Shown in pieces: positions 1 to 58,972 of a DNA stretch of 58,972 nucleotides; the first letter of the stretch is position 1, and the number at the start of each line of letters is the position of its first letter. The stretch spans positions 1 to 58,972 of the forward strand of contig CAJFQZ010000014.1 of NCBI GenBank assembly GCA_904419285.1, written 5' to 3'. Origin of the DNA: Lachnospiraceae bacterium UBA1818 (lineage in GTDB: Bacteria; Bacillota; Clostridia; Lachnospirales; Lachnospiraceae). Under the pieces are notes generated by a model. That model saw only the letters and a list, made by a program, of their open reading frames with translations. It had not been told where the DNA came from and did no database searches. Position numbers and translations under genes: made by a program.

Positions 1-1
1 G

Positions 2-238
2 AATTTCAAAAAGCTGGAGCGGGCGTTCTACAATTTTATGAAAGAAAGCATTAAGCTGGAAGGTGTGTCTGGCCCGTTTTATCTGATAGCAGTTGCGTTC
101 TTACAGATTGGACTTTCAATGATTAGTATTTCGGTTCATGAAGGGTTTAAGGAACTGCATACAGGCAGATTTACCAATTTGTCAAAGTTTTCATGTAGTT
201 ATGTTTACGAAAATCCCCCTGTTCATACAAAATTGTAG
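2..238 (+). CDS. C-terminal end of an unidentified membrane protein (cut by the window edge)
   Basis: The frame is open from base 2 to a TAG stop at 236-238, so this is the last roughly 78 residues of a gene that starts outside the window. The in-frame ATG at 38 has no ribosome binding site and is probably internal. One hydrophobic stretch (FYLIAVAFLQIGLSMISISV) could be a final transmembrane helix, followed by a short polar tail. I do not recognise the family. No terminator is obvious after it; the next 200 bases are AT-rich and I see no gene in them. Confidence 0.4.
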   Translation, partial: NFKKLERAFYNFMKESIKLEGVSGPFYLIAVAFLQIGLSMISISVHEGFKELHTGRFTNLSKFSCSYVYENPPVHTKL

Positions 239-435
239 ACTGTCTCATTCTTTATTATAATCGTATACAGTAAACTATATCTGTAATCTTTATATTTCCC
301 ATATAAATTAAAAAATGCTGTGTTAAATATAATATAAAGTGTAAGAGATAAGTATGATAAGATAAAAGGTGCAGAAGCAGCTATGTAAGTTACAATTTTA
401 ATCATCGATGAGAAAACGGAAAATGGAGGTATTGT

Positions 436-894
436 ATGCTTACGATCATATATGGAAATGCAGAAAACAGCATTTATAATACAAATGTTTATTTTAAAAA
501 TACCTATGAACCGGAATGGATTGAATCTGAACTTGCAAAAAAGATAATAAAAGATGTTGACGACTCTGATGTTTTAAGCGGAGAGTGCATTAAAAGCCCG
601 GTTTTAGGGCAGATTCCACCGGAGAGACTTTCTGGTGGTGTAAAGACGCTTCTATTAATGCTGAACGAGCCGGATAAGATTTTTAATGCATCTACGTGTG
701 GGGACAACTGTGCAAAATGGATCCTGGAAATAGGAAAGCAGAAAGATCTGACGATCAATTTAAGGCATATGATGAGTTTTGAAAAAGATACAGAATTTGA
801 AATTCGGATAGAAAACGGCGGCGAAATTGTGCATTCTATGAAAGAACTGATCCCGGTTGCAAGCAGATACTTGAATCAAATGAAACAGGAGTAG
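436..894 (+). CDS. DUF4869-type protein
   Basis: A 152-residue soluble protein with the N-terminal start MLTIIYG typical of DUF4869 proteins, which in Lachnospiraceae usually sit directly upstream of an ATP-binding protein. A GGAGG ribosome binding site lies about eight bases before the ATG. There is no signal peptide or membrane segment. The stop codon nearly touches the next reading frame, so the two were probably translationally coupled, but that partner is now broken (see 900-1166). Function is unknown. The family call rests on memory of the N-terminal sequence and gene order. Confidence 0.6.
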   Translation: MLTIIYGNAENSIYNTNVYFKNTYEPEWIESELAKKIIKDVDDSDVLSGECIKSPVLGQIPPERLSGGVKTLLLMLNEPDKIFNASTCGDNCAKWILEIGKQKDLTINLRHMMSFEKDTEFEIRIENGGEIVHSMKELIPVASRYLNQMKQE

Positions 895-899
895 TGCTT

Positions 900-1166
900 A
901 TGATAGGGTCACACAGAATAATCGTAGAGTCAAGAAAAGTAAAATATGATTTTACCATAAAAAGGAACATCACTATACTTACAGGAGACATTACTGTAAA
1001 CAGCGGGGATACAGCATGGCAGATTACACTTTTGAATCCTGAAGGAAATGATGGTTCTTTTAAGTATGCGGTTACGATTGATGATTCTGATACTCCAATT
1101 TATACATTAGATCTGATAAATAAAGCAGTCTGGCTTTTTATGAGGGCGCGCTTTAAAATATTTTAA
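900..1166 (+). pseudogene. Truncated P-loop ATPase remnant joined to unrelated sequence
   Basis: The first 32 residues (MIGSHRIIVESRKVKYDFTI onward, through ILTGD) match the expected start of the ATP-binding partner that follows DUF4869 genes, in which ILTGD normally leads into the Walker A loop (G-x-x-G-x-G-K-T). Here the loop is absent. After ILTGD the frame continues into about 56 residues I do not recognise, ending in MRARFKIF. The protein therefore lacks the nucleotide-binding site and most of the expected length. A deletion that fused the start of the ATPase gene to the end of another gene is the simplest reading. The ATG at 900 is preferred over the GTG at 894 because AGGAG lies nine bases upstream. 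Confidence 0.5.
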
Positions 1167-1217
1167 GATGGCAGCAATATAGATAACTCATAGAAACTTA
1201 AAAGGAATAAATATAAA

Positions 1218-1628
1218 ATGATCAAACCAATTGTCAAAGACACTTTTTTCCTCTCGCAGAAATCCGCCACTGCCACCAGGGATGACCTTCAGGTCGGGCG
1301 GGACCTTCAGGACACCTTAGAGGCGAACCGTGCGGGCTGTGTCGGCATGGCGGCGAATATGATCGGCGTGAGGAAGAGAGTCATTATTGTTAATATGGGA
1401 ATCCTTGATATCGTTATGTTCAACCCGGTGCTGGTGAAGAAGGACACGCCGTATGAGACGGAGGAAGGATGTCTTTCCCTAACCGGCGTCCGCAGTACGA
1501 CGCGTTATCAGAATATTGAAGTTGAATACTACGATATGAACTGGAAGAAACAGAGGCAGAAACTCAGTGGATGGACAGCGCAGATCTGTCAGCATGAGCT
1601 GGATCATCTGGAAGGGATCCTGATATGA
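1218..1628 (+). CDS. def: Peptide deformylase, short paralogue
   Basis: At 136 residues this is a short peptide deformylase, the metal hydrolase that removes the formyl group from the first methionine of new proteins. The metal ligands are all visible: Cys85 in EEGCLSL and His126/His130 in QHELDHLEG, with Glu127 as the catalytic acid. Motif I reads CVGMAANMIG, where the usual glutamine (GxGxAAxQ) is methionine, so this is a divergent paralogue and probably not the main housekeeping enzyme. Translation starts at ATG 1218 behind AAAGGAAT. Its last four bases overlap the start of the methyltransferase gene (ATGA), which indicates coupling. Confidence 0.88.
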   Translation: MIKPIVKDTFFLSQKSATATRDDLQVGRDLQDTLEANRAGCVGMAANMIGVRKRVIIVNMGILDIVMFNPVLVKKDTPYETEEGCLSLTGVRSTTRYQNIEVEYYDMNWKKQRQKLSGWTAQICQHELDHLEGILI

Positions 1629-2215
1629 ATGAAGAGAAATGGGAACGGCTCCTTCAGATCAGGACTTCCGGCAGGGATGATTCTCATGCGGACCAGTACA
1701 GGTATCCTTATGAACCGACGCCGTATTGTGTGCTGGAGCGCCTGGCAGACAGCGGATACTTAAGAAAAGGAAACACGCTTCTGGACTACGGATGCGGCAA
1801 AGGACGTGTGGAGTTCTTTTTGTCCTGGCAGACAAGGTGCAGGTCCATAGGGATTGAATATGATGAACGAATCTATGAAAAGGCTGTGGAGAATCAGAAG
1901 AGAGCCGCTGCGGCGGGACGGGTAACCTTTGAACTGGTGAATGCAGAGCAGTTTCAGGTCCCTGAGGAGGCTGACAGGGTTTATTTTTTCAACCCGTTTT
2001 CGCTGGAAATACTGCAGAAGGTGATCAGCCGGATCATTGATTCGTACTATGCTGCACCGAGAGAAATCCTGCTGTTTTTTTATTATCCGTCGGACGAGTA
2101 TATCTCCTTTCTCATGACAGTGGATGAATTGACATTTTCTGACGAGATAGACTGCGGTGATCTGTTTCAGGGGAAGGATTCCCGTGAGAGGATCATAATA
2201 TTTGAGACTGGTTAA
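1625..2215 (+). CDS. Class I SAM-dependent methyltransferase
   Basis: A 196-residue methyltransferase of the Rossmann-like class I type. The SAM-binding motif I is LLDYGCGKGRVEFFL near residues 55-70, followed by an acidic residue at the end of strand 2 (GIEYDE) and the motif around FFNPF. The substrate cannot be told from sequence; the FFNPF segment resembles the post-motif I loop of several uncharacterised small-molecule or RNA methyltransferases. It overlaps def by four bases and is followed 39 bases later by the fructosamine kinase-like gene, so it lies in a co-transcribed group. Confidence 0.8.
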   Translation: MNEEKWERLLQIRTSGRDDSHADQYRYPYEPTPYCVLERLADSGYLRKGNTLLDYGCGKGRVEFFLSWQTRCRSIGIEYDERIYEKAVENQKRAAAAGRVTFELVNAEQFQVPEEADRVYFFNPFSLEILQKVISRIIDSYYAAPREILLFFYYPSDEYISFLMTVDELTFSDEIDCGDLFQGKDSRERIIIFETG

Positions 2216-2254
2216 TATGCGGAACTATGGCGTTCGGAAAGCAGAGGTGAAAGC

Positions 2255-3178
2255 ATGGATAACTCAAAGACAGTATTCCGTTCTCTGGAAAATGCGGTAC
2301 AGGCTGCTTTCGGAGAGTCTGCTGTCATTCTCAGAAGTGACAGTATCCCGGGAGGAGATATCAATGATGCATACAGAGTAACGCTGTCAGGCGGGCAAAA
2401 GATTTTTGTAAAGGCGAACCGGGTCCGAAATCTGAACTTTTTCCTCACAGAAGCAGAGGGATTGGAAGCGCTGGGTGCGACAAGGAAGATCAAAGTTCCG
2501 GAGGTTCTTGGATATGGGATCGATGAGCGGAGAGGCTGTTCGTTTCTCGCTATGGAATATATAGAAAGCGCGCCCCGGACGGAAGCTTACTGGGAGAGGT
2601 TCGGACATCAGCTGGCTGAACTTCACCGTGCAGAATGTGGTCTGTTTGTGGACCCGAAAGATGCAAAGCAGAAATATGGCTTTTCGGAGGATAATTATAT
2701 CGGAGCGGGGCCGCAGAAGAATGATCCTTCAGAAAGATGGATCGAGTTCTACAGGGAATGCAGGCTCCTGCCGCAGATCAGAAGGGCGGAGAGATATCTT
2801 GACCTTTCCGTGAGAAGAAAGGCGGATCGGCTTCTGGATCATCTGGATTCTTATCTGAGAGAGCCGGAGTTCCCATCCCTGCTCCACGGAGATCTGTGGA
2901 GCGGAAATATGATGTGCGGACGCGGAGGCAGCGCGTGGATTATAGATCCGGCTGCCTATGTCGGGGATTTTGAAGCAGACCTGGCGATGACCCAGCTTTT
3001 CGGCAGTCTGCCGGGGATGTTCTACTCGGCATACAGTGAGATCAATCCGATTGACAGAGAAGGGTACCCGGAGCGAAGAAAACTGTATGACCTGTATTAT
3101 CTGCTGAATCACCTGAACCTGTTCGGTGCAGGGTATCTTGGAAGTGTTGTGGAGATTATAAATCGGTTTGCCGGTTAA
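2255..3178 (+). CDS. Fructosamine-3-kinase family protein
   Basis: A 307-residue protein of the fructosamine/ketosamine kinase family (aminoglycoside phosphotransferase fold). Members phosphorylate sugars attached to amino groups, which leads to deglycation. The ATP-anchoring region is seen near FVKANR. The catalytic loop reads LLHGDLWSGNMM (Asp is the catalytic base) and the metal-binding segment IIDPAAYVGDFEADLAM. Length is normal for the family. Start: ATG 2255 with GAGGTGAAAG upstream. It ends 13 bases before the next gene. The physiological substrate is unknown; bacterial members act on free or protein-bound ketosamines. Confidence 0.85.
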   Translation: MDNSKTVFRSLENAVQAAFGESAVILRSDSIPGGDINDAYRVTLSGGQKIFVKANRVRNLNFFLTEAEGLEALGATRKIKVPEVLGYGIDERRGCSFLAMEYIESAPRTEAYWERFGHQLAELHRAECGLFVDPKDAKQKYGFSEDNYIGAGPQKNDPSERWIEFYRECRLLPQIRRAERYLDLSVRRKADRLLDHLDSYLREPEFPSLLHGDLWSGNMMCGRGGSAWIIDPAAYVGDFEADLAMTQLFGSLPGMFYSAYSEINPIDREGYPERRKLYDLYYLLNHLNLFGAGYLGSVVEIINRFAG

Positions 3179-3191
3179 AGGAGAGAAGAGT

Positions 3192-3677
3192 ATGAGACTG
3201 TTTATTGCAATTCAGTTATCCGACGAGATGAAAAAGGCGCTGGTCGCCAGTATGCATGATCTGAAGAAACAAGGTGTGGAGGGAAACTATGTTCCGGCGC
3301 AGAACCTGCATATGACGCTGGCTTTTATCGGAGAATACGACAACCCCGGGAAAGTGAAGGAAGTGATCGGGAAAGTCCCTCTTCCGGAGTTCAGAATCAG
3401 CCTGTCGGAGAAAGGAAATTTCGGCAATATCCTGTGGGCGGGCGTCAAGGGAAACCAGAAGCTGAAAACCTATGTGAAGGATCTGCGGGCCGCCCTTTCG
3501 GCAGAGGGAATCCCCTTTGATAAGGATAAATTTATCCCGCATATCACACTGATCCGGAAATACTCTGTGAAAAAGCCGTATCAATTTCATCTGCCCAAGG
3601 CGGAGATGACCGTGAAGAAAGCTTCTCTCATGAAGTCAGAGCAGAAGAGTGGAAAGATAGTCTATAAAGAACTGTAA
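3192..3677 (+). CDS. thpR: RNA 2',3'-cyclic phosphodiesterase (2H family)
   Basis: A 161-residue 2H phosphoesterase. The two catalytic motifs are HMTLAFIG and HITLIRK, the paired HxT signature that defines the family. It opens 2',3'-cyclic phosphates at RNA ends and was first known as a 2'-5' RNA ligase. I place the start at ATG 3192, because AAAGGAGAGAAG lies just before it and the N-terminus MRLFIAIQL is the normal one. The frame is open further upstream but would then overlap the kinase gene. A strong terminator follows. Confidence 0.87.
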   Translation: MRLFIAIQLSDEMKKALVASMHDLKKQGVEGNYVPAQNLHMTLAFIGEYDNPGKVKEVIGKVPLPEFRISLSEKGNFGNILWAGVKGNQKLKTYVKDLRAALSAEGIPFDKDKFIPHITLIRKYSVKKPYQFHLPKAEMTVKKASLMKSEQKSGKIVYKEL

Positions 3678-3750
3678 GGTTCATGAAATTAGAGTCCTGC
3701 TCAAAAGTTTCGGAGCGGGACTGTGTCAGATACATTTTATTTAATATAAA

Positions 3751-3794
3751 ATCCGAAAACCCCTGTTTCAGTATGAGGAGTTTTCGGATTTTTT
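3751..3794. terminator. Rho-independent terminator between convergent thpR and thiC
   Basis: The arms ATCCGAAAAC (3751-3760) and GTTTTCGGAT (3780-3789) are perfectly complementary and are followed by a T run on the plus strand. The AT-rich flank on the other side lets it serve the minus strand as well, and the two flanking genes converge on it. Confidence 0.85.
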
Positions 3795-3816
3795 CTCTCC
3801 TGTCTTAAGTTCCTAT

Positions 3817-5127
3817 TTACAGAATATCGATGTATTCTCCTGCCAGCGCCTTGTTCATGCTCCGCACCGCACAGAACTTGCCGCACATGCTGCAGGTATC
3901 GCTGTGGTCGTCCTCCGGGCTTCTGCTGTCGCGGATCGCTTTTGCTGTCTCCGGATCCAGTGCGCATTCGAACTGTGCATCCCAGTCCAGATTCCTTCTT
4001 GCGTCCGCCATGCGGTCGTCGATCTCCCGTGCTCCGGGGATTCCTTTGGCGATGTCCGCTGCGTGTGCCGCGATCTTGGAGGCGATGATCCCCTGCTTTA
4101 CATCTTCTACGTTGGGCAGAGCCAGATGCTCCGCCGGAGTCACATAGCACAGAAACGCCGCTCCGCTCATTGCCGCGACAGCGCCGCCGATGGCAGCAGT
4201 GATGTGGTCATAGCCGGGCGCGATGTCTGTCACGAGAGGCCCGAGTACATAGAACGGCGCGCCCATGCAGATGCTCTTCTGGACTTCCATGTTTGCGGCA
4301 ACCTGATCCAGCGGGACATGTCCCGGTCCTTCCACCATGACCTGGACATTGTGGTCCCAGGCGCGTTTTGTCAGTTCCCCGAGACGGACAAGCTCTTCAA
4401 TCTGACAGACGTCCGTGGCGTCCGCCAGACAGCCGGGCCGGCAGGCGTCTCCCAGGGAGATCGTGACGTCATATTTCTCGCAGATATCGAGGATCTCGTC
4501 AAAGTATTCGTAGAACGGATTCTCCTCTCCGGTCATGCTCATCCAGGCAAAGACGAGGCTTCCTCCGCGGCTTACGATGTTCATTTTTCTCTTGTGCTTC
4601 TTGATCTGTTCAATGGTCTTGCGCGTGATGCCGCAGTGCAGCGTCACAAAGTCCACGCCGTCCTCCGCGTGCAGGCGGACAACGTCAATAAAATCTTTGG
4701 CGGTGAGTGTGGCGAGATCTCTCTGATAGTGGATCACGCTGTCATAGACCGGCACCGTACCGATCATGACCGGGCATTCTCTCGTCAGCTTCTGGCGGAA
4801 GGGCTGTGTGTTCCCATGGCTGGAGAGGTCCATGATCGCCTCAGCTCCCAGATTGACAGCGCTCATCACCTTCTGCATCTCAATGTCATAGTCCTTGCAG
4901 TCTCTTGATACGCCGAGATTGACGTTGATCTTGGTGCGGAGCATGCTGCCGACACCCTCAGGATCCAGGCAGGTGTGGCGCTTGTTGGCGCAGATCGCCA
5001 CTTTGCCCTCTGCCACGAGCTGCATCAGTTTCTCAACAGGCATATGCTCCTTCTCGGCCACGATTCTGATCTGCTCAGTTACGATGCCCCTGCGGGCCGC
5101 ATCCATTTGTGTTGTGTAGTTTTCCAT
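3817..5127 (-). CDS. thiC: Phosphomethylpyrimidine synthase ThiC
   Basis: A 436-residue radical SAM enzyme that converts aminoimidazole ribotide to HMP phosphate in thiamine synthesis. Visible family segments include [11 protein letters not shown], the zinc-site region around [10 protein letters not shown], and the C-terminal iron-sulphur motif Cys412-x2-Cys415-x3-Cys419 (CSMCGKFC). This is one residue shorter than the CX2CX4C spacing of proteobacterial ThiC but, as far as I recall, is the usual clostridial form. I use the second ATG (5127), because the GGAGG ribosome binding site overlaps the upstream ATG at 5142. The gene is controlled by the TPP riboswitch at 5459-5545. No other thi gene is in the window. 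Confidence 0.95.
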
Positions 5128-5190
5128 CTGTGGTACCTCCATTTCTTATGGTGATCGTCAGGCTGCATCTTGTCTGCAGCCGGATTTTGG

Positions 5191-5290
5191 CGCGATAAGC
5201 CCGGCAAGCGCCTGCTATGCTTGCATGAGCAGGCATTTGACAGGCAGCAGACAGCGAACGGCTTTGCCGTGAACTGCCCGAGATATCGCG
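5191..5290 (-). other. Large nested palindrome in the thiC leader
   Basis: CGCGATA (5191-5197) pairs with TATCGCG (5284-5290). Inside lies a near-perfect hairpin with arms GCCTGCT and AGCAGGC (about 5210-5235) whose loop is itself palindromic, plus a CGGC/GCCG stem. A second hairpin with GGATAGG/CCTATCC arms sits at about 5297-5323. All of this is transcribed between the riboswitch terminator and thiC. Its role is unknown. Confidence 0.6.
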
Positions 5291-5414
5291 TTGATCGGAT
5301 AGGGGAAGGGACTTCACCTATCCGATTATAGCAGCAGAAAGTGGTGCCCCCAGCCTGCCGCTTTACGTTTTACCGTGAACAGAAAACAGAAGAGACAAAA
5401 TGGAAAATCCCGGT

Positions 5415-5445
5415 AAGAAAAAAGAGATGCGCAGGGGCATCTCTC
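5415..5445 (-). terminator. Intrinsic terminator of the TPP riboswitch
   Basis: Read on the minus strand, AGAGATGC (5437-5444) pairs with GCATCTCT (5423-5430) across a six-base loop and is followed by TTTTTTCTT. It lies directly downstream of the TPP aptamer, as expected for an expression platform that terminates transcription when thiamine pyrophosphate is bound. Confidence 0.85.
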
Positions 5446-5458
5446 GATAAGTTCAGCA

Positions 5459-5545
5459 TACATCCCTACGTTGGCATTATCCAAATCAGGTTGCGGGTCG
5501 AGACGATACAGCCTCCTCTCAGCCGGCTTTGGCCAGCTCCCCGTG
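5459..5545 (-). promoter_or_regulatory. TPP riboswitch (THI element) controlling thiC
   Basis: The minus strand carries the conserved thi-box landmarks in order: GGGGAGC, GGCTGAGAGGAGG, CGACCCGCAACCTGAT, GGATAATGCCAACGTAGGGA. This is the thiamine pyrophosphate aptamer. With the terminator at 5415-5445 it should reduce thiC transcription when TPP is plentiful. Confidence 0.96.
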
Positions 5546-5572
5546 ACAGTCTTAAGTTTTCTGATCATTTTT

Positions 5573-5601
5573 ATTATAGTCTCCGGCAGGTAAAATTTCA
5601 A
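5573..5601 (-). promoter_or_regulatory. thiC promoter
   Basis: On the minus strand TTGAAA (5596-5601) and TATAAT (5573-5578) are separated by 17 bases, and the start of transcription would fall about 20-25 bases before the riboswitch aptamer. Confidence 0.6.
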
Positions 5602-5632
5602 TTTATTTAGTCAAAACTAATTCACAGAATCA

Positions 5633-5661
5633 TTGCCGTTCCGCCACAAACATGTTATAGT
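5633..5661 (+). promoter_or_regulatory. Phosphoglucomutase promoter
   Basis: TTGCCG (5633-5638), a 17-base spacer and TATAGT (5656-5661) precede the phosphoglucomutase gene by about 60 bases. It is divergent from the thiC promoter. Confidence 0.55.
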
Positions 5662-5723
5662 ATTTATAAGTGTTGTTATTTTTACATAAAGAATCTAGAA
5701 AGAAAGTAGTAGGAGTGGTAAAA

Positions 5724-7406
5724 ATGTATCAGGAAGAGTATAAGCGCTGGCTGGAAGCAGATCTTGAAGATGCAGATCTGAACCCGGAATTAGCAAGGAT
5801 CGAAGGAAATGATGAAGAGATCAAGGATCGTTTCGCTGTGGCACTGAAGTTTGGAACTGCAGGACTGCGCGGTGTGCTCGGAGCAGGAACGAACCGTATG
5901 AATATCTATGTTGTGCGCCAGGCGACACAGGGCCTTGCCAACTGGGTCAAGACACAGGGCGGCACACAGACTGTTGCGATCAGTTATGACAGCCGTCTGA
6001 AGAGTGACGTATTTGCAAAGACTGCGGCAGGCGTTCTGGCTGCCAACGGGATCAAAGTCAGGATCTACGATGCACTGATGCCTGTACCGGCACTTTCCTT
6101 TGCGACACGCTACTATAACTGCAACGCGGGAATCATGGTGACAGCTTCCCATAATCCGGCAAAATACAACGGATATAAGGCATACGGACCGGACGGATGC
6201 CAGATGACAGACGACGCCGCTGCGATCGTATATGAAGAGATCCAGAAGACGGATGTCCTGACAGGGGCAAAATATATATCATTCGCACAGGGAGTTGAGG
6301 ACGGACTGATCCGTTTCGTGGGCGACGACTGCAAGAGAGCGCTCTATGATGCCATTGAGTCAAGACAGGTTCGTCCGGGTCTCTGCAAAACTGCGGGACT
6401 GAAGCTGGTGTACAGCCCGCTGAACGGTTCCGGGCTTGTACCGGTGACACAGGTGCTCAAAGACATCGGTATTACAGATATCACGATCGTTCCGGATCAG
6501 GAGTATCCGAACGGCTACTTTACGACATGCAGTTACCCGAATCCGGAGATCTTTGAGGCTCTGGAGCAGGGACTGAATCTTGCGAAGGAGACAGGCGCGG
6601 ACCTGATGCTCGCGACAGATCCGGATGCAGACCGTGTCGGCATCGCTATGAAGTGCCCGGATGGCTCTTATGAGCTGGTGAGCGGCAATGAAGTGGGCGT
6701 CCTTCTTCTTGATTATATCTGTGCGGGACGCATTGAGAAAGGAACCATGCCGGAGAAGGCAGTGGCAGTGAAATCCATCGTGTCCACACCGCTGGCAGAT
6801 GCAGTGGCAGAGCACTACGGAGTAGAGCTGAGAAGTGTCCTGACAGGATTCAAGTGGATCGGCGACCAGATCGCACAGCTCGAGGCAGCAGGAGAGGTAG
6901 ACCGCTTCATCTTTGGATTCGAGGAGAGCTACGGATACCTTGCAGGACCGTACGTGCGCGATAAGGACGCTGTCATCGGATCTATGCTGATCTGTGAGAT
7001 GGCTGCTTACTACAGGAGCATCGGAAGCTCTCTGAAGCAGAGAATGGAAGAGATCTATGCTCAGTATGGACGTTATCTCAACAAGGTAGACAGCTTCGAG
7101 TTCCCGGGACTCAGCGGAATGGATAAGATGGCAGGTATCATGCAGAACCTGCGCGAGAATCCGCTGACCGAGATCGCCGGATACAAGGTTGCGTCTGTGA
7201 CAGACTATACGAAACCGGAGGAGACAGGACTTCCGTCAGCCAATGTGCTGATCTACAAGCTGGAGAACAATGAGACAGTCATCGTCCGTCCGTCCGGAAC
7301 TGAGCCGAAGATCAAGATCTACTACACGACGCTCGGCAAGGATCTGGCAGAGGCGCAGGCTGAGAAGGACAAGCTGGCAGAGGCTCTCAAGCCGATCATG
7401 GCATAG
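5724..7406 (+). CDS. pgm: Phosphoglucomutase / phosphomannomutase (alpha-D-phosphohexomutase)
   Basis: A 560-residue enzyme that interconverts hexose 1- and 6-phosphates, linking glycogen and sugar catabolism with cell-wall precursors. All four family loops are visible: the phosphoserine loop TASHNPAKYNGYKAY with Ser142, the metal loop DPDADR (299-304), the sugar-binding loop GFEESYGYL, and the phosphate-binding loop RPSGTEPKIK near the C-terminus. The ATG at 5724 follows AGGAG; an in-frame extension to 5670 has no support. It is transcribed alone, between its own promoter and a strong terminator. Confidence 0.93.
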   Translation: MYQEEYKRWLEADLEDADLNPELARIEGNDEEIKDRFAVALKFGTAGLRGVLGAGTNRMNIYVVRQATQGLANWVKTQGGTQTVAISYDSRLKSDVFAKTAAGVLAANGIKVRIYDALMPVPALSFATRYYNCNAGIMVTASHNPAKYNGYKAYGPDGCQMTDDAAAIVYEEIQKTDVLTGAKYISFAQGVEDGLIRFVGDDCKRALYDAIESRQVRPGLCKTAGLKLVYSPLNGSGLVPVTQVLKDIGITDITIVPDQEYPNGYFTTCSYPNPEIFEALEQGLNLAKETGADLMLATDPDADRVGIAMKCPDGSYELVSGNEVGVLLLDYICAGRIEKGTMPEKAVAVKSIVSTPLADAVAEHYGVELRSVLTGFKWIGDQIAQLEAAGEVDRFIFGFEESYGYLAGPYVRDKDAVIGSMLICEMAAYYRSIGSSLKQRMEEIYAQYGRYLNKVDSFEFPGLSGMDKMAGIMQNLRENPLTEIAGYKVASVTDYTKPEETGLPSANVLIYKLENNETVIVRPSGTEPKIKIYYTTLGKDLAEAQAEKDKLAEALKPIMA

Positions 7407-7436
7407 AGATGCTGATAACAGAATGATGAAATTTTG

Positions 7437-7465
7437 CGGGACAGGGAAACCTGTCCCGTTTTTTT
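7437..7465 (+). terminator. Terminator of the phosphoglucomutase gene
   Basis: CGGGACAGG and CCTGTCCCG form a perfect nine-base stem with a four-base loop, followed by seven T residues. Confidence 0.92.
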
Positions 7466-7653
7466 GTCAGCAGGATCCATGCTCGTACGGCGCGGAGATA
7501 TCACTGTGCGGACCTGAGAGAGGTGCTTAACGAAAGCAGGAGTGAGATGATATTTAATGAAACTGGTAAAAATAGACAAAAACTGTGAAAAAATAATGTT
7601 GTATCAGCAGTTTAACTAATAAAAATCACGAAAATGCATTTAATCATTAGAAA

Positions 7654-7685
7654 AAGTAGGAAAAAACGCACAAAAATGATAAAAT
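7654..7685 (+). promoter_or_regulatory. Putative promoter block shared with the GH20 gene
   Basis: A TAGGAAAAA stretch, ten variable bases and AAATGATAAAATAAA recur almost unchanged upstream of the GH20 gene (12950-12975), 22-23 bases before each RAT site. TAAAAT at 7680-7685 is the likely -10 element. The -35 is weak, so an activator is possible. The rest of 7466-7650 is AT-rich and I see no gene in it. Confidence 0.5.
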
Positions 7686-7707
7686 AAAAATACTGATTAC
7701 ATATATT

Positions 7708-7734
7708 GGATTGTTACCTTTTTAGGGCAAAACC
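7708..7734 (+). promoter_or_regulatory. RAT site (BglG/LicT-type ribonucleic antiterminator)
   Basis: The 27 bases begin GGATTGTTAC and end GGGCAAAACC, with CCT/AGG pairing across a four-base loop. They match the RAT consensus bound by BglG/LicT/SacY antiterminators. The 3' part overlaps the ascending arm of the terminator at 7732-7804, so binding would disrupt the terminator and allow transcription of the GH29 gene. Antiterminators of this family are themselves controlled by PTS phosphorylation. None is encoded in this window. Confidence 0.85.
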
Positions 7735-7804
7735 GGATTTCAGAATGAAGATGCAGCTGTATTGTTTTTTGATATATCTTTCTACTGAAAGTCCGGCTTT
7801 TTTT
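7732..7804 (+). terminator. RAT-overlapping terminator before the GH29 gene
   Basis: CCGGA-TTTCAG (from 7733) pairs with CTGAAAGTCCGG, with a single bulged C, and is followed by seven T residues. The long loop is typical of RAT-associated terminators. Confidence 0.8.
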
Positions 7805-7960
7805 AAAAGATCATGATTTAGTATGTGTGAAATCTGAGAGTTTTCTCTGTGATCTGAGCAAAGCTCTTTGATTCGCAGCAGGAGAGGATGAATTTATACA
7901 GCCCTTTTTCTACTGTATAGAAGTAACCAGTAAACCTAAGATTCAAGAAAGGGGAATATT

Positions 7961-10900
7961 GTGAAGAAGAAAAAAGTAAGAAGCCTGGCACTTCTAATGA
8001 CAGCTGCTATGACGGCATCCACGTTCTTTGGAACAGCAATTCCAGTACAGGCGGCCGAGGACGGGTGGATCGGCGACGGAGAGCTTGCGGACAACAGTAC
8101 AGCGGCTCCGGACCCGGACGAGGTAGTGCCAAACAAGAACCAGTACAGGTATCAGAAGGACGAGCTTGCAGCGTTCTGCCATTTTGGTCCGAACACGTTC
8201 AATGAGATCGAGTGGGGCGAAAATTACGGAGACAAGACTCCGGATGAGATTTTTAAGCTGGAAGAAGACTTTGACGCCGATAATTACGTGAAGGCGCTGA
8301 AAGACGCCGGATTTAAGAAACTGATCGTTACAGCAAAGCACCACGACGGTTTCTGTATCTGGGCAAGCGATTATACGACCTACGACGTGGCAGAGACAAG
8401 CTATAAGGACGGTCAGGGAGACATCCTTGCAGAGATTTCCGCTGCATGTACGAAGTATGACATGGATATGGGACTTTACTTGTCTCCGTGGGATATCCAT
8501 GACGACAGCTACGGTTACTATGACCAGAACGGAAATCCGACAACAGCGGACAATGATTATCTGGACTACAATGAGTACTATAATAACCAGCTGATCGAAA
8601 TTCTTGGCGGCGAGGAATATGGAAATGACGGTCATTTCGTAGAAGTCTGGATGGACGGCGCTAAGGGAAGCGGTCAGGACGCCCAGGAATATGATTTTGT
8701 GAAATGGTTTGATACGATTCAGAAGTATGAAGGCGAAGAGGCCGGATATGATTCCGACTGTATGCTGTTCGGCGCTGAGGCATACACGACAGTCCGCTGG
8801 ATCGGAAACGAGAATGGCTATGCCGCTAAGAATACTTGGTCAAAATCAAAAGTCAATTACGAGAATAATACGATCGACAGTAAATCGCAGGGCGGATACA
8901 CGATCGGTTATGAGGACGGCAACCAGTGGACCGTTCCGGAGGCTGATGCCCGCATCACATCCGGATGGTTCTGGGGGACTACAAAGAATACGCCGAAGAG
9001 CATTGCAGACCTGGGATCCATGTATTTCGGATCTGTCGGAAACAATGCTACATTCCTCCTGAACATTCCTCCAAATAATGAGGGAACTGTTGACCAGGCG
9101 ATCCTGGACAGAGTAGCTGAGTTAGGTGAAAACATCGAAGAGACATTCGACGACAATCTGGCGGCGGCAGAAGGTGCAGCAGTGTATGCTGACAATGTAC
9201 GCGGAAATGACATTGCTTACAAGCCGGGCAATACGGTTGACGGTGACGACAGCACATACTGGACAACTGAGGACGGCGCGAGCACAGGAACTCTCCTGAT
9301 CGACCTCGGCGGAGTAAAGACGTTTGACGTTGTATCTGTCGAAGAAGCGATCCAGAACGGTCAGAGGATCAATGAATACAAGATCGAGTACAGGAACAGC
9401 AGCGGCGAATGGACAGTTATGGACAGCGGCGAGACGATTGGCGCAAAGAGGCTGGCAAGGACCGGCGCGGTAAAAGGCGATCAGGTAAGGATCACGGTTT
9501 CTACAACAGACGGCAAGGTGCCGATGATCAGTGAAGTAGGCGTTTACAAGGCAAGCGATGGATTTGAGCTTGCAGGCATGGCGCCGGACGGAATGGATGT
9601 CATCGATATCACAAACAACAGCTTCACATTCTCAAACGGCTGGACCGATGAGACCGGACCAAACTTTATCGGCGGCACAAATAAGTGGGCAAATGCAGGA
9701 GCAACCTTTACCCTGGAGTTTGAAGGCTCTAAAGTATATCTGCTGGGAACGAAAGACCCGAACCACGGAACCGCAGATATCTATATTGACGATGAGCTTG
9801 TAGAGACGATCGATACGAATGCGGGATCCAGAGCGCTCGGACAGATGATCTTCGAATCAGATGATCTGGAGCACGGCACACATACTCTGAGACTGGAAGT
9901 CAAGAATAAGGCGATCGGTATCGAGTCAGCCTATGTCATCAATAATGGCGGCAAGGGTATGATCGGTCTGGAAGCAGATTCCTATACCATGAATGAAGAT
10001 TCTCACATGGATGTGAAACTGATCCGTGTGGGCGGAAGCACAGGCGAGGTAAGCGTTCTGGTGGCTCCGAACCCGGGCAGTGCGATCCAGGATGACTTCA
10101 ATACAGAGTTGAATACGGTTGTGACATTTGCTGACGGGCAGACTGAGGCGACGGCACCGGTTGAGACAAGAAGAAATACGAACCAGACAGGCGACAGAGA
10201 GTTCAGCATTGAGCTCACTTCGCAGACGGACGATCTGATCGTAGGCTTCAACGATAAGGCGACGATCACGATCCTCGATACTGAGAGCTCATCCAAAGAG
10301 GCCCTTCAGACACTTGTGGATGAGGGTACAGCGGCAGAGCCTGAGTGGTATGTGGAAGGCTGGGAAGAATATGCGGCAGCGGTAGCTGAAGGCGCGGCTG
10401 TGCTTGAGAAATCCGATGCGACTGCAGATGAGATCGCAAATGCGATCAGCGCGATCACAGAGGCAAAAGAAGGGCTTACAGCAAGAGAAAAATATACAGA
10501 GGATGACCCGTTTGCATTCCCGTGGAAACAGGACAGCTCTTCTGTACTCGAGGCAGAGTTTGCAGAGCTTCACAACGAAGAGCTTGCATCCGACGGACAG
10601 TGGGCACTTCAGGTAGCTGAGGCTGCATGGGCAAGCAACGGTAAGTTTGTCAACTGCCTGAACCAGCAGGATACGATCAGCATTCCGTACTATGCTGAGA
10701 AGGCCGGTACATACAGCTTTACTGCATATTACAGGAGCGGTGCTTCGACAAATGCTCTGAGTTGGTCGGAACCCGAAGAAAAGATTACGGCGGGTACAGT
10801 AACCGCGGGAGCAAGCGATGATGCAGCCGCTACACACGAAGTTACATTTGACGTTGTAGTCACAGAGGCGGGAGCAGGAACTCTGGTCTTCACGGGTCCG

Positions 10901-12772
10901 GATAACAAGTCTCCGCAGCTTGACAAGTTTGAGATCGTACCGAAAGAGATCGCCCTCTCAGAGTACACGATCACAGCATCTGCCGGCGAAGGCGGATCGA
11001 TCAGCGACGAAGGCGACACAGTGGTAACGGAAGGCGAGAGCAAGACGTATACGATCACAGCGGACGACGGCTATAAGATCGCTGATGTAATCGTAAATGG
11101 CGAATCTGTCGGCGCAGTGGATACATATACATTTGAGAATGTATCTGCAGACGCAGCGATCGAAGCAGTATTTGAGTTCAGCAACTATACAGAGGCAGCT
11201 CCGTTTAATTTCCCGACAGAGGAGAACGGGGAAGCTGTAACTCTGGAGGCAGAGCACGCGACAGAGCTGATCAACAGCAATGACTCGGATTCCGATCCGA
11301 ACTGGCCTCTTGCGATCAGCAGCGGTGACTGGGCAAGCGGCGGCGAATTTGTAAACTGCCTGGCTTTCAAGGATTATATCAAATTCGCATACAGGGCAGA
11401 CGTAGCCGGAACTTATGAAGTGACAATGACCTACAGCAGCGGTTCTGCTGCGAATAAGATTAAGTGGTATTCCGACCCGGAGGGAAATATTGCCGAGGGT
11501 ACACAGGCTGTGGAGAATCCAAACAATGAGACGGATACAGTGACATTCAATATGACAGTGACAGAGGCAGGTGCGGGAACACTGATCCTGACGGCTCCGG
11601 ATGACGGAAAAGGGCCGCAGATCGATAAGTTTGATATCAAGCTGATCGAGAAGTCGGGAGAGACACCGGAGACTTACACGATCACGGCATCTGCAGGAGA
11701 AGGCGGAACGATCGATCCGTCAGGCGAGGTTACAGTGAATGCCGGGGAGACTCAGACATTTACGATCACGGCAGATGATGGCTGGCATATCAGCGATGTC
11801 AAAGTCAACGGCGAGTCTGTCGGCGCGGTAGAGTCGTATGAAATGGACGCAGCGGGAACGATCGAGGCGTTATTTGAGGAAGATGCAGTAGATCCGGAAC
11901 CGGGCGAAGAAATTTCCACAGCAGTGCTGGAATACGCGATCGAGCTTGCTGAAGGCGCGAGCACAGACGGTGTTGTGGATGCAGTGAAAGAAAACTTCGA
12001 GAACGCACTGCAGGCTGCAAAGGACGTCCTTGCAAGAGTTGAGGCGGGCGACACCACAGTGACACAGAGCGATGTGGACACAGCATGGAGCAATCTGATC
12101 AAGGCAATGCAGTATCTGGAGTTCAAGAAAGGCGACAAGACCGATCTTGAAAAAGTAATTGCATTAGCTGACGAGATAAACAACAGCCTTGATTCCTATC
12201 TGGATGCAGGAAAAGATGCGTTTACAACTGCTCTTGCAGAAGCAAAAGACGTCTATGCAGATGGAAATGCGATGCAGGATGATGTGGATGCAGCATGGAG
12301 AACTCTGATGAACGCTATGGCAGAGCTGAGACTGAGACCGAGCAAGGATCTTCTTGAGGATCTGATCAGCCAGGCAGAGGGACTCAGCGAGGCTGATTAC
12401 GAGGCAGAGAGCTTCGCGGCAGTGCGCAGCGCTCTTGCAGCTGCAAAGGATGTATTCGCAAATGAGGAGGCAACTCCGGAAGAAGTAGATACATCTGTAT
12501 CAGCACTCGAGGATGCGCTTGCAAAACTGACTCCGGTCTCCACTGGCGGAGATAACGGACAGACCGGCACAGGAAACGACGGTCAGACTGGTACCGGAAA
12601 CGGCAGCCAGACAGGCGGATCATCCAGCAGCAACAACAGTTCTTCTTCAAATACTTCCGGATCAAAGGCAGTAAAGACCGGCGATACGGCAAATGTACTT
12701 CCGTTTGCGGCGGCAGCAGCTTTTGCAGCAGCGGCAGCGGCGGTTGTCCTTAAGAAGAAGGAAGAAAAGTAA
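7961..12772 (+). CDS. Secreted multidomain GH29 alpha-L-fucosidase
   Basis: A 1,603-residue extracellular fucosidase that removes alpha-L-fucose from mucin or milk-type glycans. Order of parts: signal peptide (1-31, ending VQA), GH29 catalytic domain (about 60-395, nucleophile Asp232 in VEVWMDG, early HHDGFCIW motif), a CBM32/discoidin-type domain (about 402-530), a beta-sandwich (545-665), a Calx-beta-like domain (667-775), a FIVAR-type helical module, two carbohydrate-binding modules (about 851-995 and 1082-1230), each followed by a small repeat domain starting YTITASAGEGG, three FIVAR-type modules (about 1317-1525), a Gly/Ser/Thr linker, and a C-terminal sorting-like tail (KTGD, hydrophobic run, KKKEEK). 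Start is GTG 7961 behind AAAGGGG. Control is by the RAT terminator upstream. Confidence 0.92.
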   Translation: MKKKKVRSLALLMTAAMTASTFFGTAIPVQAAEDGWIGDGELADNSTAAPDPDEVVPNKNQYRYQKDELAAFCHFGPNTFNEIEWGENYGDKTPDEIFKLEEDFDADNYVKALKDAGFKKLIVTAKHHDGFCIWASDYTTYDVAETSYKDGQGDILAEISAACTKYDMDMGLYLSPWDIHDDSYGYYDQNGNPTTADNDYLDYNEYYNNQLIEILGGEEYGNDGHFVEVWMDGAKGSGQDAQEYDFVKWFDTIQKYEGEEAGYDSDCMLFGAEAYTTVRWIGNENGYAAKNTWSKSKVNYENNTIDSKSQGGYTIGYEDGNQWTVPEADARITSGWFWGTTKNTPKSIADLGSMYFGSVGNNATFLLNIPPNNEGTVDQAILDRVAELGENIEETFDDNLAAAEGAAVYADNVRGNDIAYKPGNTVDGDDSTYWTTEDGASTGTLLIDLGGVKTFDVVSVEEAIQNGQRINEYKIEYRNSSGEWTVMDSGETIGAKRLARTGAVKGDQVRITVSTTDGKVPMISEVGVYKASDGFELAGMAPDGMDVIDITNNSFTFSNGWTDETGPNFIGGTNKWANAGATFTLEFEGSKVYLLGTKDPNHGTADIYIDDELVETIDTNAGSRALGQMIFESDDLEHGTHTLRLEVKNKAIGIESAYVINNGGKGMIGLEADSYTMNEDSHMDVKLIRVGGSTGEVSVLVAPNPGSAIQDDFNTELNTVVTFADGQTEATAPVETRRNTNQTGDREFSIELTSQTDDLIVGFNDKATITILDTESSSKEALQTLVDEGTAAEPEWYVEGWEEYAAAVAEGAAVLEKSDATADEIANAISAITEAKEGLTAREKYTEDDPFAFPWKQDSSSVLEAEFAELHNEELASDGQWALQVAEAAWASNGKFVNCLNQQDTISIPYYAEKAGTYSFTAYYRSGASTNALSWSEPEEKITAGTVTAGASDDAAATHEVTFDVVVTEAGAGTLVFTGPDNKSPQLDKFEIVPKEIALSEYTITASAGEGGSISDEGDTVVTEGESKTYTITADDGYKIADVIVNGESVGAVDTYTFENVSADAAIEAVFEFSNYTEAAPFNFPTEENGEAVTLEAEHATELINSNDSDSDPNWPLAISSGDWASGGEFVNCLAFKDYIKFAYRADVAGTYEVTMTYSSGSAANKIKWYSDPEGNIAEGTQAVENPNNETDTVTFNMTVTEAGAGTLILTAPDDGKGPQIDKFDIKLIEKSGETPETYTITASAGEGGTIDPSGEVTVNAGETQTFTITADDGWHISDVKVNGESVGAVESYEMDAAGTIEALFEEDAVDPEPGEEISTAVLEYAIELAEGASTDGVVDAVKENFENALQAAKDVLARVEAGDTTVTQSDVDTAWSNLIKAMQYLEFKKGDKTDLEKVIALADEINNSLDSYLDAGKDAFTTALAEAKDVYADGNAMQDDVDAAWRTLMNAMAELRLRPSKDLLEDLISQAEGLSEADYEAESFAAVRSALAAAKDVFANEEATPEEVDTSVSALEDALAKLTPVSTGGDNGQTGTGNDGQTGTGNGSQTGGSSSSNNSSSSNTSGSKAVKTGDTANVLPFAAAAAFAAAAAAVVLKKKEEK

Positions 12773-12803
12773 AATACTGCATACACTGAGTTATGTGTAA
12801 AAA

Positions 12804-12841
12804 AGGAGGGCGGCTGTTTCTGATGAAGCAGCCGCCCTCCT
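12804..12841 (+). terminator. Terminator after the GH29 gene
   Basis: AGGAGGGCGGCTG and CAGCCGCCCTCCT form a perfect 13-base stem. The T-tract after it is short (CTTTT), so it may act partly as an mRNA-end stabiliser. Confidence 0.8.
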
Positions 12842-12949
12842 GAACTTTTAGCAAATATATACAAAAAAATGTGAAGAATATGTGAAAATAAGCCATAATA
12901 AATAATGAAAATGCTGAAAATGTAATTAAGAAAAAGAAAACATAGGAAA

Positions 12950-12975
12950 AATCTTACTGAAATGATAAAATAAAG
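12950..12975 (+). promoter_or_regulatory. Putative promoter block shared with the GH29 gene
   Basis: TAGGAAAAA, ten variable bases and AAATGATAAAATAAA match the block before the GH29 gene. TAAAAT at 12966-12971 is the likely -10, 22 bases before the RAT site. Confidence 0.5.
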
Positions 12976-12992
12976 ACGTTAATTGTATATGA

Positions 12993-13019
12993 GGATTGTT
13001 ACCTTACAAGGGCAAAACC
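12993..13019 (+). promoter_or_regulatory. RAT site before the GH20 gene
   Basis: It has the same length and ends as the GH29 copy (GGATTGTTAC to GGGCAAAACC) but a different loop (TACA). The loop has changed while both halves of the site are kept, which is what a protein-bound RNA hairpin would show. It overlaps the terminator at 13015-13092. Confidence 0.85.
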
Positions 13020-13092
13020 GGATCAAAGAATTGAGGAGATGGAGAGTTATAATTTTAAGATTATCTTCTTGCTTATTGAGTCCGGTTTTTTT
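13015..13092 (+). terminator. RAT-overlapping terminator before the GH20 gene
   Basis: AAACCGGA-TCA pairs with TGAGTCCGGTTT and is followed by a T run (13086-13092). The open frame upstream of the GH20 start codon passes through this terminator, which is one reason to reject the longer start. Confidence 0.78.
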
Positions 13093-13137
13093 GGTATAAA
13101 TCTGAAATGTACAAAATCTAGAATAGGGAGGAAGAGA

Positions 13138-16100
13138 ATGAGAAAAACAAGAAAATGCTTCAAGAGAGTAAGCGCATGCGCCCTTTCGGCAGCAATGGTA
13201 TTCACTATGGCGACACCGTTTGCCCCATTGACTGCAGAGGCGGCGGGTGAAGACCCGGTGAACCTGGCGATCGGAGCGACTGCAACGGCAAACGACTCAG
13301 AGACAAGCGACTATACTGCCGACAAAGCAATCGACGGCATCGTCAACAGAGATGCGCCGAAGCCTCAGTCAAGATGGGCTACAAACACAAGCTCTGCACA
13401 GACTCCGAAGATCCTGACAGTAGATCTCGGGGAGACAAAGACATTCCAGTCTTTTGTCATTGCATGGGAGAGGACAAACATCACAAGTTATGAGATCCAG
13501 ACATCTGACACAGGCGGCAGCGATGCATCGGAGTGGACAACAGTTTATGAGAAAGAGGGATCAGATCAGATCTCTGCCCTGGATGAAAACATTCATCTTG
13601 CAGAGCCGGCAGAAGCAAGATATGTACGGCTGTATGTAGACGGATATGATCTGAATCCGGGAAGCTGGCAGTCAGTATCTGTGTATGAATTCCAGGTTTA
13701 TGAGAACGAGATTCCGGATGAGCTCCTGACAGAAGAAAATTACAATCTGGAAGGAACGGCGGAAGCAAGTGATTATGAGCCGACCGAAGGAGACACACAG
13801 GCAGCTTCAATGGCGATCGACGGGGATCAGACGACCCGCTGGGCGACGAATCCATCTAATGACGGGGTGGCACGTACATTAACGGTTACGCTTCCGGCAT
13901 CACAGAGAGTCCAGTTCTTCCGCATTATCTGGGAGAGACTGAATATCGAGAGCTATAAGATTGAAGTAGCTGAGAGCGATGACGCAGAGTTTACAGAAGT
14001 TTATGCGAAGACAGAGCCGATCACTGCAACGAATGAGGTGATCTCGCTGGATGCGCCTGTATGGGCGAAGAAGATCCGCCTGACTGTAGACGGCTACAAT
14101 GGCGGAAGCAATGACTGGCCGAACGTTTCTGTGGCAGAGTTTGAGAGCTATGCAGTGGAACCGGCTCAGATCAGCGAGGATGCAACTCCGGAAGAGGTTG
14201 CAGATCTTCTCGGTGCACCGACTATCAATGAAGACGGTACGGCGCTCGTTCTTCCGGAAGTTCCGGAAGGATTTACAGTAGAATTTCTTGCGGATTATGA
14301 AGAAGTCGTAGGAAAGGACGGCACGATTTATACGCCTCTTACAGAGAAGACCGTAAAAGGCATTTATAAGGTGACAAAAGGCGAAGAGTCTGCAGAAGGA
14401 AGCGTGGAATACACGCTTGCAATTCCGGGCAGATATGACGACGAAGGCGTAAATGCGAAGCCGACGGTGATCCCTGAGCTGGCTGAGTGGTACGGCAAGG
14501 ATGCGGAAGGCAGCTTCACAGTAGGCGGCAGGATCCTTGTATCTGAGGGCGCTTCCGAATTTATGGATGCGGCTGAGGCTCTTGCAGAGGATTATGAAGC
14601 AGAGCTGGGCACAGCCATGACAGTAGAGACTGGCGACGCTCCTCAGGCAGGCGATATTTATTTCATCAGCGATGAGACAAACGGACTCGGAGAAGAAGGA
14701 TATATCATGGATATCGGCGAGTATGTGACTGTCAGCGCAGAGAATGCAACAGGCGCATACTGGGCTACACGCTCCATCCTTCAGATCACAGAGCTGAACG
14801 ACGAGACAATGCCTTATGGTATTACAAAGGATTATCCGAAATATGAAGTCCGCGGTTTCATGCTCGACGTGGCACGTAAGCCGATTTCTATGGAGACTCT
14901 GCAGGATATTGCGAAAGAGATGGCTTACTATAAGATGAATGAATTCCATGTTCATCTGAATGATAACCTCATCTTCTATGAGGATTATGCATCTGCTGAA
15001 GAGGCGAGAGAACTGGCGTATACCGGTTTCCGTCTGGAATCAGACGTATTAGAGGGTGGCAATGACGGTCTCAATCAGGCAGACCTGACAAATGAGGATC
15101 TGTATTATACAAAAGCGGAATTCCGCGACTTTATCCTCAGCTGCCGCAGCATGGGTGTGAACATTACACCTGAGTTCGATACACCGGGACATTCCGGAGC
15201 GTTTACAAAGGTTCGCCCTGACCTTATGCTTCAGAACATTGTATCCGGCGCAGCGAACAGAGCCGGTGAGCAGTTTGACCTTTCACCTGAAAACTATGAT
15301 GAAAGTCTTGCATTTGTTGAGAGTATCTGGGATGAATACCTGACAGAGGATATGTTTGACCAGAGCATGACGGTACATATCGGAACTGATGAGTATTACG
15401 GAGAGAAAAACCGCTTCAGAATGTTCTCTGACGATCTGATCGAGTATGTTCAGAGCAAGGGTTATACTGTCCGCCTGTGGGGAAGCCTTTCTTCTATGCC
15501 GGGTGAGGCTGATGTCCGCAGCGAAGGCGTTCAGATGAACGTTTGGAACACCGGATGGGCTAATCCGACAAATATGTACAACGAAGGCTTTGAGCTGATC
15601 AACACGATCGACGGACAGCTTTACATGGTGCCGGCAGCAGGTTATTACTTTGATTATCTGAATACACAGAATCTGTACAATAACTGGGTACCGAATAACT
15701 TCAGTGGAACAGTGATCCCGGCAGGTTCTGAGCAGATGCTCGGAAGTACCTATGCGATCTGGAACGACAGCGTTGATACAAAAGCAAACGGAATCTCAGA
15801 GGTCGATGTCTATGACCGTTTTGCAGACGCGGTTCCGACGATGGCAAGCAAGAACTGGGGCGAGGCTCAGGATCAGACATGGGCGGAGATGGAAGCGACA
15901 GTTGATGAACTGGGCGATGCAGCGAACAGCAATCCGTACCATGAGGCGTCTGCAGACGAGAACGGCGAGTATATGTCCTATGAGTTTGACGATACAACAG
16001 ATTCTTCTGCGAACGGCAGAGATCTGGCAGAGCCGGTCAATGCAGAGATCGCAGACGGCAGCCTGAAGCTGAACGGCGGTGAGAGCTATGTGTCAACACC

Positions 16101-18141
16101 GATCGATAAGCTTGCTACAGGCAACACGCTTGAGTTTGATATCACACTTGATACACCGGCGCAGGCAGGAGACATCCTGTTTGAGGCGGACAACGAAGGA
16201 AGCAATGGCGATTATGTTCATGATATCCGTATTATGGACGATGGAAGGCTTGGATTCAGGAGAGAGCTTTATGACTACTACTTCGACTACAAGCTTCCGG
16301 TAGGAGAGACAGCGCATCTGTCCATTTCCACGAACGGAACCTCTACTACACTTACCGTAAACGGTACGACCTATGAGGCGTCAGGTGTATACCGCAACCG
16401 TCAGACAGACGGCGAGGTCAGAGTAGAAGGCATCACAAGAGCAACGTTCCTGCTCCCGATTCAGAGAATCGGATCAGAGACTAATGCGATCGAGGCAGTG
16501 ATCGACAATGTAACTGTAAAGCAGGGTGCAGCTGTTGATTACAACAAATCGGCTTGGTCAAAGGTAGAGGTTGACAGTGAAACCGTATATAGCTCCACAG
16601 AAGGACTCTTTGAGTACGCGTTCGACGGAAACTCCGGCACGATCTGGCACTCTAACTGGCAGGGCGCTTCAGACAAGCTGAAACCGCAGGGAACATTCGA
16701 TGAGATTGGCGGTGTGATCGACCTCGGACAGAAGTACACGATCAACCAGTTCAAGTTCACACCGAGAAGCGGAACGAACAGTGGACAGGTTACAAAAGCA
16801 GATCTGTATGTCAAGGCAAATGAAGGCGATGATTGGAACAAGGTCGCTGAGGATGCAGAGTTCGCTGACGACGCAACAACAAAGACATTCTACTTTGACG
16901 AGCAGGAAGTTCAGTATGTATGGTTTGTGGCGAAAGAATCTGACGACGGCTGGGTAGCTGTATCTGAGTTTGATATCGCAAATGCTCCGGCACAGAGCTA
17001 CAATGTATACGTTGAGGCTCAGGAGGGCGGAACGGTATCAGGCGGAGCGAAAGGAATCGCTGAGAATACAGAGATCACTGTAACTGCTGAGGCCGACAAG
17101 GGATATACCTTTGCAGGATGGTATGACGCTGTGACAGGAACAAAAGTTTCCGATAATGCGGAATATACATTTGCAGTAACAGAGAATACGGCGCTGACCG
17201 CTCAGTTCACGAAGAACGAAGAGCCGGATCCGGAGCCGGGCGAAGAGATTTCTACAGCAGTCCTCGAGTATGCGATCGAGCTTGCGGCAGATGTGAACAC
17301 GGACGGCGTTATTGATGCTGTGAAGACCAACTTTGAGAATGCGCTTAAGACTGCAGAAGATGTTCTTGCAAAAGTACAGGCAGGAGATACATCAGTGACG
17401 CAGAGCGATGTGGACAGCGCATGGCAGAATCTGATCAAGGCAATGCAGTACATGGAGTTCAAGTCTGCAGATAAGAAAGATCTTGCAGCAGTGATCGCAG
17501 CAGCTGAAGATATTAACAGCAGACTGGATCAGTATCTTGAGACTGGAAAAGATGCATTTACATCAGCTCTTGCGACAGCTCAGGAGGTTTATGAGGACGT
17601 GCTGGCATCTCAGGATGAGGTAAACAGTGCATGGATGAACCTGCTGAACGCTATGGCAGATCTGAGACTGATCCCGGATAAGGGACTCCTTGAAGATCTC
17701 ATTGCGCAGGCTGAAGCTTTGAATGAGGCTGACTACGAGGCACAGAGCTTTGCGGTAATGCGCACGGCTCTTGCAGCGGCGAAGGAAGTGTTCGCAGATA
17801 AGAATGCAACTGAGGACGACGTAAACAGCTCTGTGGAGGCACTCGAGGATGCTCTGGCAAAACTGACTGCTTCCGGCGATGGAACACAGGCAGGCGGCAA
17901 TGACCAGCAGAGCGGCAGCACAGGAAATGACGGCCAGTCCGGAACCGGTGACGACGGAAAGAGCCAGACAGGCGGAATGACAGCCGGCATAACGACAGGT
18001 AAGACAGCTTCTTCCAGCCAGTCCGCAGCGAAGGCGACGAAGACTGGAGATACATCTGCGGTATTCCCGTTTGCAGCGGCAGCAGTGGCAGCGGCAGCAG
18101 CGGCTGTAGTTGTGATCAGAAAGAGAGAAGAAGAGAAATAA
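13138..18141 (+). CDS. Secreted multidomain GH20 beta-N-acetylhexosaminidase or lacto-N-biosidase
   Basis: A 1,667-residue surface glycosidase. Order of parts: signal peptide (1 to about 35), two CBM32/discoidin-type domains (about 41-190 and 203-338), an Ig-like segment, the GH20b domain (about 440-560), the GH20 barrel (about 567-915) with the substrate-assisted pair Asp751-Glu752 in HIGTDEYYG, a LamG/lectin-like domain (about 942-1131), another CBM32 (1133-1285), an InlB-like repeat, three FIVAR-type modules (about 1368-1577), a Gly/Ser/Thr linker and a KTGD-type tail. Most exo-hexosaminidases read HxGGDE; HIGTDE suggests a different subgroup, possibly lacto-N-biosidase, but I cannot decide. 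ATG 13138 follows GGGAGGAAG. The C-terminal module is paralogous to that of the GH29 enzyme. Confidence 0.9.
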   Translation: MRKTRKCFKRVSACALSAAMVFTMATPFAPLTAEAAGEDPVNLAIGATATANDSETSDYTADKAIDGIVNRDAPKPQSRWATNTSSAQTPKILTVDLGETKTFQSFVIAWERTNITSYEIQTSDTGGSDASEWTTVYEKEGSDQISALDENIHLAEPAEARYVRLYVDGYDLNPGSWQSVSVYEFQVYENEIPDELLTEENYNLEGTAEASDYEPTEGDTQAASMAIDGDQTTRWATNPSNDGVARTLTVTLPASQRVQFFRIIWERLNIESYKIEVAESDDAEFTEVYAKTEPITATNEVISLDAPVWAKKIRLTVDGYNGGSNDWPNVSVAEFESYAVEPAQISEDATPEEVADLLGAPTINEDGTALVLPEVPEGFTVEFLADYEEVVGKDGTIYTPLTEKTVKGIYKVTKGEESAEGSVEYTLAIPGRYDDEGVNAKPTVIPELAEWYGKDAEGSFTVGGRILVSEGASEFMDAAEALAEDYEAELGTAMTVETGDAPQAGDIYFISDETNGLGEEGYIMDIGEYVTVSAENATGAYWATRSILQITELNDETMPYGITKDYPKYEVRGFMLDVARKPISMETLQDIAKEMAYYKMNEFHVHLNDNLIFYEDYASAEEARELAYTGFRLESDVLEGGNDGLNQADLTNEDLYYTKAEFRDFILSCRSMGVNITPEFDTPGHSGAFTKVRPDLMLQNIVSGAANRAGEQFDLSPENYDESLAFVESIWDEYLTEDMFDQSMTVHIGTDEYYGEKNRFRMFSDDLIEYVQSKGYTVRLWGSLSSMPGEADVRSEGVQMNVWNTGWANPTNMYNEGFELINTIDGQLYMVPAAGYYFDYLNTQNLYNNWVPNNFSGTVIPAGSEQMLGSTYAIWNDSVDTKANGISEVDVYDRFADAVPTMASKNWGEAQDQTWAEMEATVDELGDAANSNPYHEASADENGEYMSYEFDDTTDSSANGRDLAEPVNAEIADGSLKLNGGESYVSTPIDKLATGNTLEFDITLDTPAQAGDILFEADNEGSNGDYVHDIRIMDDGRLGFRRELYDYYFDYKLPVGETAHLSISTNGTSTTLTVNGTTYEASGVYRNRQTDGEVRVEGITRATFLLPIQRIGSETNAIEAVIDNVTVKQGAAVDYNKSAWSKVEVDSETVYSSTEGLFEYAFDGNSGTIWHSNWQGASDKLKPQGTFDEIGGVIDLGQKYTINQFKFTPRSGTNSGQVTKADLYVKANEGDDWNKVAEDAEFADDATTKTFYFDEQEVQYVWFVAKESDDGWVAVSEFDIANAPAQSYNVYVEAQEGGTVSGGAKGIAENTEITVTAEADKGYTFAGWYDAVTGTKVSDNAEYTFAVTENTALTAQFTKNEEPDPEPGEEISTAVLEYAIELAADVNTDGVIDAVKTNFENALKTAEDVLAKVQAGDTSVTQSDVDSAWQNLIKAMQYMEFKSADKKDLAAVIAAAEDINSRLDQYLETGKDAFTSALATAQEVYEDVLASQDEVNSAWMNLLNAMADLRLIPDKGLLEDLIAQAEALNEADYEAQSFAVMRTALAAAKEVFADKNATEDDVNSSVEALEDALAKLTASGDGTQAGGNDQQSGSTGNDGQSGTGDDGKSQTGGMTAGITTGKTASSSQSAAKATKTGDTSAVFPFAAAAVAAAAAAVVVIRKREEEK

Positions 18142-18180
18142 AATACTTCCGGCGCAGTGACGAGCGGCGGAAAGTGAACA

Positions 18181-18215
18181 GAACAGGCGGGCGCTTTTAC
18201 GGCGTCCGCCTGTTC
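18181..18215 (+). terminator. Hairpin after the GH20 gene
   Basis: GAACAGGCGG and CCGCCTGTTC are perfectly complementary and the stem extends inwards. No strong T run follows, so termination strength is uncertain. Confidence 0.65.
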
Positions 18216-18345
18216 TGGCGTTTCAGGAAATAAATTTTATCTCGCAGCGCCGCCGGATATGTTATACTTTAGGAAATATCGAAAAAACAGAACGGCTGAA
18301 AGCTGCGGCGGGGCCGGGATGGAAAATAGAAAGAGGGTAACGGAA

Positions 18346-19395
18346 ATGACGATCAAAGAGATCGCGCATCTGGCAGGCGTCTCAAGCGCCGCGGTGTCGA
18401 GATATCTAAACGGCGGCTATGTGAGTGATGAAAAGAAAGAACAGATCAGAAGAGTGATTGAGGAGACGGGATATCAGCCGTCAGCACAGGCGCGGATCCT
18501 GAGAACAAAAAAGGCGTGCCTCGTCGGAGTGGTCGTCCCGAAGATTAATTCTGAATCCATCAGCCGCGTTACTGCGGGCATTGAACAGGTCCTTTCCAGG
18601 CGAGGATACCAGATGCTTCTTGCCAGCACGGATAATGATCCGAGGAAGGAAATCACATATTTGAAGCTTTTTGAGAGCTATCCGGTAGACGGAATCATCC
18701 TGATCGGAACTGTCATAACTGCGGAGCACAGAAAATTTCTGAAAGGTTCAAAAGTCCCTGTCGTTGTGGTAGGACAGTATACAAAGTATGCCAACTGCAT
18801 CTATCACGATGATTACGGCGCGGGGAAGGCGATGGGGAAGGCGGCGGCGTCTTTTCTGGATGCCGGAAAAAAAGTTGCCTATATCGGGGTTACGAAAGAG
18901 GATAAAGCGGTCGGAGCCGCAAGAGAAGACGGCTTCCGGGCAGGTCTGAAATCTGCAGGGATCGAGCTGGAAGACGCATGCACACGGAAAGCAGAGTTCA
19001 CCATGGACTCGGGGTATGAGGCTGCGCTTGATCTTCTGCGCGGGAATACAGGGATCGGAGTCCTATCCTGCGCAACGGACACGATCGCGGCGGGCGCCAT
19101 CGAAGCTCTGCTCACATATGGCAGAAAGAAGGTGCCCCGGGAGGCGGAGTATTCCGGCGGGCGGATGGACTATATTCTTGCCAGTTCGAAGATACGGGTG
19201 ACCGGTTTCGGAGATAATCAGTTCTTAAAGGCGGTCACAGGCGGGATTCCCACAGTCCACTTCGGATATAAGACGAGCGGGATCCGGGGGGCGGAGCTGC
19301 TCCTGGATGTGATCGAGCGGGGAGAGAAGATCCCCGTTGAAATGAAGCTCGGATTCCGCATGGTGAACGGACAGGAGGAAGCTGGCTGCGTCTGA
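18346..19395 (+). CDS. LacI family transcriptional regulator, probable repressor of the sucrose genes
   Basis: A 349-residue LacI/GalR regulator. The N-terminal helix-turn-helix reads MTIKEIAHLAGVSSAAVSRY and is followed by the hinge region and a periplasmic-binding-like sensor domain (LVGVVVPKI onward). ATG 18346 is chosen because MTIKEIA is the normal N-terminus of the family and an AGAGGG sequence lies upstream; ATG 18319 is possible. A TATACT at 18263-18268 may be its -10. Its position directly upstream of a sucrose-type PTS permease and GH32 hydrolase suggests it controls them in response to sucrose or a phosphorylated product. This is inferred from context. Confidence 0.88.
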   Translation: MTIKEIAHLAGVSSAAVSRYLNGGYVSDEKKEQIRRVIEETGYQPSAQARILRTKKACLVGVVVPKINSESISRVTAGIEQVLSRRGYQMLLASTDNDPRKEITYLKLFESYPVDGIILIGTVITAEHRKFLKGSKVPVVVVGQYTKYANCIYHDDYGAGKAMGKAAASFLDAGKKVAYIGVTKEDKAVGAAREDGFRAGLKSAGIELEDACTRKAEFTMDSGYEAALDLLRGNTGIGVLSCATDTIAAGAIEALLTYGRKKVPREAEYSGGRMDYILASSKIRVTGFGDNQFLKAVTGGIPTVHFGYKTSGIRGAELLLDVIERGEKIPVEMKLGFRMVNGQEEAGCV

Positions 19396-19443
19396 GAAAC
19401 GCGGAATAACAGGACGACCGGTTTGAAAACGATCATTTGAGAA

Positions 19444-19494
19444 GAAAGTGGGAAGACGGCTGCCGACAGGCAGAAGTCTTCCCGCTTTCTTTAT
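19444..19494 (+). terminator. Terminator of the lacI-type gene
   Basis: GAAAGTGGGAAGAC (19444-19457) pairs with GTCTTCCCGCTTTC (19476-19489) with one mismatch, and an inner GCTGCC/GGCAG stem extends it. A short T-rich stretch follows. Confidence 0.82.
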
Positions 19495-19544
19495 GAGAGC
19501 TAAATCGGATAAATCCGGAAATCTGAAATCTTTTTCCGAAAAAT

Positions 19545-19559
19545 ACGATAACGATTACG
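19545..19559 (+). promoter_or_regulatory. Candidate operator, upstream copy
   Basis: ACGATAACGATTACG contains ACGATAA, the reverse complement of the TTATCGT core found at 19660. The spacing of about 110 bases would allow DNA looping by a LacI-type tetramer or dimer pair. This is a visual inference only. Confidence 0.3.
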
Positions 19560-19659
19560 CACTATTTTCAGAAAGGGATGGAAAGACAAGTGCCTATGGG
19601 AGAAGAAAAGTGTATCCGGCAGCGGATAAATAGTGAAATATACACAAAAAAAAATAAAA

Positions 19660-19668
19660 TTATCGTAA
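19660..19668 (+). promoter_or_regulatory. Candidate operator next to the PTS promoter
   Basis: TTATCGTAA lies 11 bases before the -35 element of the PTS promoter and is an inverted match to the core of the sequence at 19545. Confidence 0.3.
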
Positions 19669-19679
19669 AAAATGCCCCC

Positions 19680-19708
19680 TTTACAAGGAGCTTTGTTAAA
19701 TGTATTAT
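19680..19708 (+). promoter_or_regulatory. Promoter of the sucrose PTS operon
   Basis: TTTACA (19680-19685), a 17-base spacer and TATTAT (19703-19708), about 55 bases before the start codon. Confidence 0.7.
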
Positions 19709-19763
19709 TAGATAGAAAATATGAAATCGATTACAGATTTTATAGAAGGGAAGGAGAGTTATT

Positions 19764-21707
19764 ATGGATTACAGAAAGACCGCACAGGAAATTCTGGACA
19801 AGGTCGGCGGAAGCAAGAATATCGTCTCCGCCGCACACTGTGCAACCAGGCTCCGTCTTGTCATTGCAGACAACAGCAAGGCAGACAAGACAGCCATTGA
19901 AAATGTGGAGGGAGTGAAAGGAGTGTTCGAGGCATCCGGACAGCTTCAGATCATCCTCGGAACAGGAACTGTCAATAAGGTTTTCGACGAGTTTATTTCG
20001 ATCGCAGGGATCACGGCTAGCTCAAAGGCTGAGGCGAAGGAAGCGGCGGCTCAGAAGCAGAACGTGTTCATGAGAGCGATCAAGCTGCTGGGCGATATCT
20101 TCGTGCCGATCATCCCCGCTATCGTGGCGAGCGGTTTCCTCATGGGTATCATGAACTCCCTGGATTTCATGATCAACAACGGATTCCTGAACATGGACAC
20201 GAGCAGTTCGATCTATGTATTTGCAAATCTGTTCAGCAATACAGCATATACCTTCCTGCAGATCCTGATCGCATTCTCAGCGGCGAAGGCTTTCGGCGCC
20301 AACCCGTATCTGGGCGCGGTCATCGGTATGATCATGATCAACCCGTCGCTGCAGAATGCATACACAGTGGCGACAGAGGGCGTGCAGCAGACACAGTCCG
20401 TATTCTTCGGGCTCTATGATATTGATATGGTGGGATATCAGGGACACGTTATCCCGGTCGTCATCGCGGTATGGCTGCTGTCGGTTATCGAGAAGAAGCT
20501 GCACAAGATCGTGCCGGAAGTGCTGGATCTGTTCGTCACTCCGCTGGTCAGCGTGTTCGTGACCGGATATCTGACACTGTCCATCATCGGACCGATCTTC
20601 GTGTGGGCTGAAAATGCGATCCTTGACGGGATCCAGTGGATGCTGACTCTTCCCTTTGGACTGGGAAGCCTTGTCATGGGTGCCCTGTATGCCCCGACAG
20701 TCGTGACAGGAATCCATCAGATGTATACTGCCATCGATATCGGACAGATCGCGCAGTACGGTGTTACATACTGGCTTCCGCTGGCAAGTGCGGCGAATAT
20801 TGCACAGGGAGCTGCAGCTCTTGCAGTAGCGCTGAAGTCGAAAGACAAAAAGATCAAATCACTGGCGCTTCCGTCTTCCTTAAGTGCTTTCATGGGAATT
20901 ACGGAGCCGGCGATCTTCGGTGTAAACCTGAGGTTCTTTAAACCGTTCATCGCGGGATGTATCGGCGGCGGATGCGGAGCTCTGTATGCGTCCATCGTAC
21001 ATCTGGGAGCAAAGGGAACCGGTGTGACAGGTATCTTCGGCATCCTGCTCTGCCTGGACAGCCCGGTGCAGTACCTGATCGAGATGGTCATCGCCGTGGG
21101 CGTTGCGTTTGCAATTTCATTTATCCTCTATAAAGATCAGGCTCCTCAGGCAGCGGCGGCAGGCTCGGGAAGCGCTCAGGCAGAGATCCCGGCTTCAACG
21201 GCACAGGACGGCACAGAGAAAACTGCGTCTGCTGAGACAAAGGAAGAGATCGGCAAGGAGATCCTTGGAAGCCCGGTCAACGGAAACGTCGTTCCGCTTT
21301 CTGAGGTCAGCGATGAGACATTTGCATCGGAGATGCTTGGAACTACCGTTGCAGTTGAGCCTTCTGACGGTAAGATCATTGCGCCGTGCGACGGTGAAGT
21401 GATCAATATCTTTGAGACAGGCCACGCGGTATGTATGACGACCCGGGCGGGAGGCGAACTGCTCATCCATGTCGGCGTTGATACGGTGAAGCTGGAAGGA
21501 AAAGGATTTACCAGGAAGGTTTCCGACGGAGCGAAAGTGCATGCAGGCGACGTCCTCATCGAGGCAGATCTGGATACGATCAAGGCGGCGGGATATCCTG
21601 CGACGACCATGTTTATCCTGACCAATGCAGATCAGTTCGGCAGAGTTGAGAAGGCAGAGCCGGGCGAGATCAGCGCAGGCAGCAGGATCATGGAGATTGA
21701 AAAATAA
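19764..21707 (+). CDS. PTS EIIBCA permease, sucrose / beta-glucoside type
   Basis: A 647-residue fused PTS transporter that imports and phosphorylates its sugar. EIIB is at the N-terminus with the phosphocysteine Cys26 in AAHCATRLRL. EIIC spans roughly 100-460 with about ten hydrophobic segments and the conserved GITEPAIFG. After an Ala/Glu-rich linker, EIIA occupies the last 150 residues with the phosphohistidine His569 in LLIHVGVDTVKL. The adjoining GH32 sucrose-6-phosphate hydrolase points to sucrose (scrA-like) as substrate rather than a beta-glucoside. ATG 19764 follows GGAAGGAGAG. It is the first gene of an operon with the hydrolase. Confidence 0.9.
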   Translation: MDYRKTAQEILDKVGGSKNIVSAAHCATRLRLVIADNSKADKTAIENVEGVKGVFEASGQLQIILGTGTVNKVFDEFISIAGITASSKAEAKEAAAQKQNVFMRAIKLLGDIFVPIIPAIVASGFLMGIMNSLDFMINNGFLNMDTSSSIYVFANLFSNTAYTFLQILIAFSAAKAFGANPYLGAVIGMIMINPSLQNAYTVATEGVQQTQSVFFGLYDIDMVGYQGHVIPVVIAVWLLSVIEKKLHKIVPEVLDLFVTPLVSVFVTGYLTLSIIGPIFVWAENAILDGIQWMLTLPFGLGSLVMGALYAPTVVTGIHQMYTAIDIGQIAQYGVTYWLPLASAANIAQGAAALAVALKSKDKKIKSLALPSSLSAFMGITEPAIFGVNLRFFKPFIAGCIGGGCGALYASIVHLGAKGTGVTGIFGILLCLDSPVQYLIEMVIAVGVAFAISFILYKDQAPQAAAAGSGSAQAEIPASTAQDGTEKTASAETKEEIGKEILGSPVNGNVVPLSEVSDETFASEMLGTTVAVEPSDGKIIAPCDGEVINIFETGHAVCMTTRAGGELLIHVGVDTVKLEGKGFTRKVSDGAKVHAGDVLIEADLDTIKAAGYPATTMFILTNADQFGRVEKAEPGEISAGSRIMEIEK

Positions 21708-21795
21708 ACAGAGGCATTGAGACAGTCTGCGGTCCGGCAGCAGGATCCGACGGGGGATCTGCTCTGCCGGTCCGCGGCAGACAGGAGATTATATT

Positions 21796-23214
21796 ATGAG
21801 CGCATTGACGAATGATCTGAAAAAACTGACTGAAACGGCAGAAAAGACGGCCGTCAAAGAGGGAGGCTTTCGGCAGAAGCTTCACCTGATGCCGCCTGTG
21901 GGCTGGCTGAACGATCCCAATGGACTGTGTCAGTTCGGCGGCGTATTCCACGCGTTTTTCCAGTACTCTCCATTTGATCCGGAAGGCGGCGTGAAGATGT
22001 GGGGGCATTATACGAGCAGGAATATGATCGACTGGGAATATAAAGGCGTTATGCTTTATCCGGATCAGCCCTTTGACTGCAGCGGCGTTTACTCCGGATG
22101 CGCATATATTGAGGACGGAGAGATGTACCTGTACTATACGGGCAACGTGAAGCTGGAGGACGGGGAAGGCTACGACTATATCAATACAGGACGCCAGGCG
22201 AACACGGTTCTCGTGACGAGCACGGACGGAGAACATTTCAGCCGGAAACGGCTTCTTATGAAGAACAGTGATTATCCTTCCGATCTGACCCTACATGTCC
22301 GGGATCCGAAAGTGTGGCGCCAGGACGGCATTTACTACATGATCCAGGGAGCGAGGACAAAGGAGGATGTGGGGCAGGCAGTCATTTTCCGTTCAGAGGA
22401 TAAAGTAAACTGGACCTTCAGAAGCCGTGTGGAATCGGAACAGAAATTCGGCTACATGTGGGAATGCCCGGATTATTTTGAGGAGGATGGCAGGAAGTTC
22501 CTCTCTGCGTCCGTACAGGGGCTGGAAGGAAAAGAATGGAAGGACAGAAATGTGTATCAGTCCGGATATTTCCTTGTGGACGGAGATATACTGGGAGATT
22601 ACAGCCTGTCGGATTACCGGCTGTGGGACTATGGATTTGACTATTATGCGCCTCAGAGCTTCGAGACTGAGGATGGCAGGCGGATCCAGATCGGCTGGAT
22701 GGGAATGCCGGACTGTCAGGAGTATACGAATCTGACGGTTCAGGAGGGATGGCAGCACTGCTTTACCTTCCCTCGGGAAGTGTTTGTCAGAGACGGCGCT
22801 GTGTGTCAGCGTCCGGTCCGGGAGCTGGAGGACAAGAAGTGTCCGGTGGTCGTCTCGGAAGGTCATCTGGAACGAGCGGACGAACAGGTTTTTGAAGTGG
22901 ATGTTACGGGGATCCGGAACAATTCTTTCCGTGCGGTGCTGGGAGAGGAACTGATCCTTGAGTACCGTATGGGAAGATTTGAGATGCGGTTTGCCGACCG
23001 GGCGAAGGACTCTGTATCAGCCGGGCGAGGACTCAGATACAAGGAACTGGAGGAACTCAGGGATGTGAAGATCCTGGCGGATGTATCGTCCGTGGAAGTG
23101 TTCCTGAACGGAGGAGAGGCTGTTTTCTCGACCCGGTATTATCCGAAGAAATATGCCGTCTGTGTGGACGCGGACGGTGCTGTGGCTGAATTTTATAGAA
23201 TACAGCTGCAGTAA
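21796..23214 (+). CDS. scrB: GH32 sucrose-6-phosphate hydrolase
   Basis: A 472-residue intracellular invertase-type enzyme with no signal peptide. It cleaves sucrose 6-phosphate delivered by the upstream PTS into glucose 6-phosphate and fructose. The three family motifs are present: WLNDPNG with nucleophile Asp40, RDPKVW with Asp170 as transition-state stabiliser, and WECPDYF with Glu223 as acid/base. The C-terminal beta-sandwich ends near residue 470. The 88-base gap after the permease contains an imperfect GC-rich stem-loop, perhaps adjusting the relative amounts of the two proteins. GGAG precedes the ATG. Confidence 0.92.
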   Translation: MSALTNDLKKLTETAEKTAVKEGGFRQKLHLMPPVGWLNDPNGLCQFGGVFHAFFQYSPFDPEGGVKMWGHYTSRNMIDWEYKGVMLYPDQPFDCSGVYSGCAYIEDGEMYLYYTGNVKLEDGEGYDYINTGRQANTVLVTSTDGEHFSRKRLLMKNSDYPSDLTLHVRDPKVWRQDGIYYMIQGARTKEDVGQAVIFRSEDKVNWTFRSRVESEQKFGYMWECPDYFEEDGRKFLSASVQGLEGKEWKDRNVYQSGYFLVDGDILGDYSLSDYRLWDYGFDYYAPQSFETEDGRRIQIGWMGMPDCQEYTNLTVQEGWQHCFTFPREVFVRDGAVCQRPVRELEDKKCPVVVSEGHLERADEQVFEVDVTGIRNNSFRAVLGEELILEYRMGRFEMRFADRAKDSVSAGRGLRYKELEELRDVKILADVSSVEVFLNGGEAVFSTRYYPKKYAVCVDADGAVAEFYRIQLQ

Positions 23215-23237
23215 GAGCTGGTGATTTTATTTAAGAG

Positions 23238-23266
23238 AGGCGGTTCCCGGCAGGACCGCCTTTTCG
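23238..23266 (+). terminator. Terminator of the sucrose operon
   Basis: AGGCGGT (23238-23244) pairs with ACCGCCT (23255-23261), followed by a TTTTCGTTTT tract. Confidence 0.75.
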
Positions 23267-23373
23267 TTTTCCTCTGAGGGAGAGAGAAAAGCGGTTCAGA
23301 CAGAACATTTTCTTGCAAAGGAACAGGTCTGAGACTATAATGTTAAAAGATTATAAAATCTCGGAGGGCAGAG

Positions 23374-24816
23374 ATGGGGAGAATAAGAAAACGGATTCTG
23401 GCAGCAGCTCTGGCCGCATGTCTTGCAGTGGCGCCGGCGGCTGTGGTCAGCGCAGAGGGGGAGACCGATGTCGATCCCGGAGTTCAGAGGGAAATAGAGA
23501 GACAGACGGCATATGCGATCGCGCCTGATACCAACAGTCTGACAGGATGGCCGCAGGGACCGAGCGTGTATGGTGATTCGGCGATCGTAATGGATATGGA
23601 TTCCGGAGCGATCGTGTATGGCAAGCAGATCGATAAGACACATTATCCGGCGAGTATCACAAAGATTCTCACGGCGCTCGTGGCGCTGGAAAATTCAGAG
23701 CTTACCGATGAGGTCCTTTTTTCAGAGGACAGTATTTCTTTTCTGGAGTACGGAGACGCGCATATCGGGATGACGCCGGGAGAGATACTGAGTATGGAGG
23801 ATGCGCTTTACGGCATGCTCCTGGCATCGGCGAACGAAGTTGCATACGCCATCGCGGAAAATGTAGGAAAGCTCATGGGCGGTGATTATAACACGTTCAT
23901 CCAGAAGATGAATGAACGTTCTGCAGAGCTGGGATGTACGGGCTCGCACTGGACGAATCCCAACGGCCTGCACGATGATAACCACTATACGACGGCTCAT
24001 GATATGGCACTGATCGCTTCGGCGGTTTACCAGTATGATGAGTTCAGGACTATTGTACAGACGCTGTCGTATACGATTCCGCCGACGAACCTGGTCAATG
24101 AGAGCAGGACGTTCCAGCAGAAGCACAAGATGCTCTGGCCGGAGAACGCAAACTATTATCAGTACTGCACCGGAGGCAAGACCGGATATACGGATCAGGC
24201 CAGGACTACGCTGGTGACCATGGCTGACAACGGGGAACTCCGGCTTGCGGCAGTCGTGCTCTATGACTTTGGAAATGACGCCTATGTGGATACCCGGGCG
24301 ATGTTTGATTATGTATTTGACAATTTCTCAAAGGTGATGCTGAGCGGCCAGGAAAAACCGGAAGAGATCGATTCCTATGCGGACAATGATGCATATGTAC
24401 TCCTTCCGGCGGGAATAGGATTTGAAGATCTCGACAAGGAGATTGAGATCACAGATGAACAGAACCGGGAAGGCACCGTGACATATACATATCAAGGACA
24501 GAATGTGGGAAGTGCGGATGTGGTGCTGGCCAAGGACTATGTGGCGGAGAAGACCGGACATGACTACACGCTGCAGGCAGAGAAAGGATCCCAGGTCAGC
24601 GGAGAGGGAGCTCAGGCGGATGAGCCGTCAGCTGCTGTTAAGATCGCGGCGGGGATCGGCTCGGCGGCTATTGTGTTTGTGATCCTTCTCGCAGTCCATA
24701 TCTGGCAGGCACGGCGGAAGAAGAGGCTTCTTAGAAGAAGGAGGCGTGCACGGAACACCGGAAAAGTGCGGTCGGTTCAGAATGACGAATACGGCGGACC
24801 AGATCAGAACAGATAA
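23374..24816 (+). CDS. D-alanyl-D-alanine carboxypeptidase (S11 family, DacF/PBP5-like)
   Basis: A 480-residue secreted penicillin-binding protein that trims the terminal D-alanine of peptidoglycan stem peptides. A signal peptide (1-27) is followed by the S11 domain with all three active-site motifs: Ser94-x-x-Lys97 (SITK), Ser152-x-Asn154 (SAN) and Lys269-Thr-Gly (KTG). A small C-terminal beta domain (about 340-410) is followed by a transmembrane helix (about 425-445) and a very basic cytoplasmic tail rich in Arg and Lys. Most family members end in an amphipathic anchor, so the full helix plus basic tail is somewhat unusual. GGAGG precedes the ATG. Confidence 0.9.
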   Translation: MGRIRKRILAAALAACLAVAPAAVVSAEGETDVDPGVQREIERQTAYAIAPDTNSLTGWPQGPSVYGDSAIVMDMDSGAIVYGKQIDKTHYPASITKILTALVALENSELTDEVLFSEDSISFLEYGDAHIGMTPGEILSMEDALYGMLLASANEVAYAIAENVGKLMGGDYNTFIQKMNERSAELGCTGSHWTNPNGLHDDNHYTTAHDMALIASAVYQYDEFRTIVQTLSYTIPPTNLVNESRTFQQKHKMLWPENANYYQYCTGGKTGYTDQARTTLVTMADNGELRLAAVVLYDFGNDAYVDTRAMFDYVFDNFSKVMLSGQEKPEEIDSYADNDAYVLLPAGIGFEDLDKEIEITDEQNREGTVTYTYQGQNVGSADVVLAKDYVAEKTGHDYTLQAEKGSQVSGEGAQADEPSAAVKIAAGIGSAAIVFVILLAVHIWQARRKKRLLRRRRRARNTGKVRSVQNDEYGGPDQNR

Positions 24817-24837
24817 ATAGACGACAGGAAGAAAATA

Positions 24838-24869
24838 GGATAAAGGGCGGCTTCGGCCGCCCTTTATCC
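24838..24869. terminator. Bidirectional terminator overlapping the AraC gene stop codon
   Basis: A perfect 14-base stem (GGATAAAGGGCGGC / GCCGCCCTTTATCC) with a TTCG tetraloop. It contains the stop codon of the minus-strand AraC gene and ends the plus-strand carboxypeptidase transcript. T-rich flanks exist on both sides. Confidence 0.9.
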
Positions 24870-25859
24870 ATATTGTTTTCTGTAATCGGAAGGGAGCATC
24901 TTCATGATGTCCTTGAAAGCTGCGGTGAATTTGCTCTGGCTCTCATATCCGACTGCCGCGGCAATGGACGAGATACTTATCGGACTTTCTCGGAGCATGT
25001 CCGCAGCCTTCCGGATGCGGTAATGCTTCATATAAGACGCGATCGGCAGTCCGTAGACTGATTTCCAGATATTTTTGAGCGCGGCAGTGTTGATCAGATA
25101 CTGTCTGGAAAGCTCCTCTATTGTATATCGGCAGCTGAGGTTTTCCGTGATCTGCGAATGGATCCTGCGGATGATCTCTGTCTGTGCAGAATGGTAAGGG
25201 TCAAAAGGCTTCGATTCCGCGGGTTCTGTCATCTCAAGAAAGAGCAGCAGTTCCTGGCATTTGAGTTTGAGATAGGGCAGGATCAGCTTCTCCGGAAGAT
25301 CATATACTTCGGAAAAAATATGTTCAATATGGCTGCTCGCAGGGAGGGCGGCAGACTTTTTCACACCGCAGAATTTGTGGCACAGATCCCTTATGTCGAT
25401 CCCGGCTTCCCGGATGATCTCGGGCTGGTTTTTCTCAAGCGCATCAATATCCAGAGCCAGCGAGAGCCCTTCATAATATCCGAGAGGGAGGGTGATCTCG
25501 GATTCGGCACATTGCGCATTCATGTGAAAAGAGAGATCCCCTTCTCCGAAATACAGGCTGAGTCCGTCTCCCATTTCCCATCCGATCCGGCCACGGCAGC
25601 AGTGATCGATGGCAAGGACAGAGATCCGGTGATGGTGGTGAAAGTGAAACTTGTCACCCACGAAATAATTATAGGAAATCTCGATGCCCGGATACAGTTC
25701 ATAGATGACGGTCTTGATCCGCACATCAGAAGGAAGGCACTGGTCTTCGAAGTCACGGACAGTTTCGTTCCGGCCGAGCGGGCAGCGCACGGAAAGACAC
25801 CTGCCGGCGGGCACGTCGCTCAATCGCCGCCGGATCTCCTCGCAATAATCTTTTTCCAT
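24864..25859 (-). CDS. AraC family transcriptional regulator
   Basis: A 331-residue regulator. The C-terminal 100 residues form a double helix-turn-helix AraC domain (YTIEELSRQYLINTAALKNI and the second motif ISISSIAAAVGYESQSKFTA). The N-terminal 200 residues are a beta-rich sensor domain with a His-rich run (FHFHHHHRISV near residues 72-82), which could bind metal. It starts 22 bases after the ArsR gene on the same strand, with GGAGAT before its ATG, so the two are likely co-transcribed. That link and the His-rich segment hint at a metal-related signal, but no target is evident. Confidence 0.85.
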   Translation of the reverse strand: MEKDYCEEIRRRLSDVPAGRCLSVRCPLGRNETVRDFEDQCLPSDVRIKTVIYELYPGIEISYNYFVGDKFHFHHHHRISVLAIDHCCRGRIGWEMGDGLSLYFGEGDLSFHMNAQCAESEITLPLGYYEGLSLALDIDALEKNQPEIIREAGIDIRDLCHKFCGVKKSAALPASSHIEHIFSEVYDLPEKLILPYLKLKCQELLLFLEMTEPAESKPFDPYHSAQTEIIRRIHSQITENLSCRYTIEELSRQYLINTAALKNIWKSVYGLPIASYMKHYRIRKAADMLRESPISISSIAAAVGYESQSKFTAAFKDIMKMLPSDYRKQYG

Positions 25860-25881
25860 ATGAAAATCTCCTTTGCTTCAG

Positions 25882-26247
25882 CTATTCTTCGGGACAGGTG
25901 ATCCTGCCGATCTTTTCGATCATATGATGGAGCATCTGCGCCAGCTCTGTGTCGGCTGTGCGGTAGTACATCTCCTTTCCCTCCCGTCTGCTGACGATCA
26001 GCCCGCTGTTCTTCAGAAGACGAAGGTGGTGGGACACTGCGGGGCTGCTCATATTGACGATAGCGGCAATGTTGAGCACACATTCTTCACAGTGGCACAG
26101 CAGCCAGAAGATGCGCAGCCGGCTGGGATCTCCGAGCTGTTTCATCGCCTCGGAAACTCCGGCGATCTCATTTTCTCCGGGCAGATGTTCTCTTATTTTT
26201 TCTTCATTATTATGGCCGTGGTCGTGCGGCAGCTTTCGTTCTTCCAT
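25882..26247 (-). CDS. ArsR/SmtB family metal-sensing repressor
   Basis: A 121-residue winged-helix repressor. The DNA-recognition helix is in SSPAVSHHLRLLKNSGLI and the beta-wing in VSRREGKEMYYR. A CHCEEC segment precedes the HTH at the place where CadC/ArsR proteins carry thiol ligands, and the N-terminus is His-rich (HDHGHNN), as in zinc/cadmium sensors. The C-terminal helix (ELAQMLHHMIEKI) could supply an alpha5 site. It is divergent from the HMA/P-type ATPase genes, with a palindromic operator between them, so it probably represses metal export until zinc, cadmium or a similar ion binds. Confidence 0.9.
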   Translation of the reverse strand: MEERKLPHDHGHNNEEKIREHLPGENEIAGVSEAMKQLGDPSRLRIFWLLCHCEECVLNIAAIVNMSSPAVSHHLRLLKNSGLIVSRREGKEMYYRTADTELAQMLHHMIEKIGRITCPEE

Positions 26248-26313
26248 AGTTATTGCTCCAATCGGAAATTTTTTTCGCCCAAACGGGAAAACCGGGGGCT
26301 TTTCTCTTGACTT

Positions 26314-26343
26314 ATTATAGAATCAGAAGTACATTATAGTCAA
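26314..26343 (-). promoter_or_regulatory. Promoter of the ArsR-AraC operon
   Basis: On the minus strand TTGACT (26338-26343), an 18-base spacer and TATAAT (26314-26319). The plus strand of the same segment also has TTGACT (26307-26312) with a weaker TACATT 17 bases later, so face-to-face promoters may overlap here. Confidence 0.7.
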
Positions 26344-26344
26344 C

Positions 26345-26364
26345 AATTAAATAATTGTTTAATT
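26345..26364. promoter_or_regulatory. Palindromic operator for the ArsR-type repressor
   Basis: AATTAAA and TTTAATT flank a six-base centre in a 20-bp palindrome directly beside the -35 element of the arsR promoter and upstream of the metal-export genes. Position and symmetry fit an ArsR/SmtB operator. Confidence 0.6.
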
Positions 26365-26431
26365 AATGAACGGCATTAGCCGCAGGCGATCAGGGCCGCG
26401 GCGCAGGATTTAAGATAAAGGAGAGAATGGG

Positions 26432-26650
26432 ATGAAAAAGACTTACAAGATCGATGTTGACTGCGCAAACTGTGCGAATAAGATGGAGCAGGCCGCAAAG
26501 AATACGGAAGGGGTCAAGAATGCGGTAGTGAACTTTATGACACTTAAGATGAATGTGGAATTCGAGGAAGGACACGACGCGAAGACAGTCATGAAAGAGG
26601 TGCTTAAGAACTGCAAGAGAGTAGAAGATGACTGCGAGATCTTTATCTGA
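26432..26650 (+). CDS. Small heavy-metal-associated (HMA) domain protein
   Basis: A 72-residue single HMA domain, beta-alpha-beta-beta-alpha-beta in pattern, with the metal-binding motif CANC near residues 11-14 (DCANCANKMEQ). It is a soluble metallochaperone or a detached metal-binding domain for the P-type ATPase 113 bases downstream, which lacks its own HMA domain. The ATG follows AAAGGAGAG. A CCCGGGA/TCCCGGG hairpin at 26671-26694 separates the two genes and may set their ratio. Confidence 0.88.
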   Translation: MKKTYKIDVDCANCANKMEQAAKNTEGVKNAVVNFMTLKMNVEFEEGHDAKTVMKEVLKNCKRVEDDCEIFI

Positions 26651-26670
26651 TCGAAAGAGTATCTTTCAAT

Positions 26671-26694
26671 CCCGGGACCCGCTGAGATCCCGGG
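26671..26694 (+). other. Intercistronic hairpin between the HMA and ATPase genes
   Basis: CCCGGGA and TCCCGGG arms with a ten-base loop and no T run. Probably a stability element or partial terminator. Confidence 0.55.
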
Positions 26695-26763
26695 TATAAT
26701 AATGAAGAACAGATAAACGATTAAGCATATATTTAATTAAAAAGAGCGAGAGAAGGAAACGAT

Positions 26764-28647
26764 ATGAATAAAAAGCAGAAAAAAATGCTGGCCAGGATAC
26801 TGATCGCAGCGGCGCTTCTGATCGGTTTTCATTTTCTTCCGTTTACCGGATATGTGAGATTCCTGTTTTACCTGATCCCCTATCTGGTCATCGGATATGA
26901 CATCCTGATCAAGGCGTTCAAGGGGATAAAAAACAGACAGCCGTTTGACGAGAGCCTTCTGATGGCGGTCGCCACCATCGGAGCCATCGCCATCGCGCTG
27001 CATGGAGACGGTGATTACACAGAGGCGATCGCGGTCATGCTGTTCTATCAGGTCGGCGAGTGGTTCCAAAGCTATGCGGTTGGAAAGAGCCGGAGAAATA
27101 TCAGTGATCTGATGGATATCCGGCCGGATTATGCGAATATCGAACAGGATGGAAAGCTGGAGCAGGTGGATCCGGATGAGGTGGAGATCGGTTCTGTGAT
27201 CGTGGTCCAGCCGGGTGAGAAGGTGCCGATCGACGGCATCGTGATGGAGGGAAGTTCCACTCTGAACACGAGCGCCCTGACCGGGGAGAGCCTGCCCAGA
27301 GACGCGAAGGAGGGCGACGAGATCATCAGCGGATGCATCAACATGACAGGCGTCCTTAAGATCAGGACGACGAAGGAGTTCGGAGAGTCGACCGTCTCCA
27401 AGATCCTGGACCTGGTGGAGAATGCCAGCTCCCGCAAATCCAGATCAGAAGAGTTCATCACGAAGTTTGCAAGGATCTATACTCCGGCAGTTGTATACAG
27501 CGCTATTGCGCTTGCGGTCCTTCCGCCGCTTGTCCGGATGCTTGGAATGGGAGTCAGCGCCGACTGGGGAACCTGGATCTACCGGGCCCTCACATTCCTT
27601 GTCATAAGCTGTCCGTGCGCGCTGGTCATCAGTATCCCGCTGAGCTTCTTTGCTGGGATCGGCGGCGCCAGCAACGCGGGCGTTCTGGTCAAAGGATCAA
27701 ACTATCTTGAGACGCTGTCCAGGACAAAGTATGTGGTCTTCGACAAGACAGGAACGCTGACCCAGGGCGTGTTCGAAGTAAATGAAGTCCACCACAATGA
27801 GATGGACAGAGAGAAGCTTCTCGAGTATGCTGCACTGGCAGAGAGCGCCTCATCCCACCCGATCAGCAGAAGCCTGCAGCGGGCATACGGGAAGGAGATA
27901 GACAGAAGCCGTGTGACGGATATCAGGGAGATCAGCGGAAACGGTGTGACCGCTATGGTGGATGGTATTCAAGTGGCGGCCGGCAATTCCAAGCTGATGG
28001 ATAAGCTCGGGGTGAAGTGGATCGACTGCCATCAGACCGGCACCATCATCCATATGGCGGTGGATGGAAAATATGCCGGGCACATTGTGATATCAGACAT
28101 TGAGAAACCGCACGCAAAGGAGGCGGTCAGAGCGCTGCGCTCAGCAGGAGTGGAGAAGACGGTCATGCTGACCGGTGATTCATGGAAAGTGGCGGAGCAT
28201 GTAGCGGCAGATCTTGGAATCGATGAAGTGCACGCAGAGCTTCTCCCGGCGGATAAGGTGGAGAAGGTGGAAGAGCTGATTGAGAAGAGACCGGAAAAAG
28301 GAAAACTCGCTTTCGTCGGCGACGGCATCAATGATGCGCCGGTCCTTTCACGTGCGGATATCGGGATCGCCATGGGCGCTATGGGATCCGATGCAGCCAT
28401 CGAGGCGGCAGATATCGTTCTTATGGACGATGATCCGCTGAAGATCGCAAAGGCGATCAGGATCTCGAGAAAGTGTCTGCGGATCGTGTATGAGAATATC
28501 TGGTTTGCAATCGGCATCAAGCTGATCTGCCTGGTGCTTGGGGCGGCCGGAATCGCGAACATGTGGCTTGCCATTTTCGCGGACGTGGGCGTCATGATCA
28601 TTGCAGTGCTCAATGCAATCCGTGCGCTGTTTGTGAAGAAACTGTAA
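26764..28647 (+). CDS. Heavy-metal-translocating P1B-type ATPase without N-terminal HMA domain
   Basis: A 627-residue inner-membrane ATPase that exports soft or transition metals. It has the membrane metal-binding motif Cys283-Pro-Cys285 (SCPCALV), the phosphorylated Asp327 in DKTGTLT, the actuator TGES (LTGESLP) and the hinge GDGINDAP. About eight transmembrane helices are expected. SCPC places it with zinc/cadmium/lead or copper pumps. The neighbouring SmtB-like regulator and the lack of a His-rich tail favour Zn/Cd, but this is inference. GAGAAGGA precedes the ATG. It belongs to the divergent metal-resistance unit. Confidence 0.92.
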   Translation: MNKKQKKMLARILIAAALLIGFHFLPFTGYVRFLFYLIPYLVIGYDILIKAFKGIKNRQPFDESLLMAVATIGAIAIALHGDGDYTEAIAVMLFYQVGEWFQSYAVGKSRRNISDLMDIRPDYANIEQDGKLEQVDPDEVEIGSVIVVQPGEKVPIDGIVMEGSSTLNTSALTGESLPRDAKEGDEIISGCINMTGVLKIRTTKEFGESTVSKILDLVENASSRKSRSEEFITKFARIYTPAVVYSAIALAVLPPLVRMLGMGVSADWGTWIYRALTFLVISCPCALVISIPLSFFAGIGGASNAGVLVKGSNYLETLSRTKYVVFDKTGTLTQGVFEVNEVHHNEMDREKLLEYAALAESASSHPISRSLQRAYGKEIDRSRVTDIREISGNGVTAMVDGIQVAAGNSKLMDKLGVKWIDCHQTGTIIHMAVDGKYAGHIVISDIEKPHAKEAVRALRSAGVEKTVMLTGDSWKVAEHVAADLGIDEVHAELLPADKVEKVEELIEKRPEKGKLAFVGDGINDAPVLSRADIGIAMGAMGSDAAIEAADIVLMDDDPLKIAKAIRISRKCLRIVYENIWFAIGIKLICLVLGAAGIANMWLAIFADVGVMIIAVLNAIRALFVKKL

Positions 28648-28684
28648 GAAATGCTGATTCTGCAATTCGGAAAACGGGCAGAAG

Positions 28685-28716
28685 AAAAGAGAGGTGCTGC
28701 GGCATCTCTCTTTCTT
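28685..28716. terminator. Terminator between the convergent ATPase and HelD genes
   Basis: AAAGAGAGGTGC pairs with GCATCTCTCTTT (one G-U pair), followed by CTTT. A-rich sequence on the other side lets it work on both strands. Confidence 0.78.
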
Positions 28717-28731
28717 TATGTGTTCCTTTCT

Positions 28732-31700
28732 TCAACTCTTCTTCTGAAGCTTTTGGTAGAGTTCCAGGATTTCCCCATAGTCCTTTCCACATAGGAAATA
28801 ATAGTCGATCTGCCGGTCTCCCTCAGTATACAGATAGGTGCCGTACATGGGAATATTGCAGCACAGGACGGTTTCCTCCGCGGCAATGCCGAGACCATAA
28901 CCGTATTCGGACACCAGCAGCGGCATGCGCAGCCGTTTCCCGCCGAAGCTGATATAGCGCGCCTTGTGGTCCATTCGCTTCAGATCTTCTGTGAGAATCC
29001 CTTTGGCAGACAGTTTTTCACTTTTCTGCCAGTCAAAATATTCCCATGTGCGGATGGTGTCCCCGCTCTCGATCTGCCGGGGAAGCGCAGTTCTCTCGGA
29101 GAGCAGCCGGCGGCCGTCTCTGTCGAAGAACCGCAGGGCTCCGCTCCTTCTGTCAGCCTGTATCCTGACCTTGTCGGTGGATAGCTCTACAAGCGATTTC
29201 CCTGCCCGTGCCGTCCATGCGACAGGACCTTCCGGCCGGCGGTCCCACCATCCTGGGGATGGATCGGGTGATCTTCCGGAGAGAAACTGTACCCGGATCA
29301 CTGCGTCGGTGATCGGAGTAAGGCGGAGGATCCCGCTGCGGCTGATCAGATCGAAACACTGCCGTGTCCGTTTTATATCACGAATTGCGAGATCTGCGGT
29401 TCCGGCGGCATCCTTTCGCTGCAGGATCCTGCTGTCCGGAGACGCTCCGAAGGGATAAGGCGAGGAGTTGACGGGAAGATCCGCGGGCGTCCCGGCAGGC
29501 CGCGGTTTATAAATGGCGGCAGGCGCCTGAGAGGACGGAGCAGAGGCCGCGCTGGAGGCTTTCCTCCCTGCGGCGTCAGAAGCACACCCGGTCTCATACC
29601 GAACCGCTCTGTTCGGTGTTCCGGGGGCAGATGTCCCGCCTGTATGGATGGAGGAGTCCGTATGTGCAGGAACGTCCTCCTTCCGGGGTTCCGGCAGCCG
29701 CTCCATCTCCCGCTCAGGAGCCGGCTTTCCGATCAGATCTGTCAGATCCCCCATATGCACGATGGTCAGCTCATGCAGTGCCCGGGTGGCTGCCACATAC
29801 AGAAGCTTCACGTATGCATCCTCCGCCGGATAGTTCTCCCTGGAAGGGTGATAGAGGAGTACTGCGTCGAACTCCAGTCCCTTTGTATATTCTACGGGGA
29901 GAACCATGATCCCCTCCGTGAAGCTGGCGGTCGCGGGATCCGTATCCGCAAGGAGCAGCTCTGAGCCGAGATGTTTCTTTACCGCGTCGGCCTCCTCCTC
30001 GTCCCGGCAGATCACGGCGATGGTCTCCCGGCCGTCCGCCTGCCATTTCCGGACAGATCCTGCAGTTTCCCGGAGCATTTCCGCCTCATCCCGGCAGCTG
30101 ACCGTGCGGACCGGAGCGCCGTGGCGGCGGATGGGATCTGCCGGGTAGACGGGAAAGCTTCCGTGCCGCAGGATCCCGGCAGCGAAGCCGGAGATTTCCA
30201 CGGTATTGCGGTAGCTCTTTTTCAGTACTCCGAACCCGCCGGGCAGTCCTTTGAGGAGTAGCTTCTTCAGATCCTCCCAGTCGTTGAGCCCATATCCGTA
30301 ATGGATGTTCTGGGACACATCGCCCATGATGGTGTAGGTGCAGCCCCGGAGGCAGTAGGCAAGGGAGCCGTACGCCGTCATGCCGAAATCCTGCGCCTCA
30401 TCGATGATCACATGGCTTGCCTCGCGGATGCCGTCAGTCTCCTTGATCCTTTTATAGAGGAAGGCCAGCGCCGCCAGGTCGTAGAGGTCAAATGCGTTTT
30501 CCACGGGCGGCACAGCCTTCCCTTTCTCTGCCTGAGCGGCGAGAAAGTCCTGATAGACTTCGAAAATGGAGCCCTTCCAGACATCCCTGCCGAAGTGACG
30601 GCGGTATTTCCGCAGGAGCTCCTTCTTCACATCCGGCGGATAAGTCATCTGCCTTCCGGCCGTCTCGTTCTCCAGCCTTGTAAGAAGGATCCGGTTGAGC
30701 ATATTGATCTTGCCCTGCATGGAGACCAGGGGATTGTTTTTCAGGCAGCTGCGGATCGTGCTCTCCTTTATGAGCAGGACGCCGTTGTCCATCATGACCC
30801 GTTCCACAGGGATCGACGCTTCCTCATAGTCCTGACAGAAACGCTCCAGGTCATGGAACCAGTCATAACTCCCCTTGATCCGCATGGCATCTTCTGGACC
30901 TGCATTTTTCGTTCTGCCGGGATGCCGGACAGAATACAGAGCGGGATCCCAATCCTCATAGAGCAGGCGGATAAAGAGCTGCTCCATCGTCATCTGGGAT
31001 ACTCCATATACGTCCAGATCCGGAAGCACGCTGGTGATGTAGTTCAGAAGGATGCGGTTGCTCCCGATGATATAGAAGTCTTCCGGGCGGAAGTCCTCCT
31101 CATAGTTATAGAGGATATAGGAAATACGGTGCATCGCCACAGTGGTCTTACCCGATCCGGCGACGCCTTGCACGATGAGGTTCATCCGGGGAGATCTGCG
31201 GATGACGGCATTCTGCTCTTTCTGGATGGTGGCGATGATCTCGCCGAGCACAGCGCTTTTATTCCTGGCGAGATATTTTGTGAGCAGTTCATCATTCGCC
31301 ACAACGTCCGAGTCGAAGAAATCGATCAGCCGGTCATCCGCGATCTCATAGGTCCGCTTCCGCTTCAGCTCGATCGTCTGAGAACCTTCATTCTTAACTG
31401 TATAAGTGCAGGGACCTAATCCGTTTTCGTAGTAAACAGAAGCGATGGGCGCCCGCCAGTCAATGACTGTGGGTTCGGAGCCGTTTCTGGAGATGCCCAC
31501 CCGTCCCACATAGTAGGATTCGTCCTGCGGAAGCCTGGGATCCCGGAAATCAATGCGCCCGAAATAGGGCTTTATCCGTGCCTTGCGGCAGCGCAGCAGA
31601 TCCCGCTGGTTTTCCCGCATCTGAGACTGGGTGTTGTGGAACATGGCGAGGGCTTCCTTGTCCTTCGTCCCGTAAGTCTCCATCAATTCGTGCAGTTCAT

Positions 31701-31839
31701 CCGACAACTGTGCACTGTACTGTTCTGCTTTCTCAAGATTTTCCTGCGCGATGCCGATGATCTCTGCAAGCTGTTCCTCCTCGGATCTGCGGTCGAGTCC
31801 CGGGACCGCGCGGAAACAATTACCTGTGTGTGGTTTCAC
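28732..31839 (-). CDS. HelD-type superfamily 1 helicase fused to a GH31 N-terminal-like domain
   Basis: The first 710 or so residues are a HelD-like motor ATPase: coiled-coil N-terminus (EEQLAEIIGIAQENLEKAEQ), Walker A VQGVAGSGKTT (about 31142-31170), Walker B IIDEAQDF (about 30385-30410) and motif VI ATRALHE. HelD proteins bind RNA polymerase and recycle stalled complexes. A linker rich in Ala, Pro and Ser (about 125 residues) leads to a C-terminal segment of about 210 residues that resembles the N-terminal beta-sandwich of GH31 glucosidases (SGILRLTPITDAVIRVQF, LLVSEYGYGLG, DYYFLCGKDYGEILELYQ) without any catalytic barrel. The start is uncertain: GTG 31839 has AGGTGA upstream; TTG 31881 is an alternative. 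Confidence 0.82.
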   Translation of the reverse strand: MKPHTGNCFRAVPGLDRRSEEEQLAEIIGIAQENLEKAEQYSAQLSDELHELMETYGTKDKEALAMFHNTQSQMRENQRDLLRCRKARIKPYFGRIDFRDPRLPQDESYYVGRVGISRNGSEPTVIDWRAPIASVYYENGLGPCTYTVKNEGSQTIELKRKRTYEIADDRLIDFFDSDVVANDELLTKYLARNKSAVLGEIIATIQKEQNAVIRRSPRMNLIVQGVAGSGKTTVAMHRISYILYNYEEDFRPEDFYIIGSNRILLNYITSVLPDLDVYGVSQMTMEQLFIRLLYEDWDPALYSVRHPGRTKNAGPEDAMRIKGSYDWFHDLERFCQDYEEASIPVERVMMDNGVLLIKESTIRSCLKNNPLVSMQGKINMLNRILLTRLENETAGRQMTYPPDVKKELLRKYRRHFGRDVWKGSIFEVYQDFLAAQAEKGKAVPPVENAFDLYDLAALAFLYKRIKETDGIREASHVIIDEAQDFGMTAYGSLAYCLRGCTYTIMGDVSQNIHYGYGLNDWEDLKKLLLKGLPGGFGVLKKSYRNTVEISGFAAGILRHGSFPVYPADPIRRHGAPVRTVSCRDEAEMLRETAGSVRKWQADGRETIAVICRDEEEADAVKKHLGSELLLADTDPATASFTEGIMVLPVEYTKGLEFDAVLLYHPSRENYPAEDAYVKLLYVAATRALHELTIVHMGDLTDLIGKPAPEREMERLPEPRKEDVPAHTDSSIHTGGTSAPGTPNRAVRYETGCASDAAGRKASSAASAPSSQAPAAIYKPRPAGTPADLPVNSSPYPFGASPDSRILQRKDAAGTADLAIRDIKRTRQCFDLISRSGILRLTPITDAVIRVQFLSGRSPDPSPGWWDRRPEGPVAWTARAGKSLVELSTDKVRIQADRRSGALRFFDRDGRRLLSERTALPRQIESGDTIRTWEYFDWQKSEKLSAKGILTEDLKRMDHKARYISFGGKRLRMPLLVSEYGYGLGIAAEETVLCCNIPMYGTYLYTEGDRQIDYYFLCGKDYGEILELYQKLQKKS

Positions 31840-31876
31840 CTGATAGTCACCTGCCTTTCTGGCATCAGATTTTCGA

Positions 31877-31927
31877 CACAAAGGGGAATAAAGGATCCCA
31901 GAGAAACTGTCTCCGCGATCCTTTGTG
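31877..31927 (-). promoter_or_regulatory. Mutually exclusive hairpins in the HelD gene leader
   Basis: CACAAAGG (31877-31884) can pair with CCTTTGTG (31920-31927), or AAGGATC (31891-31897) with GATCCTT (31917-31923). The two pairings share bases 31920-31923, so they exclude each other. The segment lies between the promoter and the candidate start codons. Confidence 0.5.
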
Positions 31928-31960
31928 TGAAATTGCTATCCTGTCTTGGTGTGTAAAGGT

Positions 31961-31990
31961 AATATAGCATTTGAAGAATTGAACTGTCAA
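31961..31990 (-). promoter_or_regulatory. Promoter of the HelD-type gene
   Basis: On the minus strand TTGACA (31985-31990), an 18-base spacer and TATATT (31961-31966). Confidence 0.7.
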
Positions 31991-32300
31991 TTTTATATCG
32001 GATTTATTTTGAATATGGAAGCACAATGTAAACACGGAATAAAGAATATTTGATTTAGAAGGAGAGTTTAAGATTTGGAAACAAGGGCCTATTTTTGAAA
32101 TTATGGTGATCTGTGTCCTCGGGCTGTGTTCCTGTGGTGAAATGTAGGATATGCTGAAAAGTTAAGCTCCTTATATGGCGCTCATTAGGGATGCGGCAAA
32201 GGTGTTTGCAATTATAAATGAAGGAGCAGGGGGCTTGGGATATCATGCATCGCAGGTTATCTAAGGATTCATCTATTAATAGAGTGTATTTATAAAAATA
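31991..32300. other. Intergenic segment with possible decayed coding sequence
   Basis: No intact gene is visible. On the plus strand, short stop-broken stretches such as MALIRDAAKVFAIINEGAGG (from about 32175) look protein-like, so this may be the remnant of a gene disrupted when the AT-rich cassette arrived. The family is not recognised and the call is weak. Confidence 0.25.
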
Positions 32301-32303
32301 TCT

Positions 32304-32331
32304 TTTACAAATACATAAATTATGGTAGTAT
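32304..32331 (+). promoter_or_regulatory. Promoter of the AT-rich three-gene cassette
   Basis: TTTACA (32304-32309), a 16-base spacer and TAGTAT (32326-32331). Confidence 0.55.
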
Positions 32332-32343
32332 TTATTTGGTGGT

Positions 32344-32380
32344 GACAGAATTTCTTGGAATGAGAAATTCTGTCTTTTTT
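32344..32380 (+). terminator. Leader terminator / attenuator before the cassette
   Basis: GACAGAATTTCT and AGAAATTCTGTC form a perfect 12-base stem with a seven-base loop, followed by six T residues. It lies between the promoter and the first gene, so transcription must read through it or be regulated by it. Confidence 0.8.
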
Positions 32381-32423
32381 GCGTCAGCAGAAAAGGAAAA
32401 ATATACTGAAAAGAGGGGCGTGC

Positions 32424-33545
32424 ATGCAGTCAGATAAAAAATCAGTAATGGATAAAATTGGAAAAGTATATAATGTTTTCTCAAAGAAAATTAATTTATT
32501 CTGCGGGTTGATTCTGGTGTGCTTAACAGCGTGTGTAATAATTGATCTTTTCACAGTCCCATACTGTTGTGCATTACTGGAAAGACTTTTTACTTACGAT
32601 ACAGGAAATCTTATAGCTGTAATCCTTGTAATTTGGACTTTTACTGCGACTTTGGTTATTTTTTATCTAGAAAGGCTGGAAAGTCGGCGTTATGGAATAA
32701 GAATGATAACAATAATTCGGCGTTCCTATAATGACAGTAAACTCCTTTTAATGGCAGCCACCTTTATGGCAGAGCTATTGGTTTTGATTTTTGCCTCTGT
32801 TGTATCCTTAGAAATTACATTGACAGTATCATCGATGATTCAGTTTGGAACAATGATTTTTGTGTTTCTTATGGTATGTATTGAAACTTCTGATTATCAT
32901 TTTAGAGAAATAATGAATGGGGAATATCATTCAGTACGTTATCAGGAGTCAATGAATTATAAAGAGGTTGAAAAAGCATATAAAGAATTAATGATTGTCA
33001 GAATGATCCGAAATCTGGACTACTCAAATTATGACAATTTAGAAGAACTAGAACAAGTGCTTCATGCAAATCCAGTCAATAAGAATTGGACAAATATTCG
33101 CAGGCATATAAATCGTAAAACTACTCAGCTTATTCTTGAATCGGGCAACGACAGTAAGGGAATGACAACTATTATATTAAATTTGTTTGATTATAACGAA
33201 GCCAGCCTGGATGATAAAAAAGGAATTTTAATGGCTTTGTTGGAATCACTATCTCCACAGAATCTGGAAATATGCCAAATTCTTCTTTCTACTGAAAAGA
33301 AATACCAGAAAGCGCTTTATGTTTGGTGTATAGTTCTAAACCGTTTTATGGAAGAATTTAACGACGAAAAATGGCGACAAAGTTATTTTGCCTTCTTTTT
33401 TGAGAATATAAAAAACAGTATAGATGAGAATACAGAGAAATTATTATGGAAATGCGCTGAAGAAATAAATCAAGATTATGAAGAAACGGATATGTCATGG
33501 ATATATGATACTTTAGATTATTTTATAGGCGGAGGTGAAGAATAG
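32424..33545 (+). CDS. Four-transmembrane protein with helical cytoplasmic domain (cassette gene 1)
   Basis: A 373-residue protein of unknown family. Hydrophobic helices lie at about 25-44, 63-83, 102-122 and 128-148. The remaining 225 residues are charged and mostly helical, with many Leu/Glu/Lys repeats, and should be cytoplasmic. No enzymatic motif is visible. ATG 32424 follows GAGGGG; an in-frame TTG at 32379 sits in the terminator T-run and is rejected. Its stop overlaps the GTG start of the next gene by one base, which indicates tight coupling. Base composition is clearly more AT-rich than that of neighbouring genes. It might act as a membrane sensor, anchor or effector for its partner. 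Confidence 0.75.
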   Translation: MQSDKKSVMDKIGKVYNVFSKKINLFCGLILVCLTACVIIDLFTVPYCCALLERLFTYDTGNLIAVILVIWTFTATLVIFYLERLESRRYGIRMITIIRRSYNDSKLLLMAATFMAELLVLIFASVVSLEITLTVSSMIQFGTMIFVFLMVCIETSDYHFREIMNGEYHSVRYQESMNYKEVEKAYKELMIVRMIRNLDYSNYDNLEELEQVLHANPVNKNWTNIRRHINRKTTQLILESGNDSKGMTTIILNLFDYNEASLDDKKGILMALLESLSPQNLEICQILLSTEKKYQKALYVWCIVLNRFMEEFNDEKWRQSYFAFFFENIKNSIDENTEKLLWKCAEEINQDYEETDMSWIYDTLDYFIGGGEE

Positions 33546-36178
33546 TGAAGGACATAAGGATATTAACTCTTTATAAACAGTATTACCTTGATTCATATCC
33601 TACCCCCTTGAAGTGTCAATATACAACATGGGGATATTACGATGGGATAGATATAACAGCATGCGAAAGCGATACAAATTCCAGCAACCTTTTTGAAAAA
33701 AGATCTCAGGCTCCTATATCACAAATATGGTACGAGACAGGTGCAGTAATCGAAAGGCTTGAAGGAAAGTATGGGAATCAAATTATAGGAATGTTTCGAT
33801 GTGTATCAGAGCAGGAACAGGAACGGGTAAAGCAGACAGAAGCGTTTTGGGGAATTTATGATAGTATGCCGTTCATGGCTGTTGGATTTCTGCAATTTAC
33901 TGATGGAAATGATTATGAAGAGATTAGCAGGGAAATAGAAAGTAAAGGTGATAAATATGGAGAAAATTTGGAAAAAGAGCACTGCTTTATTCTTACATAT
34001 TGTACTTACGATAACGCAGATTTGATTGTTTTACTGCTGGCAAACAGTATTACAAAAATGAAAAGTATTTTAGAAGAAATAGAGGGGATGCTGACGGTGC
34101 AATATATGCATTCTATTATGGGGGTATCAGAAGTTTATCTTGGGGAATGCAGGGAAAATTCAGAAATACTTAGCGTATGGAGAAAAACAAATTGTTTTGT
34201 TGGGAATTTTATTAAAAGATTGAATATCCATATTGTCACCTCTGGTAACAAGAATATATTGGGTGAGCTGAAGACTGTACTGGATAGGAGCAATGAGATA
34301 TGGGGCCTGCAGGGATATGACAAGGCTTCATACTCCTATATATTCGGGCACGAAAATATCTGTATCACATTGTACGATACAAATGTTAAAAGTTTGATGG
34401 CGCTTCTGGTTCCCGGGGGATTTGCTACACATCAGAACGGTGTATACGGGAGAGGTGTGTATAATATAGAAACTTCATTCGTTGTAAAGGAAAACGAGTG
34501 GAAAGATATTAAAGGTTTGGAGTTGAAAGAACCAGATCAGGAAGAAAAAGAAGGAATATGCAGATTTCTCTTAAGTAAGTACCGTGCTCGTCTAAAAGAA
34601 GTGAAAAAGGAGGATGAAAGTCTTTATTCCTATTATCAGGCGCTGATGCAGACAGTCAATACATTGGATCAATATGAGAATTTCGAAATGTCTAAAAATA
34701 TTTTTTGGCTTTTGTTTCCGGCATTATTACTGTTCGATAATCTATTGGATAAAGCATTCTGCAATGATAAAAGCAACTATTATGAGAGGATTGAGAGTAT
34801 AAAGAGGTCAATTAAGCGGTTTCTGGATTCAGTGAATTCTGTTATTTACCACACCATTCACACAGATCAGATGTTCCTTATGGTCCCGGGATACAGCGGA
34901 AGTCCTTTTTCGATACCGATAAAACTAAGTCTGATGTATACATGGTTTATTGATAAGGTTACAAGTGTTCTCAATGACAGCAGTCATAAATATTGTTGCA
35001 TACTGGCGCCCGAAATGGAATCGCGGCCAATTACCAATATAATAGGATTTGGTCTTCCAGCAAGAGATCGATTAATTTTAGTCAGACTTTCTCAGCGATC
35101 ACTTTTCCTTCCGCGCGACTTAATGATTATTCTTAATCACGAAATTGCACATTACGTATCAGAACAAGTGCGCAATCGAGCGGCAAGGCTGGATGGCATT
35201 ACTGTAACGCTTGCATATTTTGTAGCAGAATATATCTTTCCGGAAAACTACAATCCTAATGCATTAACTAAAATGGAAAAATGTGTTTCTCACAGATTGA
35301 AAGAAGACATAAAAAATACATTACAAACAAATGCTCTTTATTTCCTGATGGAGTACAATAGTCATCAGTTTAAAGAGGAAGAAGATATATATGCAAATAA
35401 CCTTTCGGAAAAATTGTTTGATGCGGTATGGAATTATATCGGACCGACAGAAAAGCGAGCCCATAAGGTAATTTTTAGTCTTCCGGATGATATAAGAGAA
35501 GAAATAGAAAAAAATGATGAAGAATTTACAAGACTAATGAGATTCGTATATAGAATACAGAGACATCTAGATGGAAACAGAAAAAAAATGCAGGGAGATA
35601 GAAGAGTAAAGCAGACTATTGATCGGATCTTAAAAATATATAGAGAAATTTTCAGCGACGTTGCAGCAATGGTTATATTAAAAATTGACGAAAATGATTT
35701 CAGAGAGGCTTTTCAGATTTCAGAAGGAAGAAAAATCTTTGAAGAAAACAGACCTGAGGAACAAATGCTTAGAGAAAAAGTTATTTACTGTCTAATAAAT
35801 AGAATATCTCCAGATGATGAAATTTTTTCTGTATCAGGTCATTTTGAAGACAAAGAGGACTTAAAAAGTAATATAAAAGATGAAGAACATGAGAGCGTTG
35901 TATCAGACATTTACCGCTATGGTTGGATGCAGAGAGAGTTGTTGATTTACGCAAAAAAAGTATATGAAAGACTGGTTAGAAGAATAGAGGAAAAAGATTG
36001 TAAGGAAGATGTGAAAGCAATCAGGAAACTATTCAATTTGTTTAAAGGGAAACCAGAGTTGGAGTGTTCAGAAATTTATCATCGCATTAATAATTGCATT
36101 TCCGAATATGCTAAGAAGCAAGAGTTGGATTATATGGCTTGGAAAGAAGAAAATAAGTATAGTCTTGACAATATGTAA
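33545..36178 (+). CDS. Large HEIAH metalloprotease-like protein (cassette gene 2)
   Basis: An 877-residue cytoplasmic protein. The N-terminal 330 residues alternate predicted strands and helices (WGYYDGIDI near 29-37, HCFILTYCTYDNADLIVLLL near 145-164) and may be one or two ferredoxin-like sensor folds. Residues 360-500 are helical. The central ILNHEIAHYVSEQV contains HExxH (His532, Glu533, His536). A candidate third ligand, Glu701 in EIFSDVAAM, forms an ExxxD pattern with Asp705 as in gluzincin peptidases. The C-terminus is helical and highly charged. It starts with GTG overlapping the previous stop. No known family is recognised. A membrane-associated protease responding to a signal through its partner is plausible but unproven. 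Confidence 0.75.
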   Translation: MKDIRILTLYKQYYLDSYPTPLKCQYTTWGYYDGIDITACESDTNSSNLFEKRSQAPISQIWYETGAVIERLEGKYGNQIIGMFRCVSEQEQERVKQTEAFWGIYDSMPFMAVGFLQFTDGNDYEEISREIESKGDKYGENLEKEHCFILTYCTYDNADLIVLLLANSITKMKSILEEIEGMLTVQYMHSIMGVSEVYLGECRENSEILSVWRKTNCFVGNFIKRLNIHIVTSGNKNILGELKTVLDRSNEIWGLQGYDKASYSYIFGHENICITLYDTNVKSLMALLVPGGFATHQNGVYGRGVYNIETSFVVKENEWKDIKGLELKEPDQEEKEGICRFLLSKYRARLKEVKKEDESLYSYYQALMQTVNTLDQYENFEMSKNIFWLLFPALLLFDNLLDKAFCNDKSNYYERIESIKRSIKRFLDSVNSVIYHTIHTDQMFLMVPGYSGSPFSIPIKLSLMYTWFIDKVTSVLNDSSHKYCCILAPEMESRPITNIIGFGLPARDRLILVRLSQRSLFLPRDLMIILNHEIAHYVSEQVRNRAARLDGITVTLAYFVAEYIFPENYNPNALTKMEKCVSHRLKEDIKNTLQTNALYFLMEYNSHQFKEEEDIYANNLSEKLFDAVWNYIGPTEKRAHKVIFSLPDDIREEIEKNDEEFTRLMRFVYRIQRHLDGNRKKMQGDRRVKQTIDRILKIYREIFSDVAAMVILKIDENDFREAFQISEGRKIFEENRPEEQMLREKVIYCLINRISPDDEIFSVSGHFEDKEDLKSNIKDEEHESVVSDIYRYGWMQRELLIYAKKVYERLVRRIEEKDCKEDVKAIRKLFNLFKGKPELECSEIYHRINNCISEYAKKQELDYMAWKEENKYSLDNM

Positions 36179-36216
36179 TATATAATATTAAAATGTATAA
36201 ACGGAGGAATAGAAAA

Positions 36217-36405
36217 ATGCAAAAAAAAATTAGAAATAATTATATGATAGATGTTAAACTGCAGACCGTGTCAGTAAGGGATAAAGATAACTGGAACTCT
36301 TTTTCCGGTGCGTTAAAGAATAAAGGAAATAGATATTCCTCTGATGAAGTAATTGGAAAAATTAATCCAGAAATGGATAGGATAATAGGTAGGTATAAGC
36401 GTTGA
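36217..36405 (+). CDS. Small basic protein (cassette gene 3)
   Basis: A 62-residue basic protein with no membrane segment or signal peptide. ATG 36217 has a good GGAGG ribosome binding site ten bases upstream; the in-frame ATG at 36193 does not. It lies 38 bases after the protease-like gene and before the cassette terminator, with the same AT-rich composition, so it most likely belongs to the same transcription unit. It could be a regulator, substrate, inhibitor or activator of the protease; nothing in the sequence decides this. Confidence 0.55.
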   Translation: MQKKIRNNYMIDVKLQTVSVRDKDNWNSFSGALKNKGNRYSSDEVIGKINPEMDRIIGRYKR

Positions 36406-36462
36406 AACAACTTTTTGTATTTTTCATCCAAGTGCAGCAATGAATTGAAATAGTGTATACGG

Positions 36463-36490
36463 AACCCCTTGACTAATCAGGGGGTTTTTT
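36463..36490 (+). terminator. Terminator of the AT-rich cassette
   Basis: ACCCCTTGA and TCAGGGGGT arms around a short loop, followed by six T residues. Confidence 0.85.
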
Positions 36491-36525
36491 ATTATAATAA
36501 AGTCCGTATGAATTTCAAAAACAAA

Positions 36526-36833
36526 GGCAGTGACGGAGACAGTAAGAGCCGTCTGAACATCCCAGCGAGCCGGGGAAGGTGCAAGCCCGGTACAAGTAAG
36601 AAGCTTCCGAATATCACTCCTGAGCCGCAGCCCCCAAAGCATACTTGGGACAGATGCAGCATGGAAAGTAAGGGCTGACGCAGATCCCGCGTTAGAGGAT
36701 ACCATATACGAACTGAAAGTTTCTGAACACAGAAAGACAGCGTGTATAAGGACAGAGAAGTTCAAGTATGATGTAACAGGTGGTTAAAACGAGAGTATTG
36801 CTTTCGTCCTATTGCAGGACGGAAGCTTTTTTT
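36526..36833 (+). promoter_or_regulatory. T-box riboswitch, isoleucine type, upstream of ileS
   Basis: Stem I landmarks are visible (CAGCGAGCCGGGGAAGGTG with the pairing AAGCCCGG). A candidate specifier ATC (36613-36615) lies in GAATATCAC. The T-box proper is AACAGGTGGTTAAAACGAGAG (about 36775-36795), and the terminator has GCTTTCGTCCT/AGGACGGAAGC arms (36800-36826) with a T run. Uncharged tRNA-Ile binding should favour the antiterminator and turn on ileS. Confidence 0.9.
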
Positions 36834-36868
36834 ATCTGCTGATGGGGAAACGTATATCGGCAGGGCGG

Positions 36869-37006
36869 AACCTGCATGGATGATATATCCGCTGCGGACA
36901 CGCTCCCGCTCGTAGAAAAACGCAGCGGACACATAAGACCGCAAAAGACGCGGTCTAAGTGCCGGCGTTTTTCAACGGTCCTTCGCGGACATACCATCCA
37001 TGCAGG
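36869..37006 (+). repeat. Palindromic element copy 1 (inverted relative to copy 2)
   Basis: Nested stems: CCTGCATGGATG/CATCCATGCAGG outside, GAAAAACGC/GCGTTTTTC (36915-36923, 36965-36973), and AGACCGC/GCGGTCT (36936-36942, 36950-36956). Its reverse complement aligns over about 100 bases with copy 2 at 37156-37296, including the 14-base block AAACGCCGGCACTT. Further imperfect complementarity extends outwards to about 36835 and 37041. Confidence 0.75.
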
Positions 37007-37060
37007 CTCCCCGAAGCCGGAAGGTTTCCTCTGATAGCAGATGAAAAAAGACTGCCGTGA

Positions 37061-37113
37061 GGAGAGTTCGGATCAGAAGCGCGATGGCGCCCCTGAAGAT
37101 TTGAAAACTCTCC
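37061..37113 (+). other. Hairpin between the two palindromic copies
   Basis: GGAGAGTT (37061-37068) pairs with AACTCTCC (37106-37113), with an inner TCAG/CTGA and GCGC/GCGC stem. With its neighbours it makes almost the whole ileS leader structured. Confidence 0.5.
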
Positions 37114-37155
37114 CGGCTGCAACCCGAAACTATGATTCAGGCTCCCGTTCTGGAA

Positions 37156-37296
37156 GGCCCGTGTGCAGCTATATGCCGATGAAGGGCCGTAATGAAACGC
37201 CGGCACTTGGGCTGCGTATTTTGCAGCCCTATGTACCGCTGCGTTTCATTCCGAACGAGAGTGTGCCCGCCATCGGCATATAGCTGCGCGCGGGCC
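37156..37296 (+). repeat. Palindromic element copy 2, directly before the ileS ribosome binding site
   Basis: The outer stem is 26 bases long (37156-37181 with 37271-37296); its only non-Watson-Crick positions are U-G wobbles if transcribed. Inner stems are AATGAAACGC/GCGTTTCATT (37191-37200, 37241-37250) and GGGCTGC/GCAGCCC (37209-37215, 37223-37229). Compared with copy 1, both inner stems have changed on both sides while keeping pairing. Confidence 0.8.
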
Positions 37297-37317
37297 CAGC
37301 AGAAAGGAAAAATCAAC

Positions 37318-40300
37318 ATGTACAAGAAAGTATCCACGGATATGAATTTTGTCGGCCGTGAGAAAGAGGTCGAGAAATTCTGGGAAGAAAACCACATCTT
37401 CGAGAAGAGCATCGAAGAGAGAGAGGGATGTCCTGAGTACATTTTTTACGACGGACCTCCGACAGCAAACGGAAAACCGCATATCGGACACGTGCTTACC
37501 CGAGTGATCAAGGATATGATCCCGAGATACCGCACGATGAAGGGATATATGGTGCCGAGAAAAGCCGGATGGGACACACATGGTCTCCCGGTAGAACTGG
37601 AGGTCGAGAAGGAACTCGGCCTGGACGGAAAGGATCAGATCGAGGAATACGGTCTGGAGCCGTTTATCGACAAATGTAAGGAAAGTGTATGGAAATACAA
37701 AGGAATGTGGGAGGATTTCTCCGCAACCGTCGGCTTCTGGGCTGATATGGAGCATCCTTATGTAACATACCACAACAGCTTTATCGAGTCCGAATGGTGG
37801 GCGTTAAAGCAGATCTGGGACAAAGGTCTGCTCTACAAGGGATTTAAGATCGTGCCCTACTGCCCGCGCTGCGGTACGCCGCTGTCCGCGCAGGAAGTGG
37901 CTCAGGGCTACAAGGATGTAAAAGAGCGCTCGGCAGTCGTGAGATTTAAGGTGAAAGACGAGGACGCATACATCCTTGCATGGACCACTACGCCGTGGAC
38001 GCTGCCGTCCAACCTCGCGCTCTGTGTGAACCCGAACGAGGATTACGCGAAAGTAAAGGCAGCAGACGGATATACCTACTATATGGCGTGCGCGCTGCTT
38101 GACACAGTTCTCGGAAAACTGGGCGAAGAAGGAAAACCGGCATACGAAGTTCTGGAGACGTACAAAGGAACAGAGCTGGAAGGCAAGGAATATGAGCCGC
38201 TCTACCAGTGCGCAGCAGACGCAGCGGCAAAGCAGAACAAGAAAGCATTCTATGTGACATGTGATACCTATGTTACTCTGACAGATGGTACCGGAGTGGT
38301 ACACATCGCTCCGGCATTCGGTGAAGATGATGCGAATGTAGGAAGAAAATATGATCTTCCGTTCGTACAGCTTGTCGATGAAAAAGGAAACATGGCGGAA
38401 TCCACGCCGTTTGCAGGATTATTTGTAAAGAAAGCTGATCCGGAGGTATTAAAGGATCTGGATGCGAGGGGGCTGCTCTTCGACGCGCCGAAGTTCGAGC
38501 ACAGCTATCCGCACTGCTGGAGATGCGACACACCGCTTATTTACTATGCGCGCGAGTCCTGGTTCATCAAGATGACGGCGGTAAGGGACGACCTGATCGC
38601 AAACAACAATACGATCAACTGGATCCCGGAGAGCATTGGAAAAGGCCGTTTCGGCGACTGGATCGAGAATGTTCAGGACTGGGGCATCAGCCGCAACCGT
38701 TACTGGGGTACTCCGCTCAACATCTGGGAGTGCGAGTGCGGACACATGCACTCCATCGGAAGTATCGCAGAGCTGAAAGAGATGTCCGAGAACTGCCCGG
38801 ACGACATCGAGCTGCACCGTCCGTACATTGATGCAGTGACCATCAAGTGCCCGAAGTGCGGCAGAGAGATGCACCGCGTGCCGGAAGTGATCGACTGCTG
38901 GTTTGACAGCGGATCCATGCCGTTTGCCCAGCACCACTATCCATTTGAGAATAAGGATCTGTTTGAAGAGCAGTTCCCGGCGGATTTCATTTCCGAGGCG
39001 GTGGACCAGACAAGAGGATGGTTCTATTCCCTGCTGGCGATCTCCACGCTGATCTTCAACAAGGCGCCGTACAAGAATGTCATCGTCCTGGGACATGTAC
39101 AGGATGAGAATGGACAGAAGATGAGCAAGTCCAAGGGGAATGCGGTCGATCCGTTCGACGCCCTGGAAAAATACGGGGCTGACGCGATCCGCTGGTACTT
39201 TTATATCAACAGCGCTCCCTGGCTGCCGAACCGTTTCCACGGCAAGGCTGTGACAGAGGGACAGCGCAAGTTCATGGGTACGCTGTGGAATACTTATGCA
39301 TTTTTCGTGCTCTATGCGAATATTGATGAGTTTGACGCCACAAAATATGAGCTGGAATATGACAAACTTTCGGTTATGGATAAGTGGCTCCTGTCCAAGA
39401 TGAACACCATGGTAAAAGATGTGGATAACAATCTGGCAAATTACCGGATCCCGGAAGCGGCGCGCGCGCTGCAGGAATTCGTTGATGACATGAGCAACTG
39501 GTATGTCAGAAGAAGCCGCGAGCGTTTCTGGGCAAAGGGAATGGAGCAGGATAAGATCAACGCATATATGACGCTGTACACAGCTCTCGTGACCGTCTCC
39601 AAGGCGGCGGCTCCGATGATCCCGTTCATGACAGAGGAGATCTATCAGAACCTTGTGCGCAGTATCGATTCAGCCGCTCCGGAGAGTATCCATCTGTGCA
39701 TGTTCCCGGAAGTGCATGAGGAACAGATCGATCCGGAACTGGAAGAGAACATGGAACATGTCCTGAAACTTGTCGTTATGGGACGTGCCTGCAGAAATAC
39801 TTCCAATATCAAGAACCGCCAGCCGATCGGCCAGATGTTTGTGAAGGCAGGATTCAGCCTTCCGGAATTCTATCAGGAGATCGTAGCTGATGAACTGAAT
39901 GTTAAGAATATTAAATTTACCGATGATGTAAGAGATTTTACTTCATACACATTTAAACCGCAGTTAAAGACAGTCGGTCCGAAATATGGTAAAATGTTAG
40001 GCGGCATTAAAGCTGCTCTTGACAATGTGGATGGAAATGCAGCGATGGATGAGGTCAATGAGACCGGAGCCCTCAAACTGGACGTAAACGGACAGGAGAT
40101 CACACTTTTCAGAGAGGATCTTCTGATCGATACCGCACAGATTGAAGGATATGTTTCAGAAAATGACAACGGCATCACTGTCGTACTTGATACGAATCTG
40201 ACAGAAGAACTTCTGGAGGAAGGTTTCGTCCGTGAGATCATCAGCAAGATCCAGACCATGAGAAAGGAAGTGGATTTTGAAGTTATGGACAGGATCCGCG

Positions 40301-40473
40301 TGACTTATGACGGAACGGAGAAAGCTGAGAGGATCTTTGAAAAATACAGCACTGTGATCAGCGGCGAAGTATTGGCTGACAGTCTTGTAAAAGCACAGGC
40401 GGCCGGCTATGTAAAGGAGTGGAAGATCAACGGTGAAGCGGTTACAATGGGTGTTGAAAAGGAAGGAAAATAA
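37318..40473 (+). CDS. ileS: Isoleucyl-tRNA synthetase
   Basis: A 1,051-residue class I synthetase that charges tRNA-Ile. The signature motifs are His55-Ile-Gly-His58 in GKPHIGH and Lys601-Met-Ser-Lys-Ser605 in KMSKSKGN. The editing domain (TTTPWTLPSNLALCVNP) lies near 220-240, a Cys cluster CPRCGTPLS near 180, and the anticodon-binding domain after 690. GKPHIGH and KMSKSKGN match the eukaryote-like IleS2 clade, which also includes mupirocin-resistant enzymes, so low natural mupirocin sensitivity is possible. ATG 37318 follows AGAAAGGA; an upstream in-frame extension runs through the palindromic element and is rejected. It is controlled by the T-box and lies four bases before the phosphorylase gene. 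Confidence 0.95.
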   Translation: MYKKVSTDMNFVGREKEVEKFWEENHIFEKSIEEREGCPEYIFYDGPPTANGKPHIGHVLTRVIKDMIPRYRTMKGYMVPRKAGWDTHGLPVELEVEKELGLDGKDQIEEYGLEPFIDKCKESVWKYKGMWEDFSATVGFWADMEHPYVTYHNSFIESEWWALKQIWDKGLLYKGFKIVPYCPRCGTPLSAQEVAQGYKDVKERSAVVRFKVKDEDAYILAWTTTPWTLPSNLALCVNPNEDYAKVKAADGYTYYMACALLDTVLGKLGEEGKPAYEVLETYKGTELEGKEYEPLYQCAADAAAKQNKKAFYVTCDTYVTLTDGTGVVHIAPAFGEDDANVGRKYDLPFVQLVDEKGNMAESTPFAGLFVKKADPEVLKDLDARGLLFDAPKFEHSYPHCWRCDTPLIYYARESWFIKMTAVRDDLIANNNTINWIPESIGKGRFGDWIENVQDWGISRNRYWGTPLNIWECECGHMHSIGSIAELKEMSENCPDDIELHRPYIDAVTIKCPKCGREMHRVPEVIDCWFDSGSMPFAQHHYPFENKDLFEEQFPADFISEAVDQTRGWFYSLLAISTLIFNKAPYKNVIVLGHVQDENGQKMSKSKGNAVDPFDALEKYGADAIRWYFYINSAPWLPNRFHGKAVTEGQRKFMGTLWNTYAFFVLYANIDEFDATKYELEYDKLSVMDKWLLSKMNTMVKDVDNNLANYRIPEAARALQEFVDDMSNWYVRRSRERFWAKGMEQDKINAYMTLYTALVTVSKAAAPMIPFMTEEIYQNLVRSIDSAAPESIHLCMFPEVHEEQIDPELEENMEHVLKLVVMGRACRNTSNIKNRQPIGQMFVKAGFSLPEFYQEIVADELNVKNIKFTDDVRDFTSYTFKPQLKTVGPKYGKMLGGIKAALDNVDGNAAMDEVNETGALKLDVNGQEITLFREDLLIDTAQIEGYVSENDNGITVVLDTNLTEELLEEGFVREIISKIQTMRKEVDFEVMDRIRVTYDGTEKAERIFEKYSTVISGEVLADSLVKAQAAGYVKEWKINGEAVTMGVEKEGK

Positions 40474-40477
40474 AACG

Positions 40478-42952
40478 ATGTTCAGCAAAAGATTTGAGAA
40501 AGAAACATTTAAAGAAACAGTAAAGGATAATGTAAGGGCTCTTTACAGAAAGACGATCGAGGAGGCTACTCCGCAGCAGATTTTTCAGGCGGTGTCCTAC
40601 GCAGTCAAAGACGTTATCTTTGACGACTGGTTTGCGACCCAGAAAGCATATGATGAAGCAGATGCAAAGACGGTGTATTACATGTCCATGGAATTCCTGA
40701 TGGGGCGTGCCCTGGGCAATAACCTGATCAACATGACAGTCTACAAAGAAGTGAAAGAGGCGCTCGATGAAATGGGACTCGACCTGAATGTGATCGAGGA
40801 CCAGGAGCCGGACGCAGCGCTTGGAAACGGAGGTCTCGGAAGACTTGCGGCGTGCTTCCTTGATTCCCTTGCTACACTCAATTACCCGGCATACGGCTGC
40901 GGTATCCGCTACCGCTATGGTATGTTCAAGCAGAAGATCGAGAACGGCTACCAGGTAGAGGTTCCGGATAACTGGCTGAAGGAAGGCAATCCGTTTGAGC
41001 TCCGCAGAGAAGAGTATGCAAAGGAAGTCCGCTTCGGAGGAAATATCCGCTTTGAGAAAGATCCGGAGACAGGAAAAGATAAATTTATTCAGGAAAACTA
41101 TGAGTCAGTCCTGGCGATCCCGTACGATATGCCGATCGTAGGATATGGCAATCACGTAGTAAACACACTGCGCGTGTGGGATGCAAAGGCGATCACAGAC
41201 TTTAAGCTTGATGAGTTTGACAGAGGAAATTATCACAAGGCAGTAGAGCAGGAGAACCTTGCAAAGCTGATCGTAGACGTTCTTTATCCGAACGACAATC
41301 ATTATTCGGGAAAAGAGCTCCGTCTGAAACAGCAGTATTTCTTTGTGTCAGCCAGCCTGCAGGCGCTGATCGCAAAATATAAGAAAAAGCACAGCGATAT
41401 CCGCAAACTGTACGAGAAAGTCGTTATCCAGATGAATGATACCCATCCGACAGTGGCTGTTCCGGAGCTGATGCGTCTTCTGATCGACCAGGAAGGCTTA
41501 AGCTGGGAAGAGGCATGGGATGTTACGACAAAGACATGTGCTTACACGAACCACACGATCATGGCAGAAGCTCTTGAGAAATGGCCGATCGACCTGTTCT
41601 CCAAGCTTCTCCCGCGTATCTACCAGATCGTGCAGGAGATCGACCGCCGCTTCCTCATTAAAGTACGCGAGATGTATCCGGGCAATGAGGAGAAAGTCAA
41701 GAAGATGGCGATCCTCATGGACGGCCAGGTGCGCATGGCGAATATGGCGATCATCGCAGGCTTCTCTGTAAACGGTGTTGCCAAGCTCCACACAGAGATC
41801 CTGAAGCACCAGGAGCTGAAAGACTTTTATGAGATGATGCCGGAGAAGTTCAATAACAAGACGAACGGTATCACACAGAGACGTTTCCTGGCTCACGGCA
41901 ACCCGCTGCTGGCGGACTGGATCACAGACAAGATCGGCGACGGCTGGATCACGGATCTGTCCCAGATCGCGAAGCTGAAACCGTATGTCGACGATGAAAA
42001 CGCGAGACGTGAATTCATGGACATCAAGTACAAGAACAAAGTGCGTCTTGCCAAATATATCAAAGAGCATAACGGTATCGACGTGGATCCGAGATCGATC
42101 TTTGATGTACAGGTAAAACGTCTGCATGAATATAAGCGTCAGCTGCTGAATATCCTGCATATCATGTATCTGTACAATCAGATCAAAGAACATCCGGAGA
42201 TGTCCTTCTATCCGCGGACATTTATCTTCGGAGCAAAGGCGGCAGCAGGATACCTGAGAGCGAAAGAGACGATCAAGCTGATCAACTCTGTTGCGGAAGT
42301 GGTGAACAATGACAGAAGCATCAATGGAAAACTGAAGGTTGTCTTTATCGAGGACTATCGTGTATCCAACGGAGAGATCATCTTTGCGGCTGCTGATGTC
42401 AGCGAGCAGATTTCCACTGCATCCAAGGAGGCTTCAGGTACAGGAAACATGAAGTTCATGCTCAATGGCGCGCCGACACTGGGAACCATGGACGGTGCAA
42501 ATGTGGAGATCGTTCAGGAAGTCGGCGAGGAGAATGCATTTATCTTCGGACTGAGTTCAGAGGAAGTCATCAACTACGAGAACAACGGCGGATACAATCC
42601 GCAGGATATCTACTTTAACGACTGGGAGCTCAAGAGAGTTGTGGATCAGCTTATGGACGGAACATATTCTCACGGCGATCACAATATGTACAAGAACCTG
42701 TACAACTCTCTGCTCAATACGCAGAGCACAGACAGAGCGGATATGTATTTCATCCTGAAAGATTTCCGTTCCTACGCTGACGCTCAGAAGAGAGTGGAGG
42801 AAGCATACAGAGACCAGAACAGATGGTCAAGGATGGCGATGATGCAGACTGCATGCAGCGGCAAATTCTCATCAGACAGAACGATCGAGGAGTATGTAAG
42901 AGATATCTGGCATCTGAAAAAGGTGACAGTTCATTCATACGAGGAAGAATAG
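40478..42952 (+). CDS. glgP: Glycogen / alpha-glucan phosphorylase
   Basis: An 824-residue GT35 enzyme that releases glucose 1-phosphate from glycogen or maltodextrins; the product feeds the phosphoglucomutase elsewhere in the window. The PLP lysine is Lys659 in GTGNMKFMLNG, and the ALGNGGLGRLAAC segment of the active site lies near residues 118-130. ATG 40478 lies five bases after the ileS stop, with AAGGAAGGAAAA as ribosome binding site; a longer frame inside ileS is rejected. Lying in the ileS transcript, its expression may also follow isoleucine charging through the T-box unless an internal promoter exists. Confidence 0.94.
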   Translation: MFSKRFEKETFKETVKDNVRALYRKTIEEATPQQIFQAVSYAVKDVIFDDWFATQKAYDEADAKTVYYMSMEFLMGRALGNNLINMTVYKEVKEALDEMGLDLNVIEDQEPDAALGNGGLGRLAACFLDSLATLNYPAYGCGIRYRYGMFKQKIENGYQVEVPDNWLKEGNPFELRREEYAKEVRFGGNIRFEKDPETGKDKFIQENYESVLAIPYDMPIVGYGNHVVNTLRVWDAKAITDFKLDEFDRGNYHKAVEQENLAKLIVDVLYPNDNHYSGKELRLKQQYFFVSASLQALIAKYKKKHSDIRKLYEKVVIQMNDTHPTVAVPELMRLLIDQEGLSWEEAWDVTTKTCAYTNHTIMAEALEKWPIDLFSKLLPRIYQIVQEIDRRFLIKVREMYPGNEEKVKKMAILMDGQVRMANMAIIAGFSVNGVAKLHTEILKHQELKDFYEMMPEKFNNKTNGITQRRFLAHGNPLLADWITDKIGDGWITDLSQIAKLKPYVDDENARREFMDIKYKNKVRLAKYIKEHNGIDVDPRSIFDVQVKRLHEYKRQLLNILHIMYLYNQIKEHPEMSFYPRTFIFGAKAAAGYLRAKETIKLINSVAEVVNNDRSINGKLKVVFIEDYRVSNGEIIFAAADVSEQISTASKEASGTGNMKFMLNGAPTLGTMDGANVEIVQEVGEENAFIFGLSSEEVINYENNGGYNPQDIYFNDWELKRVVDQLMDGTYSHGDHNMYKNLYNSLLNTQSTDRADMYFILKDFRSYADAQKRVEEAYRDQNRWSRMAMMQTACSGKFSSDRTIEEYVRDIWHLKKVTVHSYEEE

Positions 42953-42961
42953 GAGGATATT

Positions 42962-43903
42962 ATGAGATACGGTTATGATTATGGTTACAGCTACGGTATT
43001 TCAGATTCCGTTTTTGCGGCTCTTATGTCCATCTACCTGATCATATTCATGGTGGCTCTGATCTTCTGGATCGTTGAATATGTATTCTACGGGATCGGTT
43101 TATATACGATCGCCAGAAGAATGGGGAAAAATTATCCGTGGCTGGCATTTATCCCGTTTGCAAGAAAATATCTTCACGGCGAGCTTGCGGAGACGATCGA
43201 GTTAAAGACAAGAAAGATCAAAAATCCGGGAATATGGAAACTGGTGCTCCCGATCATAGCAGGAGTTGTGGCTTCGATTTTTATGATCATTTTTATGCTG
43301 CTCCTCGGTGTTGGCACGTTTATGGGAATCAGCGCCTACGGATATGGAATCAGCGGAGGAGTGATCCTCTCTGCGGTAGTGCTTATCATTATCCTGGCCG
43401 TTGCAGTGATGCTGTATGAAGCGGTTTACAGAGCGCTGTGTGTATTGATCAATGTCAGGATCTATGAAAGATTCACCGTTCATAATATGGGAATCGCACA
43501 TGCAGTACTTTCTGCACTTGTTCCGCTTTACGAAGCGTTCTGCCTGTTCCTGATGAGGAATAAGGAGTTCAATCCGGGAATGGGGCCGAAGCTGACGCCT
43601 CCGCCGGCACCGATGCCGCCTGTCTATCCGACAGCTCCGGTTCAGCCTGCAGGAGAACAGAAGGATCCTCTGGTACAGCCTGCGGATCCAGGTACAGCCT
43701 CGGAGGAATCATGGAGCCCGGAGGCAGACACCGCCGGGACGCCGGTTCAGCCGGAGCCGGCAGCAGCCGGGGCGGAGCGCCCTGAGCCTTCAGCCTCTCC
43801 GGAGAGCAGTATGGCGGCGGAAGGATCTTCCGAACCCGAAGCAGGATCTGTTCAGCCGGAGACAGCAGTTCCGGATCAGGAGAAGAATGACAATATGTTC
43901 TAG
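42962..43903 (+). CDS. Multi-pass membrane protein with Pro/Glu-rich tail
   Basis: A 313-residue protein with an N-terminal Tyr/Gly-rich start (MRYGYDYGYSYG), four or five transmembrane helices (about 15-45, 95-125, 130-160, and weaker segments around 175-200), and a disordered C-terminal 100 residues dominated by Pro, Ala, Glu and Gln. No family is recognised. It begins nine bases after the phosphorylase stop with AGGAGG as ribosome binding site, so it is co-transcribed. The composition of the tail suggests a flexible cytoplasmic or surface-exposed extension. Confidence 0.72.
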   Translation: MRYGYDYGYSYGISDSVFAALMSIYLIIFMVALIFWIVEYVFYGIGLYTIARRMGKNYPWLAFIPFARKYLHGELAETIELKTRKIKNPGIWKLVLPIIAGVVASIFMIIFMLLLGVGTFMGISAYGYGISGGVILSAVVLIIILAVAVMLYEAVYRALCVLINVRIYERFTVHNMGIAHAVLSALVPLYEAFCLFLMRNKEFNPGMGPKLTPPPAPMPPVYPTAPVQPAGEQKDPLVQPADPGTASEESWSPEADTAGTPVQPEPAAAGAERPEPSASPESSMAAEGSSEPEAGSVQPETAVPDQEKNDNMF

Positions 43904-43910
43904 AATACAG

Positions 43911-43946
43911 CAGCCCTTCATACAATAGAGTATGGAGGGCTGTTTT
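43911..43946 (+). terminator. Terminator hairpin that also contains the spoIID ribosome binding site
   Basis: CAGCCCTTCATA (43911-43922) pairs with TATGGAGGGCTG (43931-43942), followed by TTTT. GGAGGG in the second arm is the only Shine-Dalgarno sequence for the gene starting at 43948. Confidence 0.8.
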
Positions 43947-43947
43947 C

Positions 43948-44934
43948 ATGAGACGGTATTATATCAGGCAGAAAATGAAGTCACTCGGTGCCTTTCTCAT
44001 CATACTGATCCTGTTTCCGTACATAGTCTCTGTGTTTGTAAACGGAACGGATATCAGAGCCGGAAGCGACGGCTCCCCGCATGTGAAGGTCAGGACGGCC
44101 GGGGCGGGGGGAGAAGAAACTGTCGTGGAACTCGGATGGAACGAATACCTGGCGGGGATACTTGCGCGGGAGATGCCGGAGGACTATGAGACAGAAGCCA
44201 TGAAGGCGCAGGCGGTCCTTATCAGGACCAGTCTTTATCAGTCTTTGGAGAATTCGGAGGACAAGATATTGTCCGAGGAATATATGCCGAGAAGCGCAAT
44301 GGAGAAGAAATGGAATCTCTCGGAATATAAAAAATATTACCGGAAATATCTCAGCGCCGTGGAAGAGACGGACGATATGGTGCTCTTCTACGGAGATACC
44401 TATGCCTGGACGCCGTTCCATCAGTCCAGCAGCGGTATGACCCGCAGCGCGGAGGAAGTCACAGGAAGCAGTGATTATCCGTATCTTGCGGTCAGAGAAT
44501 GCCCGCTGGACAAGGAGGCTGACAATGAGATCCAGGTGTTTGAATTTGAGTACAGGGAGATACAGAATCTTTGCCGGGAGTTTCTTGTGGCGGAGGAGGG
44601 AAAAGAGGCGGCAGAGACAGGATATTCTTTTTCGGACTTTGAGATCCAGAGCTATGATTCGGCGGGATATGTAAAGAGTATGAGGATCGGTGAAACTGTA
44701 TGCACGGGAGATCGGTTCCGCGATGCCCTTTCCCTTCCGTCAAGCTGCTTTTCTTTCAGTGAGAGTGAAAAAGGGCTGGTGGTCACTGTCACGGGAAACG
44801 GCCATGGTCTGGGAATGAGCCAGTGGACTGCCAATGAAATGGCAAAAGAGGGAAATACCTGCGAAGAGATCCTTCAGTTCTTCTTTGAGGGAACAACGGT
44901 GAACCGGGAAATTCAGGAGACAGACCTTCTCTGA
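43948..44934 (+). CDS. spoIID: SpoIID/LytB-domain protein, stage II sporulation protein D
   Basis: A 328-residue membrane-anchored protein (helix at about 14-33). The SpoIID domain follows, with the conserved segment EYLAGILAREMPEDYETEAMKAQAVLIRT near 67-95, the FHQSSSGMTRSAEEV region near 150-165 and the C-terminal GHGLGMSQWTANEMA. SpoIID is a lytic transglycosylase that degrades peptidoglycan during forespore engulfment. The EMP and SSG motifs of active enzymes are present. The next gene is a SpoIIQ-like protein, which fits an engulfment pair. Translation depends on a Shine-Dalgarno inside the hairpin at 43911-43946. Confidence 0.88.
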   Translation: MRRYYIRQKMKSLGAFLIILILFPYIVSVFVNGTDIRAGSDGSPHVKVRTAGAGGEETVVELGWNEYLAGILAREMPEDYETEAMKAQAVLIRTSLYQSLENSEDKILSEEYMPRSAMEKKWNLSEYKKYYRKYLSAVEETDDMVLFYGDTYAWTPFHQSSSGMTRSAEEVTGSSDYPYLAVRECPLDKEADNEIQVFEFEYREIQNLCREFLVAEEGKEAAETGYSFSDFEIQSYDSAGYVKSMRIGETVCTGDRFRDALSLPSSCFSFSESEKGLVVTVTGNGHGLGMSQWTANEMAKEGNTCEEILQFFFEGTTVNREIQETDLL

Positions 44935-45021
44935 ACAGCTGCAGAGAAAGAATTGTTATATTTTTTGAAAACAGAATAAGCTGTCTGCTTTCTGGCAAAA
45001 ATATAGCCAGAGGTGATGATT

Positions 45022-45777
45022 ATGAATAAAAACGAAAGGCCGTCCTTCCTGAGAGGGAGAGGCGCTGCGGTCGGTCTCGTAATCTGCTTTGTCGCAGTCA
45101 TTGCAATAGCTGGGGCGTATACATTTAACAATTATAAGAAACAGATGAATGAGCAGGTGGCGAAAGCGGAGGACCAGGCAGAAGAGCTTACAGAAGACAA
45201 GAGCAAGGAGGCGGCAACGGACGATATCGTCCTGCCTGAAGAAGATGATAAGGAGGAAGACGGCGCTCAGGAAGAGCAGACAGAGACTCCACAGGAAACT
45301 CCGGCGCAGGATGGCGCGGCAGGAGGGGAGGCTCCAGCGTCCGGAGCCGCGGCGGACGTATGGTTCAGCGAGGACAGTACACTCACCTGGCCGGCAAGCG
45401 GTGCGGTCCTGATCGGCTACAGCATGGATCAGACTGTTTTCTTCTCGACGCTGGAGCAGTATAAGTATAATCCCGCGCTTATCATCGGCGGAGAAGTGGG
45501 AGAGACTATCTCTGCTTCTGCGGCCGGGATCGTGACCAATATTGAAGATACGGCGCAGACAGGAACTACCGTGACCCTTGATATGGGCAACGGCTACAGC
45601 GCAGTCTACGGCCAGCTCACAGACGTTCCACTCTCAGTCGGAGATTACGTGGCGTCCGGTGAGACAGTGGGAATCCTGAACGAGCCCACAAAATATTACA
45701 GTGTAGAAGGACCCAATCTCTATTTCGAAATATTAAAAGACGGCACCCCCGTCGACCCGATGAACTTTATGGAGTAG
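45022..45777 (+). CDS. spoIIQ: SpoIIQ-like M23/LytM-domain protein with degenerate metal site
   Basis: A 251-residue protein with one N-terminal transmembrane helix (about 15-37), a long acidic Glu/Asp/Gln linker (about 50-110) and a C-terminal LytM fold (about 140-250). In active M23 peptidases the metal ligands lie in HxxxD and HxH. Here the corresponding segments read IIGGEVGETI and NLYFEIL with no histidine, so catalysis is unlikely. In Bacillus, SpoIIQ is similarly non-catalytic and forms a channel with SpoIIIAH across the forespore membranes. Position after spoIID supports this role. ATG 45022 follows AGAGGTGAT. Confidence 0.82.
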   Translation: MNKNERPSFLRGRGAAVGLVICFVAVIAIAGAYTFNNYKKQMNEQVAKAEDQAEELTEDKSKEAATDDIVLPEEDDKEEDGAQEEQTETPQETPAQDGAAGGEAPASGAAADVWFSEDSTLTWPASGAVLIGYSMDQTVFFSTLEQYKYNPALIIGGEVGETISASAAGIVTNIEDTAQTGTTVTLDMGNGYSAVYGQLTDVPLSVGDYVASGETVGILNEPTKYYSVEGPNLYFEILKDGTPVDPMNFME

Positions 45778-45790
45778 CATCGAGCCGTGC

Positions 45791-45852
45791 GGAGATATAA
45801 ATATGGGGCCGGAGGAAAATTTATTTTTCTCCGGCCCCATATTTATATCTCC
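45791..45852 (+). terminator. Very long perfect hairpin after the spoIIQ-like gene
   Basis: Bases 45791-45814 are the exact reverse complement of 45829-45852 (24 base pairs), with a further A-T-rich extension towards the loop. The T-rich run is in the loop rather than after the stem. It abuts the tandem repeat that starts six bases later. Confidence 0.7.
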
Positions 45853-45857
45853 ATAGG

Positions 45858-46218
45858 GCGACAGCCCGCAGCGAGATGAAGCGAAGCGGAATCGAGCTGG
45901 CACGGCGTGATGCGGACGATGGGAAGGCGACAGCCCGCAGCGAGATGAAGCGAAGCGGAATCGAGCTGGCACGGCGTGAAGCGGACGATGGGAGGGCGAC
46001 AGCCCGCAGCGAGATGGAGCAAAGCGGAATCGAGCTGGCACGGCGTGAAGCGGACGATGGGAAGGCGACAGCCCGCAGCGAGATGGAGCAAAGCGGAATC
46101 GAGCTGGCACGGCGTGAAGCGGACGATAGGAGGGCGACAGCCCGCAGCGAGATGGAGCAAAGCGGAATCGAGCTGGCATGGCGTGATGCGGACGATAGGA
46201 GGGCGACAGCCCGCAGCG
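45858..46218 (+). repeat. 69-bp tandem repeat array, about five copies
   Basis: The landmark GCGACAGCCCGCAGCG recurs at 45858, 45927, 45996, 46065, 46134 and 46203, a constant period of 69 bases, giving five full units and the start of a sixth. Copies differ at a few positions (GAAGCG/GGAGCA, GATGCG/GAAGCG, GGGAAG/GGGAGG/AGGAGG). Because 69 is divisible by three, several frames stay open on both strands, but no start site or known domain supports a protein. Confidence 0.92.
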
Positions 46219-46278
46219 GGAAATTGTCTCTTTCTGAAAACCCTCTGATATGGTATTCTATATCCAGTGAGGTTTACC

Positions 46279-46542
46279 ATGAATTATACCTATATTGTCA
46301 CCTGCCGCGACGGCAGTCTCTATACCGGCTGGACAAATGATCTCGAAAAGCGCATCAAAGCCCACAATGAAGGAAAAGGGGCAAAATATACAAAATCCCG
46401 GCGCCCCGTAGTCCTCACTTACTATGAGGAATACGAGACCCGGGAGATGGCCATGAAAAGGGAGTATGAGATCAAGCATCTTTCACGGCAGAAAAAAATG
46501 GAATTGATCAACTTAAAAAAGGAGTCAGGAAAGGATCAGTAA
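46279..46542 (+). CDS. GIY-YIG nuclease family protein (UPF0213 type)
   Basis: An 87-residue single-domain protein. [19 protein letters not shown] holds the GIY-YIG equivalents (YIV and YTG), and the conserved Arg (KRIKAH), His and Glu (AMKREYEIK) follow. These small proteins are predicted endonucleases of uncertain role, sometimes linked with DNA repair. ATG 46279 lies after GTGAGGT; a GTG at 46267 is possible. The 3' end overlaps the convergent rubrerythrin gene by seven bases. Confidence 0.88.
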
Positions 46543-47072
46543 TTCTCGGCCTTTCTCTCAAAGTATGCCTTCGGATGAGCGCATACCGGGCAGATTTCCG
46601 GTGCTTCCGGTCCGTCGTAGATATATCCGCAGTTTCCGCATTTCCATCCCAGCGGGGCGTCATCCTTGAAGGTCTTACCTTCGCGGTAGTGATCCAGCAG
46701 TCTCTGATAGCGCTTCTCGTGAGCTGCCTCTACCTGGGCTACGCCGCGGAATTTTGCAGCAAGCTCAGTGAATCCTTCCTCCTCGGCTTCCTCAGCCATT
46801 CTCTTGTACATATCTGTCCATTCGTAGTTCTCTCCTGCGGCGGCATCCGCGAGATTTTCCTCTACATTTCCGATGCCGTGGAACTCTTTGAACCACATCT
46901 TCGCATGTTCTTTCTCCTGATTCGCAGTTTCCTCAAAGATATTTGCCATCTGTACAAAACCGGCTTTTCTTGCGGCGGATGCATAATAAGTATACTTATT
47001 GCGCGCCTGGGATTCTCCGGAAAATGCCTCCATAAGATTCTTTTCTGTTTTTGTTCCTGCGTATTTGGACAT
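46536..47072 (-). CDS. rbr: Rubrerythrin
   Basis: A 178-residue peroxide-reducing diiron protein. The ferritin-like four-helix domain carries the ligands in [49 protein letters not shown]. The C-terminal rubredoxin domain binds iron through CGNCGY and CPVCAHP. Classical rubrerythrins reduce H2O2 to water with electrons from rubredoxin or NADH-dependent reductases. GGAGGT precedes the start. It is followed upstream on the same strand by reverse rubrerythrin and the PerR-type regulator, so the three form a peroxide-defence cluster, although a terminator separates the two peroxidase genes. Confidence 0.94.
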
Positions 47073-47103
47073 ATCAGTACCTCCTTTGAATTTAGAAAAG
47101 ATT

Positions 47104-47153
47104 AAAAAAGGACTGCCTTCGGGAAAAGTTATTTAATTCTCAAAGACAGTCCT
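47104..47153 (-). terminator. Terminator downstream of reverse rubrerythrin
   Basis: On the minus strand AGGACTG pairs with CAGTCCT across a long loop, followed by TTTTTT. It lies between the two rubrerythrin genes. Confidence 0.75.
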
Positions 47154-47201
47154 CATTGTTATATTATGAAATGATCAATATTACTTTTTAAATTGCCGAG
47201 A

Positions 47202-47744
47202 TTAGCCGAAGTATCTCTTCAGAAGACCCTCGAATGCTTTGCCGTGACGAGCCTCATCTCTTGCCATCTCGTGTACTGTATCGTGGATTGCGTCAAGGTT
47301 GGCAGCTTTCGCACGCTTTGCAAGATCAAACTTTCCTGCTGTAGCGCCGTTCTCAGCGTCAACACGCATCTCAAGGTTCTTCTTTGTGCTGTCTGTTACG
47401 ACTTCGCCAAGGAGCTCTGCGAATTTAGCAGCGTGCTCAGCTTCCTCGTAAGCAGCTTTCTCGTAGTACAGACCGATCTCCGGATATCCTTCTCTGTGGG
47501 CAACTCTTGCCATTGCAAGATACATACCAACCTCAGAGCACTCGCCCTCGAAGTTTGCTCTCAGATCAGCAAGGATGTCCTCGCTTACGCCCTGTGCAAC
47601 ACCTACAACGTGCTCAGCAGCCCATTCTCTTTCTCCTGTCTGCTCTTTGAATTTGTCAGCCGGAGCGTGGCATACCGGACATTCAGCCGGAGCAGCTTCT
47701 CCTTCATAAACATAACCACATACTGTACATACCCATTTTTTCAT
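47202..47744 (-). CDS. Reverse rubrerythrin (NADH-dependent peroxidase component)
   Basis: A 180-residue protein with the domain order opposite to rubrerythrin: rubredoxin first ([10 protein letters not shown] and CPVCHAP, residues 6-35), then the ferritin-like diiron domain ([45 protein letters not shown]). In Clostridium acetobutylicum such proteins are the terminal peroxidase of an NADH-driven H2O2 and O2 detoxifying chain and are strongly induced by oxygen. The AGGAGAT Shine-Dalgarno precedes ATG. PerR lies 35 bases upstream on the same strand, so co-transcription and autoregulation are likely. Confidence 0.93.
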
Positions 47745-47779
47745 AGTTCTTGATCTCCTTTTCTTTTTGAATTTTATTG

Positions 47780-48175
47780 CTAAGACTTTTTAATGCAGTC
47801 ACTGCATTCACCATAAAACAGTGTAGAGCTGGATCTGATGATTCCGTCAAAATTCTCAGCTGCAAGCCGGTTGACTTCTTCAATGCTGTTCATATCGAGC
47901 TCCAGGTCCAGTAACCGTCCGCACTTGGTACATAGGAAATGATTGTGCGGCTCAACTCTTCCATCAAATCTGTCGCCGCCGTCGGGAGTAGCAATCTTGA
48001 CTGCCTCCCCGATATCGGTGAGAAGATTGAGATTCCTGTATACAGTGCCAAGACTGATATTCGGAAAATCTTTCTTCACATGCATATAAACCATGTCCGC
48101 AGTAGGATGCTCATCGGTTGTCATAAGGTAATGTTTGATGGATTCTCGCTGTTTACTGTATTTTAAAGTGCCCAA
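47780..48175 (-). CDS. perR: Fur-family peroxide-sensing repressor, PerR type
   Basis: A 131-residue winged-helix metalloregulator. The recognition helix region reads [13 protein letters not shown]. Structural zinc is held by two CxxC pairs (CTKC and CSDC). PerR-like regulatory ligands are visible: His in DEHPTAD, Asp in DRFDGR, and His residues in EPHNHF. The Asp after RF favours PerR over Fur. I choose the TTG at 48175 because it gives the usual N-terminus ([14 protein letters not shown]) and has AAGGGGGA upstream; ATG 48193 is possible. Its targets probably include the adjacent rubrerythrin genes and itself. Confidence 0.88.
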
Positions 48176-48199
48176 TGGGAATCCCCCTTTCATTTCTAA

Positions 48200-48236
48200 A
48201 TGATAACCATTATTAAACAATAATGATAACGATTAC
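48200..48236 (-). promoter_or_regulatory. Tandem Fur/PerR-type operator
   Basis: AATGATAACCATTATT (48199-48214) and AATAATGATAACGATTAC (48219-48236) are two adjacent Fur/PerR-box-like palindromes between the promoter and the perR start codon, consistent with autoregulation by perR. Confidence 0.65.
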
Positions 48237-48245
48237 TGTAATTAG

Positions 48246-48274
48246 AATATAATATAAAATTTCCTGTATGTCAA
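48246..48274 (-). promoter_or_regulatory. perR promoter
   Basis: On the minus strand TTGACA (48269-48274), 17 bases, TATATT (48246-48251), immediately upstream of the operator pair. Confidence 0.75.
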
Positions 48275-48426
48275 TACTTTTTGAGAAAAAATATAAATAT
48301 CGTATTTAGCGGAATAAATCAGGCATAATATTACAAAATAATTAACAAATATATAATGAAAGGATTTCAACTGTAATATGAAATCACAATATGTCGAGAT
48401 TAATCGGTGGAAAACTTGATAAACCG

Positions 48427-48455
48427 GTTGACAGTTGTTATATATATTGATAAAA
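48427..48455 (+). promoter_or_regulatory. Promoter of the NlpC/P60 gene
   Basis: TTGACA (48427-48432), 17 bases, TAAAAT (48450-48455), about 80 bases before the start codon. Nothing else is seen in 48275-48426 beyond AT-rich sequence. Confidence 0.7.
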
Positions 48456-48538
48456 TATTAGCGTAACAAAATTAACAATTGTGTAACATTTAGAACTTCC
48501 TACAAAAGATAAAGGCAGTAATATCAAGGAGGTTTTAT

Positions 48539-49618
48539 ATGGCAGACACACACATGAGGCAAAAAATGATCATATCCGTTCTGGCGGGAATGATCCTGAT
48601 TCCGGGGAGTGCGACCGTGGTCTCGGCTGCAGAAGAATCCGAAGAGGGGCAGACGCTGATGCCGGTTGCAGGAATCGAAGCGGTACTGGAAGAATGTTAT
48701 GAGAAAGAGGTAAAGGATAATATCAATCTCTATCTGGTACCAACAGATGAGGGCGAGTATTTGAATATGGCATTTTCTGATACAGGTGATTTTACTTATA
48801 TCAGAAGTGCACCGGATGAGGACAGCGCCTGGGTAGGAAAGCTTTACAGTGATTCTGCTGCTGTGGTGCTGGAATATCTGGATGGCTGGACGAGGATCAA
48901 GTCCGGGGCGGCGGAAGGATATGTCCCGTCGGATACACTGATCACAGGCGAGGAAGCGCGTGCGTGCGCAGAAGATTATCAGAACAGAACAGTCAGGGTA
49001 ACGGCATATGCGCTGAATGTCAGGGACGGACAGGGAACGGATGCGCAGATCCTGACAACGATCGGTATGGACGAGGAGTATACGGTTACAGGGGAGCCTG
49101 TTGACGGATGGTATCCGGTCAGAGTGGGAACGATTGACGGCTGGGTCAGCGGAAGTTATGTAGAACCTGAAACTTCCTATTCTTATGGAGAGACGAAAGA
49201 AGAGGAAGAAGCCAGACTTGCGGCTGATCAGTCATCTGAGACGGCTGAAGTACAGGAGACCGCGGCACAGACAGTTCCGCTGGGGCAGGCTGTGATCGAT
49301 TATGCATGTCAGTTTATTGGAAATCCCTATGTGTGGGGCGGGACCAGCCTGACAGAAGGCGCTGACTGCTCCGGGTTTGTCCAGTCTGTTTACGCACATT
49401 TCGGAGTCAGCCTTCCCAGAACGTCGTATGAGATGCGTTCGGCGGGATATGAGGTGAGTTATGCCGAAGCCCGGCCGGGAGATCTTATTTTGTATGAAGG
49501 ACACGTAGGGCTGTATATGGGGGACGGCAATATCGTCAATGCCATGAATGAAGAGGACGGGATCGGAGTGTGCAGTGCGGCCTATACGGACATTGTGGCG
49601 GTGCGCAGAGTTATTTGA
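48539..49618 (+). CDS. Secreted SH3b-NlpC/P60 cell-wall peptidase
   Basis: A 359-residue exported endopeptidase acting on peptidoglycan stem peptides. A signal peptide (ending near residue 30, VSAAEE) is followed by two SH3b domains (about 80-140 and 150-205), a Glu/Gln-rich linker and a C-terminal NlpC/P60 domain (about 250-359) with Cys277 in GADCSGFVQ and His322 in EGHVGLYMG as catalytic residues. An ideal AAGGAGG Shine-Dalgarno precedes ATG 48539. It is transcribed alone, from the promoter at 48427 to the terminator at 49645. Probably a gamma-D-glutamyl-diamino acid hydrolase for wall turnover. Confidence 0.92.
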   Translation: MADTHMRQKMIISVLAGMILIPGSATVVSAAEESEEGQTLMPVAGIEAVLEECYEKEVKDNINLYLVPTDEGEYLNMAFSDTGDFTYIRSAPDEDSAWVGKLYSDSAAVVLEYLDGWTRIKSGAAEGYVPSDTLITGEEARACAEDYQNRTVRVTAYALNVRDGQGTDAQILTTIGMDEEYTVTGEPVDGWYPVRVGTIDGWVSGSYVEPETSYSYGETKEEEEARLAADQSSETAEVQETAAQTVPLGQAVIDYACQFIGNPYVWGGTSLTEGADCSGFVQSVYAHFGVSLPRTSYEMRSAGYEVSYAEARPGDLILYEGHVGLYMGDGNIVNAMNEEDGIGVCSAAYTDIVAVRRVI

Positions 49619-49644
49619 CATTTTATATCAGAGAGAAAAGAGAG

Positions 49645-49676
49645 CTGTACTTCAGATAAAGAAGTACAGTTTTTTT
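49645..49676 (+). terminator. Terminator of the NlpC/P60 gene
   Basis: CTGTACTTC and GAAGTACAG form a perfect stem with a seven-base loop and are followed by seven T residues. Confidence 0.92.
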
Positions 49677-49803
49677 ACGTACAATTCTCTCCGCCTGCAT
49701 TAAGGCGGGTTTCGACAGATTATTATATGCGAATATGCAAAATGCACAAAAATGTTTTAAAATGTAAAAATCCGTCGAAAGTGAAAAAAAAGAAGTTTTC
49801 AAC

Positions 49804-49875
49804 TTATCCACATTGGAAATCCGAAAAAACGTGGAAAAATAGTACTTTTCTAAAAAGTTATTCACATTATCCACA
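49804..49875 (+). other. DnaA-box cluster
   Basis: TTATCCACA at 49804-49812 and 49867-49875 match the DnaA-box consensus exactly, and TTATTCACA at 49858-49866 differs by one base and directly abuts the last one. All three face the same way within 72 bases of very AT-rich DNA. I see no gene in 49677-50048. Confidence 0.7.
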
Positions 49876-50048
49876 TAAAAACATGTGTTTTTGGTGGATT
49901 ACTTTTGGGAAAGAAAAGAACGAGTGTTTTGGTGAGTTGTCATGAAATTAAGCTTTTGTCGAAAAAACAGAGTAAAAATCTTGACTTTTGAGTAGTCAAA
50001 AAAACCAAAAAAGTGCGTATGACATTTCAGAAAATTCAAAAAATATGG

Positions 50049-50077
50049 TTGCTAAAATAAAAGTCAGGGATTATAAT
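50049..50077 (+). promoter_or_regulatory. Promoter of the DUF1858 gene
   Basis: TTGCTA (50049-50054), 17 bases, TATAAT (50072-50077). An inverted repeat TTGACT/AGTCAA lies about 60 bases upstream (about 49981-50000) and might be a regulator site. Confidence 0.7.
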
Positions 50078-50112
50078 ATAATCCACTGAAGAATAAGAAG
50101 GAGGAAATAGAA

Positions 50113-50322
50113 ATGGCTCAGGTTTCTAAAGATACAAAAATTGGAGAATTAATGATGATGTTCCCAGAGGCAGCTCCGATCCTTATGGAGATCGGAATGC
50201 ACTGTCTGGGATGCCCGGCATCTCAGATGGAGACTCTGGAGGAGGCTGCTATGGTTCACGGAATCGACAGCGCACTCCTGGTGGAGAAGATCAATGCAGC
50301 TATGCAGGCAGCAGGGAAATAA
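50113..50322 (+). CDS. DUF1858 domain protein
   Basis: A 69-residue small helical protein of the DUF1858 family, recognisable by the pattern [21 protein letters not shown] followed by CLGCPAS. The two cysteines (CxxC) could bind a metal or form a disulphide. Related domains occur next to hybrid-cluster proteins and in redox or nitrosative-stress settings; the function is not established. AAGGAGG precedes the ATG. It is transcribed alone between a good promoter and a strong terminator, in keeping with high expression. Confidence 0.88.
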
Positions 50323-50373
50323 TTCTGTTAATAAACAGCCGCCTGTGCTGACAGGATCAGAACAGGAATAAAG

Positions 50374-50413
50374 CACAGACAGCCCGCACTCAGAAGAGTG
50401 CGGGCTGTCTGTG
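50374..50413. terminator. Terminator between convergent DUF1858 and mecA genes
   Basis: An 18-base perfect stem (CACAGACAGCCCGCACTC and its complement) with a four-base AGAA loop. Confidence 0.88.
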
Positions 50414-50430
50414 TGTAAAACAAATTATCC

Positions 50431-51147
50431 TCAAAGGGCGGATAACTTCTGTACTGCATCTGACGACACAATGATCTCGCAGTGTTCCTCAAGAAAGGCA
50501 AGCACTGCAGAGCTGGCTTTTTCGGGTGTGCCGTATTCGGAAAGCATGTTGCAAATCTTGTTGAATTCGTTTGCGGGGTGGTCTGTCGGAGCTATTGCCA
50601 GGATGAACATCCCGTTTTCTCTGTCTTTGTACAGCGTATTTGCGCCGTGATACATGGGTGACATCAGGCGTGCAGCCCGGATCACCGAGTCCAGATCCTC
50701 GAACGAGAACAGGCGGACAGAAAACGGGGCGGCAGGCGCCTCCTCAGACGGTGTTTTTACTTCCGCCGCGGCCTCCTTTACCTTGTTCAGCAGATTAAGG
50801 AACTCATCTGCGCCCTGCAGCTTTTCAAGCGTTTCCGTGTTTAATGTATCTGTCTCACCGAGAGGGGTGAACTTTGAAAACCGTGTATCAAGTTCTTCCG
50901 GATCTTCCACTTTCGTTATAATAAGAACAATGGAATCAGCAGAAGCCGGGATCGCCTCGATCATCAGTGGAATATCTTCAGCTTCAAAACCAAAGTCAAA
51001 AGATGCCTGCTGCATCATATCACGAAATAAAGATTTTGCTTTCTCTGTACCATAAGCCAGCTCGCTAAGTTTTAAATGGCGGGCAGCCAGATCGGCATGT
51101 GTCAGCGTACAACGAATCTGATTTTCATTGAGCTTCTCAATTTTCAT
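50431..51147 (-). CDS. mecA: Adaptor protein MecA
   Basis: A 238-residue adaptor that delivers substrates to the ClpC protease; in Bacillus it controls competence and prevents aggregation. The N-terminal substrate-binding domain begins MKIEKLNENQIRCTLT. A Glu/Ala/Pro linker (about 140-160) separates it from the C-terminal ClpC-binding domain (FSFEDLDSVIRAARLM to the end). Length and layout are normal. ATG 51147 has AAGGATGTG upstream. A long inverted repeat lies in its leader (51176-51227). Confidence 0.9.
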   Translation of the reverse strand: MKIEKLNENQIRCTLTHADLAARHLKLSELAYGTEKAKSLFRDMMQQASFDFGFEAEDIPLMIEAIPASADSIVLIITKVEDPEELDTRFSKFTPLGETDTLNTETLEKLQGADEFLNLLNKVKEAAAEVKTPSEEAPAAPFSVRLFSFEDLDSVIRAARLMSPMYHGANTLYKDRENGMFILAIAPTDHPANEFNKICNMLSEYGTPEKASSAVLAFLEEHCEIIVSSDAVQKLSAL

Positions 51148-51175
51148 ATGATCACATCCTTATGATATAGATATA

Positions 51176-51227
51176 TGAGATAATATGCATATTGAACGCT
51201 CTTTTTTCAATAAGATATATCATCTCA
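51176..51227 (-). promoter_or_regulatory. Inverted repeat in the mecA leader
   Basis: Bases 51176-51196 are nearly the reverse complement of 51206-51227, giving about 18 pairs around a short loop. It is AT-rich, has no T run after it, and lies 30-80 bases before the start codon. The remaining 51228-51440 is AT-rich and shows no gene. Confidence 0.5.
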
Positions 51228-51444
51228 CCGTTAGTATAAACAAAAAATAAAAAGATGTAAAGAAAAACGGACAGACTTTACAATACTTTTATGTTATCAA
51301 CAAATCCCACCCAGTTATGAACAAAAAACACATTGCAAACGGAGAGTGCGGCTCCTATAATGGCATTTACAGAAGATAGTATTCCTTGGTAAATATAAGT
51401 TATGCGAAAGGAGGAGTACGGAATCATTTCTATTTTTTCAGAAT

Positions 51445-51464
51445 GAAAGGGAGCAGTCCCTTTC
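51445..51464. other. Small perfect hairpin in an otherwise empty region
   Basis: GAAAGGGA and TCCCTTTC around a four-base loop, without a T run. A possible untranslated RNA or leader element for the gene at 51656. Confidence 0.35.
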
Positions 51465-51655
51465 TGTCAAAGTAGAGCATGTTATTCAAAGTCCCATGAT
51501 CGGGAAGTTATCAATGAAGAAAAAGTAAAGATCCGCTGCGGATGCATACTGTCTTCTATCCCGCCGCCGATCGGGCAGTATGTCACGAATACTTCCATAT
51601 GGTAAGAGGACGGGAGTGTATTTACCAGCATTTGCAGGGAAAGGAGTATGCACGA

Positions 51656-51895
51656 ATGAGAAGCGAAGAATCAGTTTACAGAGAGTTATATGCGGAACTG
51701 GAGAAATATGAAAGAAAAGGAGTTGATATGCTGCTGGACGGATATCAGGCGAGTCCCCTGCAGATCGTGACAGCATGCATGGCGAAAGAAGAAGGCACAT
51801 ATATGCGGGATTATGTGATGAATCCGGAAGGAAACATTGAATCGCTGGCTTTTACGAATGTTAAGCAATACGGACAGGCGGAGATTACCCCTTGA
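51656..51895 (+). CDS. Small hypothetical protein
   Basis: A 79-residue acidic helical protein (ESVYRELYAELEKYERKGVD near the start, KEEGTYMRDYVMNPEGNIES in the middle). No signal peptide, membrane segment or known motif. ATG 51656 is chosen because AAAGGAG lies upstream; the frame remains open to 51542 without start-site support. The sequence has normal coding character for this genome. Family not recognised. Confidence 0.6.
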   Translation: MRSEESVYRELYAELEKYERKGVDMLLDGYQASPLQIVTACMAKEEGTYMRDYVMNPEGNIESLAFTNVKQYGQAEITP

Positions 51896-52012
51896 TCTGC
51901 CGGACGGAAAATGCTGTATTTCATCAGAATGTTTAAAATATTCTAAAACAGGCAAATTAATAATGACGTATATTGAAAATATGTTATAATGGTTGCTGAT
52001 AGGAGGTGCGGC

Positions 52013-53944
52013 ATGGACGAAAGAGGAAGAAAGGGTGCGAGACGCCGGCGCACAGGAGCGAAAGACGTGCGCGGGAAGCGCCCGGACAGAAACGCCCAGG
52101 ATACCGGGGGACGGAACCCCGGTGTGAACGGACCGCGGAAAAAGAAGAGCAGCAGGGCAAAGAGACAGAGAAGAAATATGTTCCTGCGGTTTTTGATCGC
52201 CGCGGTGCTGATCATAGCTGCAGCCGGAATTGTTGTGGCCTGGTATAAGTACGGTTCATCGAATGAGAAGGCCGATTTAGAGAGATATTATGGACTGGAC
52301 TCAGAAGACGGACTTGCAGTTGTTATAAATGATCAGGTCATAAGGGCGGAAGAGGATGCCGGGGATGGTCAGGAAGCACCGGTACCGGGGAAGGTTTTCG
52401 ACGGAGAATATTACCTGGAATATTCGGTGGTGAGGGATTATATCAATAAAAGATTTTACTGGGATCCCAATGAAAGCGTCATGCTGTACACGCTGCCTGG
52501 CGGAAGTGTTACGGTTCAGGCGGACAGCAGCGATTATACGGTTATTGGTGAAAGCAGGAGCGAGGAGTATGTTATCCTGAGAACGGAAGGAACGGCTGCA
52601 TATATTGCGCTTCCATTCATTCAAGCATACACGAACATGGAATATTCGGTGTATGATACGCCGAACAGAGTTGTTGTCACATCAAAGTGGGGCGAGATCG
52701 AGACTGCTCAGATCAGACATGACACACAGGTGCGCTATCAGGGCGGAGTGAAGAGCCCGATCCTTACTGAGGTGTCAAAATCAGATAAAGTCACCGTGCT
52801 GGAAGATGAAGATGACTGGATGAAGGTGGCTACGGAGGACGGATTTGTCGGATATGTGAAGACGAATGCTCTGAAGAACATAAAGACAGAGACTGTTTCC
52901 AGAGACTTTGTAGAGCCGGAATATACGAATATTTCAAAAGATTATACGATCAATATGGCATGGCATAACGTTTCGAATGCTGATGCCAACAACTATTTAT
53001 CGGAGATGCTCGCGGATACGGAAGGGCTGACGACGATCGCACCTACCTGGTTCAGCATTGCGGATACAGAAGGAAATATGACTTCGCTTGGCAGTGCGGA
53101 TTATGTCAATTATGCACATCAGTCCGGACTGGAGGTCTGGGCAGTGCTGAGAGATTTCCACGGAGGGATCAATTCCTATGATGAGACTTACCAGGTGCTC
53201 AGTTACACTTCGAAAAGGACGAGGCTGATCGATCAGACTGTGGCCGCTGCGCTGGAACTCGGAGTTGACGGAATCAATCTGGACTTTGAGCTTATATCAA
53301 CGCAGTGCGGAGAACATTATGTACAGTTTGTACGGGAACTGTCTGTCAGATGCCGTCAGAACGGCCTGGTCTTTTCGGTGGATGATTATGTGCCGCAGCC
53401 TTATAATGAACATTACGATCTTGAAGAACAGGGCGCGGTTGCAGATTATGTGATCCTTATGGGATATGATGAACACACAGACAGTTCTTATGAAGCTGGC
53501 TCTGTGGCATCTCTCGGATATCTTGAGGATGGCATCACTGATGCACTCGAGAAGGTCCCGGAGACCAAGCTTATCGCAGCAGTTCCATTCTACACAAGGC
53601 TGTGGTTTGAAACACCGAAGACGGAGGATGAACTAGCCGCGGAGGCTGGAACAGAAGCGGCTTCATATCCGGATAAGATATCCAGCGAAGCGCTGGGGAT
53701 GGATGAGGCTCAGGAGGCTGTGGCGAATGCCGGTGCTCAGGTGCAGTGGGATGACCGGACGAAGCAGAACTATGCCGAGTGGGAAGCAGACGGCGGCACT
53801 TATAAGATCTGGCTTGAGGATAATCAGTCACTGGAGGAAAAGCTGAAAGTGATCAGGGATAATCAGCTTGCAGGTGTCGCGGAGTGGAGGCTTGGCTGGG
53901 AGAATCCGAGCGTGTGGAGTCTTATACTTCAATATATAAGCTGA
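52013..53944 (+). CDS. Membrane-anchored SH3b-GH18 glycosidase
   Basis: A 643-residue protein. A very basic N-terminal region (residues 1-55, rich in Arg, Lys and Gly) precedes one transmembrane helix (about 60-80). A copper-amine-oxidase-N-like stretch (about 110-225) and an SH3b domain (about 230-290) lead to a GH18 barrel (about 305-640) with the catalytic motif VDGINLDFEL, where Glu426 is the acid. GH18 enzymes of this layout in spore-formers, such as SleL-like proteins, act on cortex or wall N-acetylglucosamine links. The adjoining CwlD-type gene supports a role in wall or spore remodelling. TAGGAGGTG precedes ATG 52013. Confidence 0.87.
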   Translation: MDERGRKGARRRRTGAKDVRGKRPDRNAQDTGGRNPGVNGPRKKKSSRAKRQRRNMFLRFLIAAVLIIAAAGIVVAWYKYGSSNEKADLERYYGLDSEDGLAVVINDQVIRAEEDAGDGQEAPVPGKVFDGEYYLEYSVVRDYINKRFYWDPNESVMLYTLPGGSVTVQADSSDYTVIGESRSEEYVILRTEGTAAYIALPFIQAYTNMEYSVYDTPNRVVVTSKWGEIETAQIRHDTQVRYQGGVKSPILTEVSKSDKVTVLEDEDDWMKVATEDGFVGYVKTNALKNIKTETVSRDFVEPEYTNISKDYTINMAWHNVSNADANNYLSEMLADTEGLTTIAPTWFSIADTEGNMTSLGSADYVNYAHQSGLEVWAVLRDFHGGINSYDETYQVLSYTSKRTRLIDQTVAAALELGVDGINLDFELISTQCGEHYVQFVRELSVRCRQNGLVFSVDDYVPQPYNEHYDLEEQGAVADYVILMGYDEHTDSSYEAGSVASLGYLEDGITDALEKVPETKLIAAVPFYTRLWFETPKTEDELAAEAGTEAASYPDKISSEALGMDEAQEAVANAGAQVQWDDRTKQNYAEWEADGGTYKIWLEDNQSLEEKLKVIRDNQLAGVAEWRLGWENPSVWSLILQYIS

Positions 53945-53971
53945 CGGGCAGAATCACCGAAAATGAAAGAG

Positions 53972-54020
53972 ACATCCTTCTTTTGCATATAATTATACAT
54001 ATGCGAAAGGAGGATGTTTT
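53972..54020 (+). terminator. Hairpin that contains the cwlD ribosome binding site
   Basis: Bases 53972-53990 pair with 53999-54017 over 19 positions, with two U-G wobbles and no mismatch, followed by TTT. The second arm contains AAAGGAGG, the only ribosome binding site of the gene at 54024. It can end the GH18 transcript and hide the cwlD start. Confidence 0.75.
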
Positions 54021-54023
54021 CTA

Positions 54024-54746
54024 TTGAAAAAAAGAATCATGCTGACAATGCTGATCGGTGTTCTGCTGTGTCTGATCTTTGTGTGCCAGAAAGCGGGAGA
54101 ATACCTCGGGCAGGGAATCAGGGCGGGCAGGGAGGCGTCGGGAACAGTAAAGCGGGAGGACAATCTTGTTGTCCTGGATCCGGGACACGGAGGAAAAGAT
54201 CCAGGGAAAGTCGCGGTCAATGGCGTGGAGGAAAAGGATATTAATTTAAAGATCGCTCTTTTTACAAAAGAGTATCTTGAAGCTGAGGGAGTAGATGTGG
54301 TGATGACCAGGATTGAGGATGAGAGGCTGGCGGACACCCAGGTGGGAGATCTGAAGCGGAGGGTCAGCCTCATGAATTCACAGAATCCTGTCCTTGCGGT
54401 GAGCATCCATCAGAACAGTTATCATGAAGAGTCGGTGCGTGGCGCTCAGGCATTCTATTATGCGGATTCCGAGGAGGGGAAGGCGGCGGCGGAATGCCTG
54501 CAGAAAGCGCTGGCAGAGCTTGATCCGGATAATACGAAACAGATAAAGGCGAATAATACATACTATCTGCTGAAAAAGACGGAGGTGCCGGTGGTGATCG
54601 CAGAATGCGGATTCCTGAGCAATTCGGAGGAAGCCCGAAAGCTTGTTACGGAGGAATATCAGAGGGCGACAGCGGGTGCTGTGGCGGAGGGGGTGCTGCA
54701 GTATATCCGGAGTGTGGGCGCAGGCGCGCAAGGGCATCGAAAATAG
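54024..54746 (+). CDS. cwlD: N-acetylmuramoyl-L-alanine amidase, CwlD-like
   Basis: A 240-residue zinc amidase (Amidase_3) with an N-terminal membrane anchor (about 5-22). Metal and catalytic residues are visible in LDPGHGGKDPG, GVEEKDINLKIA, VSIHQNSYHE and VIAECGFLSN. CwlD removes peptide side chains to form muramic-delta-lactam in the spore cortex, which is needed for germination; similar amidases also act in vegetative walls. The start is TTG 54024 behind AAAGGAGG. That ribosome binding site lies within a stem (53972-54020). Confidence 0.9.
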   Translation: MKKRIMLTMLIGVLLCLIFVCQKAGEYLGQGIRAGREASGTVKREDNLVVLDPGHGGKDPGKVAVNGVEEKDINLKIALFTKEYLEAEGVDVVMTRIEDERLADTQVGDLKRRVSLMNSQNPVLAVSIHQNSYHEESVRGAQAFYYADSEEGKAAAECLQKALAELDPDNTKQIKANNTYYLLKKTEVPVVIAECGFLSNSEEARKLVTEEYQRATAGAVAEGVLQYIRSVGAGAQGHRK

Positions 54747-54747
54747 T

Positions 54748-54775
54748 TTGTTTTTGTTATAAATAATGGTATAAT
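54748..54775 (+). promoter_or_regulatory. Promoter of the tsaC-fusion gene, with almost no leader
   Basis: TTGTTT (54748-54753), 16 bases, TATAAT (54770-54775). Transcription would start at about 54782, one base before ATG 54783, and no Shine-Dalgarno sequence is present, so the mRNA may be leaderless. Confidence 0.6.
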
Positions 54776-54782
54776 ATACGTT

Positions 54783-56309
54783 ATGAAAACAATAGTAAAA
54801 AAGATAGACAAAAATCAAATAGACGATGAGGTCATTCGTGAGGCCGGAGACGTGCTGAAAAGAGGAGGGCTTGTTGCTTTTCCTACAGAGACGGTATACG
54901 GTCTGGGGGCCGATGCTCTGAAAGAGGAGGCGGCGAAGAAAACATACGAAGCAAAAGGCAGGCCCTCGGACAATCCGCTTATCGTGCATATCTCAGATTA
55001 TGAGGATCTGAAAAAAATAGCGGTCAATATCCCGCCGGAGACGGACGCGCTTGCCGCCCATTTCTGGCCGGGACCGCTCACCATGATCTTTGAAAAGAGT
55101 GAGGCCGTTCCTTACGGCACGACGGGAGGTCTGGATACAGTTGCGGTCCGCATGCCCAGCGATCCGGTGGCGGCGGCGCTGATCAGGGCGGCGGGAGGAT
55201 TTGTATCTGCGCCCAGCGCGAATACGTCCGGAAGACCGAGCCCGACTACGGCAGAGCATGTTCTGGAAGACCTGGACGGAAAAATCGATATGGTGATTGA
55301 CGGGGGGAGTGTGGATATCGGCCTGGAGTCAACGATCCTTGATATGACGGTGAACCCGCCCATGATCCTGCGCCCGGGAGCGATCACTGCGGATATGTTT
55401 GAAGAAGTGATCGGACCGGTGAGCGTAGATGAGACGATCCTGGGAAGCGAGAGCAAAAAGGCTCCGAAAGCTCCGGGGATGAAATACCGGCATTATGCCC
55501 CAAAGGCGAAGCTGATCATTGTGGAAGGCGATCTGCGGGAAGAGATCCTGGCAATCCGCCAGCTTGCGTATGCAGCCCATCGGAATGGAAAAGACGTGGG
55601 GATAATAGCTACCGGTGAGACCCTTCCCTTCTATAAATACGGGATCGTGAAAAATATCGGGACTCGGGAGAATGAAAGATCGATCGCAAGGAATCTCTAC
55701 AGTGTGCTCAGAGAATTCGACGAGGAAGATGTAGATACGATATACAGTGAATCCTTTGCCATGCAGGGGATCGGGAAGGCGATCATGAACCGGCTGGAAA
55801 AAGCGGCAGGGCATATGCGGATCCCGGCAGCGGCTATCACAAAGCGGCAGAAATACCGCAGAGTGATCTTTGTAAGCAGTGCTGATTCGGTGAGAGGACC
55901 GATGGCGGCAGAGCTTTTGAAAAATCAGGAACTTGAGCAGGAATATGTGATTGATTCCATGGGAATGGTGGTGCTGTTCCCGGAACCGGCAAATCAGAAG
56001 GCCGAGGCTATCATGAAGAGTGCCCAGATGACTCTGGAGGGACATGTTTCCAGACAGTTTGACGGAGAGGGACTTCAGGATGACACGCTGATATTGACGG
56101 TGGACGGAAATCAGAAGGAGAAGATCCTGGCAGAATATGATAACCTGAAGAATGTATACACGCTGAACGAATTTGTGGGAGATGATACGGAAATACCGGA
56201 TCCCTATGGAAAACCGCTGACGGCATACGGAGAATGCTATGAAGTGCTTGCCCGGCTTGTAGGACAGCTTGCGGCCAGACTGAATCTTCTGGCAGAAGGA
56301 GAGGAATGA
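54783..56309 (+). CDS. Threonylcarbamoyl-AMP synthase (TsaC/Sua5) fused to a degenerate arginine-phosphatase-like domain
   Basis: A 508-residue fusion. Residues 1-200 form the YrdC/TsaC domain ([33 protein letters not shown]), which makes threonylcarbamoyl-adenylate for the t6A modification of tRNA. Residues 205-350 are the Sua5-type C-terminal domain. Residues 358-508 look like a low-molecular-weight phosphatase of the YwlE arginine phosphatase type, but the CX5R signature reads SSADSVR: Ser365 replaces the nucleophilic Cys, Arg371 remains, and the distal Asp is kept in IPDPYG. In Bacillus, ywlC (Sua5) and ywlE are separate genes in the cluster with upp; here they are joined and upp follows. 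Confidence 0.87.
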
Positions 56310-56938
56310 TGGGAGAAGTACATGTGATGGACCATCCGCTGATCGAACATAAGATCAGCTATATTCGAAGAAAAGACGTGGGAACGAAAGAGTTCAGGGA
56401 AGTTGTTGGGGAGATCGCGCAGCTGATGTGCTATGAGGCTACGAGGGATCTTGAGATGCGGGAAGTGGAGATCGAGACGCCTGTTGCACATACGGTCGGA
56501 AGAGAACTGGATGGCAAGAAGCTGGCGATCGTTCCGATTCTCAGAGCAGGTATTGGAATGGTAGACGGCATGCTGGCGCTGATCCCTGCGGCGAAAGTAG
56601 GGCATATAGGGCTCTACCGCGACCCGGAAACACTTGAACCGGTGGAATATTACTGCAAGCTTCCGGCAGACTGTGAAGAGCGCAGGGTATTTGTTGTGGA
56701 TCCGATGCTCGCCACGGGCGGCTCCAGTACGGCGGCGATCAGGATGCTGAAAGAAAAAGGTGTGAAAAATATACGGTTTCTCTGTATTATAGCAGCTCCG
56801 GAAGGAGTAAAGCGTATGAGAGAGGAGCATCCTGATGTGGATCTGTATATTGGCGCTCTCGATGAAAGACTGAACGACCACGGGTATATCGTGCCGGGAC
56901 TGGGCGATGCGGGAGACCGTATTTTTGGTACAAAATAG
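56306..56938 (+). CDS. upp: Uracil phosphoribosyltransferase
   Basis: A 210-residue pyrimidine-salvage enzyme that makes UMP from uracil and PRPP. The PRPP-binding motif [12 protein letters not shown] is near residues 132-143, the upstream [12 protein letters not shown] near 73-84 and the uracil-binding C-terminus [13 protein letters not shown]. Length is typical. It begins within the stop codon of the tsaC fusion (ATGA overlap), so the two are translationally coupled, matching the conserved ywlC-ywlE-upp neighbourhood of Firmicutes. Confidence 0.95.
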
Positions 56939-57002
56939 AGGTGGATCTTGAGTAAAGATCTGTCTAAGCGGATAGACAGGAAAATGATAAAGGAGATGTC
57001 GT

Positions 57003-57494
57003 ATGATGTCAGACAAGAGAACAGATTATCTGTCATGGGATGAATATTTTATGGGAGTTGCCATGCTTTCCGGCATGCGCTCCAAAGATCCGAACACACA
57101 GGTCGGGTGCTGTATCGTGAGCCAGGATAATAAGATCCTGTCCATGGGGTATAATGGATTCCCGATCGGATGCTCGGACGATGAATTCCCGTGGGCAAGA
57201 GAAGGGGATGACCCTCTGGAGACAAAGTATGTATATTCTACGCACAGTGAGCTGAATGCCATTCTGAATTATAATGGAGGAAGTCTTGCGGGAGCGAAAC
57301 TGTATGTTTCTCTTTTTCCGTGCAACGAGTGCGCAAAAGCGATCATTCAATCGGGGATCAAAGAAGTGATCTACGACAGTGACAAATATGCGGATACATC
57401 CGGCGTGATCGCTTCCAAACGGATGATGGATGCGGCGGGAGTCAGATATCATCAGTATCACCGGACCGGAAGAAAGGTCGAGATTGAATTATAA
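57003..57494 (+). CDS. dCMP deaminase
   Basis: A 163-residue zinc-dependent deaminase that converts dCMP to dUMP for thymidylate synthesis. Zinc ligands are His81 in HSELNAI and Cys107/Cys110 in PCNEC; Glu83 is the proton shuttle. The N-terminal SWDEYFMGVAMLSGMRSKDP is the normal start of the family. GGAGATGTCG precedes the first of two adjacent ATG codons. It lies 64 bases after upp, so both pyrimidine genes are probably one unit. ComEB proteins in Firmicutes have the same fold and could be the alternative name. Confidence 0.93.
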   Translation: MMSDKRTDYLSWDEYFMGVAMLSGMRSKDPNTQVGCCIVSQDNKILSMGYNGFPIGCSDDEFPWAREGDDPLETKYVYSTHSELNAILNYNGGSLAGAKLYVSLFPCNECAKAIIQSGIKEVIYDSDKYADTSGVIASKRMMDAAGVRYHQYHRTGRKVEIEL

Positions 57495-57527
57495 CTGCCG
57501 CAAAAAATGATCAGGGGAAGAGAAAAA

Positions 57528-58250
57528 ATGAAGCGAATACTTTTAATGGTGATCAGAAATATCTTTATGGTGCCATATGCGTGGGTCAAACTATGCTACC
57601 GTGCAGCTCACGTGGATAAATACACGGAGGAGGATCTGTACCGCTTCCTGAGATGGATCGATCTCCATGCCAATAAGGGAGGGAATGTGACGATTGATGT
57701 GCATGGCCTGGAAAATCTTCCGGAAAAGAACGGATTTATGTTTTTCCCGAACCATCAGGGCCTTTATGATGTTCTGGCTGTGATCGAAGCCTGCCCGCGC
57801 CCTTTTTCTGTTGTTGCTAAAAAGGAGATTAAAGATATTCCGTTTCTGAAGCAGGTGTTTGCCTGTATGCGGGCCTATATGATCGACAGAGAAGATGTCC
57901 GTCAAGCGATGCAGGTGATCATTGATGTTACAAAAGAGGTAAAAAAAGGAAGAAATTATCTTATATTTGCGGAGGGAACGCGGTCAAAACAGGGAAATCA
58001 TCTTGGAACATTCAAGGGAGGAAGCTTTAAGTCGGCAACAAAAGCGCAGTGTCCGATCGTTCCGGTTGCATTGATCGATTCATTTAAACCGTTCGATACA
58101 AATTCGGCAAAGCCGGTTACAGTACAGGTGCATTTTTTGAAGCCGATGATGTATGAAGACTATAAAGATATGAAGACAACGGAAATAGCTGCTCTTGTGC
58201 AGAAAAGGATCCAGGAGACGATTGACAAAAATGTTTCCCGGACAATGTGA
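57528..58250 (+). CDS. plsC: 1-acyl-sn-glycerol-3-phosphate acyltransferase
   Basis: A 240-residue membrane-associated acyltransferase that makes phosphatidic acid in phospholipid synthesis. The catalytic HX4D motif is His76 to Asp81 (NHQGLYD), and the glycerol-phosphate-binding motif is FAEGTRSKQG. A hydrophobic N-terminal stretch (RILLMVIRNIFMVPYAWV) probably inserts in the membrane. ATG 57528 follows AGGGGAAG; the in-frame start at 57507 is less well supported. It lies 33 bases after the deaminase gene. Confidence 0.9.
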   Translation: MKRILLMVIRNIFMVPYAWVKLCYRAAHVDKYTEEDLYRFLRWIDLHANKGGNVTIDVHGLENLPEKNGFMFFPNHQGLYDVLAVIEACPRPFSVVAKKEIKDIPFLKQVFACMRAYMIDREDVRQAMQVIIDVTKEVKKGRNYLIFAEGTRSKQGNHLGTFKGGSFKSATKAQCPIVPVALIDSFKPFDTNSAKPVTVQVHFLKPMMYEDYKDMKTTEIAALVQKRIQETIDKNVSRTM

Positions 58251-58324
58251 GCACAAGTGAAAGAAGACAGGAGTGCGGGGAATTATTTAAGGACAGGGAA
58301 ATTTGAAAAAATGTAAAAATACCG

Positions 58325-58353
58325 TTGACATCAAGGACGCTGTTTAGTATAAT
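58325..58353 (+). promoter_or_regulatory. tRNA-Ser promoter
   Basis: TTGACA (58325-58330), 17 bases, TATAAT (58348-58353): a consensus promoter about 70 bases before the tRNA. Confidence 0.85.
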
Positions 58354-58424
58354 AATCTCTGCACTGTTGGTGCTAAAATTGAATATCAGCTGCAGTACAC
58401 AGACCGCAGTCGAATTCAGAATCG

Positions 58425-58512
58425 GGAGAAATACTCAAGAGGCTGAAGAGGCGCCCCTGCTAAGGGTGTAGGTCGGGAAACCGGCGCGAGGGTTCAAATC
58501 CCTCTTTCTCCG
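58425..58512 (+). tRNA. tRNA-Ser (anticodon GCT)
   Basis: The acceptor stem GGAGAAA pairs with TTTCTCC (58505-58511) and is followed by discriminator G. The anticodon loop reads CTGCTAA, giving GCT for AGC/AGU serine codons. There is a long variable arm, as expected for class II tRNAs, and a T-arm GGTTCAAATCC. CCA is not encoded. Confidence 0.96.
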
Positions 58513-58527
58513 TTTGATGTTATCCGG

Positions 58528-58555
58528 AAACTACTGGAGAGAGCCAGTAGTTTTT
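58528..58555 (+). terminator. Terminator after tRNA-Ser
   Basis: AAACTACTGG and CCAGTAGTTT with a six-base loop and a T run. Confidence 0.9.
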
Positions 58556-58644
58556 CCATGTTCAACGTAAAGTTGTGGGTAATGTCAGGTGAAAATACCA
58601 TATATAGTGATCGCAAATAAATTTGAAAAACTTGTAAAAAATAG

Positions 58645-58674
58645 TTGACAAATGATATGCGAAAGTGGTATTAT
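58645..58674 (+). promoter_or_regulatory. rRNA operon promoter P1
   Basis: TTGACA (58645-58650), 18 bases, TATTAT (58669-58674). Confidence 0.75.
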
Positions 58675-58727
58675 ATTTGAGCTGGCTCGTGAGAGACAGA
58701 CAAGAAAAAAGAAAAATAAAAAAGTTC

Positions 58728-58756
58728 TTGACAAAGCGAAAGAGATTTGATAAAAT
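58728..58756 (+). promoter_or_regulatory. rRNA operon promoter P2
   Basis: TTGACA (58728-58733), 17 bases, TAAAAT (58751-58756), about 175 bases before the 16S gene, leaving room for the usual processing stem. Confidence 0.8.
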
Positions 58757-58929
58757 ATCAAAGCTGTCGCAAAGAAAGAACGGCAGGAACCTTGATAACT
58801 GAACAATAGACAACAACCCTTGAAAATTTCTTTGAAGAGAAACTTTCTAAGAACGGTTCATACGAACCAAACAACAGTAAAAAAGGGAAGAATTAGCTAG
58901 TAGTTAGTTCTGAACTTGGAACAAACATT

Positions 58930-58972
<43 letters not shown>

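Follow-up and report, generated by a model that had tools for sequence, protein, structure and literature searches.

A putative peptidase with alternative partner genes in a transferred low-GC cassette of Lachnospiraceae: a possible conflict module

Introduction

What is an AT-rich three-gene unit doing upstream of ileS in a gut Lachnospiraceae genome, and is it a stray insertion or one copy of a system whose genes belong together? In the window, the whole stretch of 58,972 nucleotides that was analysed, the first-pass annotation had described a self-contained cassette encoding a four-transmembrane (4-TM) protein (gene 1), a large protease-like protein with an HExxH motif (gene 2) and a small basic protein (gene 3), and had proposed a defence or regulated-proteolysis module. 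Our analysis suggests that the cassette family is probably a mobile conflict or defence module, and the form that such a module could well take is an anti-phage operon of the abortive-infection type, built on an HExxH...ExxxD metallopeptidase family. Loci and genomes are cited below by our own labels (L and G).

Insertion site and limits of the cassette

A blastn comparison of the flanks with same-genus genomes places about 4.6 kb of inserted DNA between helD and ileS, at 31,875-36,462. The ileS locus was read in 30 of the 58 genus genomes, the window's own and G048 included, and helD lies directly upstream of ileS in eight of these 30. In all eight the site is empty: homology with the window ends at 31,803-31,874 and restarts at 36,463-36,493, with 107-309 bp between. 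Since homology stops and restarts there in every one of them, 31,875-36,462 is an insertion relative to these eight relatives; at the other 20 loci helD was not matched within the upstream stretch read, and these are uninformative for the site. The features of the cassette are as follows.

31875..36462, no strand: insertion, from blastn of the flanks against the eight same-genus genomes (107-309 bp separate the end of helD from the region upstream of ileS)
32304..32331, + strand: sigma-70-like promoter, TTTACA-16-TAGTAT with TG before the -10 element, from a promoter scan; conserved in L007
32344..32374, + strand: terminator-like leader hairpin followed by T6, from a hairpin scan; compensatory pair in L007, present in 2 of 11 loci
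32424..33545, + strand: gene 1, membrane protein of 373 aa starting at ATG 32424 (reading frame, alignment, structure model)
33545..36178, + strand: gene 2, HExxH peptidase-like protein of 877 aa starting at GTG 33545 (reading frame, alignment, model)
35138..35152, + strand: codons of H532-E-I-A-H536 (HExxH), invariant in 25 of 25
35645..35659, + strand: codons of E701-IFS-D705, with E701 proposed as third zinc ligand and D705 as second-shell Asp, both invariant in 25 of 25
36217..36405, + strand: gene 3, small basic protein of 62 aa (70 aa from ATG 36193) with an NSFS motif (alignment, profile)

The cassette is thus a real three-gene insertion, as first described, with a larger extent (about 31,875-36,462) and without its supposed last terminator: the hairpin at 36461-36488 overlaps the predicted ileS promoter (36469-36498), and 16 of 28 cassette-free genus relatives align from 36463-36468 on, which places this terminator outside the insertion.

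The annotated region is unlike its surroundings in composition, as had been noticed from the sequence. The GC content of 32304-36490 is 0.342, against 0.430-0.567 (mean 0.500) in 460 stretches of the same size from the rest of the window, and GC3 of the cassette genes is 0.28-0.33, against 0.61-0.68 in ileS and helD. The empty site in eight relatives, the patchy occurrence described below and the low GC together support transfer well.

One further genome of the genus (G048, Candidatus Mediterraneibacter norfolkensis; locus L007) has the cassette in the same position, ahead of ileS. Amino-acid identity between the window and L007 is 70% for gene 1, 73% for gene 2 and 61% for gene 3, against 98% for ileS over its first 199 aligned codons, so that the divergence of the cassette is high for its neighbourhood. 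The dN/dS ratios of about 0.14, 0.13 and 0.36 for genes 1 to 3, with dS of genes 1 and 2 near saturation, support three real genes.

Several observations concern the flanks. The HelD-type gene (28732-31881, - strand, 1049 aa) matches only helicase/AAA domains in Pfam at E 0.01 and NCBIfam HelD below the cut-off, and its last ~220 residues resemble, by eye, the N-terminal domain of a GH31 glycosidase. The ileS leader (36500-36830) contains a terminator-like hairpin at 36800-36826 and looks T-box-like by eye, with no Rfam family at threshold; stretches in 36867-37285, between the ileS leader and ileS, have opposite-strand matches in most genus relatives compared, in the manner of inverted repeats. 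A TPP riboswitch lies at 5446-5553 (- strand).

The cassette had also been credited with its own promoter and leader terminator. Both are conserved in L007, where the leader hairpin keeps its pairing (read by eye) with one compensatory change from A-T to G-C; the promoter scan itself gave 25 against 18.5 +/- 4.3 in shuffles, no clear excess. The 350 bases preceding gene 1 gave no terminator-like hairpin at the other nine of the 11 loci examined, and with only two of 11 loci carrying one we rejected the hairpin as a feature of the whole system. In the two loci that have it, the hairpin could attenuate transcription, which, together with the pairing of a membrane protein and a peptidase, would fit housekeeping signalling by regulated proteolysis in a stress response, with a membrane sensor and a cytoplasmic peptidase. 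This reading appears improbable to us, given the patchy occurrence, the empty site in relatives, the low GC and the replacement of the membrane partner by SIR2-like or DAC proteins described below.

Gene 2 encodes a putative gluzincin-type metallopeptidase

Residues 1-300 of gene 2 probably form a tandem ferredoxin-like alpha+beta region and residues 340-877 are mostly helical. The HExxH motif at 532-536 occurs once per protein and at the same aligned place in all 25 aligned members, the window included. It is also evident that Glu701, proposed earlier as third ligand within an ExxxD pattern, remains a good candidate on alignment grounds: H532, E533, H536, R545, R548, E701, D705, R743 and Y802 are each invariant in 25 of 25. 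With H532, E533, H536, E701, D705, R743 and Y802 invariant in these 25 members, a gluzincin-type metallopeptidase preceded by an alpha+beta region at the N-terminus is the very probable identity of gene 2.

Neither Pfam, PADLOC nor NCBIfam has a family that covers gene 2, and the PDB holds no covering sequence; likewise, whole structure models gave no Foldseek match with E < 0.001. Matches of the peptidase-family profile to RNase L (E 8e-4) and to an ice-binding protein (0.004) were judged chance helical matches. A housekeeping peptidase was rejected for gene 2: no library family searched covers it, and its occurrence is patchy. The expectation that it would match no well-known housekeeping family held in the libraries searched.

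Genes 1 and 3

The stop codon of gene 1 ends at 33545, where the GTG of gene 2 begins, in agreement with the one-base overlap reported at first. The structure model of gene 1, of moderate quality (mean pLDDT 68), has four TM-length helices at the N-terminus, as annotated, and a helical C-terminal half; a YGI motif lies between TM2 and TM3. Asp41, Trp71 and Gly91 are invariant among ten aligned gene 1 sequences, and a crude hydropathy scan found three to five hydrophobic segments in eleven partners of the gene-1 kind. The TM partner at L034 is a distant homologue of gene 1 (hhalign probability 93%). For the TM partner at L039 the shared stretch is 20 columns only (hhalign probability 55%), and this second occurrence of a 4-TM pairing may have arisen independently. 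No convincing fold or sequence match to gene 1 was found in the libraries searched; a PADLOC CARF_TM match (E 0.003, residues 108-337) was judged a chance helical match.

ATG 36217, which lies 9 bases behind a GGAGG read by eye, is a more likely start for gene 3 than ATG 36193. The gene is clear in the window, in L007-L012 and in L015, where it stands on the opposite strand, and has an NSFS motif and, in most members, a G-x-[LI]-[ND]-P tail. These eight are the loci from which its profile was built, and they make up 8 of the 12 4-TM loci; the profile had no match at L013, L014, L034 or L039 and none at the 13 loci that lack a TM partner. Candidates at L013, L014 and L034 had only a loose motif, seen in 2.9% of background small reading frames, and were dropped as unconfirmed by the profile. 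PADLOC has no match to gene 3. The first-pass annotation had expected gene 3 to travel with gene 2, and this is borne out by 7 of the 11 further 4-TM loci searched and by none of the 13 without a TM partner.

A conserved small gene beside the peptidase in 8 of 12 4-TM loci, on the opposite strand in L015 as if needed independently, would be in keeping with a toxin-antitoxin or selfish stability module in which gene 2, gene 1 or both would be toxic, with gene 3 as antitoxin or as inhibitor of the peptidase. The absence of gene 3, by profile, from L013, L014, L034, L039 and the 13 non-TM loci indicates that it is not essential, and we give this explanation little credence.

The peptidase is paired with at least three kinds of partner

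At the 25 peptidase loci, the partner is a TM protein of the gene-1 type, or resembling it, in 12, a DACNH/DAC protein in 10 and a SIR2-like protein in two, and none was recognised at one (L058). DAC is the DisA-type diadenylate cyclase domain. Pfam DACNH and/or DAC are above the cut-off beside L036, L040, L042, L043, L103 and L104 and below it beside L035, L037 and L044 (E 6e-6 to 2e-4); the L041 partner has no Pfam match and was counted as DAC since every invariant column of alignment A5 is conserved in it, although A5 itself included this protein. The nine aligned DAC partners retain the DGA/DGS motif. The catalytic motif of DAC is RHR, and its position reads R-[YFH]-N in all nine, so that their cyclase activity is uncertain.

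Similarly, a SIR2_2 protein follows the peptidase at L046 (2.8e-16) and L057 (4e-15), and the one at L057 also matches the PADLOC ThsA, LmuA and SIR2 models. At L036, a DAC locus, the peptidase is followed by a SLATT_5 protein (3.8e-10; PADLOC RTasSLATT, 1.6e-14), for which phmmer found no relative in the other 23 loci searched. PADLOC matched nothing in 7 of the 10 partners tested, the SIR2 protein of L046 among them. Partner and peptidase are closely spaced (-40 to +60 bases) at 21 of 24 loci, the exceptions being L037, L041 and L043 at 274-364.

On the peptidase tree, 11 of the 12 4-TM rows, the window included, form one clade (100/100). The DAC rows fall into two starred groups of opposite gene order, DAC-first (six) and peptidase-first (four), and L039, with its TM partner, joins the second of these. 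Long branches lead to L034, L039, L041, L042, L058 and L104. Excluded from tree and counts were L038 and L045 (TM partner, peptidase in two frames), L059 (519 aa, weak match), L002 and L003 (duplicates of L007 and L015) and the remnant in G049 (L004/L047/L051/L096). The partner labels require four changes where three is the minimum possible, which implies at least one partner exchange or independent pairing.

The proposal that genes 1 and 3 always accompany gene 2 thus fails, with 13 of 25 peptidase loci having no TM partner. The idea of a module survives in changed form: because of these 13 loci, the comparison shows the peptidase as the core with exchangeable partners, gene 1 being one of at least three alternatives.

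Reciprocal occurrence of DACNH

The Pfam DACNH model matched 4 of 240 family genomes (three above the cut-off) and none of 14 controls. Three of the four genes adjoin this peptidase. The fourth belongs to the window's own genome and lies on another contig (L094:7727-9076, + strand), 205 bases from the contig end. No second peptidase was found in the window's assembly and none was seen beside this gene; the contig breaks off behind it, shortly after a further reading frame begins, and may have lost a neighbour there. A DAC profile run against 13 further genomes of the 4-TM type gave three more: L103 and L104 are complete units, and L102 has a DACNH-DAC gene between flagellin genes and lacks the peptidase. 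A search of PDB sequences with the DAC profile gave no match.

DACNH-DAC genes are therefore present in 4 of 14 4-TM-type genomes, compared with 3 of 239 sampled genomes (p about 2e-4, Fisher test), or in 3 of 13 when the window's own genome is set aside (p about 0.002); both contrasts compare unlike queries and are leads only. Two genomes hold both a 4-TM and a DAC unit. In genomes with a 4-TM unit and a DACNH-DAC gene, a dinucleotide from one unit could set off the other unit's peptidase.

One alternative is a second-messenger-controlled peptidase, with the partner as sensor or maker of the signal, the N-terminal region as receptor and the peptidase as toxic effector. It is proposed in detail that DAC makes a dinucleotide, that the 4-TM protein senses membrane damage and that the peptidase degrades host or phage proteins. 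We consider this unlikely, since the SIR2-like partners (two loci) are more readily effectors than sensors, the R-[YFH]-N replacement leaves cyclase activity in doubt, and the figure of 4 of 14 and its background came from different queries.

Distribution and neighbourhoods

Full relatives were found in 2 of the 57 other genomes of the genus, G048 (73%) and G026 (locus L015, 40%), and G049 retains a C-terminal remnant of the cassette peptidase. Profile searches of wider samples picked up relatives in 12 of 396 further family genomes, 4 of 391 of the order (G508, G1096, G086 and the G049 remnant) and 1 of 390 of the class (G149); the phylum sample (397 genomes) gave no credible relative of the peptidase. 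Two phylum matches besides the own genome covered only 31 and 53 positions and were dropped, as were matches in G046 and G033 (E 8e-4 and 4e-4), which lie in other genes (by eye, a recombinase and a sugar/ABC-type locus). Relatives were absent from the phage, plasmid and viral collections searched with the window, L036, L057 and L103 proteins and with alignments A1 and A6.

The GC content of the cassette is below that of its flanks in 23 of 24 loci (mean difference 0.088, with cassette limits set by hand), the exception being L013. Ten neighbours, chosen by eye and hence no test of enrichment, were compared with Pfam: they include AEP-TOTE and AbiEii (L012), AAA_21 (L034), AAA_15 (L037), TIR_2 (L103), a serine recombinase (L013), a phage integrase (L058), a lysozyme-like protein (L034) and two at L012 without match.

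Cassettes or the remnant also lie near core genes, namely rpoC, rpsO-pnp, rplQ, ileS and rplJ at L015, L009, L057, L046 and L096. At L102, L103 and L104, two peptidase-DAC units and one peptidase-free DACNH-DAC gene lie in or beside flagellin arrays, where flagellin and FliD matches are below NCBIfam cut-offs and Flagellin_N is found in a 1149-aa neighbour at L103.

Discussion

The SIR2-like, DACNH/DAC and SLATT_5 partners, together with the mobile and defence-type neighbours, favour a defence or conflict role for the cassette family. Of the two functions first suggested, defence is thus the one to which these associations point; the support is by association with SIR2-like proteins, DACNH/DAC proteins and one SLATT_5, and we infer function from it.

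A specific mechanism, in which the peptidase gates its partner, is conceivable, and we put it forward tentatively. The N-terminal alpha+beta region would sense a signal of infection or damage, sensing would release the peptidase, and the released peptidase would cut and thereby activate the partner. In the window, the protein so activated would be the 4-TM protein, with damage to the membrane as the outcome, and the small gene 3 product might inhibit the peptidase, serve as its adaptor or be its substrate; relatives would have the SIR2-like or diadenylate-cyclase-type protein in place of the 4-TM protein. Against such a gate, the peptidase may instead be the effector if the DAC protein is a signal maker. 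Carried further, the gate would place the peptidase at the centre of an immune family in Lachnospirales, as a shared switch with a ligand-sensing front end for a 4-TM protein, a SIR2-like NADase or a DAC protein with or without SLATT, a generalization that we regard as doubtful for now.

If the conflict reading is true, a peptidase family without a Pfam model would be added to bacterial conflict systems, DisA-type cyclase domains would be linked to proteolysis, and gut Lachnospiraceae would have provided a compact operon of this kind. Partner exchange around one peptidase also makes the question of what a defence peptidase switches on comparable across three partner types.

Comparison with known systems

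Among peptidases, M48 (PF01435) offers the closest parallel in motif order, with HExxH followed by ExxxD in the gene 2 family; ExxxD is a trait of M48. The L013 protein scores 21.9 bits where the Pfam cut-off is 20.3, and weak matches come from L010, L011 and L103; in all four the match is confined to the HExxH part. In contrast, gene 2 of the window has no M48 match at E 1, and 1 of 10 members of alignment A2 is above the cut-off, again in the HExxH half only; profile positions 36-106 of 186 are covered and the third-ligand part is not, and the alpha+beta region in front is unrelated. That region may be comparable with the RAM domain of Lrp/AsnC and with the alpha+beta barrel of the chlorite-dismutase type, at 4-13% identity and here fused to a peptidase. 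The likeness of residues 1-300 would be one of fold and shows no ligand.

Among partners, ten gene 2 relatives are encoded beside a DACNH/DAC protein, whereas the unit of the window carries a 4-TM protein and no DACNH-DAC gene in the operon. SIR2-like proteins are NADase effectors: the SIR2_2 partners of the distant L046 and L057 recall those of the PADLOC ThsA, LmuA and Dsr2 models, with the L057 protein matching the SIR2-type models, but the window has none. SLATT proteins are membrane effectors. A SLATT_5 protein stands behind the L036 peptidase and gene 1 is also a membrane protein, but it has four TM helices and no SLATT match, and Pfam finds no SLATT in the TM partners of L034, L038 and L039 either.

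As first noted, the unit recalls no known system, and this holds in the model library searched: gene 2 and nine relatives match no PADLOC-DB 2.0.0 model (E 0.1), and gene 1 has no convincing match. Pfam, PADLOC, NCBIfam and PDB sequences are the libraries covered for the gene 2 family, which has no name in them. With the literature outside the comparison, we rate this peptidase family without a library name as belonging to the kind of modular effector operons, and not as something categorically new.
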